Assembly (NCBI RefSeq): GCF_011250515.1
Contig: NZ_JAANOP010000002.1
Location: forward strand, 62,001-126,000
DNA: 64,000 nucleotides
Source: Aquirufa ecclesiirivi
GTDB taxonomy: Bacteria; Bacteroidota; Bacteroidia; Cytophagales; Spirosomataceae
Direction: 5' to 3'
The notes beneath the pieces were generated by a model that had not been told where the DNA came from, made no database searches, and saw nothing but the letters and a program-made list of their open reading frames with translations. Positions within the stretch are counted from its first letter, which is position 1. Each line of letters starts with the position of its first letter. Made by a program: the position numbers and the translations under genes. Shown in pieces: positions 1-64,000 of this stretch.

Positions 1-1458
1 CCAACGGCACGGAATTCAAATTTATTACCTGTAAAAGCAAATGGAGATGTTCTATTACGATCCGTATTATCCAAAATCAAAGAAGGGATTTTGTTGATAC
101 CTAATTTTAGGTACACATTATCTCCTTTTTCTAATTGGAATTCTTCGATATCCTTCATGTTTTCTAAATCATCCAATACATTGTTCATGGTAGATCCTAA
201 GAAAACAGAAACAATCGCTGGAGGCGCTTCATTGGCCCCTAAACGGTGCTCATTGCCTGAAGATGCGATCGATGCTCGTAATAAGTCGGCATTATCATGT
301 ACCGCTTTAACTACGTTCACAAAGAAAGTTAAGAAACGAAGGTTTTCTTTTGGTTTAGAAGATGGTCCCAATAAATTGACACCCGTATCCGTACCCAAAG
401 CCCAGTTATTATGTTTACCTGATCCATTGATACCAGCAAATGGTTTCTCATGGAACAATACTTTTAATTTATGTTTTACGGCTACTTTCGACATCAAATC
501 CATCAAAAGCGCATTGTGATCACAAGCTAGGTTGGCTTCCTCAAATGTCGGAGCCACCTCAAATTGCGCTGGAGCCACTTCATTGTGACGCGTGCGAACA
601 GGCATACCTAATTTTAAAGCTTCAATTTCAAAATCAACCATGAACGCATTCACACGGGTTGGAATAGATCCAAAATAATGATCTTCTAATTGTTGACCTT
701 TAGCAGGCGCATGTCCAAAAACCGTTCTTCCCGCCATCATTAAGTCTGGACGAGCATTGTATAGAGCCTCATCTACTAAGAAGTATTCTTGCTCAATACC
801 TACGGTGGGTACAACTTTAGTTACATCACGATTGAAATATTCTTTTACCACAGCAGTAGCTGCTTTGTCGATTAATTCAATAGATTTCAATAATGGAGTT
901 TTGTAATCAAGTGCCTCGCCTGTATATGAAACAAAAACTGAAGGAATACATAAAGTAGCTGTTCCAGCCGCATTTTCCATGATAAAGGCAGGTGAAGATG
1001 GATCCCAACCTGTATATCCGCGTGCCTCAAATGTAGAACGAATTCCACCGTTCGGGAAAGACGAAGCATCTGGCTCTTGTTGTACTAAAGCAGATCCTTT
1101 GAATTTTTCTACCGCCTTACCCGTACTTAAATCAATATCGAAAAACGAATCATGTTTCTCAGCAGTAGTTCCTGTTAAAGGTTGAAACCAGTGTGTATAG
1201 TGAGTCGCTCCTTTAGAAATAGCCCAAGATTTCATCGCTGCAGCTACCTCGTCAGCCGCATCACGGTCGATTTTGGAGCCCGTATTAATGGCTGTCGTAA
1301 TCTTAAGGTATGCTTCTGGTGATAATAATGAGCGCATCACCTCATCATTAAATGTCATATTGCCGTAATAATCACTTACTTTTTCAGTAGGGATTTTCAC
1401 AACGGCAGTAGCTCTACTTTGAGCTAATTCAAGAGCTTTGAATCTAGTTATTGCCATG
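1..1458 (-). CDS. glnN: Type III glutamine synthetase, N-terminal part (cut by window edge)
   Basis: ATP-dependent synthesis of glutamine from glutamate and ammonium by the large (about 725-residue) GSIII family. I translated 486 residues from ATG 1458-1456; the frame is open to the window edge, so about one third (C-terminal) is missing. The start reads MAITRFKALELAQSRA. Later come the GS catalytic strings GIEQEYFLVDEALY, RTRHNEVAPAQFE and AGINGSGKHNNWALGTD, which carry metal- and substrate-binding Glu and His residues and are typical of GSIII rather than GSI or GSII. It is transcribed away from a second glutamine synthetase across a 243-bp gap, with a -7 element TAAATTTG at 1521-1514. The family is certain; what lies beyond position 1 cannot be seen. 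Confidence 0.95.
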
Positions 1459-1513
1459 GTTGGAATTTGGTTATCAAGAACGTAAAAATAGGATTTTTGC
1501 TTGTTACTTGAAA

Positions 1514-1521
1514 CAAATTTA
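1514..1521 (-). promoter_or_regulatory. Bacteroidota-type -7 element for GSIII
   Basis: Reads TAAATTTG on the minus strand, a full match to TAnnTTTG, 56 bases before the GSIII ATG. No good TTG is seen at the expected -33 distance, so only the -7 half is supported. Confidence 0.5.
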
Positions 1522-1620
1522 ATCTCTTTTTCCCGTATATCTTGTTAATTCTAATAATTGTCATGTTTTTTATTTTCAAGTTTAATAGTAAAGAAATTGT
1601 ATAATTTTTATGTCAAAAAA

Positions 1621-1650
1621 TTGTTTTTCTTGAAAACAGGTTTATTTTTG
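1621..1650 (+). promoter_or_regulatory. Promoter of GSII gene (TTG-N19-TAttTTTG)
   Basis: TTG at 1621-1623, a 19-base gap, then TATTTTTG at 1643-1650. Both boxes and the spacing match the Bacteroidota housekeeping sigma consensus. This is one of the two best promoters in the window; it predicts a leader of about 45 bases before ATG 1702. Confidence 0.7.
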
Positions 1651-1701
1651 CATTGTATTTGGTACAAAAAATGAATTTTTAATAAAAACACGTTTAAAAT
1701 C

Positions 1702-2715
1702 ATGGCAAAATCTAAACTTGAATACATTTGGCTTGACGGTTACAAACCTACTCAGAGTTTACGTTCTAAAACAAAGATTGAAAATAACTTCAGTGGCAAA
1801 CTAGAAGATTGTGATATGTGGTGCTTTGACGGCTCATCTACTGAGCAGGCTCCAGGTGGATCTTCTGACTGTCTTTTGAAACCTGTGTTCATTTGCCCTG
1901 ATCCTGCTAGAAAAAGTGCTTACCTAGTAATGTGTGAAGTGTTGAATTCAGATGGTTCAGCACACGAAAGTAATGGTCGTGCGACTATTGAAGATGATGA
2001 TAATGATTTTTGGTTTGGTTTTGAGCAAGAATACTTCTTGTGGGATCCAGAAACTAATAAGCCTTTAGGATTTCCATCCAACGGTTATCCAGCGCCTCAA
2101 GGACCATACTATTGTTCAGTTGGTGCTAAGAATGCCTATGGTCGTGATATCGTAGAAGAGCATTTAGACATTTGTTTAGAAGCTGGATTAAATGTGGAAG
2201 GTATCAATGCCGAAGTAGCTGCTGGTCAGTGGGAATTCCAAATTTTCGCAAAAGGTGCCAAAGAAGCAGGTGATCAAATTTGGGTAGCTCGTTATTTATT
2301 AGAAAGATTAGGAGAGAAATATGGTGTTGCTATTAACTGGCACTGTAAGCCCCTTGGAGAATTAGATTGGAATGGATCAGGAATGCATGCCAATTTCTCT
2401 AATACGGCTTTACGTACTTGTGGAGAAAAAGGTACATATGATGCCATCTGTTCTGCATTTGCTCCAGTAGTGAAAGAGCATATTGAAGTATATGGTGCTG
2501 ATAACCACTTACGTTTGACTGGAAAGCACGAAACTCAATCAATCCACCAGTTCTCTTATGGAGTTTCTGACCGTGGAGCATCTATCCGTATCCCTATTGC
2601 AACAGTAGAAAAAGGATGGAAAGGTTGGTTAGAAGATCGTCGCCCTAACTCAGCTGCCGATCCATACAAAGTAGCTTCAAGAATTATTAAGACAGTAAAA
2701 ACAGCCAAATATTAA
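1702..2715 (+). CDS. glnII: Glutamine synthetase type II (eukaryotic-type, beta-Grasp family)
   Basis: Second glutamine synthetase of the window, 337 residues, cytoplasmic. It starts with LEYIWLDGY, the N-terminal string shared by eukaryotic and actinobacterial or rhizobial GSII. It also carries CDMWCFDGSSTEQAPG, WFGFEQEYFLWD (metal-binding Glu), EVAAGQWEFQI, NGSGMHANFS and DRGASIRIP, all in GSII order. It is slightly shorter than plant or animal GSII (about 355-370). The promoter at 1621-1650 and terminator at 2749-2775 make it monocistronic. It is divergent from GSIII, so ammonium assimilation is doubly provided here; which enzyme dominates under which nitrogen regime cannot be read from sequence. 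The family assignment is secure. Confidence 0.95.
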   Translation: MAKSKLEYIWLDGYKPTQSLRSKTKIENNFSGKLEDCDMWCFDGSSTEQAPGGSSDCLLKPVFICPDPARKSAYLVMCEVLNSDGSAHESNGRATIEDDDNDFWFGFEQEYFLWDPETNKPLGFPSNGYPAPQGPYYCSVGAKNAYGRDIVEEHLDICLEAGLNVEGINAEVAAGQWEFQIFAKGAKEAGDQIWVARYLLERLGEKYGVAINWHCKPLGELDWNGSGMHANFSNTALRTCGEKGTYDAICSAFAPVVKEHIEVYGADNHLRLTGKHETQSIHQFSYGVSDRGASIRIPIATVEKGWKGWLEDRRPNSAADPYKVASRIIKTVKTAKY

Positions 2716-2748
2716 TATTTGGAGTATTGTTTCATACATAATTGAGTA

Positions 2749-2775
2749 AAAATGGCGGATTTATCCGCCATTTTT
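2749..2775 (+). terminator. Rho-independent terminator after GSII
   Basis: Eleven-bp stem (2749-2759 with 2764-2774), core ATGGCGGA/TCCGCCAT, four-base loop TTTA, followed by a T run. It separates GSII from mtaB. Confidence 0.8.
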
Positions 2776-2779
2776 GTTT

Positions 2780-2787
2780 TAAATTTG
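2780..2787 (+). promoter_or_regulatory. -7 element for mtaB
   Basis: TAAATTTG, full match to TAnnTTTG, 17 bases before ATG 2804 and directly after the GSII terminator. No -33 TTG is seen; that position falls in the terminator stem. Confidence 0.45.
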
Positions 2788-2803
2788 TAGCTTATTATTC
2801 TGC

Positions 2804-4129
2804 ATGAAAAAATTAGCTTTTTATACGTTAGGTTGCAAGTTGAATTTTGCCGAGTCCAGCACCATTGCTCGTTCCTTGGAACCCATGGGTTTTGAACGGG
2901 TAGAATTTCAACAAAGCCCTGATCTTTTCGTTATCAATACTTGTAGCGTGACTGATCAAGCAGATAAAAAGTGTAAAAAAGTAGTTAAAGAAGCTAAAAA
3001 AATCAATCCAGAATCAGTAGTCGTCATTATGGGCTGCTATGCTCAATTGAAACCTGATGAAATTGCTCAAATCCCTGGGGTTGATTTGGTTTTAGGAGCA
3101 AATGAGAAATTCCAATTAGCGGACATTATATCACCTTATTTTGTTTCTGAAAAGAAACAAGCCTTGCCTAAAGTGATAGCTTCTGAAATTCGCTATGATT
3201 TAGATTACCATGCCTCCTATTCTGTCAATGACCGAACACGAACTTTTTTAAAAGTTCAGGATGGTTGTGATTACCCCTGCTCCTATTGTACCATTCCTTT
3301 GGCACGTGGACAAAGCAGATCGAGTAGTATTAAAAATGTGTTGGGTTTGGTTAAGGAAATTGCGGAAAAAGGAGTTAAGGAAGTCGTATTGACTGGCGTA
3401 AACATTGGAGACTTTGGTATTCAACAAGGTAAGCGTGTCGAATCTTTTTTTGATTTGGTCAAGTCACTAGATGATCAAAACGATTTAAATAGATTTCGTA
3501 TATCTTCCATAGAACCTAATTTATTGCACAGTGAGTTATTACACTACCTAGCTGATTCACCGTATTTTGTGCCACATTTTCATGTTCCACTACAATCTGG
3601 TTCCAATGCAGTTTTACGATTAATGAAGCGTAGGTACCAAAGAGAATTGTATGCTGATCGGGTTCGCGAGATAAAATCTCTGATGCCAAATGCTTGTATT
3701 GGTGTAGATGTGATTGTAGGTCATCCTGGTGAAAGCGAAGAGATGTTTTTAGATACCTATCATTTCTTAAATGAATTAGATATTTCCTATTTACATGTAT
3801 TTTCTTATTCAGAACGTGCCAATACCTATGCGGTCGATATCCAGCCAAAAGTAGATGCAAAGGTGAAAGCCGAGCGTTCGAAAATGTTACATATTCTTTC
3901 CGATAAAAAACGTCGGGCTTTTTATGAATCCCAAGTAGGGCGAAAAGGCAAAGTGCTTTTTGAAGAGGCTTCTTCGGATGGTTTTATGGAAGGGTTTTCT
4001 GAAAATTACGTACGCGTTCGTGTACCATTTGATCCTTTATTAATCAACACCATTCAGCCTGTACGCTACAAATCTTTAGATGATGAAGGATTAATGCGGG
4101 CGGACATCTTAATAGAACAATTCGTTTAA
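2804..4129 (+). CDS. mtaB: tRNA threonylcarbamoyladenosine methylthiotransferase MtaB
   Basis: Radical-SAM methylthiotransferase that adds a methylthio group to t6A37 of ANN-decoding tRNAs. 441 residues. The N-terminal UPF0004 domain has the three expected cysteines (LGCKLN, NTCSVTDQ, MGCYAQ). The radical SAM domain carries CDYPCSYCTIP, the CxxxCxxC cluster motif, followed by RGQSRS. The C-terminal TRAM-like segment ends in DILIEQFV. The LGCKLNFAES start and the length fit MtaB better than MiaB (LGCQMN) or RimO. It has its own -7 element and is followed by a convergent terminator region shared with the ammonium operon. Confidence 0.9.
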   Translation: MKKLAFYTLGCKLNFAESSTIARSLEPMGFERVEFQQSPDLFVINTCSVTDQADKKCKKVVKEAKKINPESVVVIMGCYAQLKPDEIAQIPGVDLVLGANEKFQLADIISPYFVSEKKQALPKVIASEIRYDLDYHASYSVNDRTRTFLKVQDGCDYPCSYCTIPLARGQSRSSSIKNVLGLVKEIAEKGVKEVVLTGVNIGDFGIQQGKRVESFFDLVKSLDDQNDLNRFRISSIEPNLLHSELLHYLADSPYFVPHFHVPLQSGSNAVLRLMKRRYQRELYADRVREIKSLMPNACIGVDVIVGHPGESEEMFLDTYHFLNELDISYLHVFSYSERANTYAVDIQPKVDAKVKAERSKMLHILSDKKRRAFYESQVGRKGKVLFEEASSDGFMEGFSENYVRVRVPFDPLLINTIQPVRYKSLDDEGLMRADILIEQFV

Positions 4130-4141
4130 TACGTATAAAAC

Positions 4142-4175
4142 AAAAAAGCCGGAAACTAGAAGCTTCCGACTTTTT
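4142..4175 (-). terminator. Terminator of the porin-amt operon
   Basis: Twelve-bp stem with arms 4143-4154 and 4164-4175. On the minus strand the single non-Watson-Crick position is a U-G wobble; on the plus strand it is a C-A mismatch. It therefore reads best as the leftward terminator of amt, though it may also stop mtaB. Confidence 0.65.
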
Positions 4176-4228
4176 GATTGAAACAAAACCACAAGAACCA
4201 TTACTTGCGGCTTTGTCTATATGTTAGA

Positions 4229-5572
4229 CTATTCCGTAATCGACTCGTCGTGTTGCGAAATGTCCAAACCTAATCTTTCTTCTTCCTCATTAACACGTAA
4301 TGGAATGATTTTATCCGTTACAATTAAAAGGATATATGATACGCCAAATGCAAAGGCAGAAACGATGGCAAGAGCTAAAATGTGTTTTACGAATAAATCT
4401 GTTTCTCCGTAGAACAAACCGTTACCAGCAACCGCAGAGTTTACTGCGCTAGTAGCGAAAATACCTGTCATCAACATACCAACCATTCCACCTACACCAT
4501 GGCAAGGGAAAACGTCTAAGGTATCATCTAAGTTGGATGATGCTCTCCAGTGAGCGATGATGTTAGAAACCATTGCTGCGATTACACCGATGAAGATAGC
4601 TACTGGAAGGGTTACAAAACCTGCTGCAGGTGTGATGGCTACTAAACCAACTACAGCACCGATACAGAAACCTAATGCAGATACTTTTTTACCACGAGTT
4701 ACATCAAATAAGATCCAAGATAAACCCGCAGAAGCAGCAGCAATGTGCGTAGTAGCGAATGCCGTAACAGATAAGGAGTTAGCTCCTAATGCTGAACCTG
4801 CATTGAATCCAAACCATCCGAACCATAATAAGGCAGTACCTAATAATACGTATGGAATATTAGCTGGAGGCAAAATGTTTGACTCGATGTGTGACTTTCT
4901 ACGACGTAAGTAAAGAGCACCTGCTAAAGCAGCCCAACCAGCTGACATGTGAACAACAGTACCACCTGCGAAATCTAAAACACCTAAATTGAATAAGAAT
5001 CCGTCTGGGTGCCATGTCCAGTGAGCCAATGGAGAATAAACAAAGATGCAGAAAAGCACCATGAATAAAACATAAGCTTTGAAGTTAATTCTTTCTGCCA
5101 ATGCTCCTGAAATTAAAGCTGGGGTAATTACCGCGAACTTCATTTGGAAAAATGCAAATAACGCAAAAGGAATCGTGAATTTAATCTGGTCAGCTGATCC
5201 TAATGATAATTTGTGGTCAAACACATTATTGAACATAAAAAAGGTAGTTGGGTCACCAATCCAGCCGCCAATGGAATCTCCAAATGCTAAACTGAATCCA
5301 AAAACCACCCAAATAACGCTGATAACACCCATGGCAATGAACGATTGCAACATAGTAGAGATCACATTTTTATGATTTACCATTCCCCCATAGAAATAAG
5401 CTAATCCAGGAGTCATTAGGAGTACTAATCCAGAGGCTACAATCAGCCAAGCTGTGTCACCCGTATCTATGCCTTCTGTAGGAATCGATCCAGGTAGATC
5501 GGTAAACAATGCAAGCACCGCGACTGCAAGTAATACTAGAAGCGGAATCCAAGTTGGTTTTTGTGTTGTCAT
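4229..5572 (-). CDS. amt: Ammonium transporter (Amt/MEP/Rh family)
   Basis: Inner-membrane ammonium channel, 447 residues, about 11-12 hydrophobic segments. The Amt pore motifs are present: FYGGMVNHKNV, a first pore histidine in GGTVVHMSAG and the second in FPCHGVGGMVGML. The N-terminus has a hydrophobic lead (LLVLLAVAVLALFTD) that may be a signal peptide or an extra helix. The C-terminal cytoplasmic tail is short and acidic and does not contain the fused P-II domain found in some relatives; no separate glnK gene follows. It is the second gene of a leftward operon, 21 bases after the porin gene, and ends at a clear terminator. Confidence 0.93.
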   Translation of the reverse strand: MTTQKPTWIPLLVLLAVAVLALFTDLPGSIPTEGIDTGDTAWLIVASGLVLLMTPGLAYFYGGMVNHKNVISTMLQSFIAMGVISVIWVVFGFSLAFGDSIGGWIGDPTTFFMFNNVFDHKLSLGSADQIKFTIPFALFAFFQMKFAVITPALISGALAERINFKAYVLFMVLFCIFVYSPLAHWTWHPDGFLFNLGVLDFAGGTVVHMSAGWAALAGALYLRRRKSHIESNILPPANIPYVLLGTALLWFGWFGFNAGSALGANSLSVTAFATTHIAAASAGLSWILFDVTRGKKVSALGFCIGAVVGLVAITPAAGFVTLPVAIFIGVIAAMVSNIIAHWRASSNLDDTLDVFPCHGVGGMVGMLMTGIFATSAVNSAVAGNGLFYGETDLFVKHILALAIVSAFAFGVSYILLIVTDKIIPLRVNEEEERLGLDISQHDESITE

Positions 5573-5593
5573 GTCCGTAAATGTTAAGTTAAA

Positions 5594-6748
5594 TTAAAAT
5601 TTGTATATAAAGACTGTTCCAAATGTGGCTTGTGATTTTTGAGACTTTCCATCACCATCCACAAATTGAGCGGTTTTGTATGCGTCTGTTCTTAATTCTG
5701 GTTTGATCAATAAGTGTCCTTCTGCTGTAGTGAAAGTAGCAGTTAAGGTAAATGAACTTACATCTGTTCCAACTGTCTCGCCGGCAGCATTGATACCACG
5801 CAAAGCTCTAGCTCCACTAGTATTATCAAAAACTTCGTAACGACCTCCTAAGCTAAAGTGGTCTGTGAAAGCGTAGTTTGAGTAAAGTGCTACCCCACCC
5901 CAAGTTTTGCTATCACCTACACTACCACCACCTTGAAAATCACCTGTTTGTGAACCATAAGCAGCATTTAAGCCGATTAAGTATTTAGGAGTTACTTGGT
6001 ATGAAGTGGTTAAGTCTAATAAGTTGTAACTACCCGAATCATCTTTTCCACTAGCTAAAGGAGCAGATTCGTTGGAAGTAATTCCATTGATGTATACGTT
6101 CCATCCCTCTTTAGGAGCAAAAAAGAACTGACCTATGAAACCTTTCGAAGAGTTGTTATCATTTAAGTTATCTACGTTATTCACGATACCCAACATCAAA
6201 GCGGATTTAGAAGAGAACGCATAGTTGGCTTTAGCACCGATGTGGTAGAAAGGACCGTTATTGAATAAGTTAGATAATGAATAATTATAATTCACGGGTG
6301 CATCAATAACTTCATATCCAATGTGTGTACCAAACTGACCCACAGTGAATGTCCATTTGTCGCTAGGCTTCCAGTTGAAATATGCTTGTTTAATAGCTAA
6401 AGCAGTGGATGCTTTTCCTGCGCCTAATGGTCCAACTACGTTACCGTATTGGCCAAGGTCTGCATTTGGTCCAAAAGTTAAATCAACCACAACATCCGAT
6501 GTTTTTGTAGCATAGCCAAATTTGGTCTGTACTAAACCGATGGAGAATTGATTTGATTTTTGATCAAAAGCTCTTTCGTAACCTGAAGTACCTAGGTTGC
6601 TGCGGTTTGTCGGATTGTTAAAATTTAACATATAGTACGAATCGATGTAACCCGAAAATGTAAATTTTGAGCTCTCAGCTTCTTTTTCTTGGGAAAATCC
6701 CAAAAAGCTAATTCCTGACAATAAGAGGGTAAAGATTGATTTTTTCAT
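5594..6748 (-). CDS. Outer-membrane beta-barrel porin (BBP2-like) of the ammonium operon
   Basis: 384 residues with a signal peptide (MKKSIFTLLLSGISFLGFSQ, cleavage after FSQ) and an alternating aromatic/polar pattern ending in the outer-membrane signature FIYKF. Strings such as FSGYIDSYYMLNFNNP and WTFTVGQFGTHIGYEVIDAP resemble the putative beta-barrel porin-2 family often found beside amt in Bacteroidota. Being first in the operon with amt, it probably provides outer-membrane passage for ammonium or a small nitrogen compound; substrate is inferred only from context. The start ATG at 6748 is fixed by the signal peptide. Confidence 0.8.
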   Translation of the reverse strand: MKKSIFTLLLSGISFLGFSQEKEAESSKFTFSGYIDSYYMLNFNNPTNRSNLGTSGYERAFDQKSNQFSIGLVQTKFGYATKTSDVVVDLTFGPNADLGQYGNVVGPLGAGKASTALAIKQAYFNWKPSDKWTFTVGQFGTHIGYEVIDAPVNYNYSLSNLFNNGPFYHIGAKANYAFSSKSALMLGIVNNVDNLNDNNSSKGFIGQFFFAPKEGWNVYINGITSNESAPLASGKDDSGSYNLLDLTTSYQVTPKYLIGLNAAYGSQTGDFQGGGSVGDSKTWGGVALYSNYAFTDHFSLGGRYEVFDNTSGARALRGINAAGETVGTDVSSFTLTATFTTAEGHLLIKPELRTDAYKTAQFVDGDGKSQKSQATFGTVFIYKF

Positions 6749-6791
6749 ATTCTTTAAATTTTAATGGGAAAATAAATGCTTGACTACGGGA

Positions 6792-6822
6792 CAAATATTG
6801 TTTTAAAAAAAATACAAAACAA
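6792..6822 (-). promoter_or_regulatory. Likely promoter of porin-amt operon
   Basis: On the minus strand TTG (6822-6820), a 20-base gap, then AATATTTG (6799-6792), one mismatch from TAnnTTTG. It sits 44 bases before the porin ATG. Confidence 0.45.
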
Positions 6823-6833
6823 GAATTATTGAT

Positions 6834-6914
6834 AAAAATTAAACCTAAAAATGATAATTATTCAAAAATATTACAATTTAAGGTTAAAAATTAAACCTAA
6901 AATTTGAATAATTA
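6834..6914. promoter_or_regulatory. Paired direct and inverted repeats upstream of porin-amt
   Basis: The 17-mer AAAAATTAAACCTAAAA occurs at 6834-6850 and again at 6886-6902, exactly 52 bases apart (about five helical turns). Nested with it, 6855-6866 and 6903-6914 are perfect 12-base inverted copies (ATTATTCAAA-type arms). The block lies just upstream of the predicted -33 box, where an activator would bind. Confidence 0.5.
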
Positions 6915-7046
6915 CAAAAATGAATAAAAATGGGATTAAAATTGAAACTCATTTTCGCAAAATTGACATTTTGAGGTTTTTATTCTTAGAATAGTATAAA
7001 TTGGATATTATGACTTAGGATAAGTCAGTTTGGATTAAACTGAGGC

Positions 7047-7076
7047 AAAAAAAAAGACCTGCACGGGGCAGGTCTC
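7047..7076 (-). terminator. Terminator of the ferredoxin gene
   Basis: Perfect 8-bp stem AGACCTGC/GCAGGTCT with a five-base loop, followed on the minus strand by nine U. Confidence 0.85.
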
Positions 7077-7100
7077 TGTAAGTATCTATATTATAGCTAT

Positions 7101-7448
7101 TTATTCAGCATGTAACCACGCTTTTTTAGCTAATAAGGTATCTTTATCTTCTACGTGATCAGGGTCAGGTACGCAACAATCTACTGGGCAAACAGCCGCA
7201 CATTGTGGTTCCTCGTGAAACCCAGTACATTCCGTACACTTATCAGGTACGATGTAATAAAATTCTTCTGAAACTGGCTCAACGGGCGCCTTGGCGTCCA
7301 TAGTGGAACCATCTCCTAATTCTACTTCTGTTAACGAGGTTCCCCCTGCCCATGTCCACTCAACTCCACCTTCATAAATCGCTGTATTAGGGCATTCTGG
7401 TTCGCAAGCCCCACAGTTAATACATTCATCTGTAATGATAATAGCCAT
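7101..7448 (-). CDS. 4Fe-4S dicluster ferredoxin
   Basis: 115-residue, very acidic electron carrier. The first cluster motif is [16 protein letters not shown] and the second [18 protein letters not shown], with an insertion between the second and third ligand cysteines as in the Alvin/YfhL-type ferredoxins, plus an extra CC after the last ligand. About 40 residues separate the motifs. It is divergent from a LuxC-type acyl-CoA reductase across a 148-base gap; this pairing recurs in Bacteroidota as far as I recall, suggesting but not proving that it supplies electrons to that enzyme. Confidence 0.9.
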
Positions 7449-7596
7449 AATCTTTTGTTTAAGACCTTAATCGTCCTTTTTGAAAGAAATTTATGCAATT
7501 TACATCCAAAATTTTGAATACTATATATTTTTAAAAGACTATTGCAAAATTTTTAGAACTTTGCATTCCCATTGCATGCTAAGAACCATTCCATTT

Positions 7597-8610
7597 ATGA
7601 AAAAAGAGTCATTTTTGCAGCTCATTGCCTTTTTGTCGGACTATTTTACAAAGTCATCTAACAAGGAAAAAATAGAACTTTTTATAGATAGAGCTAAAAA
7701 TGAGAATCCATGGTTCTCTGAACACCTCATTCGTGAAGCTATGGAAGCTGTTCAATTGCAATTTTTTGATGTGACCGCTTGGGAAGCTTTTTTTCTACAG
7801 CACCCCTTACAAGTTTCTACTCGCCATCAAGTCGGATTAATTTTAGCGGGAAATCTACCTGCTGTTGGTATTCATGATGTCTTAATGACTCTAGCTAGTG
7901 GAAATGAGGCTTGTATTAAATTGAGTTCTCAAGATAAATCCATCATGCTTTTATATGTTCAAGCCATGCAAGAGTTTAGTCCTGATGTGCCCATTCGACT
8001 AATTGAACGTTTACAAGGTATGGAGGCCGTCATAGCTACAGGAAGTGATTTCTCTGGTTCTTACTTTGCCCATTATTTTGCCACTATACCCCACATTATA
8101 CGCAAGAATAGAACTTCCATCGCAGTATTAGATGGCTCAGAATCAAAAGAGGATTTTCATGCTTTGGCTAGCGATGTATTTTCTTATTATGGTTTGGGAT
8201 GTAGAAATGTATCCACCATTGCTATACCAGAGGCTTATGATCCACTTCCTCTTTTTGATGTGTTAACTCAATACCATTGGGTTTTAGATCATACTAAGTA
8301 TTCCAACAATTACCAGTACCACAAAACCCTTTTTCTTTTAAATCAAATTCCTCATTTTGATTTAGGAAATGTATTGATTCAAGAAAGTCAAGATTTAGTT
8401 TCTCCCGTTGGCGTGGTTTATTTGAGAAGATATGCTTCGAAAGAAGAACTTCTAACTTGGATACAAGCCTCCGAAGGAAAAATTCAGTGTATTGTTGGAG
8501 CTGATTCAGAGCAGGCAAACCAGGTAGCATTTGGAAAAAGCCAACAGCCTGGCTTGAGTGACTTTGCTGATGGAATTGATACTTATGCTTTTTTGACAAG
8601 CTTGTCGTAA
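7597..8610 (+). CDS. Acyl-CoA reductase, LuxC family
   Basis: 337 residues from ATG 7597 (MKKESFLQLIAFLSDYF). The frame is open back to a TTG at 7480 and has another ATG at 7576, but a TTTG-containing promoter-like stretch (7560-7565) argues against the TTG. The family belongs to the aldehyde-dehydrogenase fold and reduces acyl-CoA or acyl groups to aldehydes. The LuxC-type string YGLGCRNVS holds the predicted nucleophilic Cys202; ILAGNLPAVGIHD and CIKLSSQDK are nucleotide-binding regions. Its 3' end overlaps the convergent PAP2 gene by 28 bases. No LuxD, LuxE or luciferase genes are present, so light production is not implied. Confidence 0.82.
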   Translation: MKKESFLQLIAFLSDYFTKSSNKEKIELFIDRAKNENPWFSEHLIREAMEAVQLQFFDVTAWEAFFLQHPLQVSTRHQVGLILAGNLPAVGIHDVLMTLASGNEACIKLSSQDKSIMLLYVQAMQEFSPDVPIRLIERLQGMEAVIATGSDFSGSYFAHYFATIPHIIRKNRTSIAVLDGSESKEDFHALASDVFSYYGLGCRNVSTIAIPEAYDPLPLFDVLTQYHWVLDHTKYSNNYQYHKTLFLLNQIPHFDLGNVLIQESQDLVSPVGVVYLRRYASKEELLTWIQASEGKIQCIVGADSEQANQVAFGKSQQPGLSDFADGIDTYAFLTSLS

Positions 8611-9131
8611 ATAAGGTGTTTTAATATAATAGTTCCCAAAATACCCACAGCAGCTCCAGTAATGACATCCAATGGATAATGGGCTCCAAGGTAAACGCGA
8701 CTGTAGGAAACTAGAAATGCCCATAGCAGCAATAAATTTCTCGCAGTTTTATGTTGAGTTATTATATAAAAGCCAAAAGCTAATGCAAAGGAATTGGCCG
8801 CATGTGAGGAGCAAAATCCATACAATCCTCCACAGCCATCGGGTAAATGTATCCAAGAACTAAATGCTGGTTCATGGCAGGGTCTTAATCGTTGAAAATA
8901 GGGCTTTAAAATACTAGAAGATATTTGGTCGGCCCAAACAATGCATAAAATCAAATAGGATATGGAAGCTAAAAATAGCTTTTTCTTTTGTTGGTAAACG
9001 ATATAAATCAAATACAAATACAAAGGAACCCAAATCCAGCGGTTGGATAAAAGCACCATGATTTCATCCAGACCACTCGCATGCGCTTGGTTGATCCATT
9101 GAAAAATATCACGATCCCACTGTGGCCACAT
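8583..9131 (-). CDS. PAP2-family membrane phosphatase
   Basis: 182 residues, about five membrane helices, with the three phosphatase motifs: KPYFQRLRP (KxxxxxxRP), CSSHAANS (PSGH-like, with SSHA) and SRVYLGAHYPLD (SRxxxxxHxxxD). Such enzymes dephosphorylate undecaprenyl diphosphate, phosphatidic acid or related lipid phosphates at the periplasmic face; the exact substrate cannot be told. It is transcribed after trpS (gap of 2 bases), so the two share a leftward transcript. Confidence 0.85.
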   Translation of the reverse strand: MWPQWDRDIFQWINQAHASGLDEIMVLLSNRWIWVPLYLYLIYIVYQQKKKLFLASISYLILCIVWADQISSSILKPYFQRLRPCHEPAFSSWIHLPDGCGGLYGFCSSHAANSFALAFGFYIITQHKTARNLLLLWAFLVSYSRVYLGAHYPLDVITGAAVGILGTIILKHLIYDKLVKKA

Positions 9132-9133
9132 AA

Positions 9134-10105
9134 CTAAAACTGAAAGATTTCCCGTACTCGTTGAATCGTAGCCTCAGCAATAGGTTTTACTCGGGCCTCT
9201 CCTTCTTCTAATTTGGCTTCGATTTCCTTGGGATTGGCCATATAGTAATCGAATTTCTCACGGGCTTCTTTGAAATAAACTAACATAGCCTCGTATAATG
9301 CTTGCTTCGCATGTCCATATCCATATCCACCTTGTAAGTAATTGACTCTCATTTGAGAAACATCTTCCGGAGAAGCAATCAATTGATACAATTTGAAGGT
9401 AATATCTTCATCTGGATTCTTCGGGTCCTCCAAAGGGGTGGCATCCGTCACAATCTTTTTGATTTGTTTCAATAAGTCCTTTTCAGGCAAAAACACATCA
9501 ATGTAATTGTTCAAGGATTTGCTCATCTTTTGTCCATCGATGCCCGGGATCGTCATGACATGCTCGGAAATTTCAGCTTCAGGGATAACGAAAATGTCTT
9601 TTTGAGCTAAACGATTAATCACGCCAGCCATATCCCTCGTCATTTCAATATGCTGACGCTGATCTTTACCTACTGGTATCAAGTTTGCATCATATAATAA
9701 GATATCAGCGGCTTGTAAAACGGGATAGGTAAATAGACCCGCATTCACATCGGCCAATTTATTGGATTTGTCCTTGAAGCTGTGCGCATTTGCTAGCATC
9801 GGGAAGGGTGTCACACAAGATAAATACCACAATAATTCGGTATGGTAGGGAGCCAATTTCGACTGGCGGTAAAAATAGGTATGCTCCGTATCCAATCCAC
9901 AAGCTAACCAAGCTGCCGCAATGGATAAGGTATTCGCTCGGATGCTAGCACCATCTTTTAAACTCGTTAAGGTGTGTAAATCGGCTATAAAAAGGAAAGA
10001 TTCATTACCAGATTTCTTAGAAAGTTCAACCGCTGGTAGGATGGCTCCTAATATATTTCCTAAATGTGGCCGACCAGAAGATTGAATGCCCGTCAGAATG
10101 CGCAT
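9134..10105 (-). CDS. trpS: Tryptophanyl-tRNA synthetase
   Basis: Class I aminoacyl-tRNA synthetase charging tRNA-Trp. 323 residues, normal for the bacterial enzyme. The start MRILTGIQSSGRPHLGNILG contains the HIGH-equivalent (HLGN), and GQKMSKSLNNYI has a perfect KMSKS loop. YPVLQAADILLYDANLIPVGKDQRQH is the tryptophan-binding region in parts (AADILLY, VGKDQ). First gene of a two-gene leftward unit with the PAP2 phosphatase. Confidence 0.97.
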   Translation of the reverse strand: MRILTGIQSSGRPHLGNILGAILPAVELSKKSGNESFLFIADLHTLTSLKDGASIRANTLSIAAAWLACGLDTEHTYFYRQSKLAPYHTELLWYLSCVTPFPMLANAHSFKDKSNKLADVNAGLFTYPVLQAADILLYDANLIPVGKDQRQHIEMTRDMAGVINRLAQKDIFVIPEAEISEHVMTIPGIDGQKMSKSLNNYIDVFLPEKDLLKQIKKIVTDATPLEDPKNPDEDITFKLYQLIASPEDVSQMRVNYLQGGYGYGHAKQALYEAMLVYFKEAREKFDYYMANPKEIEAKLEEGEARVKPIAEATIQRVREIFQF

Positions 10106-10221
10106 GCTTTAAAATTTAATGTTTTACAAAAATCAAGAAAATAGCGCGAAACTCCCAAAGTTTGCGGGCAAGTATTGACTTATTTATTTAAATTCGTTTA
10201 TATTTTTTGATTCCTAGGCTC

Positions 10222-10905
10222 ATGTCCATTCCTTCTTCCCTTTTGACCTTTTTATCTGATTTAAAAGAAAACAATACAAGAGAATGGTTTGGAGAAAATA
10301 AGGACAGATTTCTAGAACAAAAGTCGGCATTTGACCAATTTACCATTCAGCTCATTTCGCTTTTTGGGGATTTTGAAAACATGGATGGTGTGGAGTTGAA
10401 GCATTGCTCCTACCGTATTTACCGTGATGTTCGCTTTGCCAAAGATAAGGCCCCTTATAAAACCTGGTTTTCTGCTAGTTTCTCGGAAGGTGGACGTAAG
10501 TCAGGTCTAATGGATTATTATGTGCACATTGAACCTGGTGGAAAATCCTTTTTAGGAGGTGGTATGTATAGTCCTACGCCTGAGCAATTAGCTATATTTC
10601 GACAAGAAATAGATTATAATGCGAAGCATTTAAAAGGAATCATTCATGCTCCTGAGTTTTTGAAGGTGTTTGGAGAAGCTGTGGGAGATGCTTTGAAAAC
10701 AATGCCCAAGGGATATCCTGTTGAACATCCAGAAATTGAGCTATTGAAGAAGAAACAATTGTTTTTTTGGCGAAAATACAGTGATTCTGAAGTGTTAAAT
10801 CCCAAATTTGTAGAAACACTAATACAAGATGCACAGGTATTGAAACCTTATCTAGATTTCTTGAATGCCATTTTTTTTGATAAAGAACCCTTTTCTATTA
10901 AGTAA
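10222..10905 (+). CDS. DUF2461 family protein
   Basis: 227 residues from ATG 10222 (MSIPSSLLTFLSDLKEN). An earlier in-frame TTG at 10207 adds only five residues and lies in an AT-rich promoter-like stretch, so I prefer the ATG. Typical DUF2461 strings are NNTREWFGENKDRF, YRIYRDVRFAKDKAPYKTW and GGGMYSPTPEQL. No biochemical role is established for the family. It is followed by dnaE after 3 bases, so the two are probably co-transcribed. Confidence 0.85.
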   Translation: MSIPSSLLTFLSDLKENNTREWFGENKDRFLEQKSAFDQFTIQLISLFGDFENMDGVELKHCSYRIYRDVRFAKDKAPYKTWFSASFSEGGRKSGLMDYYVHIEPGGKSFLGGGMYSPTPEQLAIFRQEIDYNAKHLKGIIHAPEFLKVFGEAVGDALKTMPKGYPVEHPEIELLKKKQLFFWRKYSDSEVLNPKFVETLIQDAQVLKPYLDFLNAIFFDKEPFSIK

Positions 10906-10908
10906 TTT

Positions 10909-13900
10909 ATGCAGTTTTCGCATTTGCACAATCACTCCCAGTTCTCTCTTTTGGATGGTGCGTCCAAAATTTCTTCCATGTTTAAAAAAGCCAAGGCCGA
11001 CAATATGCCTGCAGTGGCCATTACAGACCATGGAAATATGTTTGGAGTGTTTCAGTTTGTCGCTGAAGCTGGAAAACATGGAGTTAAGCCCATTGTGGGT
11101 TGTGAGTTTTATTTAGTGGCAGATCGTCATAAGCAAAGCTTCACGAAGGAGCAAAAGGATAAAAGGTATCACCAGCTATTCCTGGCCAAAAATCCTGAAG
11201 GCTATCAAAACCTTGTGAAATTATGTTCTTTGGGATTTATGGAGGGTATGTATTCCAAATATCCGAGGATCGATAAAGAATTGGTGTTGAAATACCATAA
11301 AGGCTTAATCGCAACTACTTGTTGTTTAGGTGCGAGTGTTCCTCAGGCCATTTTACGTTCAGGTGAAGCCGAAGCGGAAAAGGAGTTCAAATGGTGGTTG
11401 GATTTATTTGGTGAGGATTATTACATTGAAGTTCAGAATCACCATATTCCCGAGCAGCAAACGGTCAATGAAGTTTTGTTGCGTTTTGCCAAGAAATACA
11501 ATGTCAAGGTGATCGCATCCAATGACAGCCATTATTTAGACCAAAAAGATGCGAATGCACACGATATCTTATTGTGTATTAATACCGGAGAAAAGCAGTC
11601 CACACCTACGTACAAGGACATAGAAGGTGATTTTGACATGAAAGGGAAGCGTTTCGCTTTTTACAATGATCAATTTTACTTCAAAACAACGGAAGAGATG
11701 ACTCAATTATGGTCACATATTCCTGAATCCATTGATAATACCAATGAGATTGTTGGCAAAGTAGAAACTTTGGAATTGAAAAAGGACGTATTGTTGCCCA
11801 ATTTCCAAATCCCAATTACCTTTTTAAGTCAGGACGACTTCTTGGAGCACTTGACCATGGAAGGCGCTAAAAAGCGCTATGTGGATATAAATCAAGAAAT
11901 TGAAGAGCGTTTGAGATTTGAATTGCATACCATTAAAACCATGGGTTTTGCTGGATATTTCTTGATTGTCGCCGATTTCATTAATGCGGGTAAAGATTTA
12001 GGGGTTTATGTGGGGCCAGGTCGTGGTTCAGCGGCAGGTTCTGTGGTTGCCTATTGTTTGGGTATTACCAATATTGATCCCATTAAGTATAATTTACTAT
12101 TTGAGCGTTTCTTAAATCCTGATCGTAAGTCATTACCCGATATTGATACGGACTTCGACGATGAAGGCCGACAAAAAGTTATTGACTATGTGGTAGAGAA
12201 ATACGGCCGTAATCAAGTGGCACATATAGCCACTTACGGTACTATGGCTGCCAAAATGTCCATCAAAGATGTGGCTCGTGTATTGGATTTGCCTCTTTCT
12301 GAATCCAATGCTTTGGCAAAATTGGTGCCAGATAAGCCTAAAATATCCCTCGAGCGTGTGATTAACGCACCATTAACGGGAGATGGCAGTTTGGCAGATA
12401 AAGAAAATTTATCGAGTGAGGAATTAGAGCAAGTGAAACAATTAAGGCAAATCAAGGCAGATGGTGGTTTAGCCTCACGAGTGATTGAAAATGCCTTGGT
12501 ACTGGAAGGTTCCGTTCGTGGAACGGGAATACATGCTGCGGGTATTATCATTGCCCCCAATGATTTGACTGATATATTACCTGTTGCCACCTCCAAAGAC
12601 GTTAGTTTATTGATTACCCAATTTGATGGATCGGTTATTGAAAATGCGGGTGTCATTAAAATGGACTTTTTAGGCTTAAAAACCTTATCCATTTTAAAGG
12701 AAGCAATTCGCTTAATCAAGCAAAACCATGGAATAACGATTGATTTGGACTCGCTTCCTTTGGATGATGTCAAAACATTTGAATTATATCAAAGGGCAGA
12801 AACGAATGGTACCTTCCAGTTTGAATCCCCAGGTATGCAAAAGCACTTGAAGGATTTGAAGCCTGATCAGTTTTCAGATTTAATTGCCATGAATGCCTTG
12901 TTTAGACCAGGTCCTATGGTCTATATTCCTAATTACATTGCTCGTAAGCATGGAAGAGAAAAGATAGAATACGATTTACCAGAAATGGAGGAGTATTTAA
13001 GTGATACCTATGGTATTACAGTTTACCAAGAGCAGGTTATGTTGCTTTCTCAGAAATTGGCCAATTTCACCAAAGGTGATGCGGACGTTTTGAGAAAGGC
13101 CATGGGTAAAAAAGATAAGGCCACGATTGACAAAATGAAAGGTAAGTTCATGGAAGGTGGACAAGCCAATCAGCACCCTGCCGATCGATTAGAAAAAATA
13201 TGGACCGACTGGGAAGCATTTGCTCAATATGCCTTTAACAAATCGCACTCAACTTGCTATGGATTAGTGGCTTATCAAACAGGGTATTTGAAAGCCAACT
13301 ACCCATCCGAGTTCATGGCAGCGGTACTTTCTAACTCATTAGGAAATATTGAGAAGATTACCTTCTTCATGGATGAATGTAAACGCATGGGGATTCCGTT
13401 ATTGGTTCCTGATGTGAATGAATCGGAAAGGTATTTTGCGGTGAATAAAAAGGGGCACATTCGTTTTGGTCTAGGTGCCATTAAAGGTGTGGGAGAAGCA
13501 GCCGTGGATGCCATTGTGGAAGAGCGCGCCAAAAATGGGGAATACACCGATATTTTTGATTTTGTTTCTAGGATCAACGTACGTCAAGTAAACAAGAAAA
13601 GCTTGGAGTCTTTGGCTTTCGCAGGTGCCTTTGACTGTTTTACGGAAATACCTCGCTCCCATTATTTTTACGTAGATCAGGAAAATACAACCTTTATTGA
13701 GAAGATTGTTCGATATGCCTCACGGATGGCTGAATTGAAAGCTAGCGCCACGCAGTCCTTGTTTGGTGAGTTGGGAGCAGGAACGGGTAATGATATCGCT
13801 AAACCAAGAATACCTTCGGCTGAAGCTTGGTCTGTGATGGAGCAATTGAAGAACGAGAAAGAAGTGGTGGGTGTTTATATTTCAGGACATCCTTTGGATG

Positions 13901-14472
13901 AGTATCGTATCGAAATCAATAATTTTTGTAATTCGAGTGTTTCTCAATTGGAATTAAAAGGTGGAAATGTGCAGTCTTTTGCGGGTATAGTTACTAAAAT
14001 GAATGTGAGAACCTCCGGAAATGGGAATCAATTCATGATTTTCAGTTTGGAAGATTTCACAGGAACTACGGAGTTTGCGCTTTTTGCAAAGGATTATATT
14101 GAATTTGAACGATTCATTGGTCTCGACAGACTCTTATTTATTCAAGGAATTTATAAAAATAAAAACTCTTATTCGGATCAAAAAGCCTTTAAAATTCAAT
14201 CCATTGAGCTTTTGTCAGAAATTTTATCTTCCAGAACGAAGGAAATGAAACTTTCTTTGAACTTACATAGTTTAAACAAAACTTCCTTGGATCATTTGTT
14301 AGCTACCTTAGAAAGACATAAGGGAAACAAAAAGCTGGTGATTGAGGTATATGATGAAGTAGAACGATTGCAGCTTGATTTTATGTCGCGCAAAATGCAA
14401 TTGAATATAGAGAAGTCTTTAATGGATGAATTAGCTGATTTAGAGAATATTACAGTAAAACTGATTTCTTAA
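10909..14472 (+). CDS. dnaE: DNA polymerase III subunit alpha
   Basis: Replicative polymerase, 1187 residues, the usual DnaE1 length. The N-terminal PHP domain begins FSHLHNHSQFSLLDGASKI. The catalytic palm contains GPGRGSAAGSVVAYCLGI and PDIDTDFDDEGR, with catalytic Asp411 and Asp413; helix-hairpin-helix and OB domains follow (FAGIVTKMNVRTSGNGNQFM is the OB strand region). No intein, frameshift or exonuclease insertion is seen. Second gene of the DUF2461-dnaE pair; trxA follows with its own -7 element. Confidence 0.97.
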   Translation: MQFSHLHNHSQFSLLDGASKISSMFKKAKADNMPAVAITDHGNMFGVFQFVAEAGKHGVKPIVGCEFYLVADRHKQSFTKEQKDKRYHQLFLAKNPEGYQNLVKLCSLGFMEGMYSKYPRIDKELVLKYHKGLIATTCCLGASVPQAILRSGEAEAEKEFKWWLDLFGEDYYIEVQNHHIPEQQTVNEVLLRFAKKYNVKVIASNDSHYLDQKDANAHDILLCINTGEKQSTPTYKDIEGDFDMKGKRFAFYNDQFYFKTTEEMTQLWSHIPESIDNTNEIVGKVETLELKKDVLLPNFQIPITFLSQDDFLEHLTMEGAKKRYVDINQEIEERLRFELHTIKTMGFAGYFLIVADFINAGKDLGVYVGPGRGSAAGSVVAYCLGITNIDPIKYNLLFERFLNPDRKSLPDIDTDFDDEGRQKVIDYVVEKYGRNQVAHIATYGTMAAKMSIKDVARVLDLPLSESNALAKLVPDKPKISLERVINAPLTGDGSLADKENLSSEELEQVKQLRQIKADGGLASRVIENALVLEGSVRGTGIHAAGIIIAPNDLTDILPVATSKDVSLLITQFDGSVIENAGVIKMDFLGLKTLSILKEAIRLIKQNHGITIDLDSLPLDDVKTFELYQRAETNGTFQFESPGMQKHLKDLKPDQFSDLIAMNALFRPGPMVYIPNYIARKHGREKIEYDLPEMEEYLSDTYGITVYQEQVMLLSQKLANFTKGDADVLRKAMGKKDKATIDKMKGKFMEGGQANQHPADRLEKIWTDWEAFAQYAFNKSHSTCYGLVAYQTGYLKANYPSEFMAAVLSNSLGNIEKITFFMDECKRMGIPLLVPDVNESERYFAVNKKGHIRFGLGAIKGVGEAAVDAIVEERAKNGEYTDIFDFVSRINVRQVNKKSLESLAFAGAFDCFTEIPRSHYFYVDQENTTFIEKIVRYASRMAELKASATQSLFGELGAGTGNDIAKPRIPSAEAWSVMEQLKNEKEVVGVYISGHPLDEYRIEINNFCNSSVSQLELKGGNVQSFAGIVTKMNVRTSGNGNQFMIFSLEDFTGTTEFALFAKDYIEFERFIGLDRLLFIQGIYKNKNSYSDQKAFKIQSIELLSEILSSRTKEMKLSLNLHSLNKTSLDHLLATLERHKGNKKLVIEVYDEVERLQLDFMSRKMQLNIEKSLMDELADLENITVKLIS

Positions 14473-14508
14473 TTAGCCAGTTTATCTAATAGAAATAATA
14501 AAAATGTT

Positions 14509-14516
14509 TAATTTTG
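14509..14516 (+). promoter_or_regulatory. -7 element for trxA
   Basis: TAATTTTG, full match to TAnnTTTG, 22 bases before ATG 14538. The -33 region is AT-rich without a clear TTG. Confidence 0.45.
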
Positions 14517-14537
14517 AATCTTAATAAAAAATAAATC

Positions 14538-14861
14538 ATGGGAAAATACGTAGAGGCTACTGATGCCAATTTTCAAGAGTTAATAGGTTCTGATACTCCG
14601 GTATTAGTGGATTTCTGGGCAGAATGGTGTGGCCCATGTAAAATGATTGGACCCGTAGTAGAAGAATTGGCAGGCGAAGTAGAAGGTCAAGCGATTGTAG
14701 CTAAAATGAATGTAGACTTAAATTCAGCGGTTCCTGCTTCTTTGGGTATTCGTTCTATTCCAACTTTGATGGTTTTCAAAAATGGAGAAATGAAAGAGCG
14801 TTTAGTAGGTGGAAACTTACCAAAATCAGTATTAGCTGAAGCTTTGTTGAAACACGCTTAA
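14538..14861 (+). CDS. trxA: Thioredoxin
   Basis: 107-residue cytoplasmic disulfide reductase. The active site is WAEWCGPCKMIGP with Cys31 and Cys34. The cis-proline string RSIPTLMVFKNGE and the C-terminal GNLPKSVLAEALLKHA complete a classical single-domain thioredoxin. Its stop overlaps the convergent aminotransferase by 4 bases, and its terminator lies inside that gene (14882-14919). Confidence 0.96.
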   Translation: MGKYVEATDANFQELIGSDTPVLVDFWAEWCGPCKMIGPVVEELAGEVEGQAIVAKMNVDLNSAVPASLGIRSIPTLMVFKNGEMKERLVGGNLPKSVLAEALLKHA

Positions 14862-16060
14862 TTTTTTGAAGTGACTTTTTGAATAGCCTGTAACAAAACG
14901 TTGCAGGCTATTTTTATTTCCTCCTCAGTAATCACTAAAGGAGGTGCAATGCGAATGGAATAGTCGCAAAACAAAAACCAATCGGTGATTAAACCTTGTT
15001 CTATGCAGGCATCAATGACTGCTTTGACTGTTTGAAAAGAATCCATTTCAACGGCTAGCATAAGTCCTATACCCCGTACTTCTTTGATTTTAGGATGAAT
15101 TAACAGGGTTTTAAATAGTTGACTTTTCTTTTCAACATCATCCAATAAGTGTTCTTTAAATATAGTTTCTAGGGTTGCCAAGGAGGCAGCACATGAAACA
15201 GGATGACCGCCAAAAGTAGTGATATGCCCCAAAACGGGTCTTACCGTTAAGCTTTGCATGATTTCTTCGGGTGCCATGAATGCTCCGATGGGCATGCCCC
15301 CTCCCATTCCTTTAGCAGAAAGTAAAATATCAGGTTCGATATCCATGGCTTGAAACGCCCAAAATGTACCCGTTCTGCCGAATCCGGTTTGAATTTCATC
15401 AATGATTAAAAGACTTCCAGTTTCAAGGCAACGCTTTTTGAGCGCTTGAAAATAGGATTTGGTTGCTAACCTCACTCCAGATTCACCGCCTATTATTTCA
15501 ATAACAATGGCAGCTGTTTTATGTGTGATTTGAGCTAAGTCATCTACATTTCCGTGTCGAATATGGCGGATATCAGGTAATAAGGGACGAAAACTATTTT
15601 TGAAGTTTTCATCTCCTGCCAAAGATAAGGCTCCCTGAGTGGCCCCGTGGTATGCCTGAAAACAGGAAATGACTTCTGTTCTACCCGTATATCGTTTGGC
15701 CAGCTTCATGGCTCCTTCAACGGCTTCTGTTCCTGAATTAGTAAAATATACTTGATTCAATCTGCTAGATTGAGTGGATTTTACTAGTGCAGCGGCTAGT
15801 TTTACCTGTGGGCTTTGAATGTATTCTCCATAAACCATTAAATGCATGTACGCATCTAATTGATTTTTAATGGCTGCAATCACTTTGGGATGTCGATGAC
15901 CTACATTGGAAACAGCTATTCCTGAAATTAAATCCATATAGGATTTTCCTTGGTCATCATACAAGTAAATATGTTCTGCCTTTTCAATCTCTAAAGCTAA
16001 GGGTGCATCAGAAGTTTTAGCAAGATGATCTAGAAATAATTGTCGGTGTGTAATGGCCAT
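14858..16060 (-). CDS. Class III PLP aminotransferase
   Basis: 400 residues of the acetylornithine/omega-amino-acid aminotransferase family. YMDLISGIAVSNVGHRHP, FTNSGTEAVEGAMKLAKR, the PLP-aspartate in IIDEIQTGFGRTG, and the Schiff-base lysine in DILLSAKGMGGGMPIGA are all present. Substrate is not determined; no arginine, lysine or GABA genes flank it. It has its own leftward -7 element (16082-16075). Its last codons contain a rightward terminator hairpin for trxA, a compact arrangement. Confidence 0.85.
   Translation of the reverse strand: MAITHRQLFLDHLAKTSDAPLALEIEKAEHIYLYDDQGKSYMDLISGIAVSNVGHRHPKVIAAIKNQLDAYMHLMVYGEYIQSPQVKLAAALVKSTQSSRLNQVYFTNSGTEAVEGAMKLAKRYTGRTEVISCFQAYHGATQGALSLAGDENFKNSFRPLLPDIRHIRHGNVDDLAQITHKTAAIVIEIIGGESGVRLATKSYFQALKKRCLETGSLLIIDEIQTGFGRTGTFWAFQAMDIEPDILLSAKGMGGGMPIGAFMAPEEIMQSLTVRPVLGHITTFGGHPVSCAASLATLETIFKEHLLDDVEKKSQLFKTLLIHPKIKEVRGIGLMLAVEMDSFQTVKAVIDACIEQGLITDWFLFCDYSIRIAPPLVITEEEIKIACNVLLQAIQKVTSKN
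14882..14919 (+). terminator. trxA terminator embedded in the convergent aminotransferase gene
   Basis: Thirteen-bp stem (14882-14894 with 14900-14912, one G-U pair), loop AAAAC, then TTTATTT. On the plus strand it begins 20 bases after the trxA stop. The same bases encode C-terminal residues of the aminotransferase on the other strand. Confidence 0.7.
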
Positions 16061-16074
16061 ATCTTAAAGAAAAA

Positions 16075-16082
16075 CAAATTTA
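16075..16082 (-). promoter_or_regulatory. -7 element for the aminotransferase
   Basis: TAAATTTG on the minus strand, 14 bases before the ATG at 16060; implies a very short leader. Confidence 0.45.
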
Positions 16083-16168
16083 TCTCCTTTACGTTATGAT
16101 TGGTAATTCTACTTACGACTTTATTTTACCCTTTATCATAAATTAAGTTTACTTATAAATTCTCAGTT

Positions 16169-16176
16169 TATTTTTG
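16169..16176 (+). promoter_or_regulatory. -7 element for DUF5686 protein
   Basis: TATTTTTG, full match, with TTT (one off TTG) 19 bases upstream at 16147-16149. Lies 16 bases before ATG 16193. Confidence 0.5.
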
Positions 16177-16192
16177 TGGTAAATCCCTACAT

Positions 16193-18772
16193 ATGAAATC
16201 TATAAAACTACTTTTCACTTTATCTCTTTTTGCATCGTCTTTACAGGCTCAACAAATTCATGGTACAATTCGAAACAAACAAGGCGAGCTAATGCCATTT
16301 GCCACTGTTTGGGTTTCGAATCAGAATAAAGGAACCACAGCCAATGAAGATGGAAAATATTCGATTAAAACGGGTGTCGGCAAACACAATCTAGTCTTTC
16401 GTTTTTTGGGACATAGTCCCAAAACATATACGGTTGAATTGGAATCGGCTAGCTCCGATAAGTTATTGGATGTGGTTTTGGAAGAACAATCAGTGAACCT
16501 AGCAGAGGTCAATGTAGGAGGATTAAAAGAAGACCCAGCTATTGGTATTATGCGTCGAATGATTGCTATGGCCCCATTTCACTTAAAAGAATTGGATTCT
16601 TATGAAGCAAAGGCTTACGTGAAAGGTTCAGGAAAAGTGACCGAGGTGAGTTCATTGGTGAAAATGTTGGGAGGGAAAAAGATAGAAAAAGAAATGGGAA
16701 TAAAGGTGGGAAGTACCTATTTATTAGAAGGTATTAACCAAGTTACTTATCAGAAACCGAACAGATTGCAAGAAAAGGTTATTTCTAACCGAAACAATTT
16801 GCCTCCTGCTTTAAATCAAGGTCTGAATTTACGAGTAACCCAAACCAATTTTTATCGTCCCAAAGTATGGGGAAGTTTATGGTCTCCATTGGGTCCCCAA
16901 GCTTTTCAATTATATAAATTTGCCTATTTGGGTGGTTTTACACAAGATGGTATGACTATCAGTAAGATTCAAGTACAGCCGAAAGCCAGTTATGACGATT
17001 TATTTGAAGGGACGTTACAAGTCGTAGAAGACACTTGGAGTATCTATTCATTTCAATTGAGATTTAAGGATTCCAATGGTTCATATGGATTTACGCAACA
17101 GAACGCGTTGTTTCAAGGAGTTTGGATGCCTATTCAATATGATTCACATGTGAATTTTGATGCCTTCGGGATTAAGGCCAATTTTAGGTATATCACTCAA
17201 ATTAAGCAATATCATATCAAAGTAAATCCTGCATTTGTGGTGAAACCTGCGCTCATAGAAGAGCGCTTGAATAAAGAATTGGCAAAAGAGATCAATAAAG
17301 AAAAAGTAAAAGATCCTAAAAATGCATTGGGTAAGGAGTTGACTAGAAAGAAATTAAAAGAGGTATTGAAGAAAGTAGACAAATTGGAGAAAAAAGAAAA
17401 TTTGGCTAAAATGGATGGTTTGACCTCGGATTATACATTTGAGGTGGATTCCATGTCGAGAAATAAATCGGAAAGTTTTTGGGAGGAAGAGCGCCAGGTT
17501 CCTTTAACCGAGTCAGAGAAAGTGGGTTATAAAGAAGCGGATAGTTTATGGATAGCAGGTGCAGATAAACGAAGAAAGGACTCGATCAATGCTTTACCTA
17601 AATTTCAATTTGGACAATTATTTACGGGTAAATTTTACAATTATGAAAAGAATTCCATTGGTAAGAGTTTCAATTTAAATGGTTTTGGCGCAGGATTTAA
17701 TGCCGTGGATGGCTTATATCTCGACCGAAGTTTAACTTATCGAAATCGATTTGGGAGAAATAATTATTTGGCCTTAGGTGGAAATATTCGATATGCATTT
17801 GCTCGTCATTTCTGGAACGGGGATGTTTTTCTAGAGCGTAATTTCGATGAAAATAGACAGTACTTTAAAGCGGAAGCAGGAAGTAATGTTTTTCAAATGA
17901 ATCGGAGTAATCCAATTTCATCCTTTTTGAATAGCTTGTATGCATTGATATTATCAGAAAATTATGTCAAACTATTCCAAAAGAATTATGTGAATTTCAA
18001 TTATCAATACCAGTTCACACCTAGCCTGCGCTTTTTATCCATGATGGAGTATCGAAATAGAGAAATTTTATCTAATTCTGTTAACCATGGATTATTGAAT
18101 CAGGATAAGCACTTTGAAGCCAATATGCCAGTTAATGAGGCTTGGGGAAATCAAATTCCCAAGAGAGGAAATCAGTTAGCAGGTTCCATAGGATTTCGTT
18201 GGCAACCCAAAGCTTCTTGGAATCGATATAACGGTGTAAGAAGAATAAATAATGGTGAAGGACCTACATTTACTCTTATTTATGCAGTTGGAACGGGCGA
18301 TGATCAATTTCAACGTATTAATTTGGAGTATAGTCAATTTGTCAATTTAGCTCGTTTGGGTACCTTGAATTTACAAATGACCTATGTGAACTACTTCCAA
18401 AGGGCGACTAATTTCTTGGATTATACGCATTTTAATGGCAATCAGACTAATTTTATCAGCGCCAATGAGCAGTCGTTTCGAGCATTACCCTATTATGCAT
18501 TTAGTACCACAGATAACCATTTAAAAATGCATGCGAAATGGGAACCCAGAAAATTGTTGTTTAGTCAATGGAATTTGTTGACACAATATGGTATCCGTGA
18601 GTATGTGGTATATAACCGACTTCAGATGTTGCAAGGAGCCAATCAAAGTGCTTATCAAGAGTTAGTTTATGGTGTTTCGGGTATTGGTAAATTTCTAGGT
18701 GTGGAACTAGCATATCCCGTAGGTAATTGGGTTCCTGAGCGTTTTAAGCTATTGCTTAGATTTCCTTTTTAG
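16193..18772 (+). CDS. DUF5686 outer-membrane protein with carboxypeptidase-regulatory-like domain
   Basis: 859 residues. Signal peptide MKSIKLLFTLSLFASSLQAQ, then a CarboxypepD_reg-like beta-sandwich (about 22-98; HGTIRNKQGELMPFATVWV, GTTANEDGKYSI), then the DUF5686 region from about residue 110. A Lys/Glu-rich charged stretch at about 355-400 probably forms a helix. The C-terminal half has barrel-like alternation and ends in LLLRFPF. TonB-dependent transporters share the N-terminal domain, but no plug is seen here. The function of DUF5686 proteins is not established; an outer-membrane location is inferred. A paralogue without the N-terminal domain lies at 25485. Confidence 0.8.
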   Translation: MKSIKLLFTLSLFASSLQAQQIHGTIRNKQGELMPFATVWVSNQNKGTTANEDGKYSIKTGVGKHNLVFRFLGHSPKTYTVELESASSDKLLDVVLEEQSVNLAEVNVGGLKEDPAIGIMRRMIAMAPFHLKELDSYEAKAYVKGSGKVTEVSSLVKMLGGKKIEKEMGIKVGSTYLLEGINQVTYQKPNRLQEKVISNRNNLPPALNQGLNLRVTQTNFYRPKVWGSLWSPLGPQAFQLYKFAYLGGFTQDGMTISKIQVQPKASYDDLFEGTLQVVEDTWSIYSFQLRFKDSNGSYGFTQQNALFQGVWMPIQYDSHVNFDAFGIKANFRYITQIKQYHIKVNPAFVVKPALIEERLNKELAKEINKEKVKDPKNALGKELTRKKLKEVLKKVDKLEKKENLAKMDGLTSDYTFEVDSMSRNKSESFWEEERQVPLTESEKVGYKEADSLWIAGADKRRKDSINALPKFQFGQLFTGKFYNYEKNSIGKSFNLNGFGAGFNAVDGLYLDRSLTYRNRFGRNNYLALGGNIRYAFARHFWNGDVFLERNFDENRQYFKAEAGSNVFQMNRSNPISSFLNSLYALILSENYVKLFQKNYVNFNYQYQFTPSLRFLSMMEYRNREILSNSVNHGLLNQDKHFEANMPVNEAWGNQIPKRGNQLAGSIGFRWQPKASWNRYNGVRRINNGEGPTFTLIYAVGTGDDQFQRINLEYSQFVNLARLGTLNLQMTYVNYFQRATNFLDYTHFNGNQTNFISANEQSFRALPYYAFSTTDNHLKMHAKWEPRKLLFSQWNLLTQYGIREYVVYNRLQMLQGANQSAYQELVYGVSGIGKFLGVELAYPVGNWVPERFKLLLRFPF

Positions 18773-18802
18773 TTGTTTTATACGCCAAAATTCTTATTTT
18801 TG
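18773..18802 (+). promoter_or_regulatory. Promoter of the membrane pyrophosphatase (TTG-N19-TAttTTTG)
   Basis: TTG at 18773-18775 directly after the upstream stop codon, a 19-base gap, then TATTTTTG at 18795-18802. Identical in boxes and spacing to the GSII promoter. Confidence 0.72.
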
Positions 18803-18838
18803 TAACAAATTTTTTTGGAATAATCTAAAACACACTTT

Positions 18839-21007
18839 ATGGATTCAATTGTTTACTTAGTTCCTGCTTTTGGAATAGTAGGATTGTTGTACACGGCTTG
18901 GAAGTTTAGCTGGGTATCGAAGCAAGATGCTGGAAATGACACAATGAAAGAGCTTTCAGGCTATATTGCCGATGGGGCGATCGCCTTTTTGAAAGCTGAA
19001 TGGAAAATATTAGCCTATTTCGCTATTCCTACAGCGATATTATTGGCATGGTTAGGGAATCAGGAAGGACCTGGATTTCACTCTTCACCACTTATTGCGG
19101 TAGCCTTTTTAATCGGAGCTATATTTTCTGCTACGGCAGGTTATATAGGGATGATTGTAGCTACTAAAGCCAATGTTCGTACTGCAGAAGCTGCTAGAAC
19201 ATCTTTGGCAAAAGCATTGTCTGTTTCATTTACAGGAGGTTCTGTGATGGGAATGGGAGTTGCTGGATTGGCTATCTTAGGTTTAGGCGGTTTATTTATC
19301 GCTTTTTATCAGATTTTTGCACAAGGACAAGCCTTGACATCCAATGAAATGAAAACAGCTATTGAAGTATTAGCGGGTTTCTCATTAGGTGCTGAGTCAA
19401 TTGCCTTGTTCGCTCGTGTAGGTGGGGGTATTTATACAAAAGCTGCTGACGTAGGAGCCGATTTAGTAGGAAAAGTTGAAGCAGGAATCCCAGAGGATGA
19501 TGTGCGTAATCCTGCAACCATTGCGGATAACGTGGGTGATAACGTAGGTGATGTGGCTGGTATGGGAGCTGACTTGTTCGGATCTTACGTGGCAACTATA
19601 TTGGCAACCATGGTATTGGGTCAGGAAATTGAAGTTAGCGATAATTATGGTGGCTTCTCCCCTGTTTTATTACCGATGTTAATTGCAGGTGTAGGTTTAT
19701 TAGCATCTTTAGTTTCTACCTTTTTTGTTCGTATTAAAAGCGAAACAGATTCAGTTCAAAATGCGTTGAACACGGGTAATTATTTATCGATTGCCATCAC
19801 GTTTGTTACTTCTTATTTTTTAGTAACGAACATATTACCTGAAGCATTGGTATTACGTGGATTTAGTTTTACTGCTATGGATGTATTTTATTCCATTATT
19901 GTAGGTCTAATTGTAGGAACCTTAATGTCTATTATAACTGAATACTACACAGCTATGGGAAAACGTCCAGTTGACTCCATCGTTCAGAAATCAGGAACTG
20001 GTCATGCCACTAATATCATCGGTGGTTTAGCCGTAGGTATGGAGTCTACTGTGTTGCCTATTTTGGTTTTAGCAGCTGGTATTTATTTCTCTTATTTCTT
20101 TGCTGGAATTTATGGAGTATCTATTGCTGCGGCAGGTATGATGGCCACAACAGCCATGCAATTGGCCATTGATGCATTTGGACCCATTGCTGACAACGCA
20201 GGTGGTATCGCTGAAATGTCTCAATTACCGGCTGAAGTTCGTGAGCGTACCGATAATTTAGATGCAGTTGGAAATACAACAGCAGCCACAGGTAAAGGAT
20301 TTGCTATTGCTTCTGCTGCTTTGACATCATTAGCTCTTTTTGCTGCATTTGTTGGTATTTCAGGTATTACACAAATCGACATCTATAAAGCAGATGTATT
20401 AGCTGGTTTATTTGTGGGTGGAATGATTCCATTTATTTTCTCAGCATTGTGTATTTCTGCGGTTGGTAAAGCTGCCATGGAAATGGTGAATGAGGTTCGT
20501 CGTCAGTTCCGTGAGATTCCAGGTATTATGGAATACAAGGCTAAGCCAGAATATGAAAAATGTGTAGCTATCTCAACAGAAGCTTCGATTCGTCAGATGA
20601 TGTTGCCAGGTGCTATTGCGTTATCGGTACCAGTAATTGTTGGCTTTATCATGGGACCAGAGGTTTTAGGTGGTTTATTAGCTGGTGTTACGGTTTCAGG
20701 TGTGTTGATGGGTATATTCCAATCTAATGCAGGTGGAGCTTGGGACAATGCTAAGAAATCATTTGAAAAAGGGGTTTTAATTGACGGAGTTACCTACAAG
20801 AAAGGTTCTGAGCCTCACAAAGCTGCAGTGACTGGTGATACAGTAGGTGATCCTTTCAAAGATACCTCAGGACCATCAATGAATATCTTGATTAAGTTAA
20901 TGTCGATTGTTTCCTTGGTTATTGCTCCATACATTGCAAAAACAGATGGTAAAGTTTCTCATGTGGAGAAAGCCCCTATCGTCATGAAAGTGGTAGCTAA
21001 GAAATAG
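18839..21007 (+). CDS. hppA: Membrane-bound ion-pumping pyrophosphatase
   Basis: 722 residues, about 16 membrane helices; couples pyrophosphate hydrolysis to cation export. Catalytic strings are [38 protein letters not shown] and [22 protein letters not shown] has Ala482 where K+-independent enzymes have Lys, so it should be K+-dependent. The transport gate differs from the common types: the TM6 glutamate positions of Na+ pumps (DLFESY) and plant-type H+ pumps (SYAE) are Gly248 and Ala252 here, while a Glu (Glu186, GAESIALF) appears one helix earlier. As I recall this marks the Flavobacterium-type K+-dependent H+ pumps; ion choice remains inference. Strong promoter and terminator; monocistronic. 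Confidence 0.95.
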
Positions 21008-21026
21008 TTATAATTTTTTATTTTTT

Positions 21027-21059
21027 AAAAAGGTCAATCCGGAAGGGTTGACCTTTTTT
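21027..21059 (+). terminator. Terminator of hppA
   Basis: Fourteen-bp stem with one U-G pair, GGAA tetraloop at 21041-21044, and six T at the end. Confidence 0.88.
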
Positions 21060-21073
21060 AGTGAAAAGTGTTA

Positions 21074-21312
21074 AGAATGTAGAATGTAGAATGTAGAATG
21101 TAGAATGTACTTCCCTGATTAGAGTTGACAGGTTTCTAATAATTTTTCATTGTTAAAATAGAAAAGGCCGAAACCGACACTATTTTCTACTCACATAATT
21201 TCGAGATAATTCCAATGGAGAAAGTAGAATCCCCAAATGGATAAAATGGTCAACGTATTTCTGTCATTCACATTCGGATTCATAATTCTACATTCTACAT
21301 TCTTCATTCTTC
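21074..21312. repeat. Heptanucleotide-repeat inverted element A
   Basis: Five tandem AGAATGT heptamers (21074-21108) are mirrored by four heptamers of the opposite strand (ATTCTAC, ATTCTAC, ATTCTTC, ATTCTTC; 21285-21312). The arms can pair over about 28 bases with one mismatch and flank a 176-base unique interior with no open frame. The element lies between the convergent hppA and rplY terminators and makes up most of a 390-base gap. A second element with the same architecture is at 61573-61680. Confidence 0.75.
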
Positions 21313-21338
21313 TTTTTTTATTCAATTCCTTAATAACC

Positions 21339-21368
21339 AAAAAAGCCCTCCAAATGGAAGGCTTTTTT
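21339..21368 (-). terminator. Terminator of rplY
   Basis: Fourteen-base arms, with a G-U pair on the minus strand where the plus strand would have a mismatch; A run on the plus side gives U on the minus transcript. Confidence 0.8.
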
Positions 21369-21397
21369 GAATCTCTATCAGAAAGATATTCCTAGAA

Positions 21398-21964
21398 TTA
21401 AGCTGTTAATTTACCTCTTAATGCTCTTGGGATATCGATCGTTGCAACTGGATTGGACATTGGATTCAAGATCTCACATCCTTTCACATCCAATTTATTT
21501 ACTTTAACTGTTTGTCCTAGATCTAATCCAGAAATATCAGCAGTAACAAAATCAGGAATATTTTCAGCTAATCCCTTTAATGTCACTTTACGTAACTTTT
21601 GGATCATTTTACCCCCTTTAATAACACCAGGAGAGTTACCAATAATTTTGATAGGTACATCAATCTTGATAGGCTTGTTATCTACAATTTCTAAAAAGTC
21701 AACGTGTAATATCATTTCATTTACTGGGTGAAACTGCGCATCTTGTAAAATGGCGCGGTATTGATCACCTTCAATATTCAATGCTACTTCGTAAACATCT
21801 GCTGAGTAAAGTAAATCACGGAAAAGAATCATTGGAACAGCAAAGTGAACCTGCTCTTTTCCACCATACAATACACAAGGAGCTAAAGCTTCAGTACGCA
21901 AATCTTTCGCGCCCTTACTTCCGAGATTCGCTCTTTTAAACCCTACAATCTCTAATTTTTTCAT
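21398..21964 (-). CDS. rplY: 50S ribosomal protein L25 (CTC/TL5 form)
   Basis: 188-residue 5S-rRNA-binding protein. The N-terminal L25 domain begins MKKLEIVGFKRANLGSKGAK and has APCVLYGGKEQVHFAVP; the C-terminal TL5/CTC beta domain includes NPVATIDIPRAL near the end. Longer than E. coli L25 (94 residues), as usual for Bacteroidota. Downstream of prs with 59 bases between, a common pairing, and ended by a terminator; no pth gene follows here. Confidence 0.95.
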   Translation of the reverse strand: MKKLEIVGFKRANLGSKGAKDLRTEALAPCVLYGGKEQVHFAVPMILFRDLLYSADVYEVALNIEGDQYRAILQDAQFHPVNEMILHVDFLEIVDNKPIKIDVPIKIIGNSPGVIKGGKMIQKLRKVTLKGLAENIPDFVTADISGLDLGQTVKVNKLDVKGCEILNPMSNPVATIDIPRALRGKLTA

Positions 21965-22023
21965 GTTGTTTTTGTTAAGTTTTCAGTCTTTCGCTTGCTG
22001 CTATCCCCTGAAAACGGTTGAAA

Positions 22024-22965
22024 TTAATATTTAATAAATAATGAACTGATAGATTCGTGATCTCTGATTCTTCCGATTGCTTTGGCAAATAATTCTGAAA
22101 CGGTAAGAACTTTAATTTTGGCGCATTCTTCTTTTAAAGGTATCGTGTCAGTTACAACTAATTCCGTTAGCACGGAATTAGATATGTTTTCGTAAGCCTT
22201 ACCCGATAATACAGGGTGAGTCACAATGGCTCTCACTGATTTAGCGCCTTTGTCCATGATTAATTGAGCAGCTTTACACATGGTGCCACCGGTATCAATT
22301 AAGTCATCAACTAATACGACATTGGCACCTTCCACATCTCCGATTAATTGCATGGAAGCAATTTCATTGGCACGCTTTCTGTGTTTGTCGCAAATAACCA
22401 TGTTGGCATTGAAAAACTTGGCCATGTTTCTAGTTCTAACCACACCTCCCACATCTGGAGAAGCAAAAGTTAAATTTTCTAGACCTAAGGATTTCAAATA
22501 TGGGATAAAAATTGCCGTTCCTTCCAAATGGTCTACAGGAAAATCCATGAAACCTTGAATTTGTCCAGCATGTAAATCAATCGTCATTAAACGATCTGCT
22601 CCAGCAGCAGTCAATAGATTCGCAATCAATTTTGCCCCAATTCCTACTCTAGGACGATCTTTACGATCTTGACGAGAGTATCCAAAATAAGGAATGACAG
22701 CAGTAACATAGTGTGCGGAAGCTCTTCGGGCTGCATCAATCATTAACAACAATTCCATCAGATTATCTGCTGAAGGGAATGTCGATTGAATGATGAATAC
22801 ATCACAACCACGAACTGACTCGTCAAAACTTGGAGACATTTCTCCATCTGAAAAGCGCAATGTAGTGGCTGCACCCAAATCTTTTCCATAGTATTTAGCA
22901 ATTTCTTTGGCCAAATAATTGGACGCTGAACCTGAAAATATTTTTACTGCATTAATCGCTGCCAT
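22024..22965 (-). CDS. prs: Ribose-phosphate pyrophosphokinase
   Basis: Makes PRPP from ribose 5-phosphate and ATP for nucleotide, histidine and tryptophan synthesis. 313 residues. Shows VRGCDVFIIQST, YFGYSRQDRKDRPR (the catalytic flexible-loop region), the metal-binding DLHAGQIQGF, and the PRPP-binding loop VVLVDDLIDTGGT. First gene of the prs-rplY unit. Normal class I enzyme. Confidence 0.97.
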   Translation of the reverse strand: MAAINAVKIFSGSASNYLAKEIAKYYGKDLGAATTLRFSDGEMSPSFDESVRGCDVFIIQSTFPSADNLMELLLMIDAARRASAHYVTAVIPYFGYSRQDRKDRPRVGIGAKLIANLLTAAGADRLMTIDLHAGQIQGFMDFPVDHLEGTAIFIPYLKSLGLENLTFASPDVGGVVRTRNMAKFFNANMVICDKHRKRANEIASMQLIGDVEGANVVLVDDLIDTGGTMCKAAQLIMDKGAKSVRAIVTHPVLSGKAYENISNSVLTELVVTDTIPLKEECAKIKVLTVSELFAKAIGRIRDHESISSLFIKY

Positions 22966-23006
22966 TTGGAAAAATTAAGGAACAATGGTTGGTTTATCTG
23001 AAATAA

Positions 23007-23032
23007 GGCGCAAAACTAGTGAATTTTGCGCC
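23007..23032 (-). terminator. Possible terminator between aconitase and prs
   Basis: Perfect 9-bp stem GGCGCAAAA/TTTTGCGCC with an 8-base loop, 18 bases after the aconitase stop. The following minus-strand bases (TTATTTC) are only moderately U-rich. Confidence 0.45.
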
Positions 23033-23049
23033 CTTTTACAATTTTATGC

Positions 23050-25314
23050 TTATTTAATCGAAGCACGAATGATATTCAAAGCTCCACCAGCTTTAAACCA
23101 TTCAATTTGCTGTGCATTATAGGTGTGGTTAACAGGGAAACTATCTGTACTTCCATCCGCATGCGTTAATTCAATAGTCAATGACTTTTCAGGAGCAAAA
23201 TCATTCAATCCAAGGATATTGATGCTATCATCTTCTTGGATTTTGTCATAATCAGCGTCATTGGCAAATGTTAAAGCTAACATTCCCTGCTTCTTCAAAT
23301 TAGTTTCGTGAATACGAGCAAATGATTTTACTAATACCGCACGAACTCCTAAGTGGCGTGGTTCCATAGCAGCATGCTCACGCGAAGAACCTTCACCGTA
23401 ATTGGTATCTCCTACTACGATGGTACCAATGCCAGCAGCTTTATAAGCACGTTGGGTATCTGGTACTGCACTATAAACACCAGTCAATTGATTTTTAACG
23501 TTATCTGTTTTTTCATTGAAGAAATTTACAGCACCGATTAACATGTTGTTGGAGATATTATCTAAGTGTCCACGGTATTTTAACCAAGGTCCAGCCATAG
23601 AAATATGGTCAGTTGTACACTTTCCTTTAGCTTTAATCAATAATTTTAAACCTTTCAAATCAGTTCCTTCCCAAGCTGAGAATGGAGCTAATAATTGAAG
23701 ACGATCCGACGTGGATGCTACTTTAACTTGAACACCTGAACCATCTTCAGCTGGTGCTTGGTATCCTGCATCTTCAACGGCAAAGCCTAATTTTGGTAAT
23801 TCGTCTCCTGTTGGAGCCTCTAATTTAACCTGTTCTCCTTTTTCGTTAGTCAATGTATCAGTTAAAGGATTGAAAGTTAAATCACCTGCAATAGCCAAAG
23901 CAGTTACAATTTCTGGTGAAGCGACGAAAGCATAAGTATTCGGGTTGCCATCTGCACGCTTAGCAAAGTTTCTATTGAAGGAGTGAACAATTGTATTTTT
24001 TTCTCCTTTTTCAGCACCTGGACGAGCCCATTGACCAATACAAGGTCCACAAGCATTTGAAAATACCGTAGCACCAATGGAATCAAATGTCGAAATAAAA
24101 CCATCTCTTTCGATCGTATAACGAACTTGCTCCGATCCTGGGGTTATGGTAAACTGCGCTTTGGTTTTTAAACCTTTGGCCGCAACTTGTTTGGCTAATG
24201 AAGCCGCACGAGCGATATCCTCATAAGAAGAGTTGGTACATGATCCAATCAAACCAACCTCTACTTTAGTAGGCCAGTTGTTTTTAATCGCTAATTCTTT
24301 CAATTTAGAAATAGGCGTAGCTAAATCTGGAGTAAATGGACCATTGACATGTGGCTCCAATGCATCCAAATCAATTTCGATTACTTGATCAAAATAAGCC
24401 TCTGGGTTTGCATAAACCTCAGAATCCGCAGTTAAATGCTCACGAATACCGTTTGCTAAAGTAGCTACATCGGCTCTTCCTGTTGACTCTAAATAACGAG
24501 CCATTGAATCATCGTAACCAAACGTAGAAGTGGTAGCACCAATTTCTGCTCCCATGTTACAAATGGTTCCTTTTCCTGTACATGACATAGATGTAGCACC
24601 TTCTCCAAAATATTCAACCACACATCCAGTACCACCTTTAACGGTTAATATTCCAGCTACTTTTAAGATGACATCTTTCGCTGAAGTCCAACCGTTTAAT
24701 TTTCCTGTTAATTTAACACCAATCAACTTAGGGAATTTCAATTCCCAAGCTAAACCAGCCATGACATCACATGCATCTGCTCCACCAACACCAATGGCTA
24801 TCATACCCAAACCGCCTGCATTCACTGTGTGTGAGTCAGTTCCGATCATCATTCCACCTGGGAAGGCATAGTTTTCTAAAACTACTTGGTGAATAATACC
24901 CGCTCCTGGTTTCCAGAAACCAATACCATATTTATCTGAAACAGATGATAAGAAATCATACACTTCTTTATTCTTGTCTACAGCTACTTTTAAGTCGGTG
25001 GTCGAAGCCACTTTAGCTTCAATTAAGTGATCACAGTGCACGGTAGAAGGAACAGCAACTTGCGGACGACCTGCTTGCATAAATTGCAACAAGGCCATTT
25101 GAGCCGTTGCATCTTGCATAGCTACACGGTCAGGTGCAAAGTCTACATAAGAACCTCCACGTGTAAATGTGGTGGAAGGAGTACCTTCCCACAAGTGACT
25201 GTAAAGAATTTTTTCCGTCAATGTAAGCGGTTTTCCTGTCAATGCACGTGCTGCGGCTATTCTAGCCGGCATGCGATCATAGACAGCTTTAATCATTTCA
25301 ATATCAAAGGCCAT
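23050..25314 (-). CDS. acn: Aconitate hydratase
   Basis: TCA-cycle enzyme interconverting citrate and isocitrate, 754 residues, of the mitochondrial-type aconitase subfamily common in Bacteroidota. The [4Fe-4S] ligands are visible: Cys in [10 protein letters not shown] and two in [10 protein letters not shown]. Substrate-binding regions include [15 protein letters not shown] and, in the swivel domain, [18 protein letters not shown]. Complete, with no signal peptide. It lies alone between a divergent DUF5686 gene and prs. Confidence 0.96.
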
Positions 25315-25484
25315 GAGTCAATGTTGGTTTTAATAAATTGTTTGTAAAATTAATAGATTAGCGTCACCTTTTTGCCACTTTTTGTAAATATCATTTCCTT
25401 TGCAGCAGTTTTTTATGAATTTTACATATTAATTGACTTTTTATCGATTAATTTCTCCTTGTTAAAACCATTGTTAAGCCCAAT

Positions 25485-27788
25485 TTGAGATTTAAACAGT
25501 TTTCTTCTTTTTGTTTTCTCCTGTTTTTTTCTGGAAGCTTTCTTGCCTTCGGCCAAAAAAGCAATTCGATCGATACCTTACTTAACAGGGCATTAGCGCT
25601 GGCTCCTCAGCACAGTGCTTTGATGGGACAATTTTCTGCGGAAGTTATTACTAAAGAAAAAGGTCGCTTCAATCAAGTTATTGGTTTGGCCAAAAATCGA
25701 TTGAAAAAGAATGAAGGAATACAAGAAGGTCAGTGGTATGGAAATCAAACTCACGCTAAAGTCTATGTGAAAAGCTTAAATCAAATGATTCATGAAATCA
25801 TTGATGTCAAAGGTTTTCAAAAAAAATACCCTAGGCCTACTCTATTTTTCTGGCCTGATTTTTATCAAGACTTCATTGGAACAAATTGTGTTTCTCCACT
25901 TAATTTTCACGGTCGGGATTATTATACCTATGTATATAAGGGTGATACCTTAGTTAGTGGACATAAAGGTTATCAATTTGAAGTTCGTCCCATTTCTACA
26001 GGAGATCGCTTGTTTACGGGAAAATTAACCTTAAGTAACACAGGTTGGATTATTCGCTGGGAAGCTCAGGTAGAGTCTGATGCTTTACTTTATCACATGG
26101 ATTTGCAACATCAATGGGTAAATCAAGCCTGGTTGCCTAAATCAGCTTATTTTAGCTTGGCAGGTGGACTCATGGGTAATTATGGAGAATTTATTTTGCA
26201 AGAAGAAGTGCAGCAGACTCCTCAAATTTGGAAAGCCGAAGCAGGATTTCAAGTTCCCAATCAATCGCAAGAAAGGCTGAATATTGCTGAAATAGGTTTT
26301 GATGAAGTATTTGCCACTCAATTATTAGGTAATTTTCATCAGTCATTACTAAGAAAATGGAAGTCGCGCCCTCAAAGCGGACTCATCACCATGGATTCTG
26401 TTCGCTATCTCAAACGTGAAGAAATCAAACACAATACAGATGAAGATCGATTTTTTCAAGGATCCTTGACCTCTGAATTATTAGAAACCTCCATTGATAC
26501 GCTCAGGAAAAGCCCATTTTCATTGAATCAATTACTTTTTTCTAAGTCGTTTTATTACGGACCTCGACAAAAGGATTTTTACCCTTTTGAGATTTACTAT
26601 AAATCACCTGTGTTTGATTCCAACTTTAATACGGTGGAAGGATTTGTGGCGAATGCTGGATTAGTATTTAGAAAGCGTTGGGCTCGGTACCGTTTTCTAG
26701 AAGCTGAATTTTTGGGCAGACGATCATTTGGTTTGAATCGTAATACAGGCTACATAAAACTGAAGTATAAGACGGATTCTTTTGATATATCAATAGCCCA
26801 AGGTGATTTTGTTCAACAATTGAATCCTGATAATTCCATCTCTCCTGAAATGAATTCACTTTCTACACTTTTGTTGAAGAATAATCAAATGAAAATTTAT
26901 CGAAAGGAATTTTGGAATTTGGCCTTGATTAAACGATTCTCTTCTAAATTTTTCCTAAAAACTAGTTTGGAATGGTCAAGGAGAAGTCAAATGGATAATA
27001 CCACGGATTACTTTTGGTTTAATTACCTGAATCGTAAATTCACATCCAATAATCCACAAAATGCAGAATATATCCAAGAAGGATTTCAAACGCATCAAGC
27101 ATTTATCAGTCAATTGACTTTAGGATTTAGACCTTTTTTAACTCAATATTACCGCAATCACATTCGGGAAAGCGAATGGGGCTCCTCTCCTCTTATACTT
27201 GTTAAATACCGTGCAGGATGGAGCGGAGTGGCTGAATCGAGTGCTCCATTTAATATGGTAGAGCTTTCATATTTACAAAATATGGCCCTTTCTCCTTGGA
27301 TCAAAACTGGATTTATCATTAATGTGGGAACTTTTCTTGGAAATGCCCCAACGAATTTTATTGATTTTAAGCATTATAACGGAACCATGAATTTAGTTCA
27401 AGCTGGAGAAATGCTGGCTTCACATCGCTTAGTAGGTTACTACCAAAATTTCACTTCTGGTGCTAACCAGCGACTGAATGTGAACCATTATGCTTACAGT
27501 ACTGCTGGTACCTATATAGAAGGATTGTCTTTGTTTCAATTTTCTAATTTGTGGCTGAAACCCTTGTTAGGTATGAAAAAATCCTATGTCAAAGAATTAT
27601 TGATTGCCAATACCGTTTACATCAACAATCAAAAACTTTTGTATTCAGAAGTGGGTTATGGCATGGATGGATTACTTAAAATTTTCCGCTTGGAAGCAAT
27701 CGCAAGCTTTATCAACGGGCAATTTAATTATGTAGGATTACGCTTGAATCTCAATTCAAGAATTCGGATTGGAAACATCCCGGATTAA
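25485..27788 (+). CDS. DUF5686-like outer-membrane protein (no regulatory-like domain)
   Basis: 767 residues from a TTG start at 25485, chosen because it gives a complete signal peptide (MRFKQFSSFCFLLFFSGSFLAFG) whereas the next ATG would remove it. The mature part begins in the region equivalent to DUF5686 (ALMGQFSAEVITKEKGR, GTLQ-like repeats, FEVRPISTGDRLFTGKL) and runs to a barrel-like C-terminus. It resembles the 859-residue protein at 16193 in layout, but lacks the CarboxypepD_reg domain. No function is known. The -10 region is unclear; the gap of 170 bases before it shows nothing else. Confidence 0.7.
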   Translation: MRFKQFSSFCFLLFFSGSFLAFGQKSNSIDTLLNRALALAPQHSALMGQFSAEVITKEKGRFNQVIGLAKNRLKKNEGIQEGQWYGNQTHAKVYVKSLNQMIHEIIDVKGFQKKYPRPTLFFWPDFYQDFIGTNCVSPLNFHGRDYYTYVYKGDTLVSGHKGYQFEVRPISTGDRLFTGKLTLSNTGWIIRWEAQVESDALLYHMDLQHQWVNQAWLPKSAYFSLAGGLMGNYGEFILQEEVQQTPQIWKAEAGFQVPNQSQERLNIAEIGFDEVFATQLLGNFHQSLLRKWKSRPQSGLITMDSVRYLKREEIKHNTDEDRFFQGSLTSELLETSIDTLRKSPFSLNQLLFSKSFYYGPRQKDFYPFEIYYKSPVFDSNFNTVEGFVANAGLVFRKRWARYRFLEAEFLGRRSFGLNRNTGYIKLKYKTDSFDISIAQGDFVQQLNPDNSISPEMNSLSTLLLKNNQMKIYRKEFWNLALIKRFSSKFFLKTSLEWSRRSQMDNTTDYFWFNYLNRKFTSNNPQNAEYIQEGFQTHQAFISQLTLGFRPFLTQYYRNHIRESEWGSSPLILVKYRAGWSGVAESSAPFNMVELSYLQNMALSPWIKTGFIINVGTFLGNAPTNFIDFKHYNGTMNLVQAGEMLASHRLVGYYQNFTSGANQRLNVNHYAYSTAGTYIEGLSLFQFSNLWLKPLLGMKKSYVKELLIANTVYINNQKLLYSEVGYGMDGLLKIFRLEAIASFINGQFNYVGLRLNLNSRIRIGNIPD

Positions 27789-27851
27789 TAGAACAAATAG
27801 ATTTTTTTTCAATGCTTCCTTATCATTCGCTAGAAATTCATTTTAAGCAAG

Positions 27852-27859
27852 TATATTTG
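27852..27859 (+). promoter_or_regulatory. -7 element for topA
   Basis: TATATTTG, full match to TAnnTTTG, 37 bases before ATG 27897. Confidence 0.45.
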
Positions 27860-27896
27860 AGGTCATTTTTTAGTTAACAATATTCAATTTAATAGA

Positions 27897-30386
27897 ATGG
27901 CAAAAAATTTGGTCATCGTGGAGTCGCCTGCAAAAGCTAAAACCATCGAAGGGTATTTGGGTAAAGATTTTGTGGTGAGATCTTCGTTTGGTCACGTGAG
28001 GGATCTTCCTATCAAGGGAGATAAGGCGATTGATATAGAACATGATTTTACGCCAACCTATGTGATTTCACCGGATAAAACCAAAGTGATTTCGGAATTG
28101 AAAAGTTTAGCTAAATCTTCTGAAGAAGTATGGTTAGCGACTGACGACGACCGTGAGGGAGAATCTATTTCTTGGCATTTAAAAGAAGCATTAGGTCTAA
28201 AAGACGACACCAAAAGGATTGTTTTTAGAGAAATTACGAAATCAGCCATTCAAAATGCCATTTTAGCGCCACGCAAAATTGACATGGATTTGGTCAATGC
28301 CCAACAGGCTCGCCGAATCATGGATCGATTAATAGGTTTTGAATTATCTCCTGTTCTTTGGTCGAAAGTTCAAAAAGGCCTGTCTGCAGGACGTGTACAA
28401 TCCGTAGCAGTTCGCTTGATTGTTGAACGAGAAAAAGAAATAGAAAAACACGAAAGTGTCGGAACCTATAAAATTTCAGCCTTATTTAATTTGCCCGGCA
28501 AAAAGGTGTTGAAAGCTGAATTACCTAAGAATTTTGCCACGGAAGATGAAGCAGTTGCCTTTTTGAAAAAATGTGTTGGAGCCAATTTTAGTATCAAGAG
28601 TTTGGAAACCAAACCTGCCAAAAAATCGCCCGCTCCACCGTTTACTACCTCCACATTGCAGCAAGAAGCATCCAGGAAATTGGGATATTCGGTAGCTACT
28701 ACCATGCAAATTGCTCAAAAATTATATGAATCAGGGCGTATATCTTACATGCGTACTGACTCTACTATGTTATCTCAAGAAGCAAGAGATAAGGCGAAGT
28801 CGGCAATAGAAGCAGCTTATGGAGCTAAATTCCATCATGCCCGACAGTTCAAAACCAAGAGCGAAAGTGCACAAGAGGCTCACGAAGCCATTCGGCCTAC
28901 TGATTTTGAAGTAAATTCCATTTCAGGAGATGCGCGTGAAAAACGTTTGTATGAGCTGATTTGGAAACGTGCAATCGCTTCTCAAATGTCGGAAGCTGTG
29001 ATTGAACGTACAACAGCTCAAATTCAGATTTCCAGCACTTCAGAATTATTAATAGCTCAAGGTGAAGTGGTTACTTTTGAAGGTTTCTTAAAGGCCTATT
29101 TAGAAGGAAAAGATGAAGAAGAGGAGGATGAAAACAAAGATATGCTGCCGCCTTTATCCATTGGTCAAATGCTTGAATTAGCCGAATTAAAAGCTCAAGA
29201 GCGTTTTTCTAGACCTGCGGCTAGATACACGGAGGCCAGTTTGGTCAAAGCTTTGGAAGAAAAAGGAATAGGTAGGCCTTCTACCTACGCACCTACCATT
29301 TCAACAATCATTAAACGTGCTTATGTTGTGAAAGAAGATCGTGCAGGTAAAGAGCGCGAGTTTCAAACATGGATATTAAAAGACGATGAGATAGTTGGTC
29401 AAAAGAATACAGAAATAGTAGGTACAGAGAAAGCAAAATTATTCCCTACGCATATTGGGACCTTGGTAACAGACTTTCTTGTAGAAAATTTTGAAGATGT
29501 AGTGGATTATACTTTCACTGCTGAAATGGAAGATGAGTTTGATAATGTGGCCAAGGGCAAGCTAGCCTGGACTCAATTGATGAAGAATTTTTATGGTTCT
29601 TTCCATCAAACCATTGAAGATAGTAAGTCCATTTCTCGTAGTTCGGTAGGCGGTGGAAGAGAATTAGGGGTAGATCCAGCTTCAGGAAAGAAAATATCGG
29701 TTCGACTAGGCAAATTTGGTCCTTTCGTACAATTGGGCGAGTCTGGAGAAGAAGAAAAACCTGTTTTTGCTAATTTATCCAAAGAACAATCTATCTCGAG
29801 TTTAACTTTAAAAGAAGCCATCGCTTTATTAGAACGTCCGAAATTACCTCGTGAAGTAGGTATTCATGAAGATAAACCGCTGGTGATTGGTGCAGGAAAA
29901 TTGGGTCCATACATTAAATTTGATGGTAAATTCACCAGCTTACCAGACACAGAAGATCCTTTCACCCTGGATCTGACTGGAGCAATACGAGTGTTGGAAT
30001 CAGCACAGAAAGTAGCCGAAGCGGAAAGTTTAGGAACTTTTGAAAATGAATTGATTTCGACAGGAAAAGGTCGTTTTGGCCCTTATGTGAAACATGCTGG
30101 TAAGTATTATTCCTTAGGAAAAACAGACAATTTGGCTACTTTGAGTTCTGAAAGAGCCATAGAAATCATTTTAGCTAAGCGAAATTTAGAAGCAAATAAA
30201 TTCATTAAAGAATTTGCGGAAAACGATCAAGTGAAGATTGTCAATGGCATGTATGGTCCATACATTCAAATTGGAAAGCGTAACGTGAAGATTCCTAAGG
30301 ATCAGAATCCTGCCGAATTAACATTAGAACAGTGCCTAGAACTTGGAGAACAAGCGCCAGCACCAAAGAAAACTAGAAAAAAGTAA
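27897..30386 (+). CDS. topA: DNA topoisomerase I
   Basis: Type IA topoisomerase relaxing negative supercoils, 829 residues. TOPRIM domain: NLVIVESPAKAKTIEGYLG and ATDDDREGESISWHL (acidic metal-binding triad). Catalytic Tyr284 lies in GRISYMRTDS. The C-terminus has several Topo_C repeats (KFGPFVQLG, KLGPYIKFDG, RFGPYVKHAGKYY, MYGPYIQIG) instead of the zinc-ribbon domains of E. coli TopA, and a basic tail KKTRKK. folD follows after 22 bases, probably in the same transcript. Confidence 0.96.
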   Translation: MAKNLVIVESPAKAKTIEGYLGKDFVVRSSFGHVRDLPIKGDKAIDIEHDFTPTYVISPDKTKVISELKSLAKSSEEVWLATDDDREGESISWHLKEALGLKDDTKRIVFREITKSAIQNAILAPRKIDMDLVNAQQARRIMDRLIGFELSPVLWSKVQKGLSAGRVQSVAVRLIVEREKEIEKHESVGTYKISALFNLPGKKVLKAELPKNFATEDEAVAFLKKCVGANFSIKSLETKPAKKSPAPPFTTSTLQQEASRKLGYSVATTMQIAQKLYESGRISYMRTDSTMLSQEARDKAKSAIEAAYGAKFHHARQFKTKSESAQEAHEAIRPTDFEVNSISGDAREKRLYELIWKRAIASQMSEAVIERTTAQIQISSTSELLIAQGEVVTFEGFLKAYLEGKDEEEEDENKDMLPPLSIGQMLELAELKAQERFSRPAARYTEASLVKALEEKGIGRPSTYAPTISTIIKRAYVVKEDRAGKEREFQTWILKDDEIVGQKNTEIVGTEKAKLFPTHIGTLVTDFLVENFEDVVDYTFTAEMEDEFDNVAKGKLAWTQLMKNFYGSFHQTIEDSKSISRSSVGGGRELGVDPASGKKISVRLGKFGPFVQLGESGEEEKPVFANLSKEQSISSLTLKEAIALLERPKLPREVGIHEDKPLVIGAGKLGPYIKFDGKFTSLPDTEDPFTLDLTGAIRVLESAQKVAEAESLGTFENELISTGKGRFGPYVKHAGKYYSLGKTDNLATLSSERAIEIILAKRNLEANKFIKEFAENDQVKIVNGMYGPYIQIGKRNVKIPKDQNPAELTLEQCLELGEQAPAPKKTRKK

Positions 30387-30408
30387 TTTTAACACATAAT
30401 GTAAGGGT

Positions 30409-31299
30409 ATGAGTCAGATTATTGATGGCAAATTTGTTTCTGAAACAATGAAAGCTTCGATTGCCAAGGAAGTTCAAGATTTAGTTGCATCAGGTCAAAG
30501 AGCCCCCCATTTAGTCGCCATTTTGGTTGGAAATAATGGAGCATCTGAAACGTATGTGGCCAATAAAGTCAAATCTTGTGAGGAATTAGGTTTCACTTCT
30601 ACCCTATTGCGCTTTGATCCAAGCATCTCTGAAGCTGATTTATTAGCTGCTGTTCAGGGTGTCAATGATAATCCTGATATGGATGGTTTGATCGTTCAAT
30701 TACCTTTACCAGATCACATTAATCCAGACAAAGTGATGGAAACCATTCATCCTTCCAAAGATGTAGATGGATTTCATCCCATCAATATCGGTAGAATGGC
30801 CAAAGGATTACCAGCTTACATCTCAGCAACACCTCAAGGGGTATTAGATTTATTAGCCTATTACCATATTCAAACGGCTGGAAAGCATTGTGTGGTAGTC
30901 GGTAGAAGTCAAATTGTTGGTTTACCTTTGTCTATTTTGATGCAGAGAAATCATCCTCAAGGCAACTGTACCGTCACACTGACACATTCAAGAACGCCTA
31001 ATTTGGAGGAAATTTGTGCTCAAGGTGATATTGTTATTGCAGCATTGGGAAAACCAGAGTTCATCAAAGCGGCTCATATCAAAGAGGGTGCCGTTGTGAT
31101 TGACGTAGGTTTGACTCGTGTAGAAGATGCTAGTAAAAAATCAGGCTTTGCGTTGAAAGGTGATGTGGATTTTGCAGATGTAGCTCCAAAATGTTCTTTC
31201 ATTACCCCTGTACCTAAAGGTGTAGGCCCCATGACGATTGTTTCATTAATGAAAAATACCTTATTGGCGGCTAAAGGAACGATTTACCCTAAAAACTAG
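30409..31299 (+). CDS. folD: Bifunctional methylenetetrahydrofolate dehydrogenase/cyclohydrolase
   Basis: Converts 5,10-methylene-THF to 10-formyl-THF, 296 residues. The N-terminal domain has [14 protein letters not shown] with the catalytic lysine, and [12 protein letters not shown]. The second signature is [16 protein letters not shown]; the NADP fold has [16 protein letters not shown]. Complete and of normal length. Downstream of topA and convergent with the methyltransferase after only 6 bases. Confidence 0.97.
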
Positions 31300-31305
31300 A
31301 TTTAT

Positions 31306-32211
31306 TTATAATCGATGGTAATAGCGATGAAAGACTCCCAAAGGAAGTTTTTTGTCGCTATTGTCATTTAAATAAAGTTCTCCAGATTCAGCAGAAGATG
31401 GCACATCAAATATGCCATTCATGAGATTCTCTACGACTAAGGTGGAGAATCCTAAGGAATATACATTACTCAATAAGAGATGTTCTTCAGGATCTAATAT
31501 TTCTTTCACAGATAACAAAAGGTCTTCAATTTGCTCTTCCAATACCCATTTTTCTCCATCTGGTCCACGACCATAGGCTGGAGGGTCCAAGAGTATACCT
31601 TGATAAAAATTCCCTCTTCTAGCCTCTCTTTTAACAAATTTCAAAGCATCTTCAGCCATCCATCGGATACCATCTAATTTAGAGACTTCCATATTTTCTC
31701 TAGCCCAAGATAAAACGGGTTTAACCGAATCAACGTGTGTCACTTCCGCTCCCATTTGTCGACATACCAAACTGGCTCCTCCGGTATATGCAAACAGGTT
31801 CAAAAATTTCGGATTAGGTAGTTGAAATAAAGGAATTTTTTCAGCTAAAAACTCCCAATTGGAAGCTTGTTCTGGAAAAAGTCCTACATGTTTAAAAGAG
31901 GAAAGTGAAATTTTAAACGATAGATGTAATCGTTCAGATTGGTAAGGCATAAACCATTTGTCGGGTACTTTACCTTTTACTTCCCATTGACCCCGCTCTT
32001 GGCTACCTTTTTCCTTTTTGAAATGTGCATGACTCAGTTTTTGCCATTCTTGCTCGGATAGCGATTTTGCCCAAATAGCTTGAGGTTCTGGTCTTCTAAC
32101 AGTGAATTCTCCAAATTTCTCTAGCTTTTCAAATCCACCTGAGTCGATTAACTGATAGTTTTGACCCCAAAATTGAGGAGTTTCAATGGCAATGGATGTG
32201 GACTGCTTCAA
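31306..32211 (-). CDS. Class I SAM-dependent (RlmI-like) methyltransferase
   Basis: About 301 residues. The frame is open far upstream into the preceding gene, but that part has no family resemblance; a TTG at 32211, two bases after the upstream stop, gives a start just before YQLIDSGGFEKLEKFG, which fits the family. The Rossmann motif is FLNLFAYTGGASLVC with acidic HVDS after it, and the catalytic-type motif is LLDPPAYGRG. The COG1092-type enzymes methylate cytosines of 23S rRNA (RlmI) but this shorter form lacks an obvious PUA domain, so the target is uncertain. Last gene of a five-gene leftward operon. Confidence 0.8.
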   Translation of the reverse strand: MKQSTSIAIETPQFWGQNYQLIDSGGFEKLEKFGEFTVRRPEPQAIWAKSLSEQEWQKLSHAHFKKEKGSQERGQWEVKGKVPDKWFMPYQSERLHLSFKISLSSFKHVGLFPEQASNWEFLAEKIPLFQLPNPKFLNLFAYTGGASLVCRQMGAEVTHVDSVKPVLSWARENMEVSKLDGIRWMAEDALKFVKREARRGNFYQGILLDPPAYGRGPDGEKWVLEEQIEDLLLSVKEILDPEEHLLLSNVYSLGFSTLVVENLMNGIFDVPSSAESGELYLNDNSDKKLPLGVFHRYYHRL

Positions 32212-32213
32212 AA

Positions 32214-33827
32214 TTATTTCTGGATTTCTATCTTGTTTAAATAATATACGGACCGGCGGCCTTCTTCGTTGGAGATTGTTTGATAGCCATTGGCTAAGAA
32301 AAATGGTCCGTACCAATAATTCAATTCAGAACGACTACTTCTTCTGATTTTGTCGCCCTCATTTTCAGTACTGATGTTTTGTATGCTTTCACTTTCTGAC
32401 CTTCCTTGATTTCGGATAGTTTTAGTAATGATTTGATTGTCTAAATTAAAGGAAAGTACAATTTGATCTCCTTGAATGGAGGTTTTGATTTTTTGAATCA
32501 ATTTAGGCTCTTTTAGGTCTTTCATATCGATGCAATGGTCCCAAAGTAAATCTCCTTTTTCATCCAATTCAACAATTACGGCATGTGTATACACCCAACC
32601 ATCAAACTGCTGTTGGTTACCATAATAATTATAACCTCTATACCCCCAAGGACTATAATAGCTTGAATATGGAGAATACAAACCATAATAACCATAACCC
32701 CAACGGTAGGGATTGTACATCATGCTCCAAGGAGAATAAAAGCCACCTAAGCCCATCATGCTGCCATAGGGGCCAAAATTATTGTATTTATAGTCAGGAT
32801 AAAATGCTTCAGCTACCACAATGTAGTGATCCCCTTTTTTGAGGATTTCATGGATTAATAAACGGTAATCTAGCCTTAAATCCTCTCCTTTACTTTCTTT
32901 ATCCTTGATTTTCTTTTCTTGTTTTTCCTTCTGTTTCGGAGTTAGGAAATTGAAAAAATTAGAAAATTTCGTGAAACTATGAAATTTTGATTGAAGCAAT
33001 TCTCCGTCTAAATAGGAATTGAAATAAATACCTTGTGAACTTGGACCTTTGGAGGATCCAATGGTGGTTTTGTGTCCATAGGTTCCCACAATCACTTGTA
33101 AAGAATCATTCAATTGAGTCGACTTAGCATTCATCATGGCGAAATTCTCATTAGGATTCATGACAATTTGTCCAATTTGACCGCCATCTTCATCAAATGA
33201 TTTAATGATCAACTGATAATTTTTAGCTCTATTTCCCACCGAATAGGTCACATTTACCTGCTGTTGGATAGAATCTAAATCCATGGATTGGATTTCAGCT
33301 TGGCCTTTTACCACTGCTGGAAGAATTCGTGTTTTACGTTCTTTTAGATTGGTAAATAAGATAACTGGTTGATTATTAACGATTCCTCCTATGAATAAAG
33401 ATTCATTCAAGGCTTTAAAATTAGAAATTTCCATTCTATCTACAGAATAGATTTGGAACTTCTCAAAGCTACCTTTAGCTACATTGACACGAACAATTTG
33501 GTATGAATTACTCTTAAATCGACTAAAAAGTAAATTTAAGGATTTGCCATCAAAGCTATAGTTTACATAATCTAATCCATTGTCGATGGTTCCAGAAGTG
33601 TACCAAACTTGTTCCAAATTAGTGGAGAATTTTTGAATACTAAATTCCTGTTTACCTAATTGATTCAGGATGATAACGCCTTGATTACCAATGGGAATGG
33701 TAAATGATTCTAAGTCCTTTCCTCCTACGGGGAACTCAATTCTTTGTCCAATTTGGGCATTGGCTTGAAACAAGGCGGTTACCAAAAGGCAACCTATAAC
33801 TAGCTTGAATTGATGAAATCGTTTCAT
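32214..33827 (-). CDS. Exported hypothetical protein with aromatic low-complexity segment
   Basis: 537 residues; I do not recognise a family. Signal peptide MKRFHQFKLVIGCLLVTALFQANAQ. The body has repeating beta-strand units (residues 27-290) that could be a beta-propeller. A charged Lys/Glu stretch (about 300-318) is followed, at about 342-408, by a segment dominated by Tyr, Gly, Pro, Ser, Trp and Met (for example GYGYYGLYSPYSSYYSPWGY), then a return to ordinary strand-like sequence. It sits between the EVE-domain gene (gap 4) and the methyltransferase in one operon. Location is probably periplasmic or cell-surface. Confidence 0.75.
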   Translation of the reverse strand: MKRFHQFKLVIGCLLVTALFQANAQIGQRIEFPVGGKDLESFTIPIGNQGVIILNQLGKQEFSIQKFSTNLEQVWYTSGTIDNGLDYVNYSFDGKSLNLLFSRFKSNSYQIVRVNVAKGSFEKFQIYSVDRMEISNFKALNESLFIGGIVNNQPVILFTNLKERKTRILPAVVKGQAEIQSMDLDSIQQQVNVTYSVGNRAKNYQLIIKSFDEDGGQIGQIVMNPNENFAMMNAKSTQLNDSLQVIVGTYGHKTTIGSSKGPSSQGIYFNSYLDGELLQSKFHSFTKFSNFFNFLTPKQKEKQEKKIKDKESKGEDLRLDYRLLIHEILKKGDHYIVVAEAFYPDYKYNNFGPYGSMMGLGGFYSPWSMMYNPYRWGYGYYGLYSPYSSYYSPWGYRGYNYYGNQQQFDGWVYTHAVIVELDEKGDLLWDHCIDMKDLKEPKLIQKIKTSIQGDQIVLSFNLDNQIITKTIRNQGRSESESIQNISTENEGDKIRRSSRSELNYWYGPFFLANGYQTISNEEGRRSVYYLNKIEIQK

Positions 33828-33831
33828 ATAT

Positions 33832-34236
33832 TTATTCTGTTAGGCTCATGATAATATCAAATTCGGGTTTGTCAACAGGTGTTACTGAAAGTCTAGATTG
33901 TTTCAATAAAGCCAAATTGCTCAAACGTTCATCTGATTTCATCTGTTTAAGGGTTACGGTTTTAGAAAACTTCCGTATTGGAATCAGTTCCACCACTACC
34001 CAGCGTGGATCATGCGTAGTAGGATCTGGATAATGTTCCTTACTTACTTCGGCTAATCCGACCACTTCTAGACCTTCATTGGAATGATAAAAATACACCC
34101 AATCGCCTTTTTTCATGGCCATTAAATTGTTTCTGGCTTGGTAATTTCTAACTCCATCCCAAACGGACTTTCCCTCTTTAACGAAATCATCCCAAGAATA
34201 TTTGAATGGTTCTGATTTAACTAACCAATGGTTCAT
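33832..34236 (-). CDS. EVE domain protein
   Basis: 134 residues, the whole protein being one EVE (PUA-like) domain: starts NHWLVKSEPFKYSWDDF and has WDGVRNYQARNNL, GDWVYFYHSNE and VVGLAEV. Relatives include human THYN1; EVE domains bind modified bases in nucleic acids. The cellular target of the bacterial stand-alone form is not settled. One base separates it from menB upstream and four from the hypothetical gene downstream. Confidence 0.88.
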   Translation of the reverse strand: MNHWLVKSEPFKYSWDDFVKEGKSVWDGVRNYQARNNLMAMKKGDWVYFYHSNEGLEVVGLAEVSKEHYPDPTTHDPRWVVVELIPIRKFSKTVTLKQMKSDERLSNLALLKQSRLSVTPVDKPEFDIIMSLTE

Positions 34237-34237
34237 G

Positions 34238-35062
34238 TTATGGGAATTTAGGGAATTTAGAGAAATCAGGTTTTCTTTTTTCTAAAAAGGCATTTTTACC
34301 TTCCTTAGCTTCATCCGATAAATAATATAATAAAGTAGCATTTCCTGCTAATTCTTGAATTCCAGCTTGTCCATCTAATTCAGCATTGAAGGAAGATTTA
34401 AGCATTCGAAGTGCGATAGGACTTTTTTCTAAAATCCGTTCACACCATGATATGGTAGTTGCTTCTAATTGATCCAATGGTACCACTTTATTCACCAAAC
34501 CCATTTGTAAAGCCTCTTGTGCATCATACTGATCACATAGGTACCAAATTTCTCTGGCTTTCTTTTGTCCAACCACTCGTGCTAAATAGGAAGCTCCGAA
34601 TCCACCATCAAATGAACCTACATTGGGACCAGTCTGTCCAAATCGTGCATTATCAGCTGCTATCGATAAATCACAAACCACGTGTAAAACATGACCGCCT
34701 CCTATAGCCCAGCCAGCCACCATGGCTATAACCGGTTTGGGAATCGTTCTGATTTGTCTTTGTAAATCCAAGACATTCAAACGAGGTACTAAATCTTGGC
34801 CTACATAGCCCCCATCACCTCGTACACTTTGGTCACCACCTGAGCAAAATGCTTTCCCTCCTTCTCCTGTTAATATAATCACCCCAATGGTGGTGTCTTG
34901 TCTGGCTAATTCCATCGCCTCCGACATCTCTTGTACCGTTTTAGGGGTAAAAGCATTGTGTTTATGCGGACGATTAATAGAAATTTTTCCGATTCCGTTG
35001 TATTCTTGAAAGAGAATTTCTTCGTACTCCTTGATCGTTTTCCAGGGAAAATTAGATGTCAT
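34238..35062 (-). CDS. menB: 1,4-dihydroxy-2-naphthoyl-CoA synthase
   Basis: Crotonase-fold ring-closing enzyme of menaquinone synthesis, converting o-succinylbenzoyl-CoA to DHNA-CoA. 274 residues. MenB-specific strings are [44 protein letters not shown] (oxyanion hole), [12 protein letters not shown] and [12 protein letters not shown]. menE, the preceding step, is transcribed in the opposite direction from the same 77-base gap. Second gene of the leftward operon. Confidence 0.96.
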
Positions 35063-35065
35063 TGC

Positions 35066-35515
35066 TTATTCGTTTTCTTGGTTATAAATCACATCCCAGG
35101 TATGGTCTGCTAATAAAGTTACTTGGGCTAAAAATCGACTATACTTGAATGAACGGCCCCATTCATGAGGTGCTACTAATGATAATAAATCCGTTCCATT
35201 CTCTTTTTCATATAAGTAATAGGTTTCACTGATGATGGGTTCAAAACCCATCGCTGCGTCATATATACGCTCGGATATCTCTTTTCTCTCAGCTAATAAT
35301 TTGGCTTGTTTGGCCAAAACTTCCATTTGCTCATACAGCTGGTTCATTTGACGATCCGTCTGTTGCCTCATTGCTTTTACCGATCGTCCTTTGGTTTTGC
35401 CCATATCTTCTGGCTTAATGACAGCAGACCCTGCGGTATGCGCATAAGGTAAAAGCCCTGGGTTTTGGGCAACTTTATCAGGATTAATGGGATTTAAGAA
35501 AGGATCTTCAGACAT
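35066..35515 (-). CDS. DUF2452 protein
   Basis: 149 residues from ATG 35515; an in-frame TTG at 35521 would add two residues only. Resembles the small DUF2452 family of Bacteroidota: INPDKVAQNPGLLPYAHT, GSAVIKPEDMGKTKGRS, then a helical, coiled-coil-like stretch (about 48-82), and ETYYLYEKENG with VAPHEWGRS. Function unknown. It leads the operon DUF2452-menB-EVE-hypothetical-methyltransferase, 3 bases before menB. Confidence 0.78.
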   Translation of the reverse strand: MSEDPFLNPINPDKVAQNPGLLPYAHTAGSAVIKPEDMGKTKGRSVKAMRQQTDRQMNQLYEQMEVLAKQAKLLAERKEISERIYDAAMGFEPIISETYYLYEKENGTDLLSLVAPHEWGRSFKYSRFLAQVTLLADHTWDVIYNQENE

Positions 35516-35551
35516 GCTCAATTAATTAAGGTAAATCCTAGCTGTAACCCT

Positions 35552-35559
35552 CAAAATTA
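35552..35559 (-). promoter_or_regulatory. -7 element for the DUF2452-menB operon
   Basis: TAATTTTG on the minus strand, full match, 36 bases before the start. Only 13 bases separate it from the oppositely directed element at 35573-35580. Confidence 0.5.
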
Positions 35560-35572
35560 GAGAATGTTTGGT

Positions 35573-35580
35573 TAATTTTG
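35573..35580 (+). promoter_or_regulatory. -7 element for the menE operon
   Basis: TAATTTTG, full match, 18 bases before ATG 35599. The two divergent promoters overlap, so they probably compete or share control. Confidence 0.5.
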
Positions 35581-35598
35581 GAATGATTCACCGATTAT

Positions 35599-36675
35599 AT
35601 GCTGGTATTTTCTCCAAAGTCAAATGTCTTCCCTACTCCTTCCACTCCTTTTGAGGCAGAAGTGATGGAATTTTGTAAGCTTTGGAAAGCTGGTATTGAA
35701 TGGTTTAGCTTCCATACTTCTGGTTCAACGGGTCAACCCAAAGCCATCCGTATCCATCGAGATCAAATGAGGCACTCAGCCCTTTTAACTGGCGAATGGC
35801 TTGGATTAGAGGCTGGAGATCGAGCTTTATTATGTTTACCCATCAAATTTATCGGAGGAGTAATGGTGGTAGTCAGGGCCCTAGTTTGGGATTTACAACT
35901 CGTCATAATCGAGCCTAGTAACCAGCCTGAAATACCTCCAAATATTCCAATTCGATTGACATCCCTAGTTCCTCCACAATTACAATATATTTTGCAACAT
36001 GATTCACTTTTAGCATCTTTCCAAGGTGCTAAAGGAATTTTAGTGGGAGGTGCAGCCATTTCAGTGGAGATTGAGAATTTGGCCATGAAACAAGATTTCC
36101 CTATTTTTCTTACTTACGGTATGACGGAAACCGTATCACATATTGCTTATCGTCCTATTTCTCTAAAAACAGATGACTATCTTCACCCCCTCCCAGGTGT
36201 TGAATTAAAACTGAATGAGGAAGATTGTCTGTGTATTCGATCTGCATTGACAAATAATCAATGGATAGAAACGAATGATTTAGCTGAATTAAAGGCAGAT
36301 CAAGGATTTCGTATTTTGGGTAGGAAAGATTTTATCATTAATTCGGGTGGGATGAAAATTATACCTAGTCAAGTCGAAAAACATATTCAGGCATTTTTTA
36401 TTGAAAAGGGTATTTCAGCTCTTTCCTTTGTGGCTGGTATACCAGATGATTTTTATGGACAAAAAGCCGTATTATTCATCGAATCACCTAATTTCTTTAA
36501 TCTGGGAGACCCATTAAAACAGTATTTATTACAGCATTTGTCTTCAAAACAAATACCTAAGTCAATTATTTGCCTTCCAAAATTCATATTTAATTCAAAT
36601 GGGAAATTGGATAGCTTGAAAACGGTAGCTTTGTATCTTCAATCTTCATCCAAAGAATCTCATGCCAATGACTAA
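35599..36675 (+). CDS. menE: o-Succinylbenzoate-CoA ligase (short AMP-binding enzyme)
   Basis: 358 residues, ANL superfamily. Phosphate-binding loop FHTSGSTGQPKAIRI, adenine motif TYGMTETVSHIAYRP, and hinge or C-terminal motif RILGRKDFIINSGGMKI. The compact size (usual OSB-CoA ligases are 450-490) is typical for Bacteroidota MenE, and menB across the gap supports the role in making OSB-CoA for menaquinone. Another small carboxylate substrate cannot be excluded by sequence alone. First gene of a five-gene rightward operon; its end overlaps the next gene by 14 bases. Confidence 0.85.
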   Translation: MLVFSPKSNVFPTPSTPFEAEVMEFCKLWKAGIEWFSFHTSGSTGQPKAIRIHRDQMRHSALLTGEWLGLEAGDRALLCLPIKFIGGVMVVVRALVWDLQLVIIEPSNQPEIPPNIPIRLTSLVPPQLQYILQHDSLLASFQGAKGILVGGAAISVEIENLAMKQDFPIFLTYGMTETVSHIAYRPISLKTDDYLHPLPGVELKLNEEDCLCIRSALTNNQWIETNDLAELKADQGFRILGRKDFIINSGGMKIIPSQVEKHIQAFFIEKGISALSFVAGIPDDFYGQKAVLFIESPNFFNLGDPLKQYLLQHLSSKQIPKSIICLPKFIFNSNGKLDSLKTVALYLQSSSKESHAND

Positions 36676-37417
36676 TTTTAATTTATTTTATGAGAGTGCC
36701 AATAACGTTCCTGCTCCTTATCATTTTGAATCACTCATTCGATTTATAGGATTTGGTACTCCAGAAGCCTCTTTGGAAGTAGAAATTCAATATACTGACC
36801 GAGAAGATTTCTCAAAAGAAGAATTGATAGCCGAGGGTTTACCTACGGATGAATCTTGGACTTGGAATGGAAGTATTTCTGTTGCTTGGCAACAAAGATT
36901 AGCTGCTCGATTTGACACCTATAAATCTGGATCTTGTAAGCCTAGGGATGAGGAACCATTTATTATGTTAGAATACCCTAATTCTACCACCAAGGTACCT
37001 AGGATGTTAGAAATAGAAGAAAACTTAATACAGGAATTCATACAATCCATTTTTGAAACTGCTGGAAGGGAAATGCCTCTCTTTTTAGGATTTCAATTTA
37101 AGGATGAATTGGATGAATGGGTCAGAATTGAAGGTGAATTATCCTTTGAAAATTTAACTTTTACATATCAAGAATCGGGATCGGTCTTAAAAACAATTTC
37201 GGATTGGGATCGTTTACAAGCTTTGATGAATACGGTTTATATTGCTGATTTTCAAGCTGATAAAGCAAAGGAGGAATTGAAAAGTACCCATTCGTTTGCT
37301 GTGTATCCAGGAGATGGCTTGTGGTATGTGGCTGGTGATTCCTTAAGAAAACCCGCTGGAAATAATCGGTATTTTGATGGATTAGAAAATAGTTTAAGAG
37401 AATTATTTAAGTCTTAA
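36662..37417 (+). CDS. Hypothetical protein of the menE operon
   Basis: 251 residues, not recognised. No signal peptide or membrane segment; acidic (many Glu and Asp), so probably soluble and cytoplasmic. It has beta-rich strings such as ASLEVEIQYTDRED and EWVRIEGELSFENLTF, and ends GDGLWYVAGDSLRKPAGN...LRELFKS. The start overlaps menE by 14 bases (an ATG six bases later is also possible), which implies translational coupling. The ALDH gene follows after 5 bases. Confidence 0.75.
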   Translation: MPMTNFNLFYESANNVPAPYHFESLIRFIGFGTPEASLEVEIQYTDREDFSKEELIAEGLPTDESWTWNGSISVAWQQRLAARFDTYKSGSCKPRDEEPFIMLEYPNSTTKVPRMLEIEENLIQEFIQSIFETAGREMPLFLGFQFKDELDEWVRIEGELSFENLTFTYQESGSVLKTISDWDRLQALMNTVYIADFQADKAKEELKSTHSFAVYPGDGLWYVAGDSLRKPAGNNRYFDGLENSLRELFKS

Positions 37418-37422
37418 AAGCC

Positions 37423-38838
37423 ATGGTTTCACCAATAGAAGATCAAATCGCAGAAGTATTTTGGATTCAAAAATCGTCTTCGGGACGTCTGAAAAACACG
37501 ACCCACCAAGAGCGCATTGAAAAATTGAAGTCCATTGAAAAATACATGATTTCTCACAAACAGGAATTGTTTGATGCCCTTTATGATGATTTCAAAAAAC
37601 CTTCCTCCGAGGTTATATTGGCAGAACTTTTAGGAGTAAAAAGAGAAATAGATCATATATGCCGCCATTTGAAGTCTTGGATGAAACCTCAGAAAGTAGA
37701 TACTCCACTTCTGCTTTTAGGTACTCAAGGGTATGTGCAAATGGAAGCCAAGGGTATGTGTTTAATCATTGCTCCTTGGAATTACCCATTTAATTTGGCC
37801 ATTTGCCCTCTACTTTTGGCTTTGGCTGCTGGAAATGCAATAATTTTAAAACCATCTGAACTAAGTCCTGCTACTTCTTCTTTTATAAAAAAGATGATAT
37901 CGACCTTGTTTGATCGCAGCGAAGTGGCGGTTTTTGAAGGGGATGCATCTGTTTCTACCTATTTACTCGATCAAAAATTTGACCATATTTTCTTTACAGG
38001 TAGTCCTTTAATTGGTAAACTAGTGATGAAAGCAGCAGCGGAGCACTTGACTTCCGTGACTTTAGAATTGGGAGGCAAATCCCCTGCTATTATTGGTCCT
38101 CAGGCAGATATTGAAGCTTCAGCACAGAAAATAGCTTGGGGTAAATTTTTAAATAATGGACAAACCTGCATTGCACCTGATTATGTATATGTGCATGAAA
38201 AACATTATTTCTCATTTTTGGAAGCCTTAGAAAAGGCGGTGAATCGTTTTTATGATCCCGAGAAAAAAGGAGTACAACATAGCAAAGATTATGCTAGAAT
38301 TGTCAATTCAAGACATTTTAGTCGAATTATTGGTTTAGTTGACGATGCTAAATTACATGGTGCCAATGTATTATTTGGTGGTGAAACAGATGAGCAAGAT
38401 TGTTTCATCGCACCTACGGTATTGACAAACTGTCATCATGATATGAAAATCATGCAGGAGGAGATATTTGGACCTATTTTGCCTATTTTAGTTTATAAAG
38501 ACGAGCAACAAATCATTGATCAATTGGCCAAAGAGGAAAAACCATTGGCTCTCTACATATTTTCTGAAAACGAAGAGTTTACACAGCATATATTGAAAAA
38601 TACAAGCTCAGGTGGTGTGGTCGTTAATGACTGCCTCATTCATTATGGTCATGGTGAACTGCCATTTGGTGGGGTAAACAACTCTGGAATTGGTAAAACG
38701 GGTGGTAAATTTGGGTTTATTGAGTTTTCAAATCAGAAATCAGTATTGGTTCAACATAGTGGAATGATGAAAATGTTATATCCTCCTTATCATTTTAAAG
38801 TTCGCTGGATGCTTGATTTTATTTTAAAATGGCTGTAA
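37423..38838 (+). CDS. Class 3-type aldehyde dehydrogenase
   Basis: 471 residues, NAD(P)-dependent oxidation of aldehydes to acids. IIAPWNYPFNLAICP is the cofactor-binding start, FTGSPLIGKLVM the glycine motif, TLELGGKSP carries the general-base Glu and NNGQTCIAPDYVY the catalytic Cys. The layout and the C-terminal hydrophobic end (LYPPYHFKVRWMLDFILKWL) resemble fatty-aldehyde dehydrogenases of the ALDH3 group, suggesting membrane association. Substrate not determined. Its stop overlaps the start of the next gene by 10 bases. Confidence 0.9.
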   Translation: MVSPIEDQIAEVFWIQKSSSGRLKNTTHQERIEKLKSIEKYMISHKQELFDALYDDFKKPSSEVILAELLGVKREIDHICRHLKSWMKPQKVDTPLLLLGTQGYVQMEAKGMCLIIAPWNYPFNLAICPLLLALAAGNAIILKPSELSPATSSFIKKMISTLFDRSEVAVFEGDASVSTYLLDQKFDHIFFTGSPLIGKLVMKAAAEHLTSVTLELGGKSPAIIGPQADIEASAQKIAWGKFLNNGQTCIAPDYVYVHEKHYFSFLEALEKAVNRFYDPEKKGVQHSKDYARIVNSRHFSRIIGLVDDAKLHGANVLFGGETDEQDCFIAPTVLTNCHHDMKIMQEEIFGPILPILVYKDEQQIIDQLAKEEKPLALYIFSENEEFTQHILKNTSSGGVVVNDCLIHYGHGELPFGGVNNSGIGKTGGKFGFIEFSNQKSVLVQHSGMMKMLYPPYHFKVRWMLDFILKWL

Positions 38839-41639
38839 AGAAATTTGCTTTATTCTTGTGGTGCATCTGTTTCTCACCTGGCTTATTAGGTCAACTGAAT
38901 TATTCTTTATTGGACCAAAATCCAGCTTCCGTTCGGTGGAAACAGCTTCAGCTTCCCAATCATGCCATTCAGATAATCTATCCTGAAGATGCGGATAGCT
39001 TGGCTCAGCTAACAGCCTATTATTTAGAAAAGCATGTCCATCAAGTAGGTCAAACCATACCGAGTAAACTTCATCCCTGGAAAATTGTATTGCAAAATAG
39101 AGGGATTTATTCCAATGGTTTTGTTAGTTTAAATGCTCCCAGAGCTGAATTATTTACGATTCCCACGCAAAATCCCGCCTTAGTAGGAACCAATGAATGG
39201 TTAGAAATGCTGGTGAGTCATGAAACTCGTCATATGTTTCAAAATGAGTTAGGTCGACAAGGCCTAGCCAAGGTATTTCGAAGTCTCTGGGGAAGTAATG
39301 GGCAAGCCTTATATTCTAATTTAATCATTCCCAATTGGTTGTGGGAAGGTGATGCGGTAGAAACAGAAACGCGATTAAATCCGATTGGTAGAAGTAAAAT
39401 TCCCGAATTTTATTTGCCTTTGCAGGCCTATTTATTAGAATATGGTATTCCCTCCTATGGTAAAATGATGGGAAAATCATATCGTCAATTAGTTCCTAAT
39501 CACTATGTTTTTGGTCAATTTTTGAGTCAATATATTCGCCAAAAACAAGGAGAATTGGCCATTGGTCAAATTTGGCAAAAATCATTGCTTCGTCCTTATC
39601 CATTTGCCTTTTCTTCTGTGTTAAAAGAACGAACCGGTCTGAGCATCGATCAATTTAGTCAATTGGCTTTAAAGGAATTACGGGATTCTATTCAAATGAG
39701 GCGATTGAATGTATCAGATCAATCGGAACAAATTAGCCCCAAGGTTTCTCAAACCTTTACATCATATAAATTTCCATGTTGGGTTACCGAAGATACGTTT
39801 GTCGCCATTAAGTCAGGCTTTTCAACCATTCCTGTTTTAGTTGAATTTAGTCGTGGTCAAGAAAAGGAATTAACCAAATTAGGACCCATCTCAGAAATGA
39901 ATATGCTTTCTGCATCCAAAGAATGGGTGATTTGGTCTGAAATCAAATTTGATGTTCGTTGGGGACAAAAACAAGGAACACGTTTGGTTCTTTTTAATCG
40001 GAAAACGAAGGAAAAGATTTTTTGGGATGGTGATGAAAAGTGGATTAACCCATCCATTAGTCAGGATAATAAGCAAGTTCTTACTTTAGTTCAACAAATT
40101 AATGGATCTTCTCATTTGTTACTATTGGATGTAGACACTCGGCAATTGATAAAAAAAATACCTATTTCATCTGGAGAACAAGTCTTGCATGCCCGTTTAG
40201 CAGATCAAAATCGAATGGTTTATGTCGTGAAAAGTCAGCACCAAAAATCCATTAGAATTATGGATTTAGAGCGATTTACCGTCATTTATGAGTTTCATTT
40301 AGGAAGTAATAATATTGGTGCACCTTTTTTGAAGGGTGATTTTGTTTATTTCAATCAACCGATTGAAGGTTTAGATCAGATTGTGCGTATCCATGTGAAA
40401 AACAAGCAACAACAAGTGATTACTCACGCTCCTTTTGGGGCATATTCAGCTCAAGTAATTTCTAATGATGCCATTGTTTATCAGTCTTATCGAGCTTCAG
40501 GTGATGCCATTATGGTAAAGAAATTAGGAAATGAGCCATGGAGTACTTTGCTACAGTCTAAACCTACTCCTGTTTTACAAGAACTTAGGCCACATTATGC
40601 AAGTCAAAAATATTCTAAATGGAATATTTTCAATGTGTATTCTTGGGGACCATTGATTGCTGCCCAAGGAAATCAATTGGAAGTAAGTCTTTTATCTAAG
40701 AATGTCACCAACACCTTACAAGCTGGAATTGGGTATCAATATGATCCCAATGAACGATCGGGAACTCAATTTGCTAGATTTTCGTATCAAGGATTATTTC
40801 CTGTGATTGATGCTTCATTTCAAAATAGCCAGCGAAGCACGAGTTTGTATGTGGATAAAAGAGCACCCTTTGATAGTTTGCGGACCGATAATTGGATGCA
40901 AACAAAAGGGGATATTGGTATTCGACTGCACTTAAATCTTACACATTCAGCCTTTGCTGAATATTTAACCCTTTCATCTACTTATTCTTTTTTCCAAGTT
41001 AATGGATATGATTTACCCTTAAGGTTCAAAAGCGAGGCCTTTAATGGCTTGTATTCCTCCATGACGCATGCTATTTCGTATTCAAAATTATTAAACAGAG
41101 CTTATAGGGATGTGCAATCACCCTGGGGTTATCAAATAGGTCTGCATTGGCAAGGAACACCTTTTAGTCAAAACTTAAATTCCGAAATTTGGTCTGCACA
41201 AGGGAAAGTATTTGTTCCTGGCTTATTTAGGCATCATGGTATTTCCTTGAGAGGCGCTTATCAGCAACAATCTAATGGGAATTATACCTTTGCCAGTACC
41301 CTTGCCTTGCCACGAGGTTATACGACCGTACTATACAATCGATTGTTCACTTTTTCTGCGGATTACAAATTTCCGATCGCAAATACCGATTTTAATATAG
41401 GGAGGTTGTTGTATGTCAAACGATTAAAGGGTAATATCTTTTTTGATGCATCACAGGGAGAAAATATAGTAAAAGATGGTACATCCACCACCACATTCCA
41501 ATCATTCGGTGTAGATTTGTCATCCCAATTTCACTTCTTGCGTTTTTCTCAGAATTTTGAAATCGGTGTTCGTTGTTTATATAAATCTCAAACCAAGCAA
41601 ATCGAGTGGTATCCTCTAGTAATCGATATAGGATTTTAG
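38829..41639 (+). CDS. Predicted metallopeptidase / beta-propeller / outer-membrane barrel protein
   Basis: 936 residues. Signal peptide ends at LLGQ (about residue 22). Residues 120-190 hold SHETRHMFQNE, a HExxH zinc motif at His131-His135, and NWLWEGDAVETET, where Glu173 is the expected third ligand of gluzincins. The middle (about 300-600) has short repeats of strands and DVDTR/DLERF-like turns suggestive of a WD40-like propeller. The last 300 residues show barrel alternation and end in DIGF with a terminal Phe, so I predict an outer-membrane barrel. The domain functions are inference; no close characterised relative is known to me. It is coupled to ALDH (10-base overlap) and to the TPR lipoprotein. 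Confidence 0.75.
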   Translation: MAVKKFALFLWCICFSPGLLGQLNYSLLDQNPASVRWKQLQLPNHAIQIIYPEDADSLAQLTAYYLEKHVHQVGQTIPSKLHPWKIVLQNRGIYSNGFVSLNAPRAELFTIPTQNPALVGTNEWLEMLVSHETRHMFQNELGRQGLAKVFRSLWGSNGQALYSNLIIPNWLWEGDAVETETRLNPIGRSKIPEFYLPLQAYLLEYGIPSYGKMMGKSYRQLVPNHYVFGQFLSQYIRQKQGELAIGQIWQKSLLRPYPFAFSSVLKERTGLSIDQFSQLALKELRDSIQMRRLNVSDQSEQISPKVSQTFTSYKFPCWVTEDTFVAIKSGFSTIPVLVEFSRGQEKELTKLGPISEMNMLSASKEWVIWSEIKFDVRWGQKQGTRLVLFNRKTKEKIFWDGDEKWINPSISQDNKQVLTLVQQINGSSHLLLLDVDTRQLIKKIPISSGEQVLHARLADQNRMVYVVKSQHQKSIRIMDLERFTVIYEFHLGSNNIGAPFLKGDFVYFNQPIEGLDQIVRIHVKNKQQQVITHAPFGAYSAQVISNDAIVYQSYRASGDAIMVKKLGNEPWSTLLQSKPTPVLQELRPHYASQKYSKWNIFNVYSWGPLIAAQGNQLEVSLLSKNVTNTLQAGIGYQYDPNERSGTQFARFSYQGLFPVIDASFQNSQRSTSLYVDKRAPFDSLRTDNWMQTKGDIGIRLHLNLTHSAFAEYLTLSSTYSFFQVNGYDLPLRFKSEAFNGLYSSMTHAISYSKLLNRAYRDVQSPWGYQIGLHWQGTPFSQNLNSEIWSAQGKVFVPGLFRHHGISLRGAYQQQSNGNYTFASTLALPRGYTTVLYNRLFTFSADYKFPIANTDFNIGRLLYVKRLKGNIFFDASQGENIVKDGTSTTTFQSFGVDLSSQFHFLRFSQNFEIGVRCLYKSQTKQIEWYPLVIDIGF

Positions 41640-42721
41640 TCATTTATTGGATAACCTTGATGGTTTTGGGCATTTTTTTGATGTCGTGTGAAACGAATCA
41701 AGATTCAAAAGGAGAAAAAATCCCTCCTGCTTCTGCTTTTTTAAAAGGAGAAGATCCCCAGCGAGTGATACAATATGTCAGTGCGATTATTGAAGATAAA
41801 CCTTCTTCTACTTTGTACTATATTAGGTCAAAGGCTTATTTCACTCAAAGAAAGTATTTATTGGCATCTGAAGATATTCAAAGAGCACTTCAAATCGAAT
41901 CTGGTGATTTGGATTTTTTATATCTATCCGCTCAAATTCATTTTCACCTTGAAGAATATACGGAAGCATTAAAAGATGCTAAATCTTTGGAGGAAGCGGG
42001 ATTTTCAGCTCCCGGTTTATGGATATTATTAGCAGAGATTTATGCTCAAACTGCTCAAACCAAAATGGCTAATTACTATTTGGCAAAAAGCCTGAAAGTA
42101 GGATTATCCCCTACCGATAGAGCTTATGTCTATACTTTACGAAATTTATCGATAGGCGATACATTGTCGTGGATGAAGTTAGTTCGCGATAGTAGTAGCA
42201 TTTATCTATCTGAAACTCCCCTAGCGAGATTGTATTTTCAGCACCAAGGTGATCGAGTACCCATGTTGATTTATCAAGCTCAATTATTATCGGCACGCAA
42301 AAAATTCCCGCATGACCCCCATTTATTACGCTTTTGGGCTAGGTTTTTGGCTAAGATTCGACAAGTTCCCAGAGCTGAAAAAGTTTATGCTAGCGTTTTA
42401 GCCTCATTTCCCTCTAATGATAATTTATTCGCAGAAATAGGGGATTTTTATTTTAAGAATCGGGATTATTATAAAGCTATCGCCTTTTTAGACAAAGTTT
42501 CGAGCGATAGTCCTTATGCTTCTCAGGCCATGTTTATCAAATCCATCAGTTGGCTGTATTTAGGCGAACGATTAAAGAGTTTGGCCTTGTTGGATTCAGC
42601 TCTACAAATCTACCCTAGCGACATGAGGTTTAGAAGTTTAAAGTATCGTTTGATAAATCGAAACTTGGATTCTACCCGAACTCAAACGGATAGTTTGTCT
42701 ACTGAGTCTTCTGAAAATTAA
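41606..42721 (+). CDS. TPR lipoprotein
   Basis: 371 residues from a GTG start that overlaps the upstream gene by 34 bases; this start gives a lipoprotein signal with basic residues and the lipobox FLMSC (Cys about residue 28). The mature part is a solenoid of TPR-like helical pairs (YLLASEDIQRALQIESGD, YTEALKDAKSLEEAGF, YYKAIAFLDKVSSDSP, LKSLALLDSALQIYPSD). Ser/Thr-rich tail. Probably anchored to a membrane and acting as an adaptor, perhaps for the barrel protein encoded just before; that link is inference from gene order. Last gene of the menE operon. Confidence 0.75.
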   Translation: MVSSSNRYRILVIYWITLMVLGIFLMSCETNQDSKGEKIPPASAFLKGEDPQRVIQYVSAIIEDKPSSTLYYIRSKAYFTQRKYLLASEDIQRALQIESGDLDFLYLSAQIHFHLEEYTEALKDAKSLEEAGFSAPGLWILLAEIYAQTAQTKMANYYLAKSLKVGLSPTDRAYVYTLRNLSIGDTLSWMKLVRDSSSIYLSETPLARLYFQHQGDRVPMLIYQAQLLSARKKFPHDPHLLRFWARFLAKIRQVPRAEKVYASVLASFPSNDNLFAEIGDFYFKNRDYYKAIAFLDKVSSDSPYASQAMFIKSISWLYLGERLKSLALLDSALQIYPSDMRFRSLKYRLINRNLDSTRTQTDSLSTESSEN

Positions 42722-42774
42722 AATACGCTCCTAATATTCCTGCTTAATTTGTAAATTGCATAAAATTTGTTCGA

Positions 42775-44715
42775 ATGATAAAAATTACTTTTCCCGACGG
42801 AAATATCCGTGAGTATAATTCTGGTGTGACACCAATGGAAGTTGCCTTGTCAATTTCAGAAGGTTTAGCAAGAAATGTGTTGGCTGCCAAAGTGGATGAT
42901 CAAGTGGTAGATGCTTCTACCCCAATCCAAACAGATGCACATGTTCAATTATTGACCTGGAATGATACGGAAGGGAAAAAGACATTTTGGCATTCTTCAG
43001 CTCACTTAATGGCTGAAGCTATTGAAGCTTTATATCCAGGTACCAAATTTGGTATTGGTCCAGCTATTGAGAATGGTTTTTATTATGATATCGATTTAGG
43101 AGGGAAAGAGTTTGGCAGTGATCAGTTTAAGCAAATTGAAGATAAAATGCTGGAATTGGCTCGCCAAAAAAGTGAGTATTTACGCAAGCCTGTTGCAAAG
43201 GCAGATGCTATTGCTTATTTCCAAGAGAAAAACGATGAATATAAGTTGGAGTTATTGGAAGGTTTGGAAGATGGTTCAATTACCTTTTACTCCCAAGGAA
43301 ACTTCACTGATTTATGTCGTGGGCCACATATTCCTCAAACAGGATTTATTAAATCGGTCAAACTACTCAGTGTAGCAGGTGCTTACTGGCGTGGCGATGA
43401 AAAGCGTAAGCAAATGACCCGAATTTATGCCATTACTTTTCCTAAGGCAAAAGAATTGGAAGAGTATTTATTCTTGTTAGAAGAAGCCAAACGCCGTGAC
43501 CACCGTAAATTAGGCAAGGAATTAGAACTTTTTGCATTTTCAGAGAAGGTAGGTTTAGGTTTGCCTTTGTGGTTACCTAAGGGAACTATTCTTCGTGAAA
43601 GGTTAGAGAATTTCTTACGTAGAGCGCAGGTTCGAGCTGGTTACTCTCCTGTAGTAACGCCGCATATTGGTAGTAAAGAATTGTATGTAACCTCAGGTCA
43701 CTATGCCAAATATGGTAAGGATTCATTCCAACCGATCAATACACCAGATGAGGGAGAAGAGTTCTTATTGAAACCCATGAACTGTCCTCACCATTGTGAG
43801 ATATATAAAACGAAACCACGCTCCTACAAAGATTTGCCATTACGACTGGCGGAATTTGGAACGGTGTATCGTTATGAACAATCGGGTGAATTACATGGAT
43901 TAACTCGTGTAAGAGGCTTTACTCAAGATGATGCGCATATTTTTTGTCGTCCAGACCAAGTGGAAGATGAATTCATGAAAGTGATAGATTTGGTGCTTTA
44001 TGTATTTAAGGCCCTAGGTTTCCATGAATTTTCGGCTCAGGTTTCTTTAAGAGATAAAACGGATCGTGAAAAATACATTGGACGTGATGAAGATTGGGAA
44101 AAAGCGGAATCGGCTATCATTAAATCTGCACAAGAAAAGGGTTTACCTTATGTGATTGAATATGGTGAAGCAGCATTTTATGGTCCCAAATTGGATTTTA
44201 TGGTACGTGATGCCCTAGGTAGAAAATGGCAATTAGGAACGATTCAGGTGGATTATCAATTACCTCAACGATTTGAATTGGAATATACGGGTTCAGATAA
44301 TCAAAAACATCGTCCGGTTATGATTCACCGAGCGCCATTTGGTTCCTTGGAGCGTTTTATTGCTATTTTGATTGAGAATACAGCTGGAAACTTCCCATTG
44401 TGGTTATCTCCCGATCAATTGGCGGTCTTACCCATTTCAGAGAAATACGAAGATTATGCCAATGAGATCTATTTACGTTTACAAGAGCGTGATTTAAGAG
44501 GTTATGTTGATCACCGTGATGAGAAGATTGGACGTAAAATTCGTGATGCAGAAGTTTCCAAAGTTCCTTTTATGATCATTGTAGGTGAAAAGGAGCAAGC
44601 AGAAGGTTTGATCAGTATTCGTAAAAAAGGACAAGGAGATTTAGGTTCCATGACTTTGGATGCATTTATGGCTATTGCTCAGGAAGAAATCCAACAATTG
44701 ACACACGATAAATAG
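42775..44715 (+). CDS. thrS: Threonyl-tRNA synthetase
   Basis: Class II synthetase, 646 residues. TGS domain ([16 protein letters not shown]), editing domain with [12 protein letters not shown] (His73, His77), catalytic core with [12 protein letters not shown] (zinc Cys), [17 protein letters not shown] (motif 2) and [13 protein letters not shown] (motif 3), and an anticodon domain with [17 protein letters not shown]. Complete. Directly precedes infC, rpmI and rplT, the usual order. No T-box-like leader is visible in the 53-base gap upstream. Confidence 0.97.
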
Positions 44716-44753
44716 ATTTATTGGAGAATATCAATTGCTTGAAACTCTTTTGT

Positions 44754-44784
44754 TTGCAAATGCGTTAAAATTGATATAGCTTTC
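44754..44784 (+). promoter_or_regulatory. Possible promoter for infC
   Basis: TTG (44754-44756), a 20-base gap, then TAGCTTTC (44777-44784), one mismatch in the -7 box. Moderate match only. Confidence 0.35.
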
Positions 44785-44832
44785 GAATTGAATACAAGAA
44801 TTAACAATAATTATTAAACGAAATTTTACTTT

Positions 44833-45393
44833 ATGGCTTTACGCCCCAATAACAATTACCGAGGAAACAAACGAGAAGAGGAGCCTTATAGAATCAATAA
44901 TCTAATACGAGGAGTTGCAGAAGTGCGATTAGTAGGAGAAAATATTGAACAAGGTGTTTATGAGTTTTCTAAAGCTTTGGCGATTGCTGAATCTCAAAGT
45001 TTAGATTTGGTTGAAATTTCCCCTAATGCCGTTCCTCCTGTTTGTAAGGTTATTGATTATGCTAAGTTCAAGTATGATCAAAAGAAAAAGCAAAAGGAAA
45101 TCAAAGCTAATGCCACTAAAACGGTCATTAAAGAGATTCGTTTCGGTCCTAATACCGACGAACATGATTTTAACTTTAAATTAAAGCATGCCGTAAACTT
45201 CTTAAAAGAAGGTGCTAAGGTGAAAGCCTATGTACACTTTGTGGGTCGTACTATTGTTTTCAAAGAGCGTGGCGAAATGTTGTTATTAAACTTCGCTAAA
45301 GGCTTGGAAGAATTTGGTAAACCCGATGACATGCCCAAATTAGAAGGTAAGCGTATGAGCATTATCTTCTCTCCTAAAGCTGCCAAGAAATAA
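44833..45393 (+). CDS. infC: Translation initiation factor IF-3
   Basis: 186 residues. The start [27 protein letters not shown] begins (in parts) with a basic extension before the RINNLI string that opens IF-3. [23 protein letters not shown] is the classical signature region, and the C-domain has [17 protein letters not shown]. Uses ATG here, unlike the rare AUU start of E. coli infC. Lies between thrS and rpmI. Confidence 0.95.
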
Positions 45394-45439
45394 TTTCAAT
45401 TTTTTTTCATCAAAACAGGGAATTAAAGGGTATTTTTTA

Positions 45440-45447
45440 TACTTTTG
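45440..45447 (+). promoter_or_regulatory. -7 element for rpmI-rplT
   Basis: TACTTTTG, full match to TAnnTTTG, 33 bases before ATG 45481; suggests that the two ribosomal protein genes can be made separately from infC. Confidence 0.45.
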
Positions 45448-45480
45448 CATTCCCAATTTTAAATTTAATTTTTACTATAA

Positions 45481-45674
45481 TGCCAAAAATTAAAACCAAC
45501 TCTGGAGCAAAGAAACGTTTCAAAGTAACTGGAACTGGTAAAATTAAGCGTAAGCACGCTTTTCATAGCCACATCCTTACTAAAAAGACGACTAAGCAGA
45601 AGCGTAACTTAGTTCACGCTACCTTAGTTTCTCCATCTGATATGGACCGTGTAAACTTAATGTTAGGTCTTTAA
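45481..45674 (+). CDS. rpmI: 50S ribosomal protein L35
   Basis: 64-residue basic ribosomal protein, [18 protein letters not shown] at the start and [19 protein letters not shown] in the middle, both diagnostic. ATG start is at 45481 in the text (the reported frame begins one base earlier). Followed by rplT after 82 bases. Confidence 0.95.
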
Positions 45675-45756
45675 TATCAATTTAAGTTATTGTTCAACCA
45701 GAAATAAGGCCTAAAGTACTGTAAGAAGTCGCCTCAATTTCAAAAAACAAATTTCT

Positions 45757-46101
45757 ATGCCACGTAGTGTCAACCATGTAGCTTCTAGAGCTCGCAGAAA
45801 AAAAATCTTAAAATTAGCCAAAGGCTTTTATGGTCGCGGAAAAAACGTTTGGACCGTAGCCAAAAACAAAGTAGAGAAAGGTTTGCAATATGCATACCGT
45901 GATCGCAAAGTAAAGAAAAGAGATTTCAGAGGATTGTGGATTCAGCGTATCAATGCTGCCGCTCGTCAAGAAGGAATGTCTTATTCAGCTTTCATGGGCA
46001 AATTCAACAAATCAGGAATGACTTTAAACCGTAAGGTGCTTGCTGATTTAGCGATGAACCACCCAGAAGCGTTCAAAGCAGTAGTGAATAAATTAGGTTA
46101 A
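45757..46101 (+). CDS. rplT: 50S ribosomal protein L20
   Basis: 114-residue 23S rRNA-binding assembly protein. [35 protein letters not shown] and [17 protein letters not shown] are the family strings. In several bacteria L20 represses its own operon through a leader; the 82-base gap before it shows no structure I can confidently call. Ends at a strong terminator. Confidence 0.96.
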
Positions 46102-46124
46102 TCCTTATTTACATAGCTTACAAG

Positions 46125-46153
46125 AAAGTCCCAAAGAAATTTGGGACTTTTTT
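46125..46153 (+). terminator. Terminator of the rpmI-rplT unit
   Basis: Perfect 11-bp stem AAAGTCCCAAA/TTTGGGACTTT, GAAA tetraloop (46136-46139), then TTT. Confidence 0.9.
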
Positions 46154-46166
46154 CATGCCCAATATG

Positions 46167-46174
46167 TATCTTTG
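46167..46174 (+). promoter_or_regulatory. -7 element for the cysteine desulfurase-xdhC operon
   Basis: TATCTTTG, full match. It is only 23 bases before the TTG start 46198 and shows that the longer reading frame beginning at 46141 is not translated. Confidence 0.55.
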
Positions 46175-46197
46175 CTGTACAACCACCCGCTAAGAAA

Positions 46198-47328
46198 TTG
46201 AATCGTCCCGTCTATTTAGATTATGCCGCTACAACTCCTGTATCACCAGAAGTTTTGGAAGCTATGATTCCTTATTTTAGTCATCATTTTGGTAATTCAG
46301 GCTCTAACCAACATCTATTTGGTTGGGAAGCCTCTGATGCTGTGGATGAAGCTCGTAAATCCATAGCCACCTATTTTTCGGTTAAACCTGCCTCTATCCT
46401 ATTCACATCAGGTGCCACGGAATCCAATAATTTGGCCCTTTTAGGTTTGTTGGAGCATCAAACTCCTGGTCATATTATTTCTTCCTCTTTGGAGCATAAA
46501 GCCGTTTTGGAGCCTTTGGCATATTTAGCTACCAAAGGATGGGAAATTACTTATTTAGCACCTAATTCAACAGGTGAAATTAATTTGGATCAAATTAAAG
46601 CGGAAAAAAAGCCTAATACGTCCCTCGTATCCATCATGTGGGTTAATAATGAAATTGGAACAATCAACGATATTTCAAGTATTGCAACCTGGTGTACACA
46701 GCAAGGAATAATTTGTCATAGCGATGCGACCCAAGCATTGGGGAAATTGGATATTTCACAAGCACATTTACCTGATTTAATGAGCTTTTCTGGTCATAAA
46801 ATTTTTGGACCTAAAGGTATTGGTGCTTTGATTGTGAAAGTAAATACTCCCTTACAAGCCCGACAATGGGGAGGTGCACAAGAAAGAAGCTTACGTGCTG
46901 GTACTTTACCCGTTCCTTTGATTGTAGGGCTTGCAAAAGCGGTGGAAGGTATTCCACAACTTCTGAACTCTTTGCCTCAATTACAAGCTAAAAAAATGGA
47001 TTTCGAAAAGGCTCTTAAAGCATCTTTAGGAGAAAGAATATGTTTCAATTCAATTTCTGAAAATCAAATACCTCATATACTTAATTTTTCCATTTTAGGA
47101 GTCGATTGGGAAAAGCTTTTTAGATCGATGCCCAAGTTGGCTCTTTCTAATGGGTCTGCTTGCAATTCTAAATCAACATTTCCCTCGCATGTGTTAAAAG
47201 CTTTAGGTAGAGACGATGATACAGCTTTGACTAGTGTTAGAATCTCAATGGCGCATACCTATTTGCATGAGGATCATGATTGGGTGGTGAATTACTTGGT
47301 TAAAAGTCTAGAAAAATTGATATCATGA
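46198..47328 (+). CDS. Cysteine desulfurase (NifS/IscS family)
   Basis: 376 residues, PLP enzyme that takes sulfur from cysteine. I choose TTG 46198 (NRPVYLDYAATTP) because the upstream TTG at 46141 lies in the rplT terminator and the frame between contains the -7 box; no ATG is available. SFSGHKIFGPKG holds the PLP lysine (Lys201), LEHKAVLEP the His100, and LSNGSACNSKSTFPS the persulfide Cys322 on its mobile loop. The stop overlaps xdhC by 4 bases (ATGA). Given that partner, I infer a role in sulfuration of molybdenum cofactor rather than general Fe-S assembly; no iscU or sufU is adjacent. Confidence 0.88.
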   Translation: MNRPVYLDYAATTPVSPEVLEAMIPYFSHHFGNSGSNQHLFGWEASDAVDEARKSIATYFSVKPASILFTSGATESNNLALLGLLEHQTPGHIISSSLEHKAVLEPLAYLATKGWEITYLAPNSTGEINLDQIKAEKKPNTSLVSIMWVNNEIGTINDISSIATWCTQQGIICHSDATQALGKLDISQAHLPDLMSFSGHKIFGPKGIGALIVKVNTPLQARQWGGAQERSLRAGTLPVPLIVGLAKAVEGIPQLLNSLPQLQAKKMDFEKALKASLGERICFNSISENQIPHILNFSILGVDWEKLFRSMPKLALSNGSACNSKSTFPSHVLKALGRDDDTALTSVRISMAHTYLHEDHDWVVNYLVKSLEKLIS

Positions 47329-48368
47329 AAGATTGGATACAAATTGTGAATCGTTTGGAACAACTATTGGCAGAAAACATGGACTTAGCTCTTGCCACTG
47401 TTGTACATGTTGATGGTTCGGCTTATCGTAGACCTGGAGCAAGAATGTTGGTGACGGGAGATGGAAATTGGTGGGGAGCCATTAGTGGCGGTTGTTTGGA
47501 AGGAGATATGTTGAAGAAGGCACAAATGGCCATGATGACCCAACAAATTAAATTGGTCACCTATGATACGCGTGAAGAGGATCCTTTTCAATTAGGAGTT
47601 GGATTAGGTTGTCAAGGACTCATTGATATTGTCATTGATCCTATTCGTGTTCATTTGGAAGCTTTTTGTGTTGCCATGAAACAGGCGGTATCGTCTTATG
47701 AGCCTGGTGTATTAAGCAGCGAGTGGGATGAAAATAAGGTATCATCTTTTCAGTATTTGTATATTCCTCAGTCGGATATTCATTCCTTTGATGCTGACAA
47801 AAAAGAGATTTTGCTTCAAAAAACGGCTCATTATCGCCTTTTAGAAGGAAAATCAACTCTTTTAGAATACATCCCTCCTATGCCTCGTATTTGGATTTTT
47901 GGGAATCAGTTTGATGCTTTGGCTTTGATTCAACAAATAAATCTTCTGGCTTGGGAGATACATTGGGTAGGTAATGTGCAAAAAATGAATCCCCTTGGTA
48001 AGAAATTGGTCAAGCAAGTTTATGATTGGGAAGCTGATTTTCAAATCCTACCAGACGATTCTCTAGTCATGATGACCCATGACTTTGATCGAGATGTGTT
48101 TTTAATGAAAAAGTTAAGTTCATGGGAACTTGTTGCTTATTGGGGAATTTTGGGTCCACAAAAGCGTATGGATAAACTGCAAGGTCATTTGAATGATGCG
48201 GGTTTGGATATTTCCAAACTCAGAAAAAAAATTTCTAGTCCTATTGGTCTGGATTTAGGAGCAGAAGGTCCTGAAGAAATCGCTATTTCGATTATTTCTG
48301 AAATAATCGCTCAAAAAAATAATCGAGCTGGTCAAGCACTTAAGTTCAGGGAGAAGCCAATCCATTAA
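47325..48368 (+). CDS. xdhC: XdhC/CoxF family molybdenum-cofactor chaperone
   Basis: 347 residues. The N-terminal domain has TVVHVDGSAYRRPGARML and ISGGCLEGDM, followed by GVGLGCQGLIDI, the family motifs with conserved Cys residues. The C-terminal Rossmann-like domain has IWIFGNQFDALALI (replacing the usual GAGxxA) and MTHDFDRDVF, then YWGILGPQKR. XdhC binds Moco, protects its sulfurated form and inserts it into xanthine dehydrogenase in Rhodobacter. No xanthine dehydrogenase subunit is in the window. Confidence 0.9.
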   Translation: MKDWIQIVNRLEQLLAENMDLALATVVHVDGSAYRRPGARMLVTGDGNWWGAISGGCLEGDMLKKAQMAMMTQQIKLVTYDTREEDPFQLGVGLGCQGLIDIVIDPIRVHLEAFCVAMKQAVSSYEPGVLSSEWDENKVSSFQYLYIPQSDIHSFDADKKEILLQKTAHYRLLEGKSTLLEYIPPMPRIWIFGNQFDALALIQQINLLAWEIHWVGNVQKMNPLGKKLVKQVYDWEADFQILPDDSLVMMTHDFDRDVFLMKKLSSWELVAYWGILGPQKRMDKLQGHLNDAGLDISKLRKKISSPIGLDLGAEGPEEIAISIISEIIAQKNNRAGQALKFREKPIH

Positions 48369-48413
48369 TATTTTAATGCTTTAGAATAGATTTTTGATCG
48401 ATAGGTATATCAA

Positions 48414-48445
48414 CAAAAAACTCCCAGCGTAGCTGCTGGGAGTTT
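48414..48445 (-). terminator. Terminator of dnaK
   Basis: Perfect 11-bp stem AAACTCCCAGC/GCTGGGAGTTT with loop GTAGCT; six U follow on the minus strand. It may also stop xdhC from the other side, more weakly. Confidence 0.88.
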
Positions 48446-48469
48446 AAATAAACCTCTAAACCTATTTAA

Positions 48470-50359
48470 CTATTTTACTTCCTCGAAAGCTACATCTTCT
48501 GCTTCACTAGCGCCATTGGCAGAAGCATCCGCTGTATTTTCTGTTGCACCTGCAGTTTCACCAGCAGCGTACATTTCTTGGGAAGCAGCAGTCCAAGCTG
48601 TATTAAGTTTTTCCAAGCCAGCATCAATAGCAGCTACATCTTGGGAAGCATGAGCTGTTTTTAATTCAGCTAATGCACCTTCAATGGCTGATTTGTTTCC
48701 TTCTGAAAGCTTCTCTCCATATTCTTTCAATTGCTTTTCAGATTGGAAAATTAAAGCATCAGCTTGGTTGATTTTCTCAACACGCTCTTTCTCAATTTTA
48801 TCGCTCGCTTCATTGGCCTTTGCCTCGTTGCGCATTTTTTCAATTTCAGCATCTGTTAAGCCACTGGAAGCTTCGATACGGATTTTTTGTTCCTTACCAG
48901 TTCCTTTGTCTTTCGCAGATACATGCAAAATACCGTTGGCATCAATGTCGAAAGTAACTTCAATTTGAGGTACTCCACGTTGTGCTGGTGGCAAACCATC
49001 TAAGTGGAAACGTCCTAATGAACGATTATCCTTCGCCATAGGTCTTTCTCCTTGCAATACATTTAACTCAACGGATGGCTGGTTATCTGCGGCAGTCGAG
49101 AATACTTCTGACTTCTTAGTTGGAATGGTTGTATTCGCTTCAATTAACTTAGTGAATACACCTCCCATCGTTTCAATCCCTAAAGATAATGGAGTCACAT
49201 CAAGTAACAAAACATCTTTTACTTCACCGGTTAAAACTCCACCTTGAATAGCAGCTCCTAAAGCGACAACTTCGTCTGGATTCACTCCTTTAGAAGGTTT
49301 CTTTTCAAAGAATTTTTCTACTTCTTCTTGAATTCTAGGAATACGAGTTGAACCTCCTACTAAAATAACCTCATCGATGTCTGCATTAGAATATCCTGCA
49401 TTTTTCATGGCTCTTTTGCATGGCTCCAAGGTACGTTGAATCAAACTATCAGCTAGTTGCTCAAATTTAGCACGTGTTAAATTGCGAACTAAGTGCTTTG
49501 GAATACCATTCACTGGCATGATATAAGGCAAATTGATCTCGGTGGACGCGCCAGAACTTAATTCAATTTTAGCCTTTTCAGCCGCTTCTTTTAAGCGCTG
49601 AAGTGCCATTGGATCTTTACGCAAGTCGATGTTTTCATCTGAAATGAATTCTTGAGCCAACCAATCAATGATTACTTGGTCAAAATCATCTCCTCCTAAG
49701 TGGGTATCACCATCAGTAGATTTTACTTCAAAAACTCCCTCACCCAATTCTAAGATCGATACGTCAAAAGTTCCACCACCTAAGTCGAACACCGCAATCT
49801 TCATATCCTTACCTTGCTTGTCGACACCGTAAGCTAAAGCTGCAGCAGTGGGTTCATTGATGATACGTTTCACTTCTAAGCCTGCAATTTGGCCCGCTTC
49901 TTTCGTTGCTTGACGTTCTGCATCATTGAAATAAGCAGGAACAGTAATAACAGCCTCTGTAACAGTTTGTCCTAAATAATCTTCTGCTGTTTGCTTCATC
50001 TTCGTTAAGATTTGCGCAGAAATTTCTTGTGGGGTATATAAACGATCACCGATGCGAACACGTGGAGTATCGTTATTCCCTTTTTCAACTTGATATGAAA
50101 TCGTTTTTAATTCAGAACTTACATCACTATATTTTTTACCCATAAATCTTTTAACAGATGATATGGTATTTTGAGGATTGGTAATCGCTTGTCTTTTGGC
50201 AGGATCTCCTACTTTACGCTCCCCATTCTCCAAAAACGCTACAATGGAGGGAGTTGTTCTTCTTCCTTCTGAGTTAGCAATAACAACTGCCTCATTTCCT
50301 TCCATTACGGCCACACATGAATTGGTGGTACCTAGGTCAATTCCAATAATTTTTCCCAT
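48470..50359 (-). CDS. dnaK: Chaperone DnaK (Hsp70)
   Basis: 629 residues from ATG 50359 ([20 protein letters not shown]); the frame is open nine codons further, but those do not belong to the family. ATPase motifs [28 protein letters not shown] and [15 protein letters not shown] are present. The substrate-binding domain has [17 protein letters not shown], and the acidic C-terminus ends [11 protein letters not shown], close to the EEVD-like GrpE/DnaJ tail. grpE and dnaJ are not adjacent. A palindrome TGACATATTGTCA lies upstream at 50428-50440. Confidence 0.97.
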
Positions 50360-50427
50360 GATTATTATTTTATTTTTTACCCCCATGTTACAAGGAATAT
50401 GCCATGAAAGCTGTTTTAAACAAATGC

Positions 50428-50440
50428 TGACATATTGTCA
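50428..50440. promoter_or_regulatory. Perfect palindrome upstream of dnaK
   Basis: TGACATATTGTCA, a 5-3-5 palindrome 69 bases before the dnaK ATG. It is not a CIRCE element. The location between dnaK and the divergent desaturase promoter suggests an operator for dnaK. Confidence 0.45.
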
Positions 50441-50499
50441 CGTACTCTCCCATAAATAATAAAATTCAATAAATTTCGTCAGTAAATAGGCATATGTGT

Positions 50500-50507
50500 T
50501 ATCTTTG
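50500..50507 (+). promoter_or_regulatory. -7 element for the desaturase
   Basis: TATCTTTG, full match, 22 bases before ATG 50530. It lies inside the longer frame starting at 50494, so translation must begin at 50530. Confidence 0.55.
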
Positions 50508-50529
50508 CAACAAGAAAATATGTTCAATT

Positions 50530-51531
50530 ATGTCTGAATTTAATGACTTTACGTGGGTAGAAGGTTCAGAGCCTCACCGTCAACGTACAAGAGAAATCAT
50601 CAAGAAACACCCCGAAGTAAAAAAATTAATTGGTAAAAATCCGAGTACAATGTGGTGGATTTTGGCCTGTGTTGGTTTACAAATTACCCTAGCCTATTTT
50701 TTGAAAGATTCACCCTGGTGGTTAATTGTTGCCGCCGCTTGGTTTGTAGGTGCATTCCCAACACATACCTTATTCGTATGTATTCACGAGACCGCCCATA
50801 ATTTGGTATTCAAAAAAAATTCATGGAATGTGTTTGCTGGGATTGTTGCTAACTTCCCCTCTTTATTTCCTACAGCCATTTCTTTCAAAAACTACCACTT
50901 AAAGCACCATGCTTTTCAAGGGGTACATGAACTGGATGCGGATTTACCTGATTATTGGGAAGCAAAATTGATTAACAATTATTTCATTGGTAAAGCCATT
51001 TGGTTATTATTATTTCCCTTCTTTCAAGCTATTCGTACCATTCGTTGTATTGAGTTAGCCGTATTTGATCGCTGGGTAATCATGAACATTGTAGCACAAT
51101 TCGCTTTTGATGCTTTGATTGTGTACTTATGGGGCTGGCCTGCCTTGGCTTACATGGGTTTAAGTTTCCTGTTTTCTGTGGGTTTACATCCACTAGGCGC
51201 TCGTTGGATTCAAGAGCATTATTTGGTTTTAGATAAAAATCAGGAAACGTATAGTTACTATGGTGGTTTGAATGGCATCAATATGAATGTGGGTTACCAT
51301 AATGAACACCATGATATGCCTTCTATTCCTTGGAATAATCTTCCAAAATTAAAGGCTGCAGCACCTGAGTATTATGATAATTTGAAATACCATACCTCCT
51401 TTGTCAAATTGTTCTTCACTTTCCTATTCTCTCAAGAGGTAGGTTTATATTCAAGAATTGCCCGTAAAGAACGCGGTGGAGTTGTATTAACAGATGTTTC
51501 TACACCCGATATTGATTTAGCTAAAGAATAA
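50530..51531 (+). CDS. Dihydroceramide delta-4 desaturase-like enzyme (DEGS1 type)
   Basis: 333 residues, integral membrane di-iron desaturase. The three histidine boxes are CIHETAHN (His86, His90), NYHLKHHAF (His123, His126, His127) and GYHNEHHDMPSIP (His257, His260, His261). Beyond the boxes it follows human DEGS1 from memory along its full length: FTWVEGSEPHRQRTREII at the start, QETYSYYGGLN, NMNVGYHNEHHD, and PEYYDNLKYH near the end. This points to introduction of a delta-4 double bond into a ceramide-type sphingoid chain; sphingolipids are known in this phylum. No serine palmitoyltransferase is nearby. Its own promoter and terminator; the start is set by the promoter and by the homology. 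Confidence 0.85.
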   Translation: MSEFNDFTWVEGSEPHRQRTREIIKKHPEVKKLIGKNPSTMWWILACVGLQITLAYFLKDSPWWLIVAAAWFVGAFPTHTLFVCIHETAHNLVFKKNSWNVFAGIVANFPSLFPTAISFKNYHLKHHAFQGVHELDADLPDYWEAKLINNYFIGKAIWLLLFPFFQAIRTIRCIELAVFDRWVIMNIVAQFAFDALIVYLWGWPALAYMGLSFLFSVGLHPLGARWIQEHYLVLDKNQETYSYYGGLNGINMNVGYHNEHHDMPSIPWNNLPKLKAAAPEYYDNLKYHTSFVKLFFTFLFSQEVGLYSRIARKERGGVVLTDVSTPDIDLAKE

Positions 51532-51550
51532 TTGATCATTCTCTAGTATT

Positions 51551-51578
51551 AAAAAGGCCTCATTTGAGGCCTTTTTTT
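51551..51578. terminator. Bidirectional terminator between desaturase and GH65
   Basis: Eleven-bp stem AAAAAGGCCTC/GAGGCCTTTTT with loop ATTT; the T run overlaps the GH65 stop codon (51577-51579). Works on both strands. Confidence 0.85.
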
Positions 51579-53877
51579 ATATTACTACAGTTGAGTTTGC
51601 TGCAACATGAAGCTTCTTATCATGGATGACAATTTCACTAGCATGACCCGCTAAATTTTGTACTTTCACCCCTGCTTGGTTGACTTCAATTTCTAAATGA
51701 TCATTTCTGAAATTGATTTTAAAACGATAGCTCTTCCATTGCTTCGGTAAAAATGGGGCTAAGTGTAATTGGTTATTTTGAACACTTTGCCCTGCAAAAC
51801 CTTTAATAATAGACATCCAGGTTCCTGCCATGCTGGTAATATGACAGCCATCTTCAGTATCATTGTTATAATCATCTAAATCCAATCTGGCAGCTCGGGT
51901 ATAAAATTCATACGACTTATCTTCCTTACCTAATTTGGCAGCCAAAATACTATGAACACAAGGACTTAAGGATGATTCATGGACGGTTAAGGGCTCATAA
52001 AATGAATAATTTCTTTCAATCTCATCCAAAGAGAAATCTGATTCAAAGAAATACATACCTTGTAAAACATCTGCTTGCTTAATATAACAAGAGCGTAATA
52101 TTCGATCCCAAGACCAATGTTGATTGATGGGACGTTGCTGGGCAGGGATTTGATCAACGGGTGCAATAATTTTATCTAAGAAACCATCTTGCTGAAGATA
52201 TATGCCTCTTTTTTCATCTCTTGGATAGTGCATGTGTTGAACAATATGTTCGAACTCTACTAATTCCTCGACTTTAAATTGACTTTTCTCTAGTTTGATA
52301 GAAGTCTCATTCGGGTACAATTGAGTGATTTCTTGATGAACTTCTTGAACATAAGACAAACACCAAGCTGCTAGGTAATTGGTATACCAGTTATTATTGA
52401 CATTGTTTTCATACTCATTTGGACCAGTTACACCCAACATGACATATTTTTGAAGATTTTCTGACCAATTGACACGTTGCTTCCAGAATCGAGCAATGGC
52501 TAATAATACATCCCAGCCATAATCAAGCAAGTGTCTTTTATCATCTGTGTATTGTACATAATCCTTGATGGCATAAGCAATGGCACCATTACGGTGAATT
52601 TCTTCAAAGGTTATCTCCCATTCATTGTGGCATTCCTCCCCATTCATAGTCACCATCGGATATAATGCTGCCCCTTGGTCAAAACCTAGTTTCTGTGCAT
52701 TTTCGATGGCCTTATCCAATTGCTTCCAACGGTAGATCAAGAGATTTTTAGCTACCTGAGATGGTGCCGTTGATAGGTAAAAAGGTATGCAATAAGCTTC
52801 TGTATCCCAATAAGTAGATCCTCCATATTTTTCACCTGTAAATCCTTTGGGACCAATATTTAATCGATCGTCTTTGCCTGTATACGTTTGATTGAGTTGG
52901 AATATGTTAAATCGGATTCCTTGCTGTGCTGCTACATCACCTTCAATGACGATATCATTGCTGTTCCACTTTTCTGCCCATGCTAATGCCTGTTCTTGTA
53001 ACATTTGATCAAATCCTTTAGATGCAATCTTCGTGAGGTATTGGGATAGTGCTATTTCAAAATCTGTGGTTGGGTGATTTTCGGAGCTTAAATTGATGGC
53101 ATATTTAAATAAGGTAATAGGCTCATTTTCAATCACATCCACTTGGTAGCTTAAAACGCTATATTTTTCTCTAGTTTCAGATTGAGCTTGAACATGGACT
53201 TTTTGTCCATTTTGGTAAATGTGCACTTCTTGTCCGGTGATGACTTCAAAATGAGTTTTTTTAGTTTTTGACCATACAAAGGAACGATTTCCTTGAGCCT
53301 CTACTTTGACTTGATCCCAAAACTTCTCTTGATAATTAGAATCTTTATTTTGGATATCTCCGTCGATATAGGCTTTTAGTTGAATTGATCCAGAAAAATT
53401 GACGGGAGTGATGCTGTATGAAATAGCACCAGATTCGTCATCAGCCATGCTATTGAAACGAATGGATTTAATTTTTAATCGTTTGTTATTCGATAAGGTG
53501 ATTTCGCAAGTACGAAGCAAATACCCCTCTTTCATATTCAATTCTCGATAAAATTCATGTATGCTTGCTTGGTGTAGGTCGACCTTCACTCCTTCTATCT
53601 CAATGTCTATTCCGATCCAATTGGCGGCATTTAATACTTTGGCAAAATATTCTGGATAGCCGTTTTTCCACCAACCAACGCGCGTTTTATCAGGATAATA
53701 AACCCCTGCCACATAATTTCCTTGAAGTGTTTTACCCGTGTAGCTTTCTTCAAAATTGGCTCTTTGTCCCATTCGGCCATTCCCTAAGGAAAAAATGGAT
53801 TCCGTGATTTCGTTGAATTCAGGATGGAATGAATCTTCAATGACTTTCCAAGCATCATGTTTTAAATACTGTTTCAT
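51577..53877 (-). CDS. Maltose phosphorylase-type GH65 enzyme
   Basis: 766 residues, cytoplasmic (no signal peptide). Inverting phosphorolysis of maltose to beta-glucose 1-phosphate and glucose is predicted. The acid catalyst is Glu488 in GVTGPNEYENNVNNNW, near the position known for the Lactobacillus enzyme, and phosphate-site strings include YGGSTYWDTEAYCIPF. Starts with the N-terminal beta-sandwich (WKVIEDSFHPEFN, SLGNGRMGQRANFEE). Kojibiose or trehalose phosphorylase are possible alternatives, but the neighbouring pgmB and GH13 enzymes fit maltose. 41 bases after pgmB in the same leftward transcript. Confidence 0.9.
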   Translation of the reverse strand: MKQYLKHDAWKVIEDSFHPEFNEITESIFSLGNGRMGQRANFEESYTGKTLQGNYVAGVYYPDKTRVGWWKNGYPEYFAKVLNAANWIGIDIEIEGVKVDLHQASIHEFYRELNMKEGYLLRTCEITLSNNKRLKIKSIRFNSMADDESGAISYSITPVNFSGSIQLKAYIDGDIQNKDSNYQEKFWDQVKVEAQGNRSFVWSKTKKTHFEVITGQEVHIYQNGQKVHVQAQSETREKYSVLSYQVDVIENEPITLFKYAINLSSENHPTTDFEIALSQYLTKIASKGFDQMLQEQALAWAEKWNSNDIVIEGDVAAQQGIRFNIFQLNQTYTGKDDRLNIGPKGFTGEKYGGSTYWDTEAYCIPFYLSTAPSQVAKNLLIYRWKQLDKAIENAQKLGFDQGAALYPMVTMNGEECHNEWEITFEEIHRNGAIAYAIKDYVQYTDDKRHLLDYGWDVLLAIARFWKQRVNWSENLQKYVMLGVTGPNEYENNVNNNWYTNYLAAWCLSYVQEVHQEITQLYPNETSIKLEKSQFKVEELVEFEHIVQHMHYPRDEKRGIYLQQDGFLDKIIAPVDQIPAQQRPINQHWSWDRILRSCYIKQADVLQGMYFFESDFSLDEIERNYSFYEPLTVHESSLSPCVHSILAAKLGKEDKSYEFYTRAARLDLDDYNNDTEDGCHITSMAGTWMSIIKGFAGQSVQNNQLHLAPFLPKQWKSYRFKINFRNDHLEIEVNQAGVKVQNLAGHASEIVIHDKKLHVAANSTVVI

Positions 53878-53918
53878 AGGGTTCTAATTAGGAGCGCAAA
53901 TACGATGAATAGATAGGA

Positions 53919-54566
53919 TTAAAGAAGAAGAAGTTCAGATACTTGTAGTTCTGTAAAAGAGGAAATGACTTTATCCGCGCCTCGCAAAATGGTTGGAGAG
54001 CCAACTCCTACCACTTTCATTCCACCCGCTTTGGCGGCATCTATACCGGCTTGGGCATCTTCAAATACAATACATGCTGTCGCGGGGCAGCCTAGTGCTT
54101 CCGCTCCTTTTAAAAATACTTCAGGGTCTGGTTTACTTTTTGTTACTACGTTTCCGTCTATTATGGCATTAAACCAAGTTGTTAAGCCTGTTTTTTCTAA
54201 AATAATACCAGCATTTTTACTCGCAGAACCTAAGGCAATCAGGTAGCCTTGTTCTTTTAATTGTTGTAGGAAGGAAATGACACCCGGCAATATTTCACAG
54301 GGATTCATGTGCGAAATGAGCTCTAAGTAAGTCTCATTTTTTTCTTTGAGCCAACGACCCTTTTGTTCTTGCGTAGCTTGAAAATGTGCCCAATGCAAGA
54401 TTTTATCTAAAGACTCAACTCGGGAAATCCCTTTGAGTTCTTCATTTTGCTCATGACTTAATTCAAAATCAAAATGTTTCCCTAAAATTTTCCATGCTTG
54501 AAAATGATATACTGCGGTATCTACGAGTACGCCATCTAAGTCGAAAAGACAGGCTTTATACTTCAT
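53919..54566 (-). CDS. pgmB: Beta-phosphoglucomutase
   Basis: 215-residue HAD phosphatase-fold mutase converting beta-glucose 1-phosphate to glucose 6-phosphate. CLFDLDGVLVDTAVYH gives nucleophile Asp9 and acid-base Asp11; IALGSASKNA is HAD motif II and IDGNVVTKSKPDPEVFLK motif III, with VFEDAQAGIDAAKAGG as motif IV. It takes the product of the GH65 phosphorylase that follows. Starts 179 bases from the divergent GH13 gene. Confidence 0.93.
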   Translation of the reverse strand: MKYKACLFDLDGVLVDTAVYHFQAWKILGKHFDFELSHEQNEELKGISRVESLDKILHWAHFQATQEQKGRWLKEKNETYLELISHMNPCEILPGVISFLQQLKEQGYLIALGSASKNAGIILEKTGLTTWFNAIIDGNVVTKSKPDPEVFLKGAEALGCPATACIVFEDAQAGIDAAKAGGMKVVGVGSPTILRGADKVISSFTELQVSELLLL

Positions 54567-54666
54567 TTTATAATTTTTAGGGTTATGCTATATTTCAAAA
54601 ATACGAGTTTTCCAGCTGCGGAAAAAGCGAAATTTGGCTTATTTGAGCCCTTTATCTTGTTATTGA

Positions 54667-54702
54667 GGAATAATTTAATTTTATTTAAACTAGAATTATT
54701 CC
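54667..54702. promoter_or_regulatory. Inverted repeat between pgmB and the GH13 gene
   Basis: GGAATAATT (54667-54675) and its exact inverse AATTATTCC (54694-54702), 18 bases apart, centred in the divergent gap of the maltose genes. It may be a regulator site or a hairpin. Confidence 0.35.
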
Positions 54703-54745
54703 GACCTAAGCCTATTTTTTTAGAAATTAATAGATTCAGATTTAC

Positions 54746-56452
54746 ATGAAAGAGAAAAGATCCCATAAGTTTATCGTATATCAAATGATGTTTCATTTAT
54801 GGGGCAATACCAATACCGATTTAGCTTTTAACGGTTCATGTCAAAGAAATGGAGTTACCAAATTTTCTGACATATCCATCAAAGCTTTGCAAGCCTTGGC
54901 GAAAAAAGGATTCACTCATATTTATGCGACTGGTATCATCGAACATGCCACTATGGAGGATTTTTCTGCCTATGGATCCCCATTAGATCATCCATCCATT
55001 GTGAAAGGTCGGGCTGGTTCACCCTTTGCCATCAAAGATTATTATGACGTTAATCCCTTCTTAGCAATTGATCCTGCCAAAAGAATGGAGGAGTTTGAGG
55101 AAATGTTGGAGCGAATTCATGCCTGTGGTTTGCATTTGATTTTGGATTTTGTACCGAATCACCTGGCCAGACAATACCATTCAGATAAGAAGCCAAAAGG
55201 AATTAGTGATTTTGGACTAAATGATCAGACAGATAAATCTTTTGATCCCAATAACAATTTTTATTATTTACCAGGTACTCAATTTTCTGTGCCTGATGGT
55301 TTAGATATACCTGTACCCTATTCTATTCCTTATATTGAAATTCCCGCCAAAGTGAGTGGAAATAATGTTTTTTCGGCTCAGCCCTCGAAAGATGATTGGT
55401 TTGAAACCGTGAAGTTGAATTATGGAATCGATTTTCAACATGGAGAAAAGACCTATTTTGATCCGATACCGGATACTTGGTTAAAACTGCTCGATGTTTT
55501 AGTCTACTGGACTAATAAAGGAATTGATTCTTTTCGATGTGATATGGCTGAAATGGTTCCTGTGGAATTTTGGGCTTACGTCATTCCTAAGATCAAGTCT
55601 ATCAATTCCAAAGTGACATTCATTGCTGAAATTTACCAACCTTATCGTTACCAGGATTATATCTATCGAGGTGGGTTTGATTATTTATATGATAAAGTAG
55701 GTTTATATGATGCCTTAAGAAGGTTGATGGAAGAGAAACCTAAAGCTACGGTAGAGGATATTACTCGTGTATGGCAACATGAATCAGGGGAATTTTCTGA
55801 GCACATGTTACGCTTTCTGGAAAATCATGATGAAACTAGAATAAATAGTCCTGGTTTTGCTCAACATAATCTATGGTCAACTATTCCAGCTATGGTCATA
55901 ACTGCTTGTCTGCATCATGGACCATTAATGACCTACATGGGACAGGAATTTGGTGAGTCTGCCAATGAGGTGGAAGGATTTAATTTGGCGCAAGATCGCA
56001 CCACTATGTTTGATTTTTGGCGGGTAGAATCACATCAAAGATGGATGAATCAAGGGCAATTTGATGGGGCAGAATTAACTAAGGAGGAAAAACAATTGGA
56101 TGATTTTTATGTGGATTTGTTTCAATTCGTACATGCACATCCTGCTATTCAAGAAGGGCATTTTTTTGATTTACAATATGCTCAAAATGAACATTATCCG
56201 AAGAGAAAAGTCTATTCATTTTTAAGATATACTTCCAAAGAAAAATTGTTAATCGTATGTAATTTTGATTCTCAACAATATTATTCTTTGGATATTCAAT
56301 TACCCAACTTGGCGAAAGAGATGATGAACGTGTCCCAAGTTAAGTTGAAATTAATACAAGCATTTGTGCCACCAGCTGTGAGAGAACACCTTCAACAAGC
56401 TGATGTGGCGATGTTGCCCCCGAACAGTGCTTATGTTTTTATGATTTCATAA
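54746..56452 (+). CDS. GH13 alpha-amylase family enzyme
   Basis: 568 residues without a signal peptide, so probably cytoplasmic. Catalytic triad: Asp266 (SFRCDMAEM), Glu295 (FIAEIYQPYRY) and Asp362 (ENHDETR). LILDFVPNH is conserved region I. A beta-sandwich C-domain begins near residue 465. Subfamily and specificity are not clear (maltodextrin hydrolysis or transfer). It is divergent from pgmB-GH65, and its stop overlaps the next start (TAATG). Confidence 0.88.
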   Translation: MKEKRSHKFIVYQMMFHLWGNTNTDLAFNGSCQRNGVTKFSDISIKALQALAKKGFTHIYATGIIEHATMEDFSAYGSPLDHPSIVKGRAGSPFAIKDYYDVNPFLAIDPAKRMEEFEEMLERIHACGLHLILDFVPNHLARQYHSDKKPKGISDFGLNDQTDKSFDPNNNFYYLPGTQFSVPDGLDIPVPYSIPYIEIPAKVSGNNVFSAQPSKDDWFETVKLNYGIDFQHGEKTYFDPIPDTWLKLLDVLVYWTNKGIDSFRCDMAEMVPVEFWAYVIPKIKSINSKVTFIAEIYQPYRYQDYIYRGGFDYLYDKVGLYDALRRLMEEKPKATVEDITRVWQHESGEFSEHMLRFLENHDETRINSPGFAQHNLWSTIPAMVITACLHHGPLMTYMGQEFGESANEVEGFNLAQDRTTMFDFWRVESHQRWMNQGQFDGAELTKEEKQLDDFYVDLFQFVHAHPAIQEGHFFDLQYAQNEHYPKRKVYSFLRYTSKEKLLIVCNFDSQQYYSLDIQLPNLAKEMMNVSQVKLKLIQAFVPPAVREHLQQADVAMLPPNSAYVFMIS

Positions 56453-57264
56453 TGGCCTTACTCCCAAAATCCATGCGATTACTATTCCTTCTATTGGGCG
56501 TTTTTCTTTTTCAGTTCGGAAATGCTCAAGAAAAATGGATTCCTTTAGATTTGCAAAGTAGAATAGCTTTGTCTCAAAAAAAACAGAATCATGTGATTTT
56601 GGCAGAGTATTTCTTGGGCAAACCTTATGTGGCAAATGCCCTTTCGGCTGAAAATCCAGAGAAATTATACCTTTCATTGGAGGATTTTGATTGTGTAACA
56701 TTCATTGAAAATGTGATGTCACTATATCATTCCAAAGGTCAGGATTCCCTGTATAAGAAAAATTTGATTCATTGGAGGTATGCTCAACCTAAGGATATTC
56801 GATTTGAAACAAGAAATCATTATTTTTCAGCTGCCATGGAACAATTGGTTAAAGATCAATGGATCCTTCCCATACCTACTCCTGAGGGAAAACAGATCAA
56901 GAAAAGTTTTACGTTTTTATCTCAATTTTATCGAAATAAGAACAAGAATATATCCATTCCAGCTTTGGAACAAGTGGAGAGCCAATTAAGATTAAATCCT
57001 TTTACCTACATTCCATCGATCAATGTTAGTAAGGTACTCTCCAGTTTTAAGGAAGGCGATATTGTTACTTTTGTTTCCAAAAGAAATGATCTAGATGTAC
57101 AGCATACGGGCTTTCTTACGTTTAGAAAATCAACTTTTTATGTACTTCATGCTTCTCAGGAAGTAAAAAAGGTATGTGTTTCGGATAAGAACTTAGTGGA
57201 ATACTTGAAATCGCATCCCTCCTTTCTTGGCATTCAGGTTTTTAGACCTAATTTTATTAAATGA
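56452..57264 (+). CDS. DUF1460 amidase-like protein
   Basis: 270 residues, exported (LLFLLLGVFLFQFGNAQ). DUF1460 proteins have a papain/NlpC-P60 type fold and are thought to act on peptidoglycan stems. Predicted catalytic Cys81 in DFDCVTFIENVMSL, with His218 in DVQHTGF and His233 in VLHASQ as candidate partners. The start overlaps the amylase stop by one base, and an ATG at codon 8 is an alternative. It overlaps the next gene by 4 bases. Why a wall amidase is coupled to an amylase is unclear. Confidence 0.82.
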   Translation: MALLPKSMRLLFLLLGVFLFQFGNAQEKWIPLDLQSRIALSQKKQNHVILAEYFLGKPYVANALSAENPEKLYLSLEDFDCVTFIENVMSLYHSKGQDSLYKKNLIHWRYAQPKDIRFETRNHYFSAAMEQLVKDQWILPIPTPEGKQIKKSFTFLSQFYRNKNKNISIPALEQVESQLRLNPFTYIPSINVSKVLSSFKEGDIVTFVSKRNDLDVQHTGFLTFRKSTFYVLHASQEVKKVCVSDKNLVEYLKSHPSFLGIQVFRPNFIK

Positions 57265-58397
57265 AAAAATACAACTTTGATCAAGTGATTGATCGTAAAA
57301 ATACGTCTAGTTATAAATGGGACAACCCGATCTATGCGGGCAAATCCATCCTTCCTATGCCTGTGGCTGATATGGAGTTTGTAGTGGCAGATGAAATTTT
57401 GGAGGCATTGGATAAGATTACTCAACATGGAGTTTTAGGTTATTCCATCGTGCCTGATTCCTTGAAAATATTAGCGCAAAAAAAGATCCAAGAGGAATAT
57501 CAATGGGAAACAGCAGTAGAATGGCAAGTTTGGTTACCCGGAATCGTTCCAGGTATTAGCATAGCCTGTGATATCTTTTCCAACGAGAAAAATGGAGTTT
57601 TGACAGCCATTCCCGTGTATCATCCGTTTCATTTGATACCTACTTGGTTAAATCGCCCTTTACTTACTTTTCCCATGGTGGAAAAAGAGGGCCGATGGAC
57701 TTACGATTTTGAAGCTTTTGAAGAGGCGCTAAAACAACAGCCAGCCGTGTTTTTATTTTGTAATCCCCATAATCCTGGAGGTACGGTATTTAATCAGTCA
57801 GAAATAGATCAAATAGTACGTTTGTGTAAACAATATAATTGCTTGATTATTTCTGATGAAATACATGCTGATTTACGCATTCATCCCCAATCCAAACATA
57901 TTTGTATTGGTCAATACATCGAAGATATTCCCTCCATCAGTTTTTTTGCAACATCAAAAGCTTTTAATACAGCTGGCTTAGGAGGTTGTGTAGCCATTAT
58001 TCCTCACAAAGCAAGCAGAGAGGCTTTTATCAAAAGAACCTTTGGATTTATGCCTATGCTGAGTCGACATAGCATTGACGTCATGTCAGCTACTTACCTG
58101 TATGGTTCTAATTGGTTGGCTCAATTATTGCCTTATTTGAAACAAAATCATGATTTTCTGTTGGATTTTGTCAAGCAACAACCAGGTTTGGACATGATTC
58201 CTCTAGAAGCTACCTATTTGGCCTGGATTTCCTATGATGAAACTTGGGGAGATTTACCAGAACGATTGCTAGAACATGGGCTACACGTATTGCGTGGGGA
58301 GCAATTTAAAGGAAAAAACTTCATTCGGTTAAATTTTGCTTGCCCTCAATCGCAGTTACAAGAAGCCTGTCAGATCATTGCCAGTTTAGCGCTTTAA
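57261..58397 (+). CDS. PatB/MalY-type PLP C-S lyase
   Basis: 378 residues, fold-type I aminotransferase family. Characteristic strings are LPMPVADMEF, FCNPHNPGGTVF, ISDEIHADLRI, and FFATSKAFNTAGLGG with PLP lysine Lys233. Members cleave cystathionine or cysteine conjugates to pyruvate, ammonia and a thiol (MalY also represses the mal regulon in E. coli, by a separate protein contact). Here it lies in the operon started by an amylase, but a MalY-like regulatory role is only speculation because no MalT is seen. Overlaps DUF1460 by ATGA. Confidence 0.87.
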   Translation: MKKYNFDQVIDRKNTSSYKWDNPIYAGKSILPMPVADMEFVVADEILEALDKITQHGVLGYSIVPDSLKILAQKKIQEEYQWETAVEWQVWLPGIVPGISIACDIFSNEKNGVLTAIPVYHPFHLIPTWLNRPLLTFPMVEKEGRWTYDFEAFEEALKQQPAVFLFCNPHNPGGTVFNQSEIDQIVRLCKQYNCLIISDEIHADLRIHPQSKHICIGQYIEDIPSISFFATSKAFNTAGLGGCVAIIPHKASREAFIKRTFGFMPMLSRHSIDVMSATYLYGSNWLAQLLPYLKQNHDFLLDFVKQQPGLDMIPLEATYLAWISYDETWGDLPERLLEHGLHVLRGEQFKGKNFIRLNFACPQSQLQEACQIIASLAL

Positions 58398-58398
58398 C

Positions 58399-59049
58399 AT
58401 GGTAAAAATTTTTCGATTTACTGTATTTCTATTGTTGGTATCGCTACTGCTTGGTTTGTTGTATTATGTTCAACAAAAGGAGGAAGTAGAAAAACAATCG
58501 AATATTGGCTTGGAGGAAATGGACTTGGTACAGCGCTACCAAGATTCCTTGGATAGCCCATTGAAGTCGGTGGATCAAGATAAAAAAACCGAGTTCATTA
58601 CTAAAATCGAGGATTTTGAAGCGAAAATGGAGTCCATACCCAATAAAGTAATTTTTAGTGTCACTAAAAGTAATCAAACGGTCTATCGTAAAGAATTTCA
58701 GCATGTTTCTTGTAAACAAATTTTATCTTCTGATTTGAATGGCGATATGCAACCTGAGTTTTGGGTTTTGGTCAGCAAGGGTAAAAAAAGCATTATTTAT
58801 ACTTTTGAATATCATAAGGGAAATTTACAGACGGTTCAATTTCCCGTCTTGAAAGGTCGTCAAAATTTTGGGTACCTAGGAAATGATAGTTTACATGTAG
58901 ATAAATCTTATATTGTGAGGTCATTTGACTTTCAAAACGATCCCTATTCAGACCTGTCTGAAGGAATTAGGTCATGTTATTATAGCTTTGGAACAGACCG
59001 AAGCTTTGTATTAAACAAAACGTTAGACTTAGAACATATTCAACAATGA
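58399..59049 (+). CDS. Hypothetical single-pass membrane protein
   Basis: 216 residues, not recognised. One N-terminal helix (IFRFTVFLLLVSLLLGLLYYV) is a signal anchor, followed by an acidic, probably helical stretch to about residue 75 and a beta-rich domain. SSDLNGDMQPEFWVLV resembles the DxNxD calcium-binding loop of FG-GAP/VCBS repeats, but only one copy is present. It begins one base after the lyase stop and overlaps the dehydratase by ATGA, so it is firmly part of the operon. Confidence 0.72.
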   Translation: MVKIFRFTVFLLLVSLLLGLLYYVQQKEEVEKQSNIGLEEMDLVQRYQDSLDSPLKSVDQDKKTEFITKIEDFEAKMESIPNKVIFSVTKSNQTVYRKEFQHVSCKQILSSDLNGDMQPEFWVLVSKGKKSIIYTFEYHKGNLQTVQFPVLKGRQNFGYLGNDSLHVDKSYIVRSFDFQNDPYSDLSEGIRSCYYSFGTDRSFVLNKTLDLEHIQQ

Positions 59050-60761
59050 GTGAGCAAAAATTACGATCGCAGCAATGGTTTGGCAAGACAGGTAAAGATG
59101 GATTTATTTACCGTGCTTGGATGAAAAATCAAGGTATACCTGATGATTATTTTCAAGGGAAACCAGTTATTGGAATTTGTAATACCTGGTCAGAATTAAC
59201 GCCATGTAATGCTCATTTTAGAGAATTAGCAGAATTTGTCAAAAAAGGGGTGATTGAAGCAGGAGGATTTCCCGTAGAATTTCCGGTGATGTCTTTGGGG
59301 GAAACATTAATTAAGCCTACCGCCATGTTATATCGTAATTTGGCCAGTATGGATGTAGAAGAATCTATTCGTGCCAATCCGATTGATGGGGTGGTATTAA
59401 TGTGTGGTTGTGATAAGACGACTCCTTCTTTGGTTATGGGTGCTTGCAGTGTGGATTTACCGAGTTTGGTGATTTCTGGCGGACCCATGATGAAAGGAAA
59501 GTTTAAAGGTAAGGAAATTGGTACCTCTGATGTATGGCGCTTTGCTGAAGCGTATAAATTAGGTGAATTATCGCAGGCAGAGTTTATTGAAGCAGAAGCG
59601 TGTATGGCACGTACGCCGGGTCACTGTGCGGTGATGGGTACAGCATCTACGATGGCTACCATGGTGGAAGCACTAGGATTAAGTTTACCACAAAACGCGG
59701 CTATTCCTGCCGCCGATGTTCGTAGAAAGGTATTGGCTCAGCATTCGGGAAGAAGAATTGTGGAAATGGTGAAAGAAGATTTAAAGCTTTCTAAAGTTTT
59801 AACGCGTGAGGCATTTGAAAATGCTATTCGAGTGAATGCTGCCACTGGAGGATCTACCAATTTTGTCATCCATTTATTGGCTATTGCTGGACGTATCGGT
59901 GTGGAATTAGATCTAAATGATTTTGATAAATTTTCTAAGCAAATACCTTTATTGGCTAATATTCAGCCTTCAGGAGAACACTTCATGGAAGATTTATATT
60001 ATGCAGGTGGCTTACCTGCCTTGATGAATCAAATGAAGGATTTTTTACATACGGGAATCATTACTGTGAATGGTAAAACCGTCGGTGAAAATATAGCGAA
60101 TACTCCTATTTATGATTCCAAGATCATATCTACCATGGAGAATCCTTTTAAACCAGATTCAGGAATTGCGGTGGTGAAAGGTAATTTGGCTCCGAATGGG
60201 GCTGTGGTTAAGCCAAGTGCAGCTTCACCTGAGTTATATAAACATCGAGGAAAAGCCGTGGTATTTGAAAATATTGAAGATTATCATGCTCGAATTGATC
60301 TTCCCGATTTAGATATCGATTCAACTTCTGTGATGGTGTTGAAAAATGTAGGTCCTAAAGGCTATCCAGGAATGGCGGAAGTGGGAAATATGGGTATCCC
60401 TAAAAAGCTCTTAGAGAAAGGTGTGAAAGACATGGTTCGTATTTCTGATGGCCGTATGAGCGGAACAGGATTTGGAACCGTTGTATTACACGTTTCCCCT
60501 GAATCTGCAGCTGGAGGTCCATTAAATTGGGTTCAGAATGGCGATTATATTGCTTTGGATCTAGATAATAGATCCATTCATTGGGAAGTATCAGATGAGG
60601 AATTGGAGGCACGTAAACAGGCGCAACCTTTCCAAGCACAAGCTCATATACGGGGTTATGTAGGACTATTTATTGACCGTGTGTCCCAAGCCCATGATGG
60701 GGCTGATTTTGATTTCCTAAAAGGAGGATCAGGTTCTATTGTGACGAGAGATTCACATTGA
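59046..60761 (+). CDS. Sugar-acid dehydratase, IlvD/Edd family
   Basis: 571 residues, Fe-S dehydratase. Start SQQWFGKTGKDGFIYRAWMK and ICNTWSELTPCNAHFRELA match the L-arabonate/D-xylonate dehydratase group better than IlvD of valine synthesis. Cluster ligands Cys54, Cys122 (MCGCDKTTPS) and Cys194 (TPGHCAVMGTAS) correspond to those of the Rhizobium L-arabinonate dehydratase as I recall. The predicted reaction is loss of water from an aldonic acid to a 2-keto-3-deoxy acid; which sugar is unknown. No aldolase is in the window, but SDR dehydrogenases flank it. Last gene of the operon. Confidence 0.87.
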   Translation: MSEQKLRSQQWFGKTGKDGFIYRAWMKNQGIPDDYFQGKPVIGICNTWSELTPCNAHFRELAEFVKKGVIEAGGFPVEFPVMSLGETLIKPTAMLYRNLASMDVEESIRANPIDGVVLMCGCDKTTPSLVMGACSVDLPSLVISGGPMMKGKFKGKEIGTSDVWRFAEAYKLGELSQAEFIEAEACMARTPGHCAVMGTASTMATMVEALGLSLPQNAAIPAADVRRKVLAQHSGRRIVEMVKEDLKLSKVLTREAFENAIRVNAATGGSTNFVIHLLAIAGRIGVELDLNDFDKFSKQIPLLANIQPSGEHFMEDLYYAGGLPALMNQMKDFLHTGIITVNGKTVGENIANTPIYDSKIISTMENPFKPDSGIAVVKGNLAPNGAVVKPSAASPELYKHRGKAVVFENIEDYHARIDLPDLDIDSTSVMVLKNVGPKGYPGMAEVGNMGIPKKLLEKGVKDMVRISDGRMSGTGFGTVVLHVSPESAAGGPLNWVQNGDYIALDLDNRSIHWEVSDEELEARKQAQPFQAQAHIRGYVGLFIDRVSQAHDGADFDFLKGGSGSIVTRDSH

Positions 60762-60771
60762 TTTTATTAGT

Positions 60772-60805
60772 AGAGGCCCTTATTGAACGATTAGGGCCTC
60801 TTTCA
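60772..60805 (+). terminator. Terminator of the amylase-dehydratase operon
   Basis: Perfect 9-bp stem AGAGGCCCT/AGGGCCTCT with a 12-base loop and a short T-rich tail. Confidence 0.75.
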
Positions 60806-60819
60806 TTTTATACAGAATT

Positions 60820-61569
60820 ATGTTAAAGTATATTGTTACAGGTGCAGCGCAAGGAATTGGTTTTGAGATAGTTAAATCTATTTTGTTGCAAGGTAATTAT
60901 GTGATTTGGAATGATATCAATCAAGATCAAATTGATAAAGCTAAAGCCCAATTACACCATTTAGGACTATATCAATTTTCCAGTATTTGCGCAGATGCAA
61001 GTTCCGATGAATTTTTAGATTCTCTTTCTATTTTGGTGGATGAAACCCCCGGAACATTAGCGGGATGCGTTTGTAATGCAGGTATTACTACTTTTGGTGA
61101 TTTTTGGTCATATACTAAAGAGTCTTTGGATCAAATATTGAAGATAAACATCAAAGGAACTTTCTTTTTAGCGCAATTGGTGGCTAAAAAACTACGAGAT
61201 GCAGGAAATGGAGGAAGTATTTTATTGATGTCGTCCGTTACAGGTCATCAGGCGCATCCTGATTTAGCTGCTTATGGTATGACCAAGGCTGCTTTAAATC
61301 AATTGGCAAAGAATTTGGTGATTGACTTATCTCCTTTTCAGATTCGTATTAATACGATTAGCCCAGGGGCCACTTTAACAGAAAGAACACTTTCAGATCA
61401 AGATTATATTAAGGAATGGTCTGCTATCACTCCTTTGGGATATCCAGCCACGGTAGAAGACATCGCAAATGCAGCTTTATTTTTCCTCTCTCCCCTTTCT
61501 AAACACATCACTGGTCAATATTTAGTAATCGATGGTGGCTGGACTTCAGTGGGGATACCCCCCAAATGA
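60820..61569 (+). CDS. SDR-family dehydrogenase
   Basis: 249 residues, classical short-chain dehydrogenase. NAD-binding TGAAQGIGFE, the CNAGITTFG structural motif, the Ser in LLMSSVTGHQ, and the YGMTK catalytic Tyr-Lys are all present; an acidic ND after the second strand favours NAD. The C-terminus has LVIDGGW. Downstream of the sugar-acid dehydratase, so it may oxidise the sugar or a keto-deoxy intermediate; substrate not identified. Confidence 0.88.
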   Translation: MLKYIVTGAAQGIGFEIVKSILLQGNYVIWNDINQDQIDKAKAQLHHLGLYQFSSICADASSDEFLDSLSILVDETPGTLAGCVCNAGITTFGDFWSYTKESLDQILKINIKGTFFLAQLVAKKLRDAGNGGSILLMSSVTGHQAHPDLAAYGMTKAALNQLAKNLVIDLSPFQIRINTISPGATLTERTLSDQDYIKEWSAITPLGYPATVEDIANAALFFLSPLSKHITGQYLVIDGGWTSVGIPPK

Positions 61570-61572
61570 ATG

Positions 61573-61680
61573 ATAAATTATAAAATATAAATTGTAAATG
61601 AATGATAGTTTTCTTGACTCCTTTTAAATCTGTTTTATTCCCAATATTTATAATCTATATTTTATAATTCATAATTTATT
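61573..61680. repeat. Heptanucleotide-repeat inverted element B
   Basis: Left arm of degenerate heptamers (ATAAATT, ATAAAAT, ATAAATT, GTAAATG, AATGATA; 61573-61607) and right arm of five inverse heptamers (61646-61680), with a 38-base interior. 61573-61599 pairs with 61646-61672 with three mismatches. It fills the gap between two convergent genes and its right arm covers the dipeptidase stop codon (61676-61678). Same plan as element A at 21074-21312, different heptamer sequence. Confidence 0.7.
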
Positions 61681-62743
61681 GCCAGTTTTTCTCCAGAAAC
61701 CCAATCCAATTTTTATGACAGATCTTTTCAATGTCATTTGACGAATAGCCTCTTTTGCTTAGTAAATTAGGTATTTTTTGCAAATCGGCAATAGATTGAA
61801 GGTCATAGGGACATTGTTCTGTACCAAATCCACCATCTAGATCAGTCCCAAGCCCTACGTGATTGGTATTTCCTGCAATTTGGCAAATATGATCCAAGTG
61901 ATCAATCATGGTATTCAAGCTCACCTGCATATTTTGAGGAGTGGAGACTCCCCTTACCCAATTGGGAACCATCATCCATGCATCCAATGGCATACCTATG
62001 ACAGCACCCCTACGAATCAATTCCTTAAATTGTTCATCCGTAAATTGGCGATTATGATCGACCAAAGCTCTACAATTATGATGACTAGCCCAAACTGGGC
62101 CATTATAATGCTCCATGGCTTCCCAAAAGCTATCATCACATAAATGAGTGGCATCAAGAATAATACCTAATTGTTGCATTCTGGCTAATAGAGCCCTTCC
62201 ATTCTCACCCAATCCTCCCGTTGCATTGGTTCCTTGCGCATATCTTCCAGGGCCATAATGCGCTGGTCCTAAAGCTCTTAATCCATAGTTATACGCAATA
62301 TCTAAATGATCAACCGTGATAATGGAATCGGCACCTTCCAAACTTAAAATGTAACCAATCTTCTTTTTGCTATCTTGACTGCTATTCCAATATGCTACAT
62401 GAGTTTGTAATTCTGACCAGTTTCTGATCGGACTTAATTCCCCCAAAGCTTCTAGTGCTTTGTAATAGGCTAATTGTCCTTGAGTTTGAGCCCAGGCTTG
62501 TTCTGGCGAGTGCCAACCAGGTAAAGTAGAGCTTTTATCCACATAACGTGCTATTTGGGTCGCCACTACAATTCCAATATTCCCTTTTCTCAATTCTTCC
62601 AAAGAAATGACAGCATTGCCTCGATCGGGTTTATCAGTCATGCCTTTTTCCCTTTCATTAATGTCCTTTAATGAAGCTCTTAAATCACGATTCCATTCCA
62701 AAGCATTCATGCTGAGGTCTAAATGTGCATCAAATAGTAGCAT
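61676..62743 (-). CDS. M19 (renal-type) dipeptidase
   Basis: 355 residues, zinc-dependent dipeptidase of the amidohydrolase superfamily, cytoplasmic by sequence (no signal peptide). Motifs: FDAHLDLSMN (His7, Asp9), LSLEGADSI (bridging Glu), LDATHLCD, ASHHNCRALVDH and GLGTDLDGG. M19 enzymes cleave dipeptides with broad tolerance, including a D-residue at the second position. Last in a leftward operon, 1 base after the PLP-enzyme gene. Confidence 0.9.
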   Translation of the reverse strand: MLLFDAHLDLSMNALEWNRDLRASLKDINEREKGMTDKPDRGNAVISLEELRKGNIGIVVATQIARYVDKSSTLPGWHSPEQAWAQTQGQLAYYKALEALGELSPIRNWSELQTHVAYWNSSQDSKKKIGYILSLEGADSIITVDHLDIAYNYGLRALGPAHYGPGRYAQGTNATGGLGENGRALLARMQQLGIILDATHLCDDSFWEAMEHYNGPVWASHHNCRALVDHNRQFTDEQFKELIRRGAVIGMPLDAWMMVPNWVRGVSTPQNMQVSLNTMIDHLDHICQIAGNTNHVGLGTDLDGGFGTEQCPYDLQSIADLQKIPNLLSKRGYSSNDIEKICHKNWIGFLEKNWQ

Positions 62744-62744
62744 G

Positions 62745-63836
62745 TTATATGTTGATTTTTCTGTTTCTAGCTTTTACTTCCCAATTGCCCACAAATTTGT
62801 CATTTTCGATTACTTGCAAATTAGCATGCAAGGCTACAGTAGGACAAACATGGTAAGGAATCATTAAAAACTCCTGACCTATTTCAAAAATATCAGAATC
62901 AGGCACTTCTACGATACCATGTTCTTCACTTTGGCTCAATAACTTAAATTCTGGTTGATCGATGAATCGTACTCGATTCTCTATGGTGTTTTCTGCTGCC
63001 ACGGATTTATGTCCCAAATCCAAGCAAATAGTTGTTTTACTAGGTTTTGAAATGATACGGCTAATGATGAAAAGTGCTGGTTTTAAACTATTTTCTTGAT
63101 AAAGTGCTGTATATCCCGCATCAAAAAAGACAAAAGTACCAGGACTACATACATAGGCTGGGTTCTGATGATGAACTAAAAAGCTGGGAGTTCCTCCTAC
63201 ACACAATTCTAAGTAAGGAAATTCAGATGAAATTGATTGAACCAAGTCCTTAAATTCGCTGAAATCTCGTTGCACATGCGCATTTCTCTCTTCTACACTC
63301 AAGTCCCTGATATGGCCATCATAGGCATGAAGACCACTAATTTTTAAAGCTGGTAAATTCTTTATTTGATGAATCAAAGAAGCAGCCTGTGTAGAATTGA
63401 TACCAGTTCGATTCATACCTACATTAATATCAATGAATACATCAATACTAAGTTGTTGACTTAGAAATATGGCGGAAATAGCTTCAGCGGCATGAAGATC
63501 ATCGACTAAACAAGCAAATTGACTTTTAGGATAAGCTTGTACTAAATTTGCCAAACGGATTATATTAGGCCCTGTTGGCTGCATGCTCAATAAAATAGAT
63601 GGGGCAAATGACAAAGCTAATAATTCCGCCTCAGCTATGGTCGCACATTTAAATTTTGTGATACCAGCCTCAATGCATAAGTCATTGACCTCCTTCGTTT
63701 TATGTGTCTTGATATGAGGTCTTAATCGATTGGGATCTCCATCTACTAAACTCAATACATAAGCGATATTTTCCTTGACCTTGTTAGGAAAGACCAATAA
63801 ACCAGGACTTTGAATTTCTGTATAATCAATGCTCAT
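62745..63836 (-). CDS. D-threonine aldolase/D-serine dehydratase-like PLP enzyme
   Basis: 363 residues, fold-type III. N-terminal alanine-racemase barrel with RPHIKTHKTKEV (PLP lysine Lys43), and MNRTGI and GLHAYDGHIRD. The C-terminal DSD domain carries the metal-site string IPYHVCPTVAL: His329 and Cys331 match the HxC zinc pair of eukaryotic D-serine dehydratase rather than the HxD of D-threonine aldolase. Either breakdown of D-serine or D-3-hydroxy-amino acid cleavage is possible. Between an SDR (gap of one base) and the M19 dipeptidase (gap of one base). Confidence 0.85.
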   Translation of the reverse strand: MSIDYTEIQSPGLLVFPNKVKENIAYVLSLVDGDPNRLRPHIKTHKTKEVNDLCIEAGITKFKCATIAEAELLALSFAPSILLSMQPTGPNIIRLANLVQAYPKSQFACLVDDLHAAEAISAIFLSQQLSIDVFIDINVGMNRTGINSTQAASLIHQIKNLPALKISGLHAYDGHIRDLSVEERNAHVQRDFSEFKDLVQSISSEFPYLELCVGGTPSFLVHHQNPAYVCSPGTFVFFDAGYTALYQENSLKPALFIISRIISKPSKTTICLDLGHKSVAAENTIENRVRFIDQPEFKLLSQSEEHGIVEVPDSDIFEIGQEFLMIPYHVCPTVALHANLQVIENDKFVGNWEVKARNRKINI

Positions 63837-63837
63837 C

Positions 63838-64000
<163 letters not shown>

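Follow-up and report, generated by a model that had tools for sequence, protein, structure and literature searches.

The DNA analysed here, a stretch of 64,000 nucleotides from Aquirufa ecclesiirivi (the window), contains a gene whose product, as judged from its sequence, is a membrane di-iron Δ4-desaturase of the sphingolipid DES family with intact catalytic boxes. The genome in which it resides contains no recognizable SPT and no close ceramide synthase gene; it does encode SulA, an enzyme of sulfonolipid synthesis. The desaturase therefore probably acts in this organism on sulfonolipids (N-acyl-capnine), which would give a sphingosine-like 4-ene capnine. A wider proposal, to which we give about an even chance, is that an animal-type sphingolipid Δ4-desaturase has been re-purposed in entire genera (Aquirufa and its kin, and Spirosoma and its kin) for the formation of sphingosine-like, 4-unsaturated sulfonolipids by cells unable to produce ceramide; true 4-unsaturated inositol-phosphoceramides would be the product of a single gene cluster in its sister clade, and one desaturase family would serve both kinds of lipid. 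The enzyme family itself is known. As far as the literature search goes, its members in SPT clusters and its occurrence in SPT-less, SulA-bearing hosts are new: neither a bacterial DES nor a sulfonolipid desaturase was found among the matches listed for the open-licence literature, in the portions of those papers that were available.

The desaturase gene and its product

The features of the gene are as follows.

50500–50507, + strand: TATCTTTG, possible Bacteroidota-type −7 promoter element (by eye, against the consensus)
50530–51531, + strand: DES-family membrane desaturase gene, 333 amino acids plus stop (ORF call, translation, Pfam)
50542–50643, + strand: Lipid_DES N-terminal domain (PF08557), residues 5–38 (Pfam, 1.4e-15, 56.9 bits, cut-off 23)
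50785–50799, + strand: histidine box 1, HETAH, residues 86–90 (translation and alignment; H86 and H90 invariant in 29 sequences)
50896–50910, + strand: histidine box 2, HLKHH, residues 123–127 (translation and alignment)
51298–51312, + strand: histidine box 3, HNEHH, residues 257–261 (translation and alignment)
51551–51576, + strand: intrinsic-terminator-like stem of 11 pairs, followed by a T-run (terminator scan)

ORF calling and translation bear out 50530–51531 as a real coding gene, as stated in a preliminary description of the window. The ORF callers place the start further 5′, at the ATG at 50494. The start at 50530 is preferred, because the TATCTTTG element sits 3′ of 50494 and 22 bases 5′ of 50530, and because the N-termini of most aligned relatives fall only a few residues away from it. 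The −7 promoter consensus of the Bacteroidota is TAnnTTTG, which TATCTTTG fits. No σ70-type promoter was found on the + strand upstream of the gene within 50300–50530. Of the promoter and terminator ascribed to the gene in the preliminary description, the latter may be represented by the terminator-like stem at 51551–51576 (two such stems were found in the scanned region, against 1.1 expected in shuffled sequences), and the former by the possible −7 element.

The dnaK gene (48470–50386, minus strand; named by eye) is divergent from the DES gene and the gene on the 3′ side (51577–53877, minus strand) is convergent, so the DES gene stands alone beside dnaK, as had been described. For the membrane-stress role suggested on that basis, adjacency to dnaK is the sole support. 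By eye, the genes on the 3′ side (51577–56452) resemble those for a sugar phosphorylase, a β-phosphoglucomutase and an amylase-family enzyme.

In addition to PF08557, which scored 61 bits in a search of the organism's own genome, the protein contains the FA_desaturase domain PF00487 (84.6 bits, Pfam); a search of NCBIfam returned two weak matches, both far under their cut-offs. The three histidine boxes follow the pattern HxxxH, HxxHH, HxxHH, and all eight histidines are fully conserved in an alignment of 29 Bacteroidota sequences, made up of the window protein and 28 relatives. Also conserved in this alignment are P15-H16, QET-SYYG and HNEHHD. One incomplete sequence (L015) was left out of the alignment and the tree.

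The protein was compared with what we take to be the sequence of human DEGS1, entered without reference to a database. BLASTP gave 130 identities in 318 positions (approximately 41%, full length), with an E value of 2e-80 and five gap positions, and the two proteins have the same two Pfam domains. The match extends beyond the histidine boxes, as had been claimed, with the blocks ETYSYYG, NVGYHNEHHD and EYYDNL aligned in order. The organism's genome encodes two further PF00487 proteins, L082 and L083 (four matches in three proteins). The window protein is 25% identical to L082 over 201 amino acids (3e-7) and has no match to L083. The Pfam domains, together with the contrast between 2e-80 and 3e-7, support membership of the DES family, as opposed to grouping with the genome's other desaturase-like proteins. 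The pairwise scores strongly favour DEGS, within a comparison made up of the presumed DEGS1 as the one eukaryotic sequence, two contrasting paralogues and an unrooted tree.

A predicted structure of the protein (mean pLDDT 74.5, weak at residues 128–137 and 310–333) was compared with the PDB. The top matches were single chains from two FtsHi-complex entries (Z 17.1 and 15.6), followed by AlkB (Z 14.1 with 249 residues aligned at rmsd 4.2, and Z 13.1 with 245 aligned at rmsd 3.8); SCD1 was matched at Z 5.2. The predicted fold may thus be assigned at the level of the membrane di-iron superfamily. A search of the PDB by sequence found nothing at E≤1.

Relatives of the enzyme and their gene clusters

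The search for named relatives matched at least 596 stretches and confirmed at least 581, of which the best 80 were kept. The closest named relatives among the matches listed are Aquirufa nivalisilvae and A. aurantiipilula, with DES proteins 98% identical to that of the window; next among those listed are other Aquirufa, Sandaracinomonas, Pseudarcicella, Arcicella, Flectobacillus, Spirosoma, Fibrella, Hymenobacter and Mucilaginibacter.

An α-oxoamine synthase gene was present in the DES flank in six of the best 80 named loci (L107, L108, L110, L111, L113 and L123), all from Saprospiraceae or other Bacteroidota MAGs; seven of the 80 have a length below 9 kb, so that linkage may have escaped notice there. 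The DES proteins of the six loci are 67–75% identical to that of the window. They adjoin SPT, CerS-like and CerR-like genes, whereas the window gene stands alone. All six clusters run on one strand throughout, in the order fatty-acid hydroxylase, SPT, GNAT (CerS-like), and then DES and an epimerase (CerR-like). The epimerase precedes DES in L107, L108, L110 and L111 and follows it in L113 and L123; L113 has a DES frame that overlaps the genes on either side. A myo-inositol-1-phosphate synthase gene comes next in five of the six (not in L113), and homologues of CDP-alcohol-transferase and PAP2 lie further on in four.

Two of these loci, L110 and L111, were covered by a family-library search. 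The L110 synthase lies just over the cut-off of the SPT model (640.9 versus 640 bits). L111 contains a BT1523-type phosphoinositol synthase (360, cut-off 350); a further match in this locus, to phosphoinositol dihydroceramide synthase, falls under its cut-off (323 versus 480). Pfam provided the assignments of hydroxylase, GNAT and epimerase in L110 and of INO1 in L111. Caulobacter has an acyltransferase, bCerS, and a reductase, CerR (PMC11087976), and it is by analogy with these that the GNAT and epimerase of the clusters are called CerS-like and CerR-like.

In a tree of 78 DES proteins (31 of 109 rows were left out to thin genera), the six cluster DES and L109 form a clade with support of 100/97, which is sister to the clade containing the window protein (union 100/98). 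No sphingolipid cluster was found in the flanks of L109. The link of the family to sphingolipids is thus upheld by close relatives of the window gene, and the cluster context, together with the sister-clade position, indicates that the Bacteroidota DES is very probably a long-chain-base (dihydroceramide-type) desaturase. The contig of L123, which has the same hydroxylase–SPT–GNAT–DES cluster, is labelled Thermoanaerobaculia (Acidobacteriota) and is probably mis-binned.

The preliminary description had also considered a transferred gene. As a recent event this finds no support: the G+C content of the gene (0.37–0.38) is like that of its neighbours, and DES is present in 14 of the 17 sampled genomes of the genus. 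A viral origin was rejected, as none of 29 pattern matches in IMG/VR was confirmed as a relative, no PHROG was matched, and by fold only generic giant-virus desaturases were found.

Four DES proteins from another class (L002–L005, four of the six available from family f24) are 43–49% identical to the presumed human DEGS1, versus 41% for the window protein, and their alignment scores with DEGS1 exceed those with the window protein. In an unrooted tree of 43 hand-picked sequences plus the presumed DEGS1, the four group with DEGS1 at a support of 100/99. Bacterial DES bear in this way on the origin of the eukaryotic enzymes, and the likeness of L002–L005 to DEGS1 on its direction, whether from bacteria to eukaryotes or the reverse.

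Genes for sulfonolipid and ceramide synthesis

The A. ecclesiirivi genome is 99.66% complete and contains 17 matches to Aminotran_1_2, of which the four α-oxoamine-synthase-like ones were compared with NCBIfam. These are a glycine C-acetyltransferase (Kbl; 706 bits, cut-off 493), a BioF-like protein (345 bits, cut-off 426), a distant BioF-like protein (61 bits) and L039, which scored 291 bits against the SPT model (cut-off 640). No SPT was recognized in this genome: the best score against that model was 341 bits, from Kbl, and there was no match at E≤1e-130. L039 is closest to SulA (7u7h; 2.4e-178), followed by a 'cysteate-C-fatty acyltransferase' (28eh; 1.6e-164) and SPT (3a2b; 7e-67). The 7u7h protein is the Alistipes cysteate acyl-ACP transferase, SulA, and according to Radka et al. 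the residue that distinguishes it from SPT is Lys281, in place of which SPT has Ala (PMC9304779). In our alignment all 23 distinct SulA-like proteins have Lys in this column (24 rows, with the protein of this genome entered twice), all 13 SPTs have Ala, and Kbl has Asn. The genome therefore encodes a SulA with the Lys281 equivalent. No close CerS-like orthologue (E≤1e-100) was found in it, the best match being 28% identical at 9.8e-39. By its gene sequences the organism has the enzyme for 3-ketocapnine and no recognizable one for 3-ketosphinganine.

These results differ from the setting of animal DEGS1 and do not support the preliminary proposal of ceramides of the eukaryotic kind in this organism. 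An organism devoid of sphingoid bases had been named there as evidence against such an enzyme; their absence is indicated only at the level of genes, by the lack of a recognizable SPT or close CerS.

The distribution of these genes was determined with thresholds of E≤1e-100 for SulA and E≤1e-130 for SPT, set in gaps in the score lists. Among 395 sampled genomes of the phylum, 40 contain a PF08557 match that exceeds its cut-off; the 14 control genomes contain none. SulA was found in at least 139 of the 395 and SPT in at least 297, with 17 of the latter exceeding the SPT cut-off; up to four candidates per genome were scored, so that genomes lacking DES may be undercounted, and the 40 DES-bearing genomes were scored fully. 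Among these 40, seven have SulA only, 17 SPT only and 16 both. In the window's class (98 genomes), SPT is present in eight of 15 genomes with DES versus nine of 83 without (Fisher, 5e-4), an association in favour of ceramide at the level of the class.

The window's family, represented by 150 genomes, shows the opposite pattern. SulA is present in all 150, DES in 58 (13 of 36 genera) and SPT, with up to 11 candidates scored per genome, in 36, all over the cut-off; no genome has both DES and SPT. This non-overlap has a Fisher value of 1.1e-9 by genome, with genomes treated as independent, and by genus (13 with DES and seven with SPT of the 36) p is 0.029, without a phylogenetic model. Close CerS-like genes (E≤1e-100) are confined to 32 of the 150, each of which has SPT and lacks DES. 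Weaker CerS-like matches only (best E values from 1.7e-56 to 1.8e-17) were found in 104, and in 14 there was none at 1e-10. Among the DES-bearing genomes, four of genus g172 have CerS-like matches of 31–32% at 1e-53 to 1e-43.

Linkage was determined in regions of up to 20 kb around 28 DES, 20 SulA and 12 SPT genes, taken from part of the 40 DES-bearing genomes of the phylum. No DES was found near SulA or SPT in these regions. The SPT regions contain a CerS-like gene in 11 of the 12 and a CerR-like gene in nine. In A. ecclesiirivi, DES and sulA are 238 kb apart on one contig (C19, 112542 versus 350660).

Several minor features of the SulA genes were observed. In one SulA region (L200) a CerS-like gene lies approximately 7 kb away. 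SulA-like domains (44–47% identity) occur in open frames of 1113–1171 amino acids, which are possible fusions with further domains (G254:C158:4356-5513, G219:C210:29621-30778 and G179:C1:441628-442785). Two SulA-like genes per genome were seen in G312, G331 and several genomes of genus g190.

Candidate substrates of the Aquirufa enzyme

Capnine is an analogue of sphinganine with a sulfonate in place of the hydroxyl at C1, and the two are alike from C2 to C5; as they differ at C1, the chemistry at C3–C5 would be the same. The enzyme would act on N-acyl-capnine (or capnine), placing a double bond at C4–C5. The known sulfonolipid pathway consists of SulA/CapB, CapA and CapC (PMC9304779, PMC10191378); A. 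ecclesiirivi shares with it a SulA carrying the Lys281 equivalent, and no desaturase step was found in the available portions of the literature matches listed. The link between DES and sulfonolipids is made by exclusion, because SulA is present in all 150 genomes of the family, with or without DES; the substrate, the double-bond position, the later pathway steps, the electron donor and an effect on the outer membrane are inferred. To be counted against the link are the lack of linkage between DES and sulA in the regions searched, the association of DES with SPT in the class, and the 17 of 40 DES-bearing genomes with SPT and no SulA.

If this reading is true, members of the Bacteroidota make the sphingosine-type double bond, thought to be typical of eukaryotes, in both ceramides and sulfonolipids. 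Sulfonolipids act on eukaryotes, RIF-1 triggering rosettes in choanoflagellates (PMC3463246), and an enzyme that sets their unsaturation would therefore be a handle on that signalling, as well as on outer-membrane order and gliding.

A true dihydroceramide Δ4-desaturase, supplied with ceramides by an unrecognized synthase or by uptake from the environment, is unlikely. The family, the cluster context of close relatives and the presence of SPT in 33 of the 40 DES-bearing genomes of the phylum are consistent with it, and since the SPT-linked enzymes are so similar to that of the window, strict specificity for ceramide with an external substrate is conceivable. Against this, neither SPT nor a close CerS-like gene accompanies DES in any of the 58 DES-bearing genomes of the family, and the four α-oxoamine-synthase-like proteins of the organism resemble Kbl, SulA and two BioF-like proteins.

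It is similarly doubtful that the substrate is another amide-linked 3-hydroxy-acyl lipid, of the glycine lipid, ornithine lipid or flavolipin type. Such lipids accompany capnine lipids in Labilibaculum (PMC12927429), and the co-occurrence of SulA with DES is unspecific, but a 2-amino-3-hydroxy long-chain base is what membership of the DES family and the SPT-cluster relatives suggest. A glycerolipid fatty-acyl desaturase of the ordinary kind, similar to DES only in appearance, would share PF00487 and a fold matched at superfamily level (AlkB at Z 13–14, SCD1 at Z 5.2); the PF08557 domain, the relatives in SPT clusters and the far stronger match to the presumed DEGS1 than to L082 or L083 make this very improbable. 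DEGS2 has been reported as a bifunctional desaturase/hydroxylase. A hydroxylase, or a bifunctional enzyme of that kind, acting on the long-chain base to make hydroxy-capnines like that of RIF-1, is considered very improbable here. In its favour are the 5-hydroxyl on the capnine base of RIF-1 (PMC3463246) and the fold seen in the AlkB match, which is common to desaturases and hydroxylases.

In A. ecclesiirivi, the distant CerS-like GNAT homologue (28%; G000:C11:697539-698636), not accepted as a ceramide synthase, is a candidate capnine N-acyltransferase. A gene that by eye resembles a lipid kinase (diacylglycerol/sphingosine kinase type; L048:10724-11596) lies approximately 0.8 kb after sulA.
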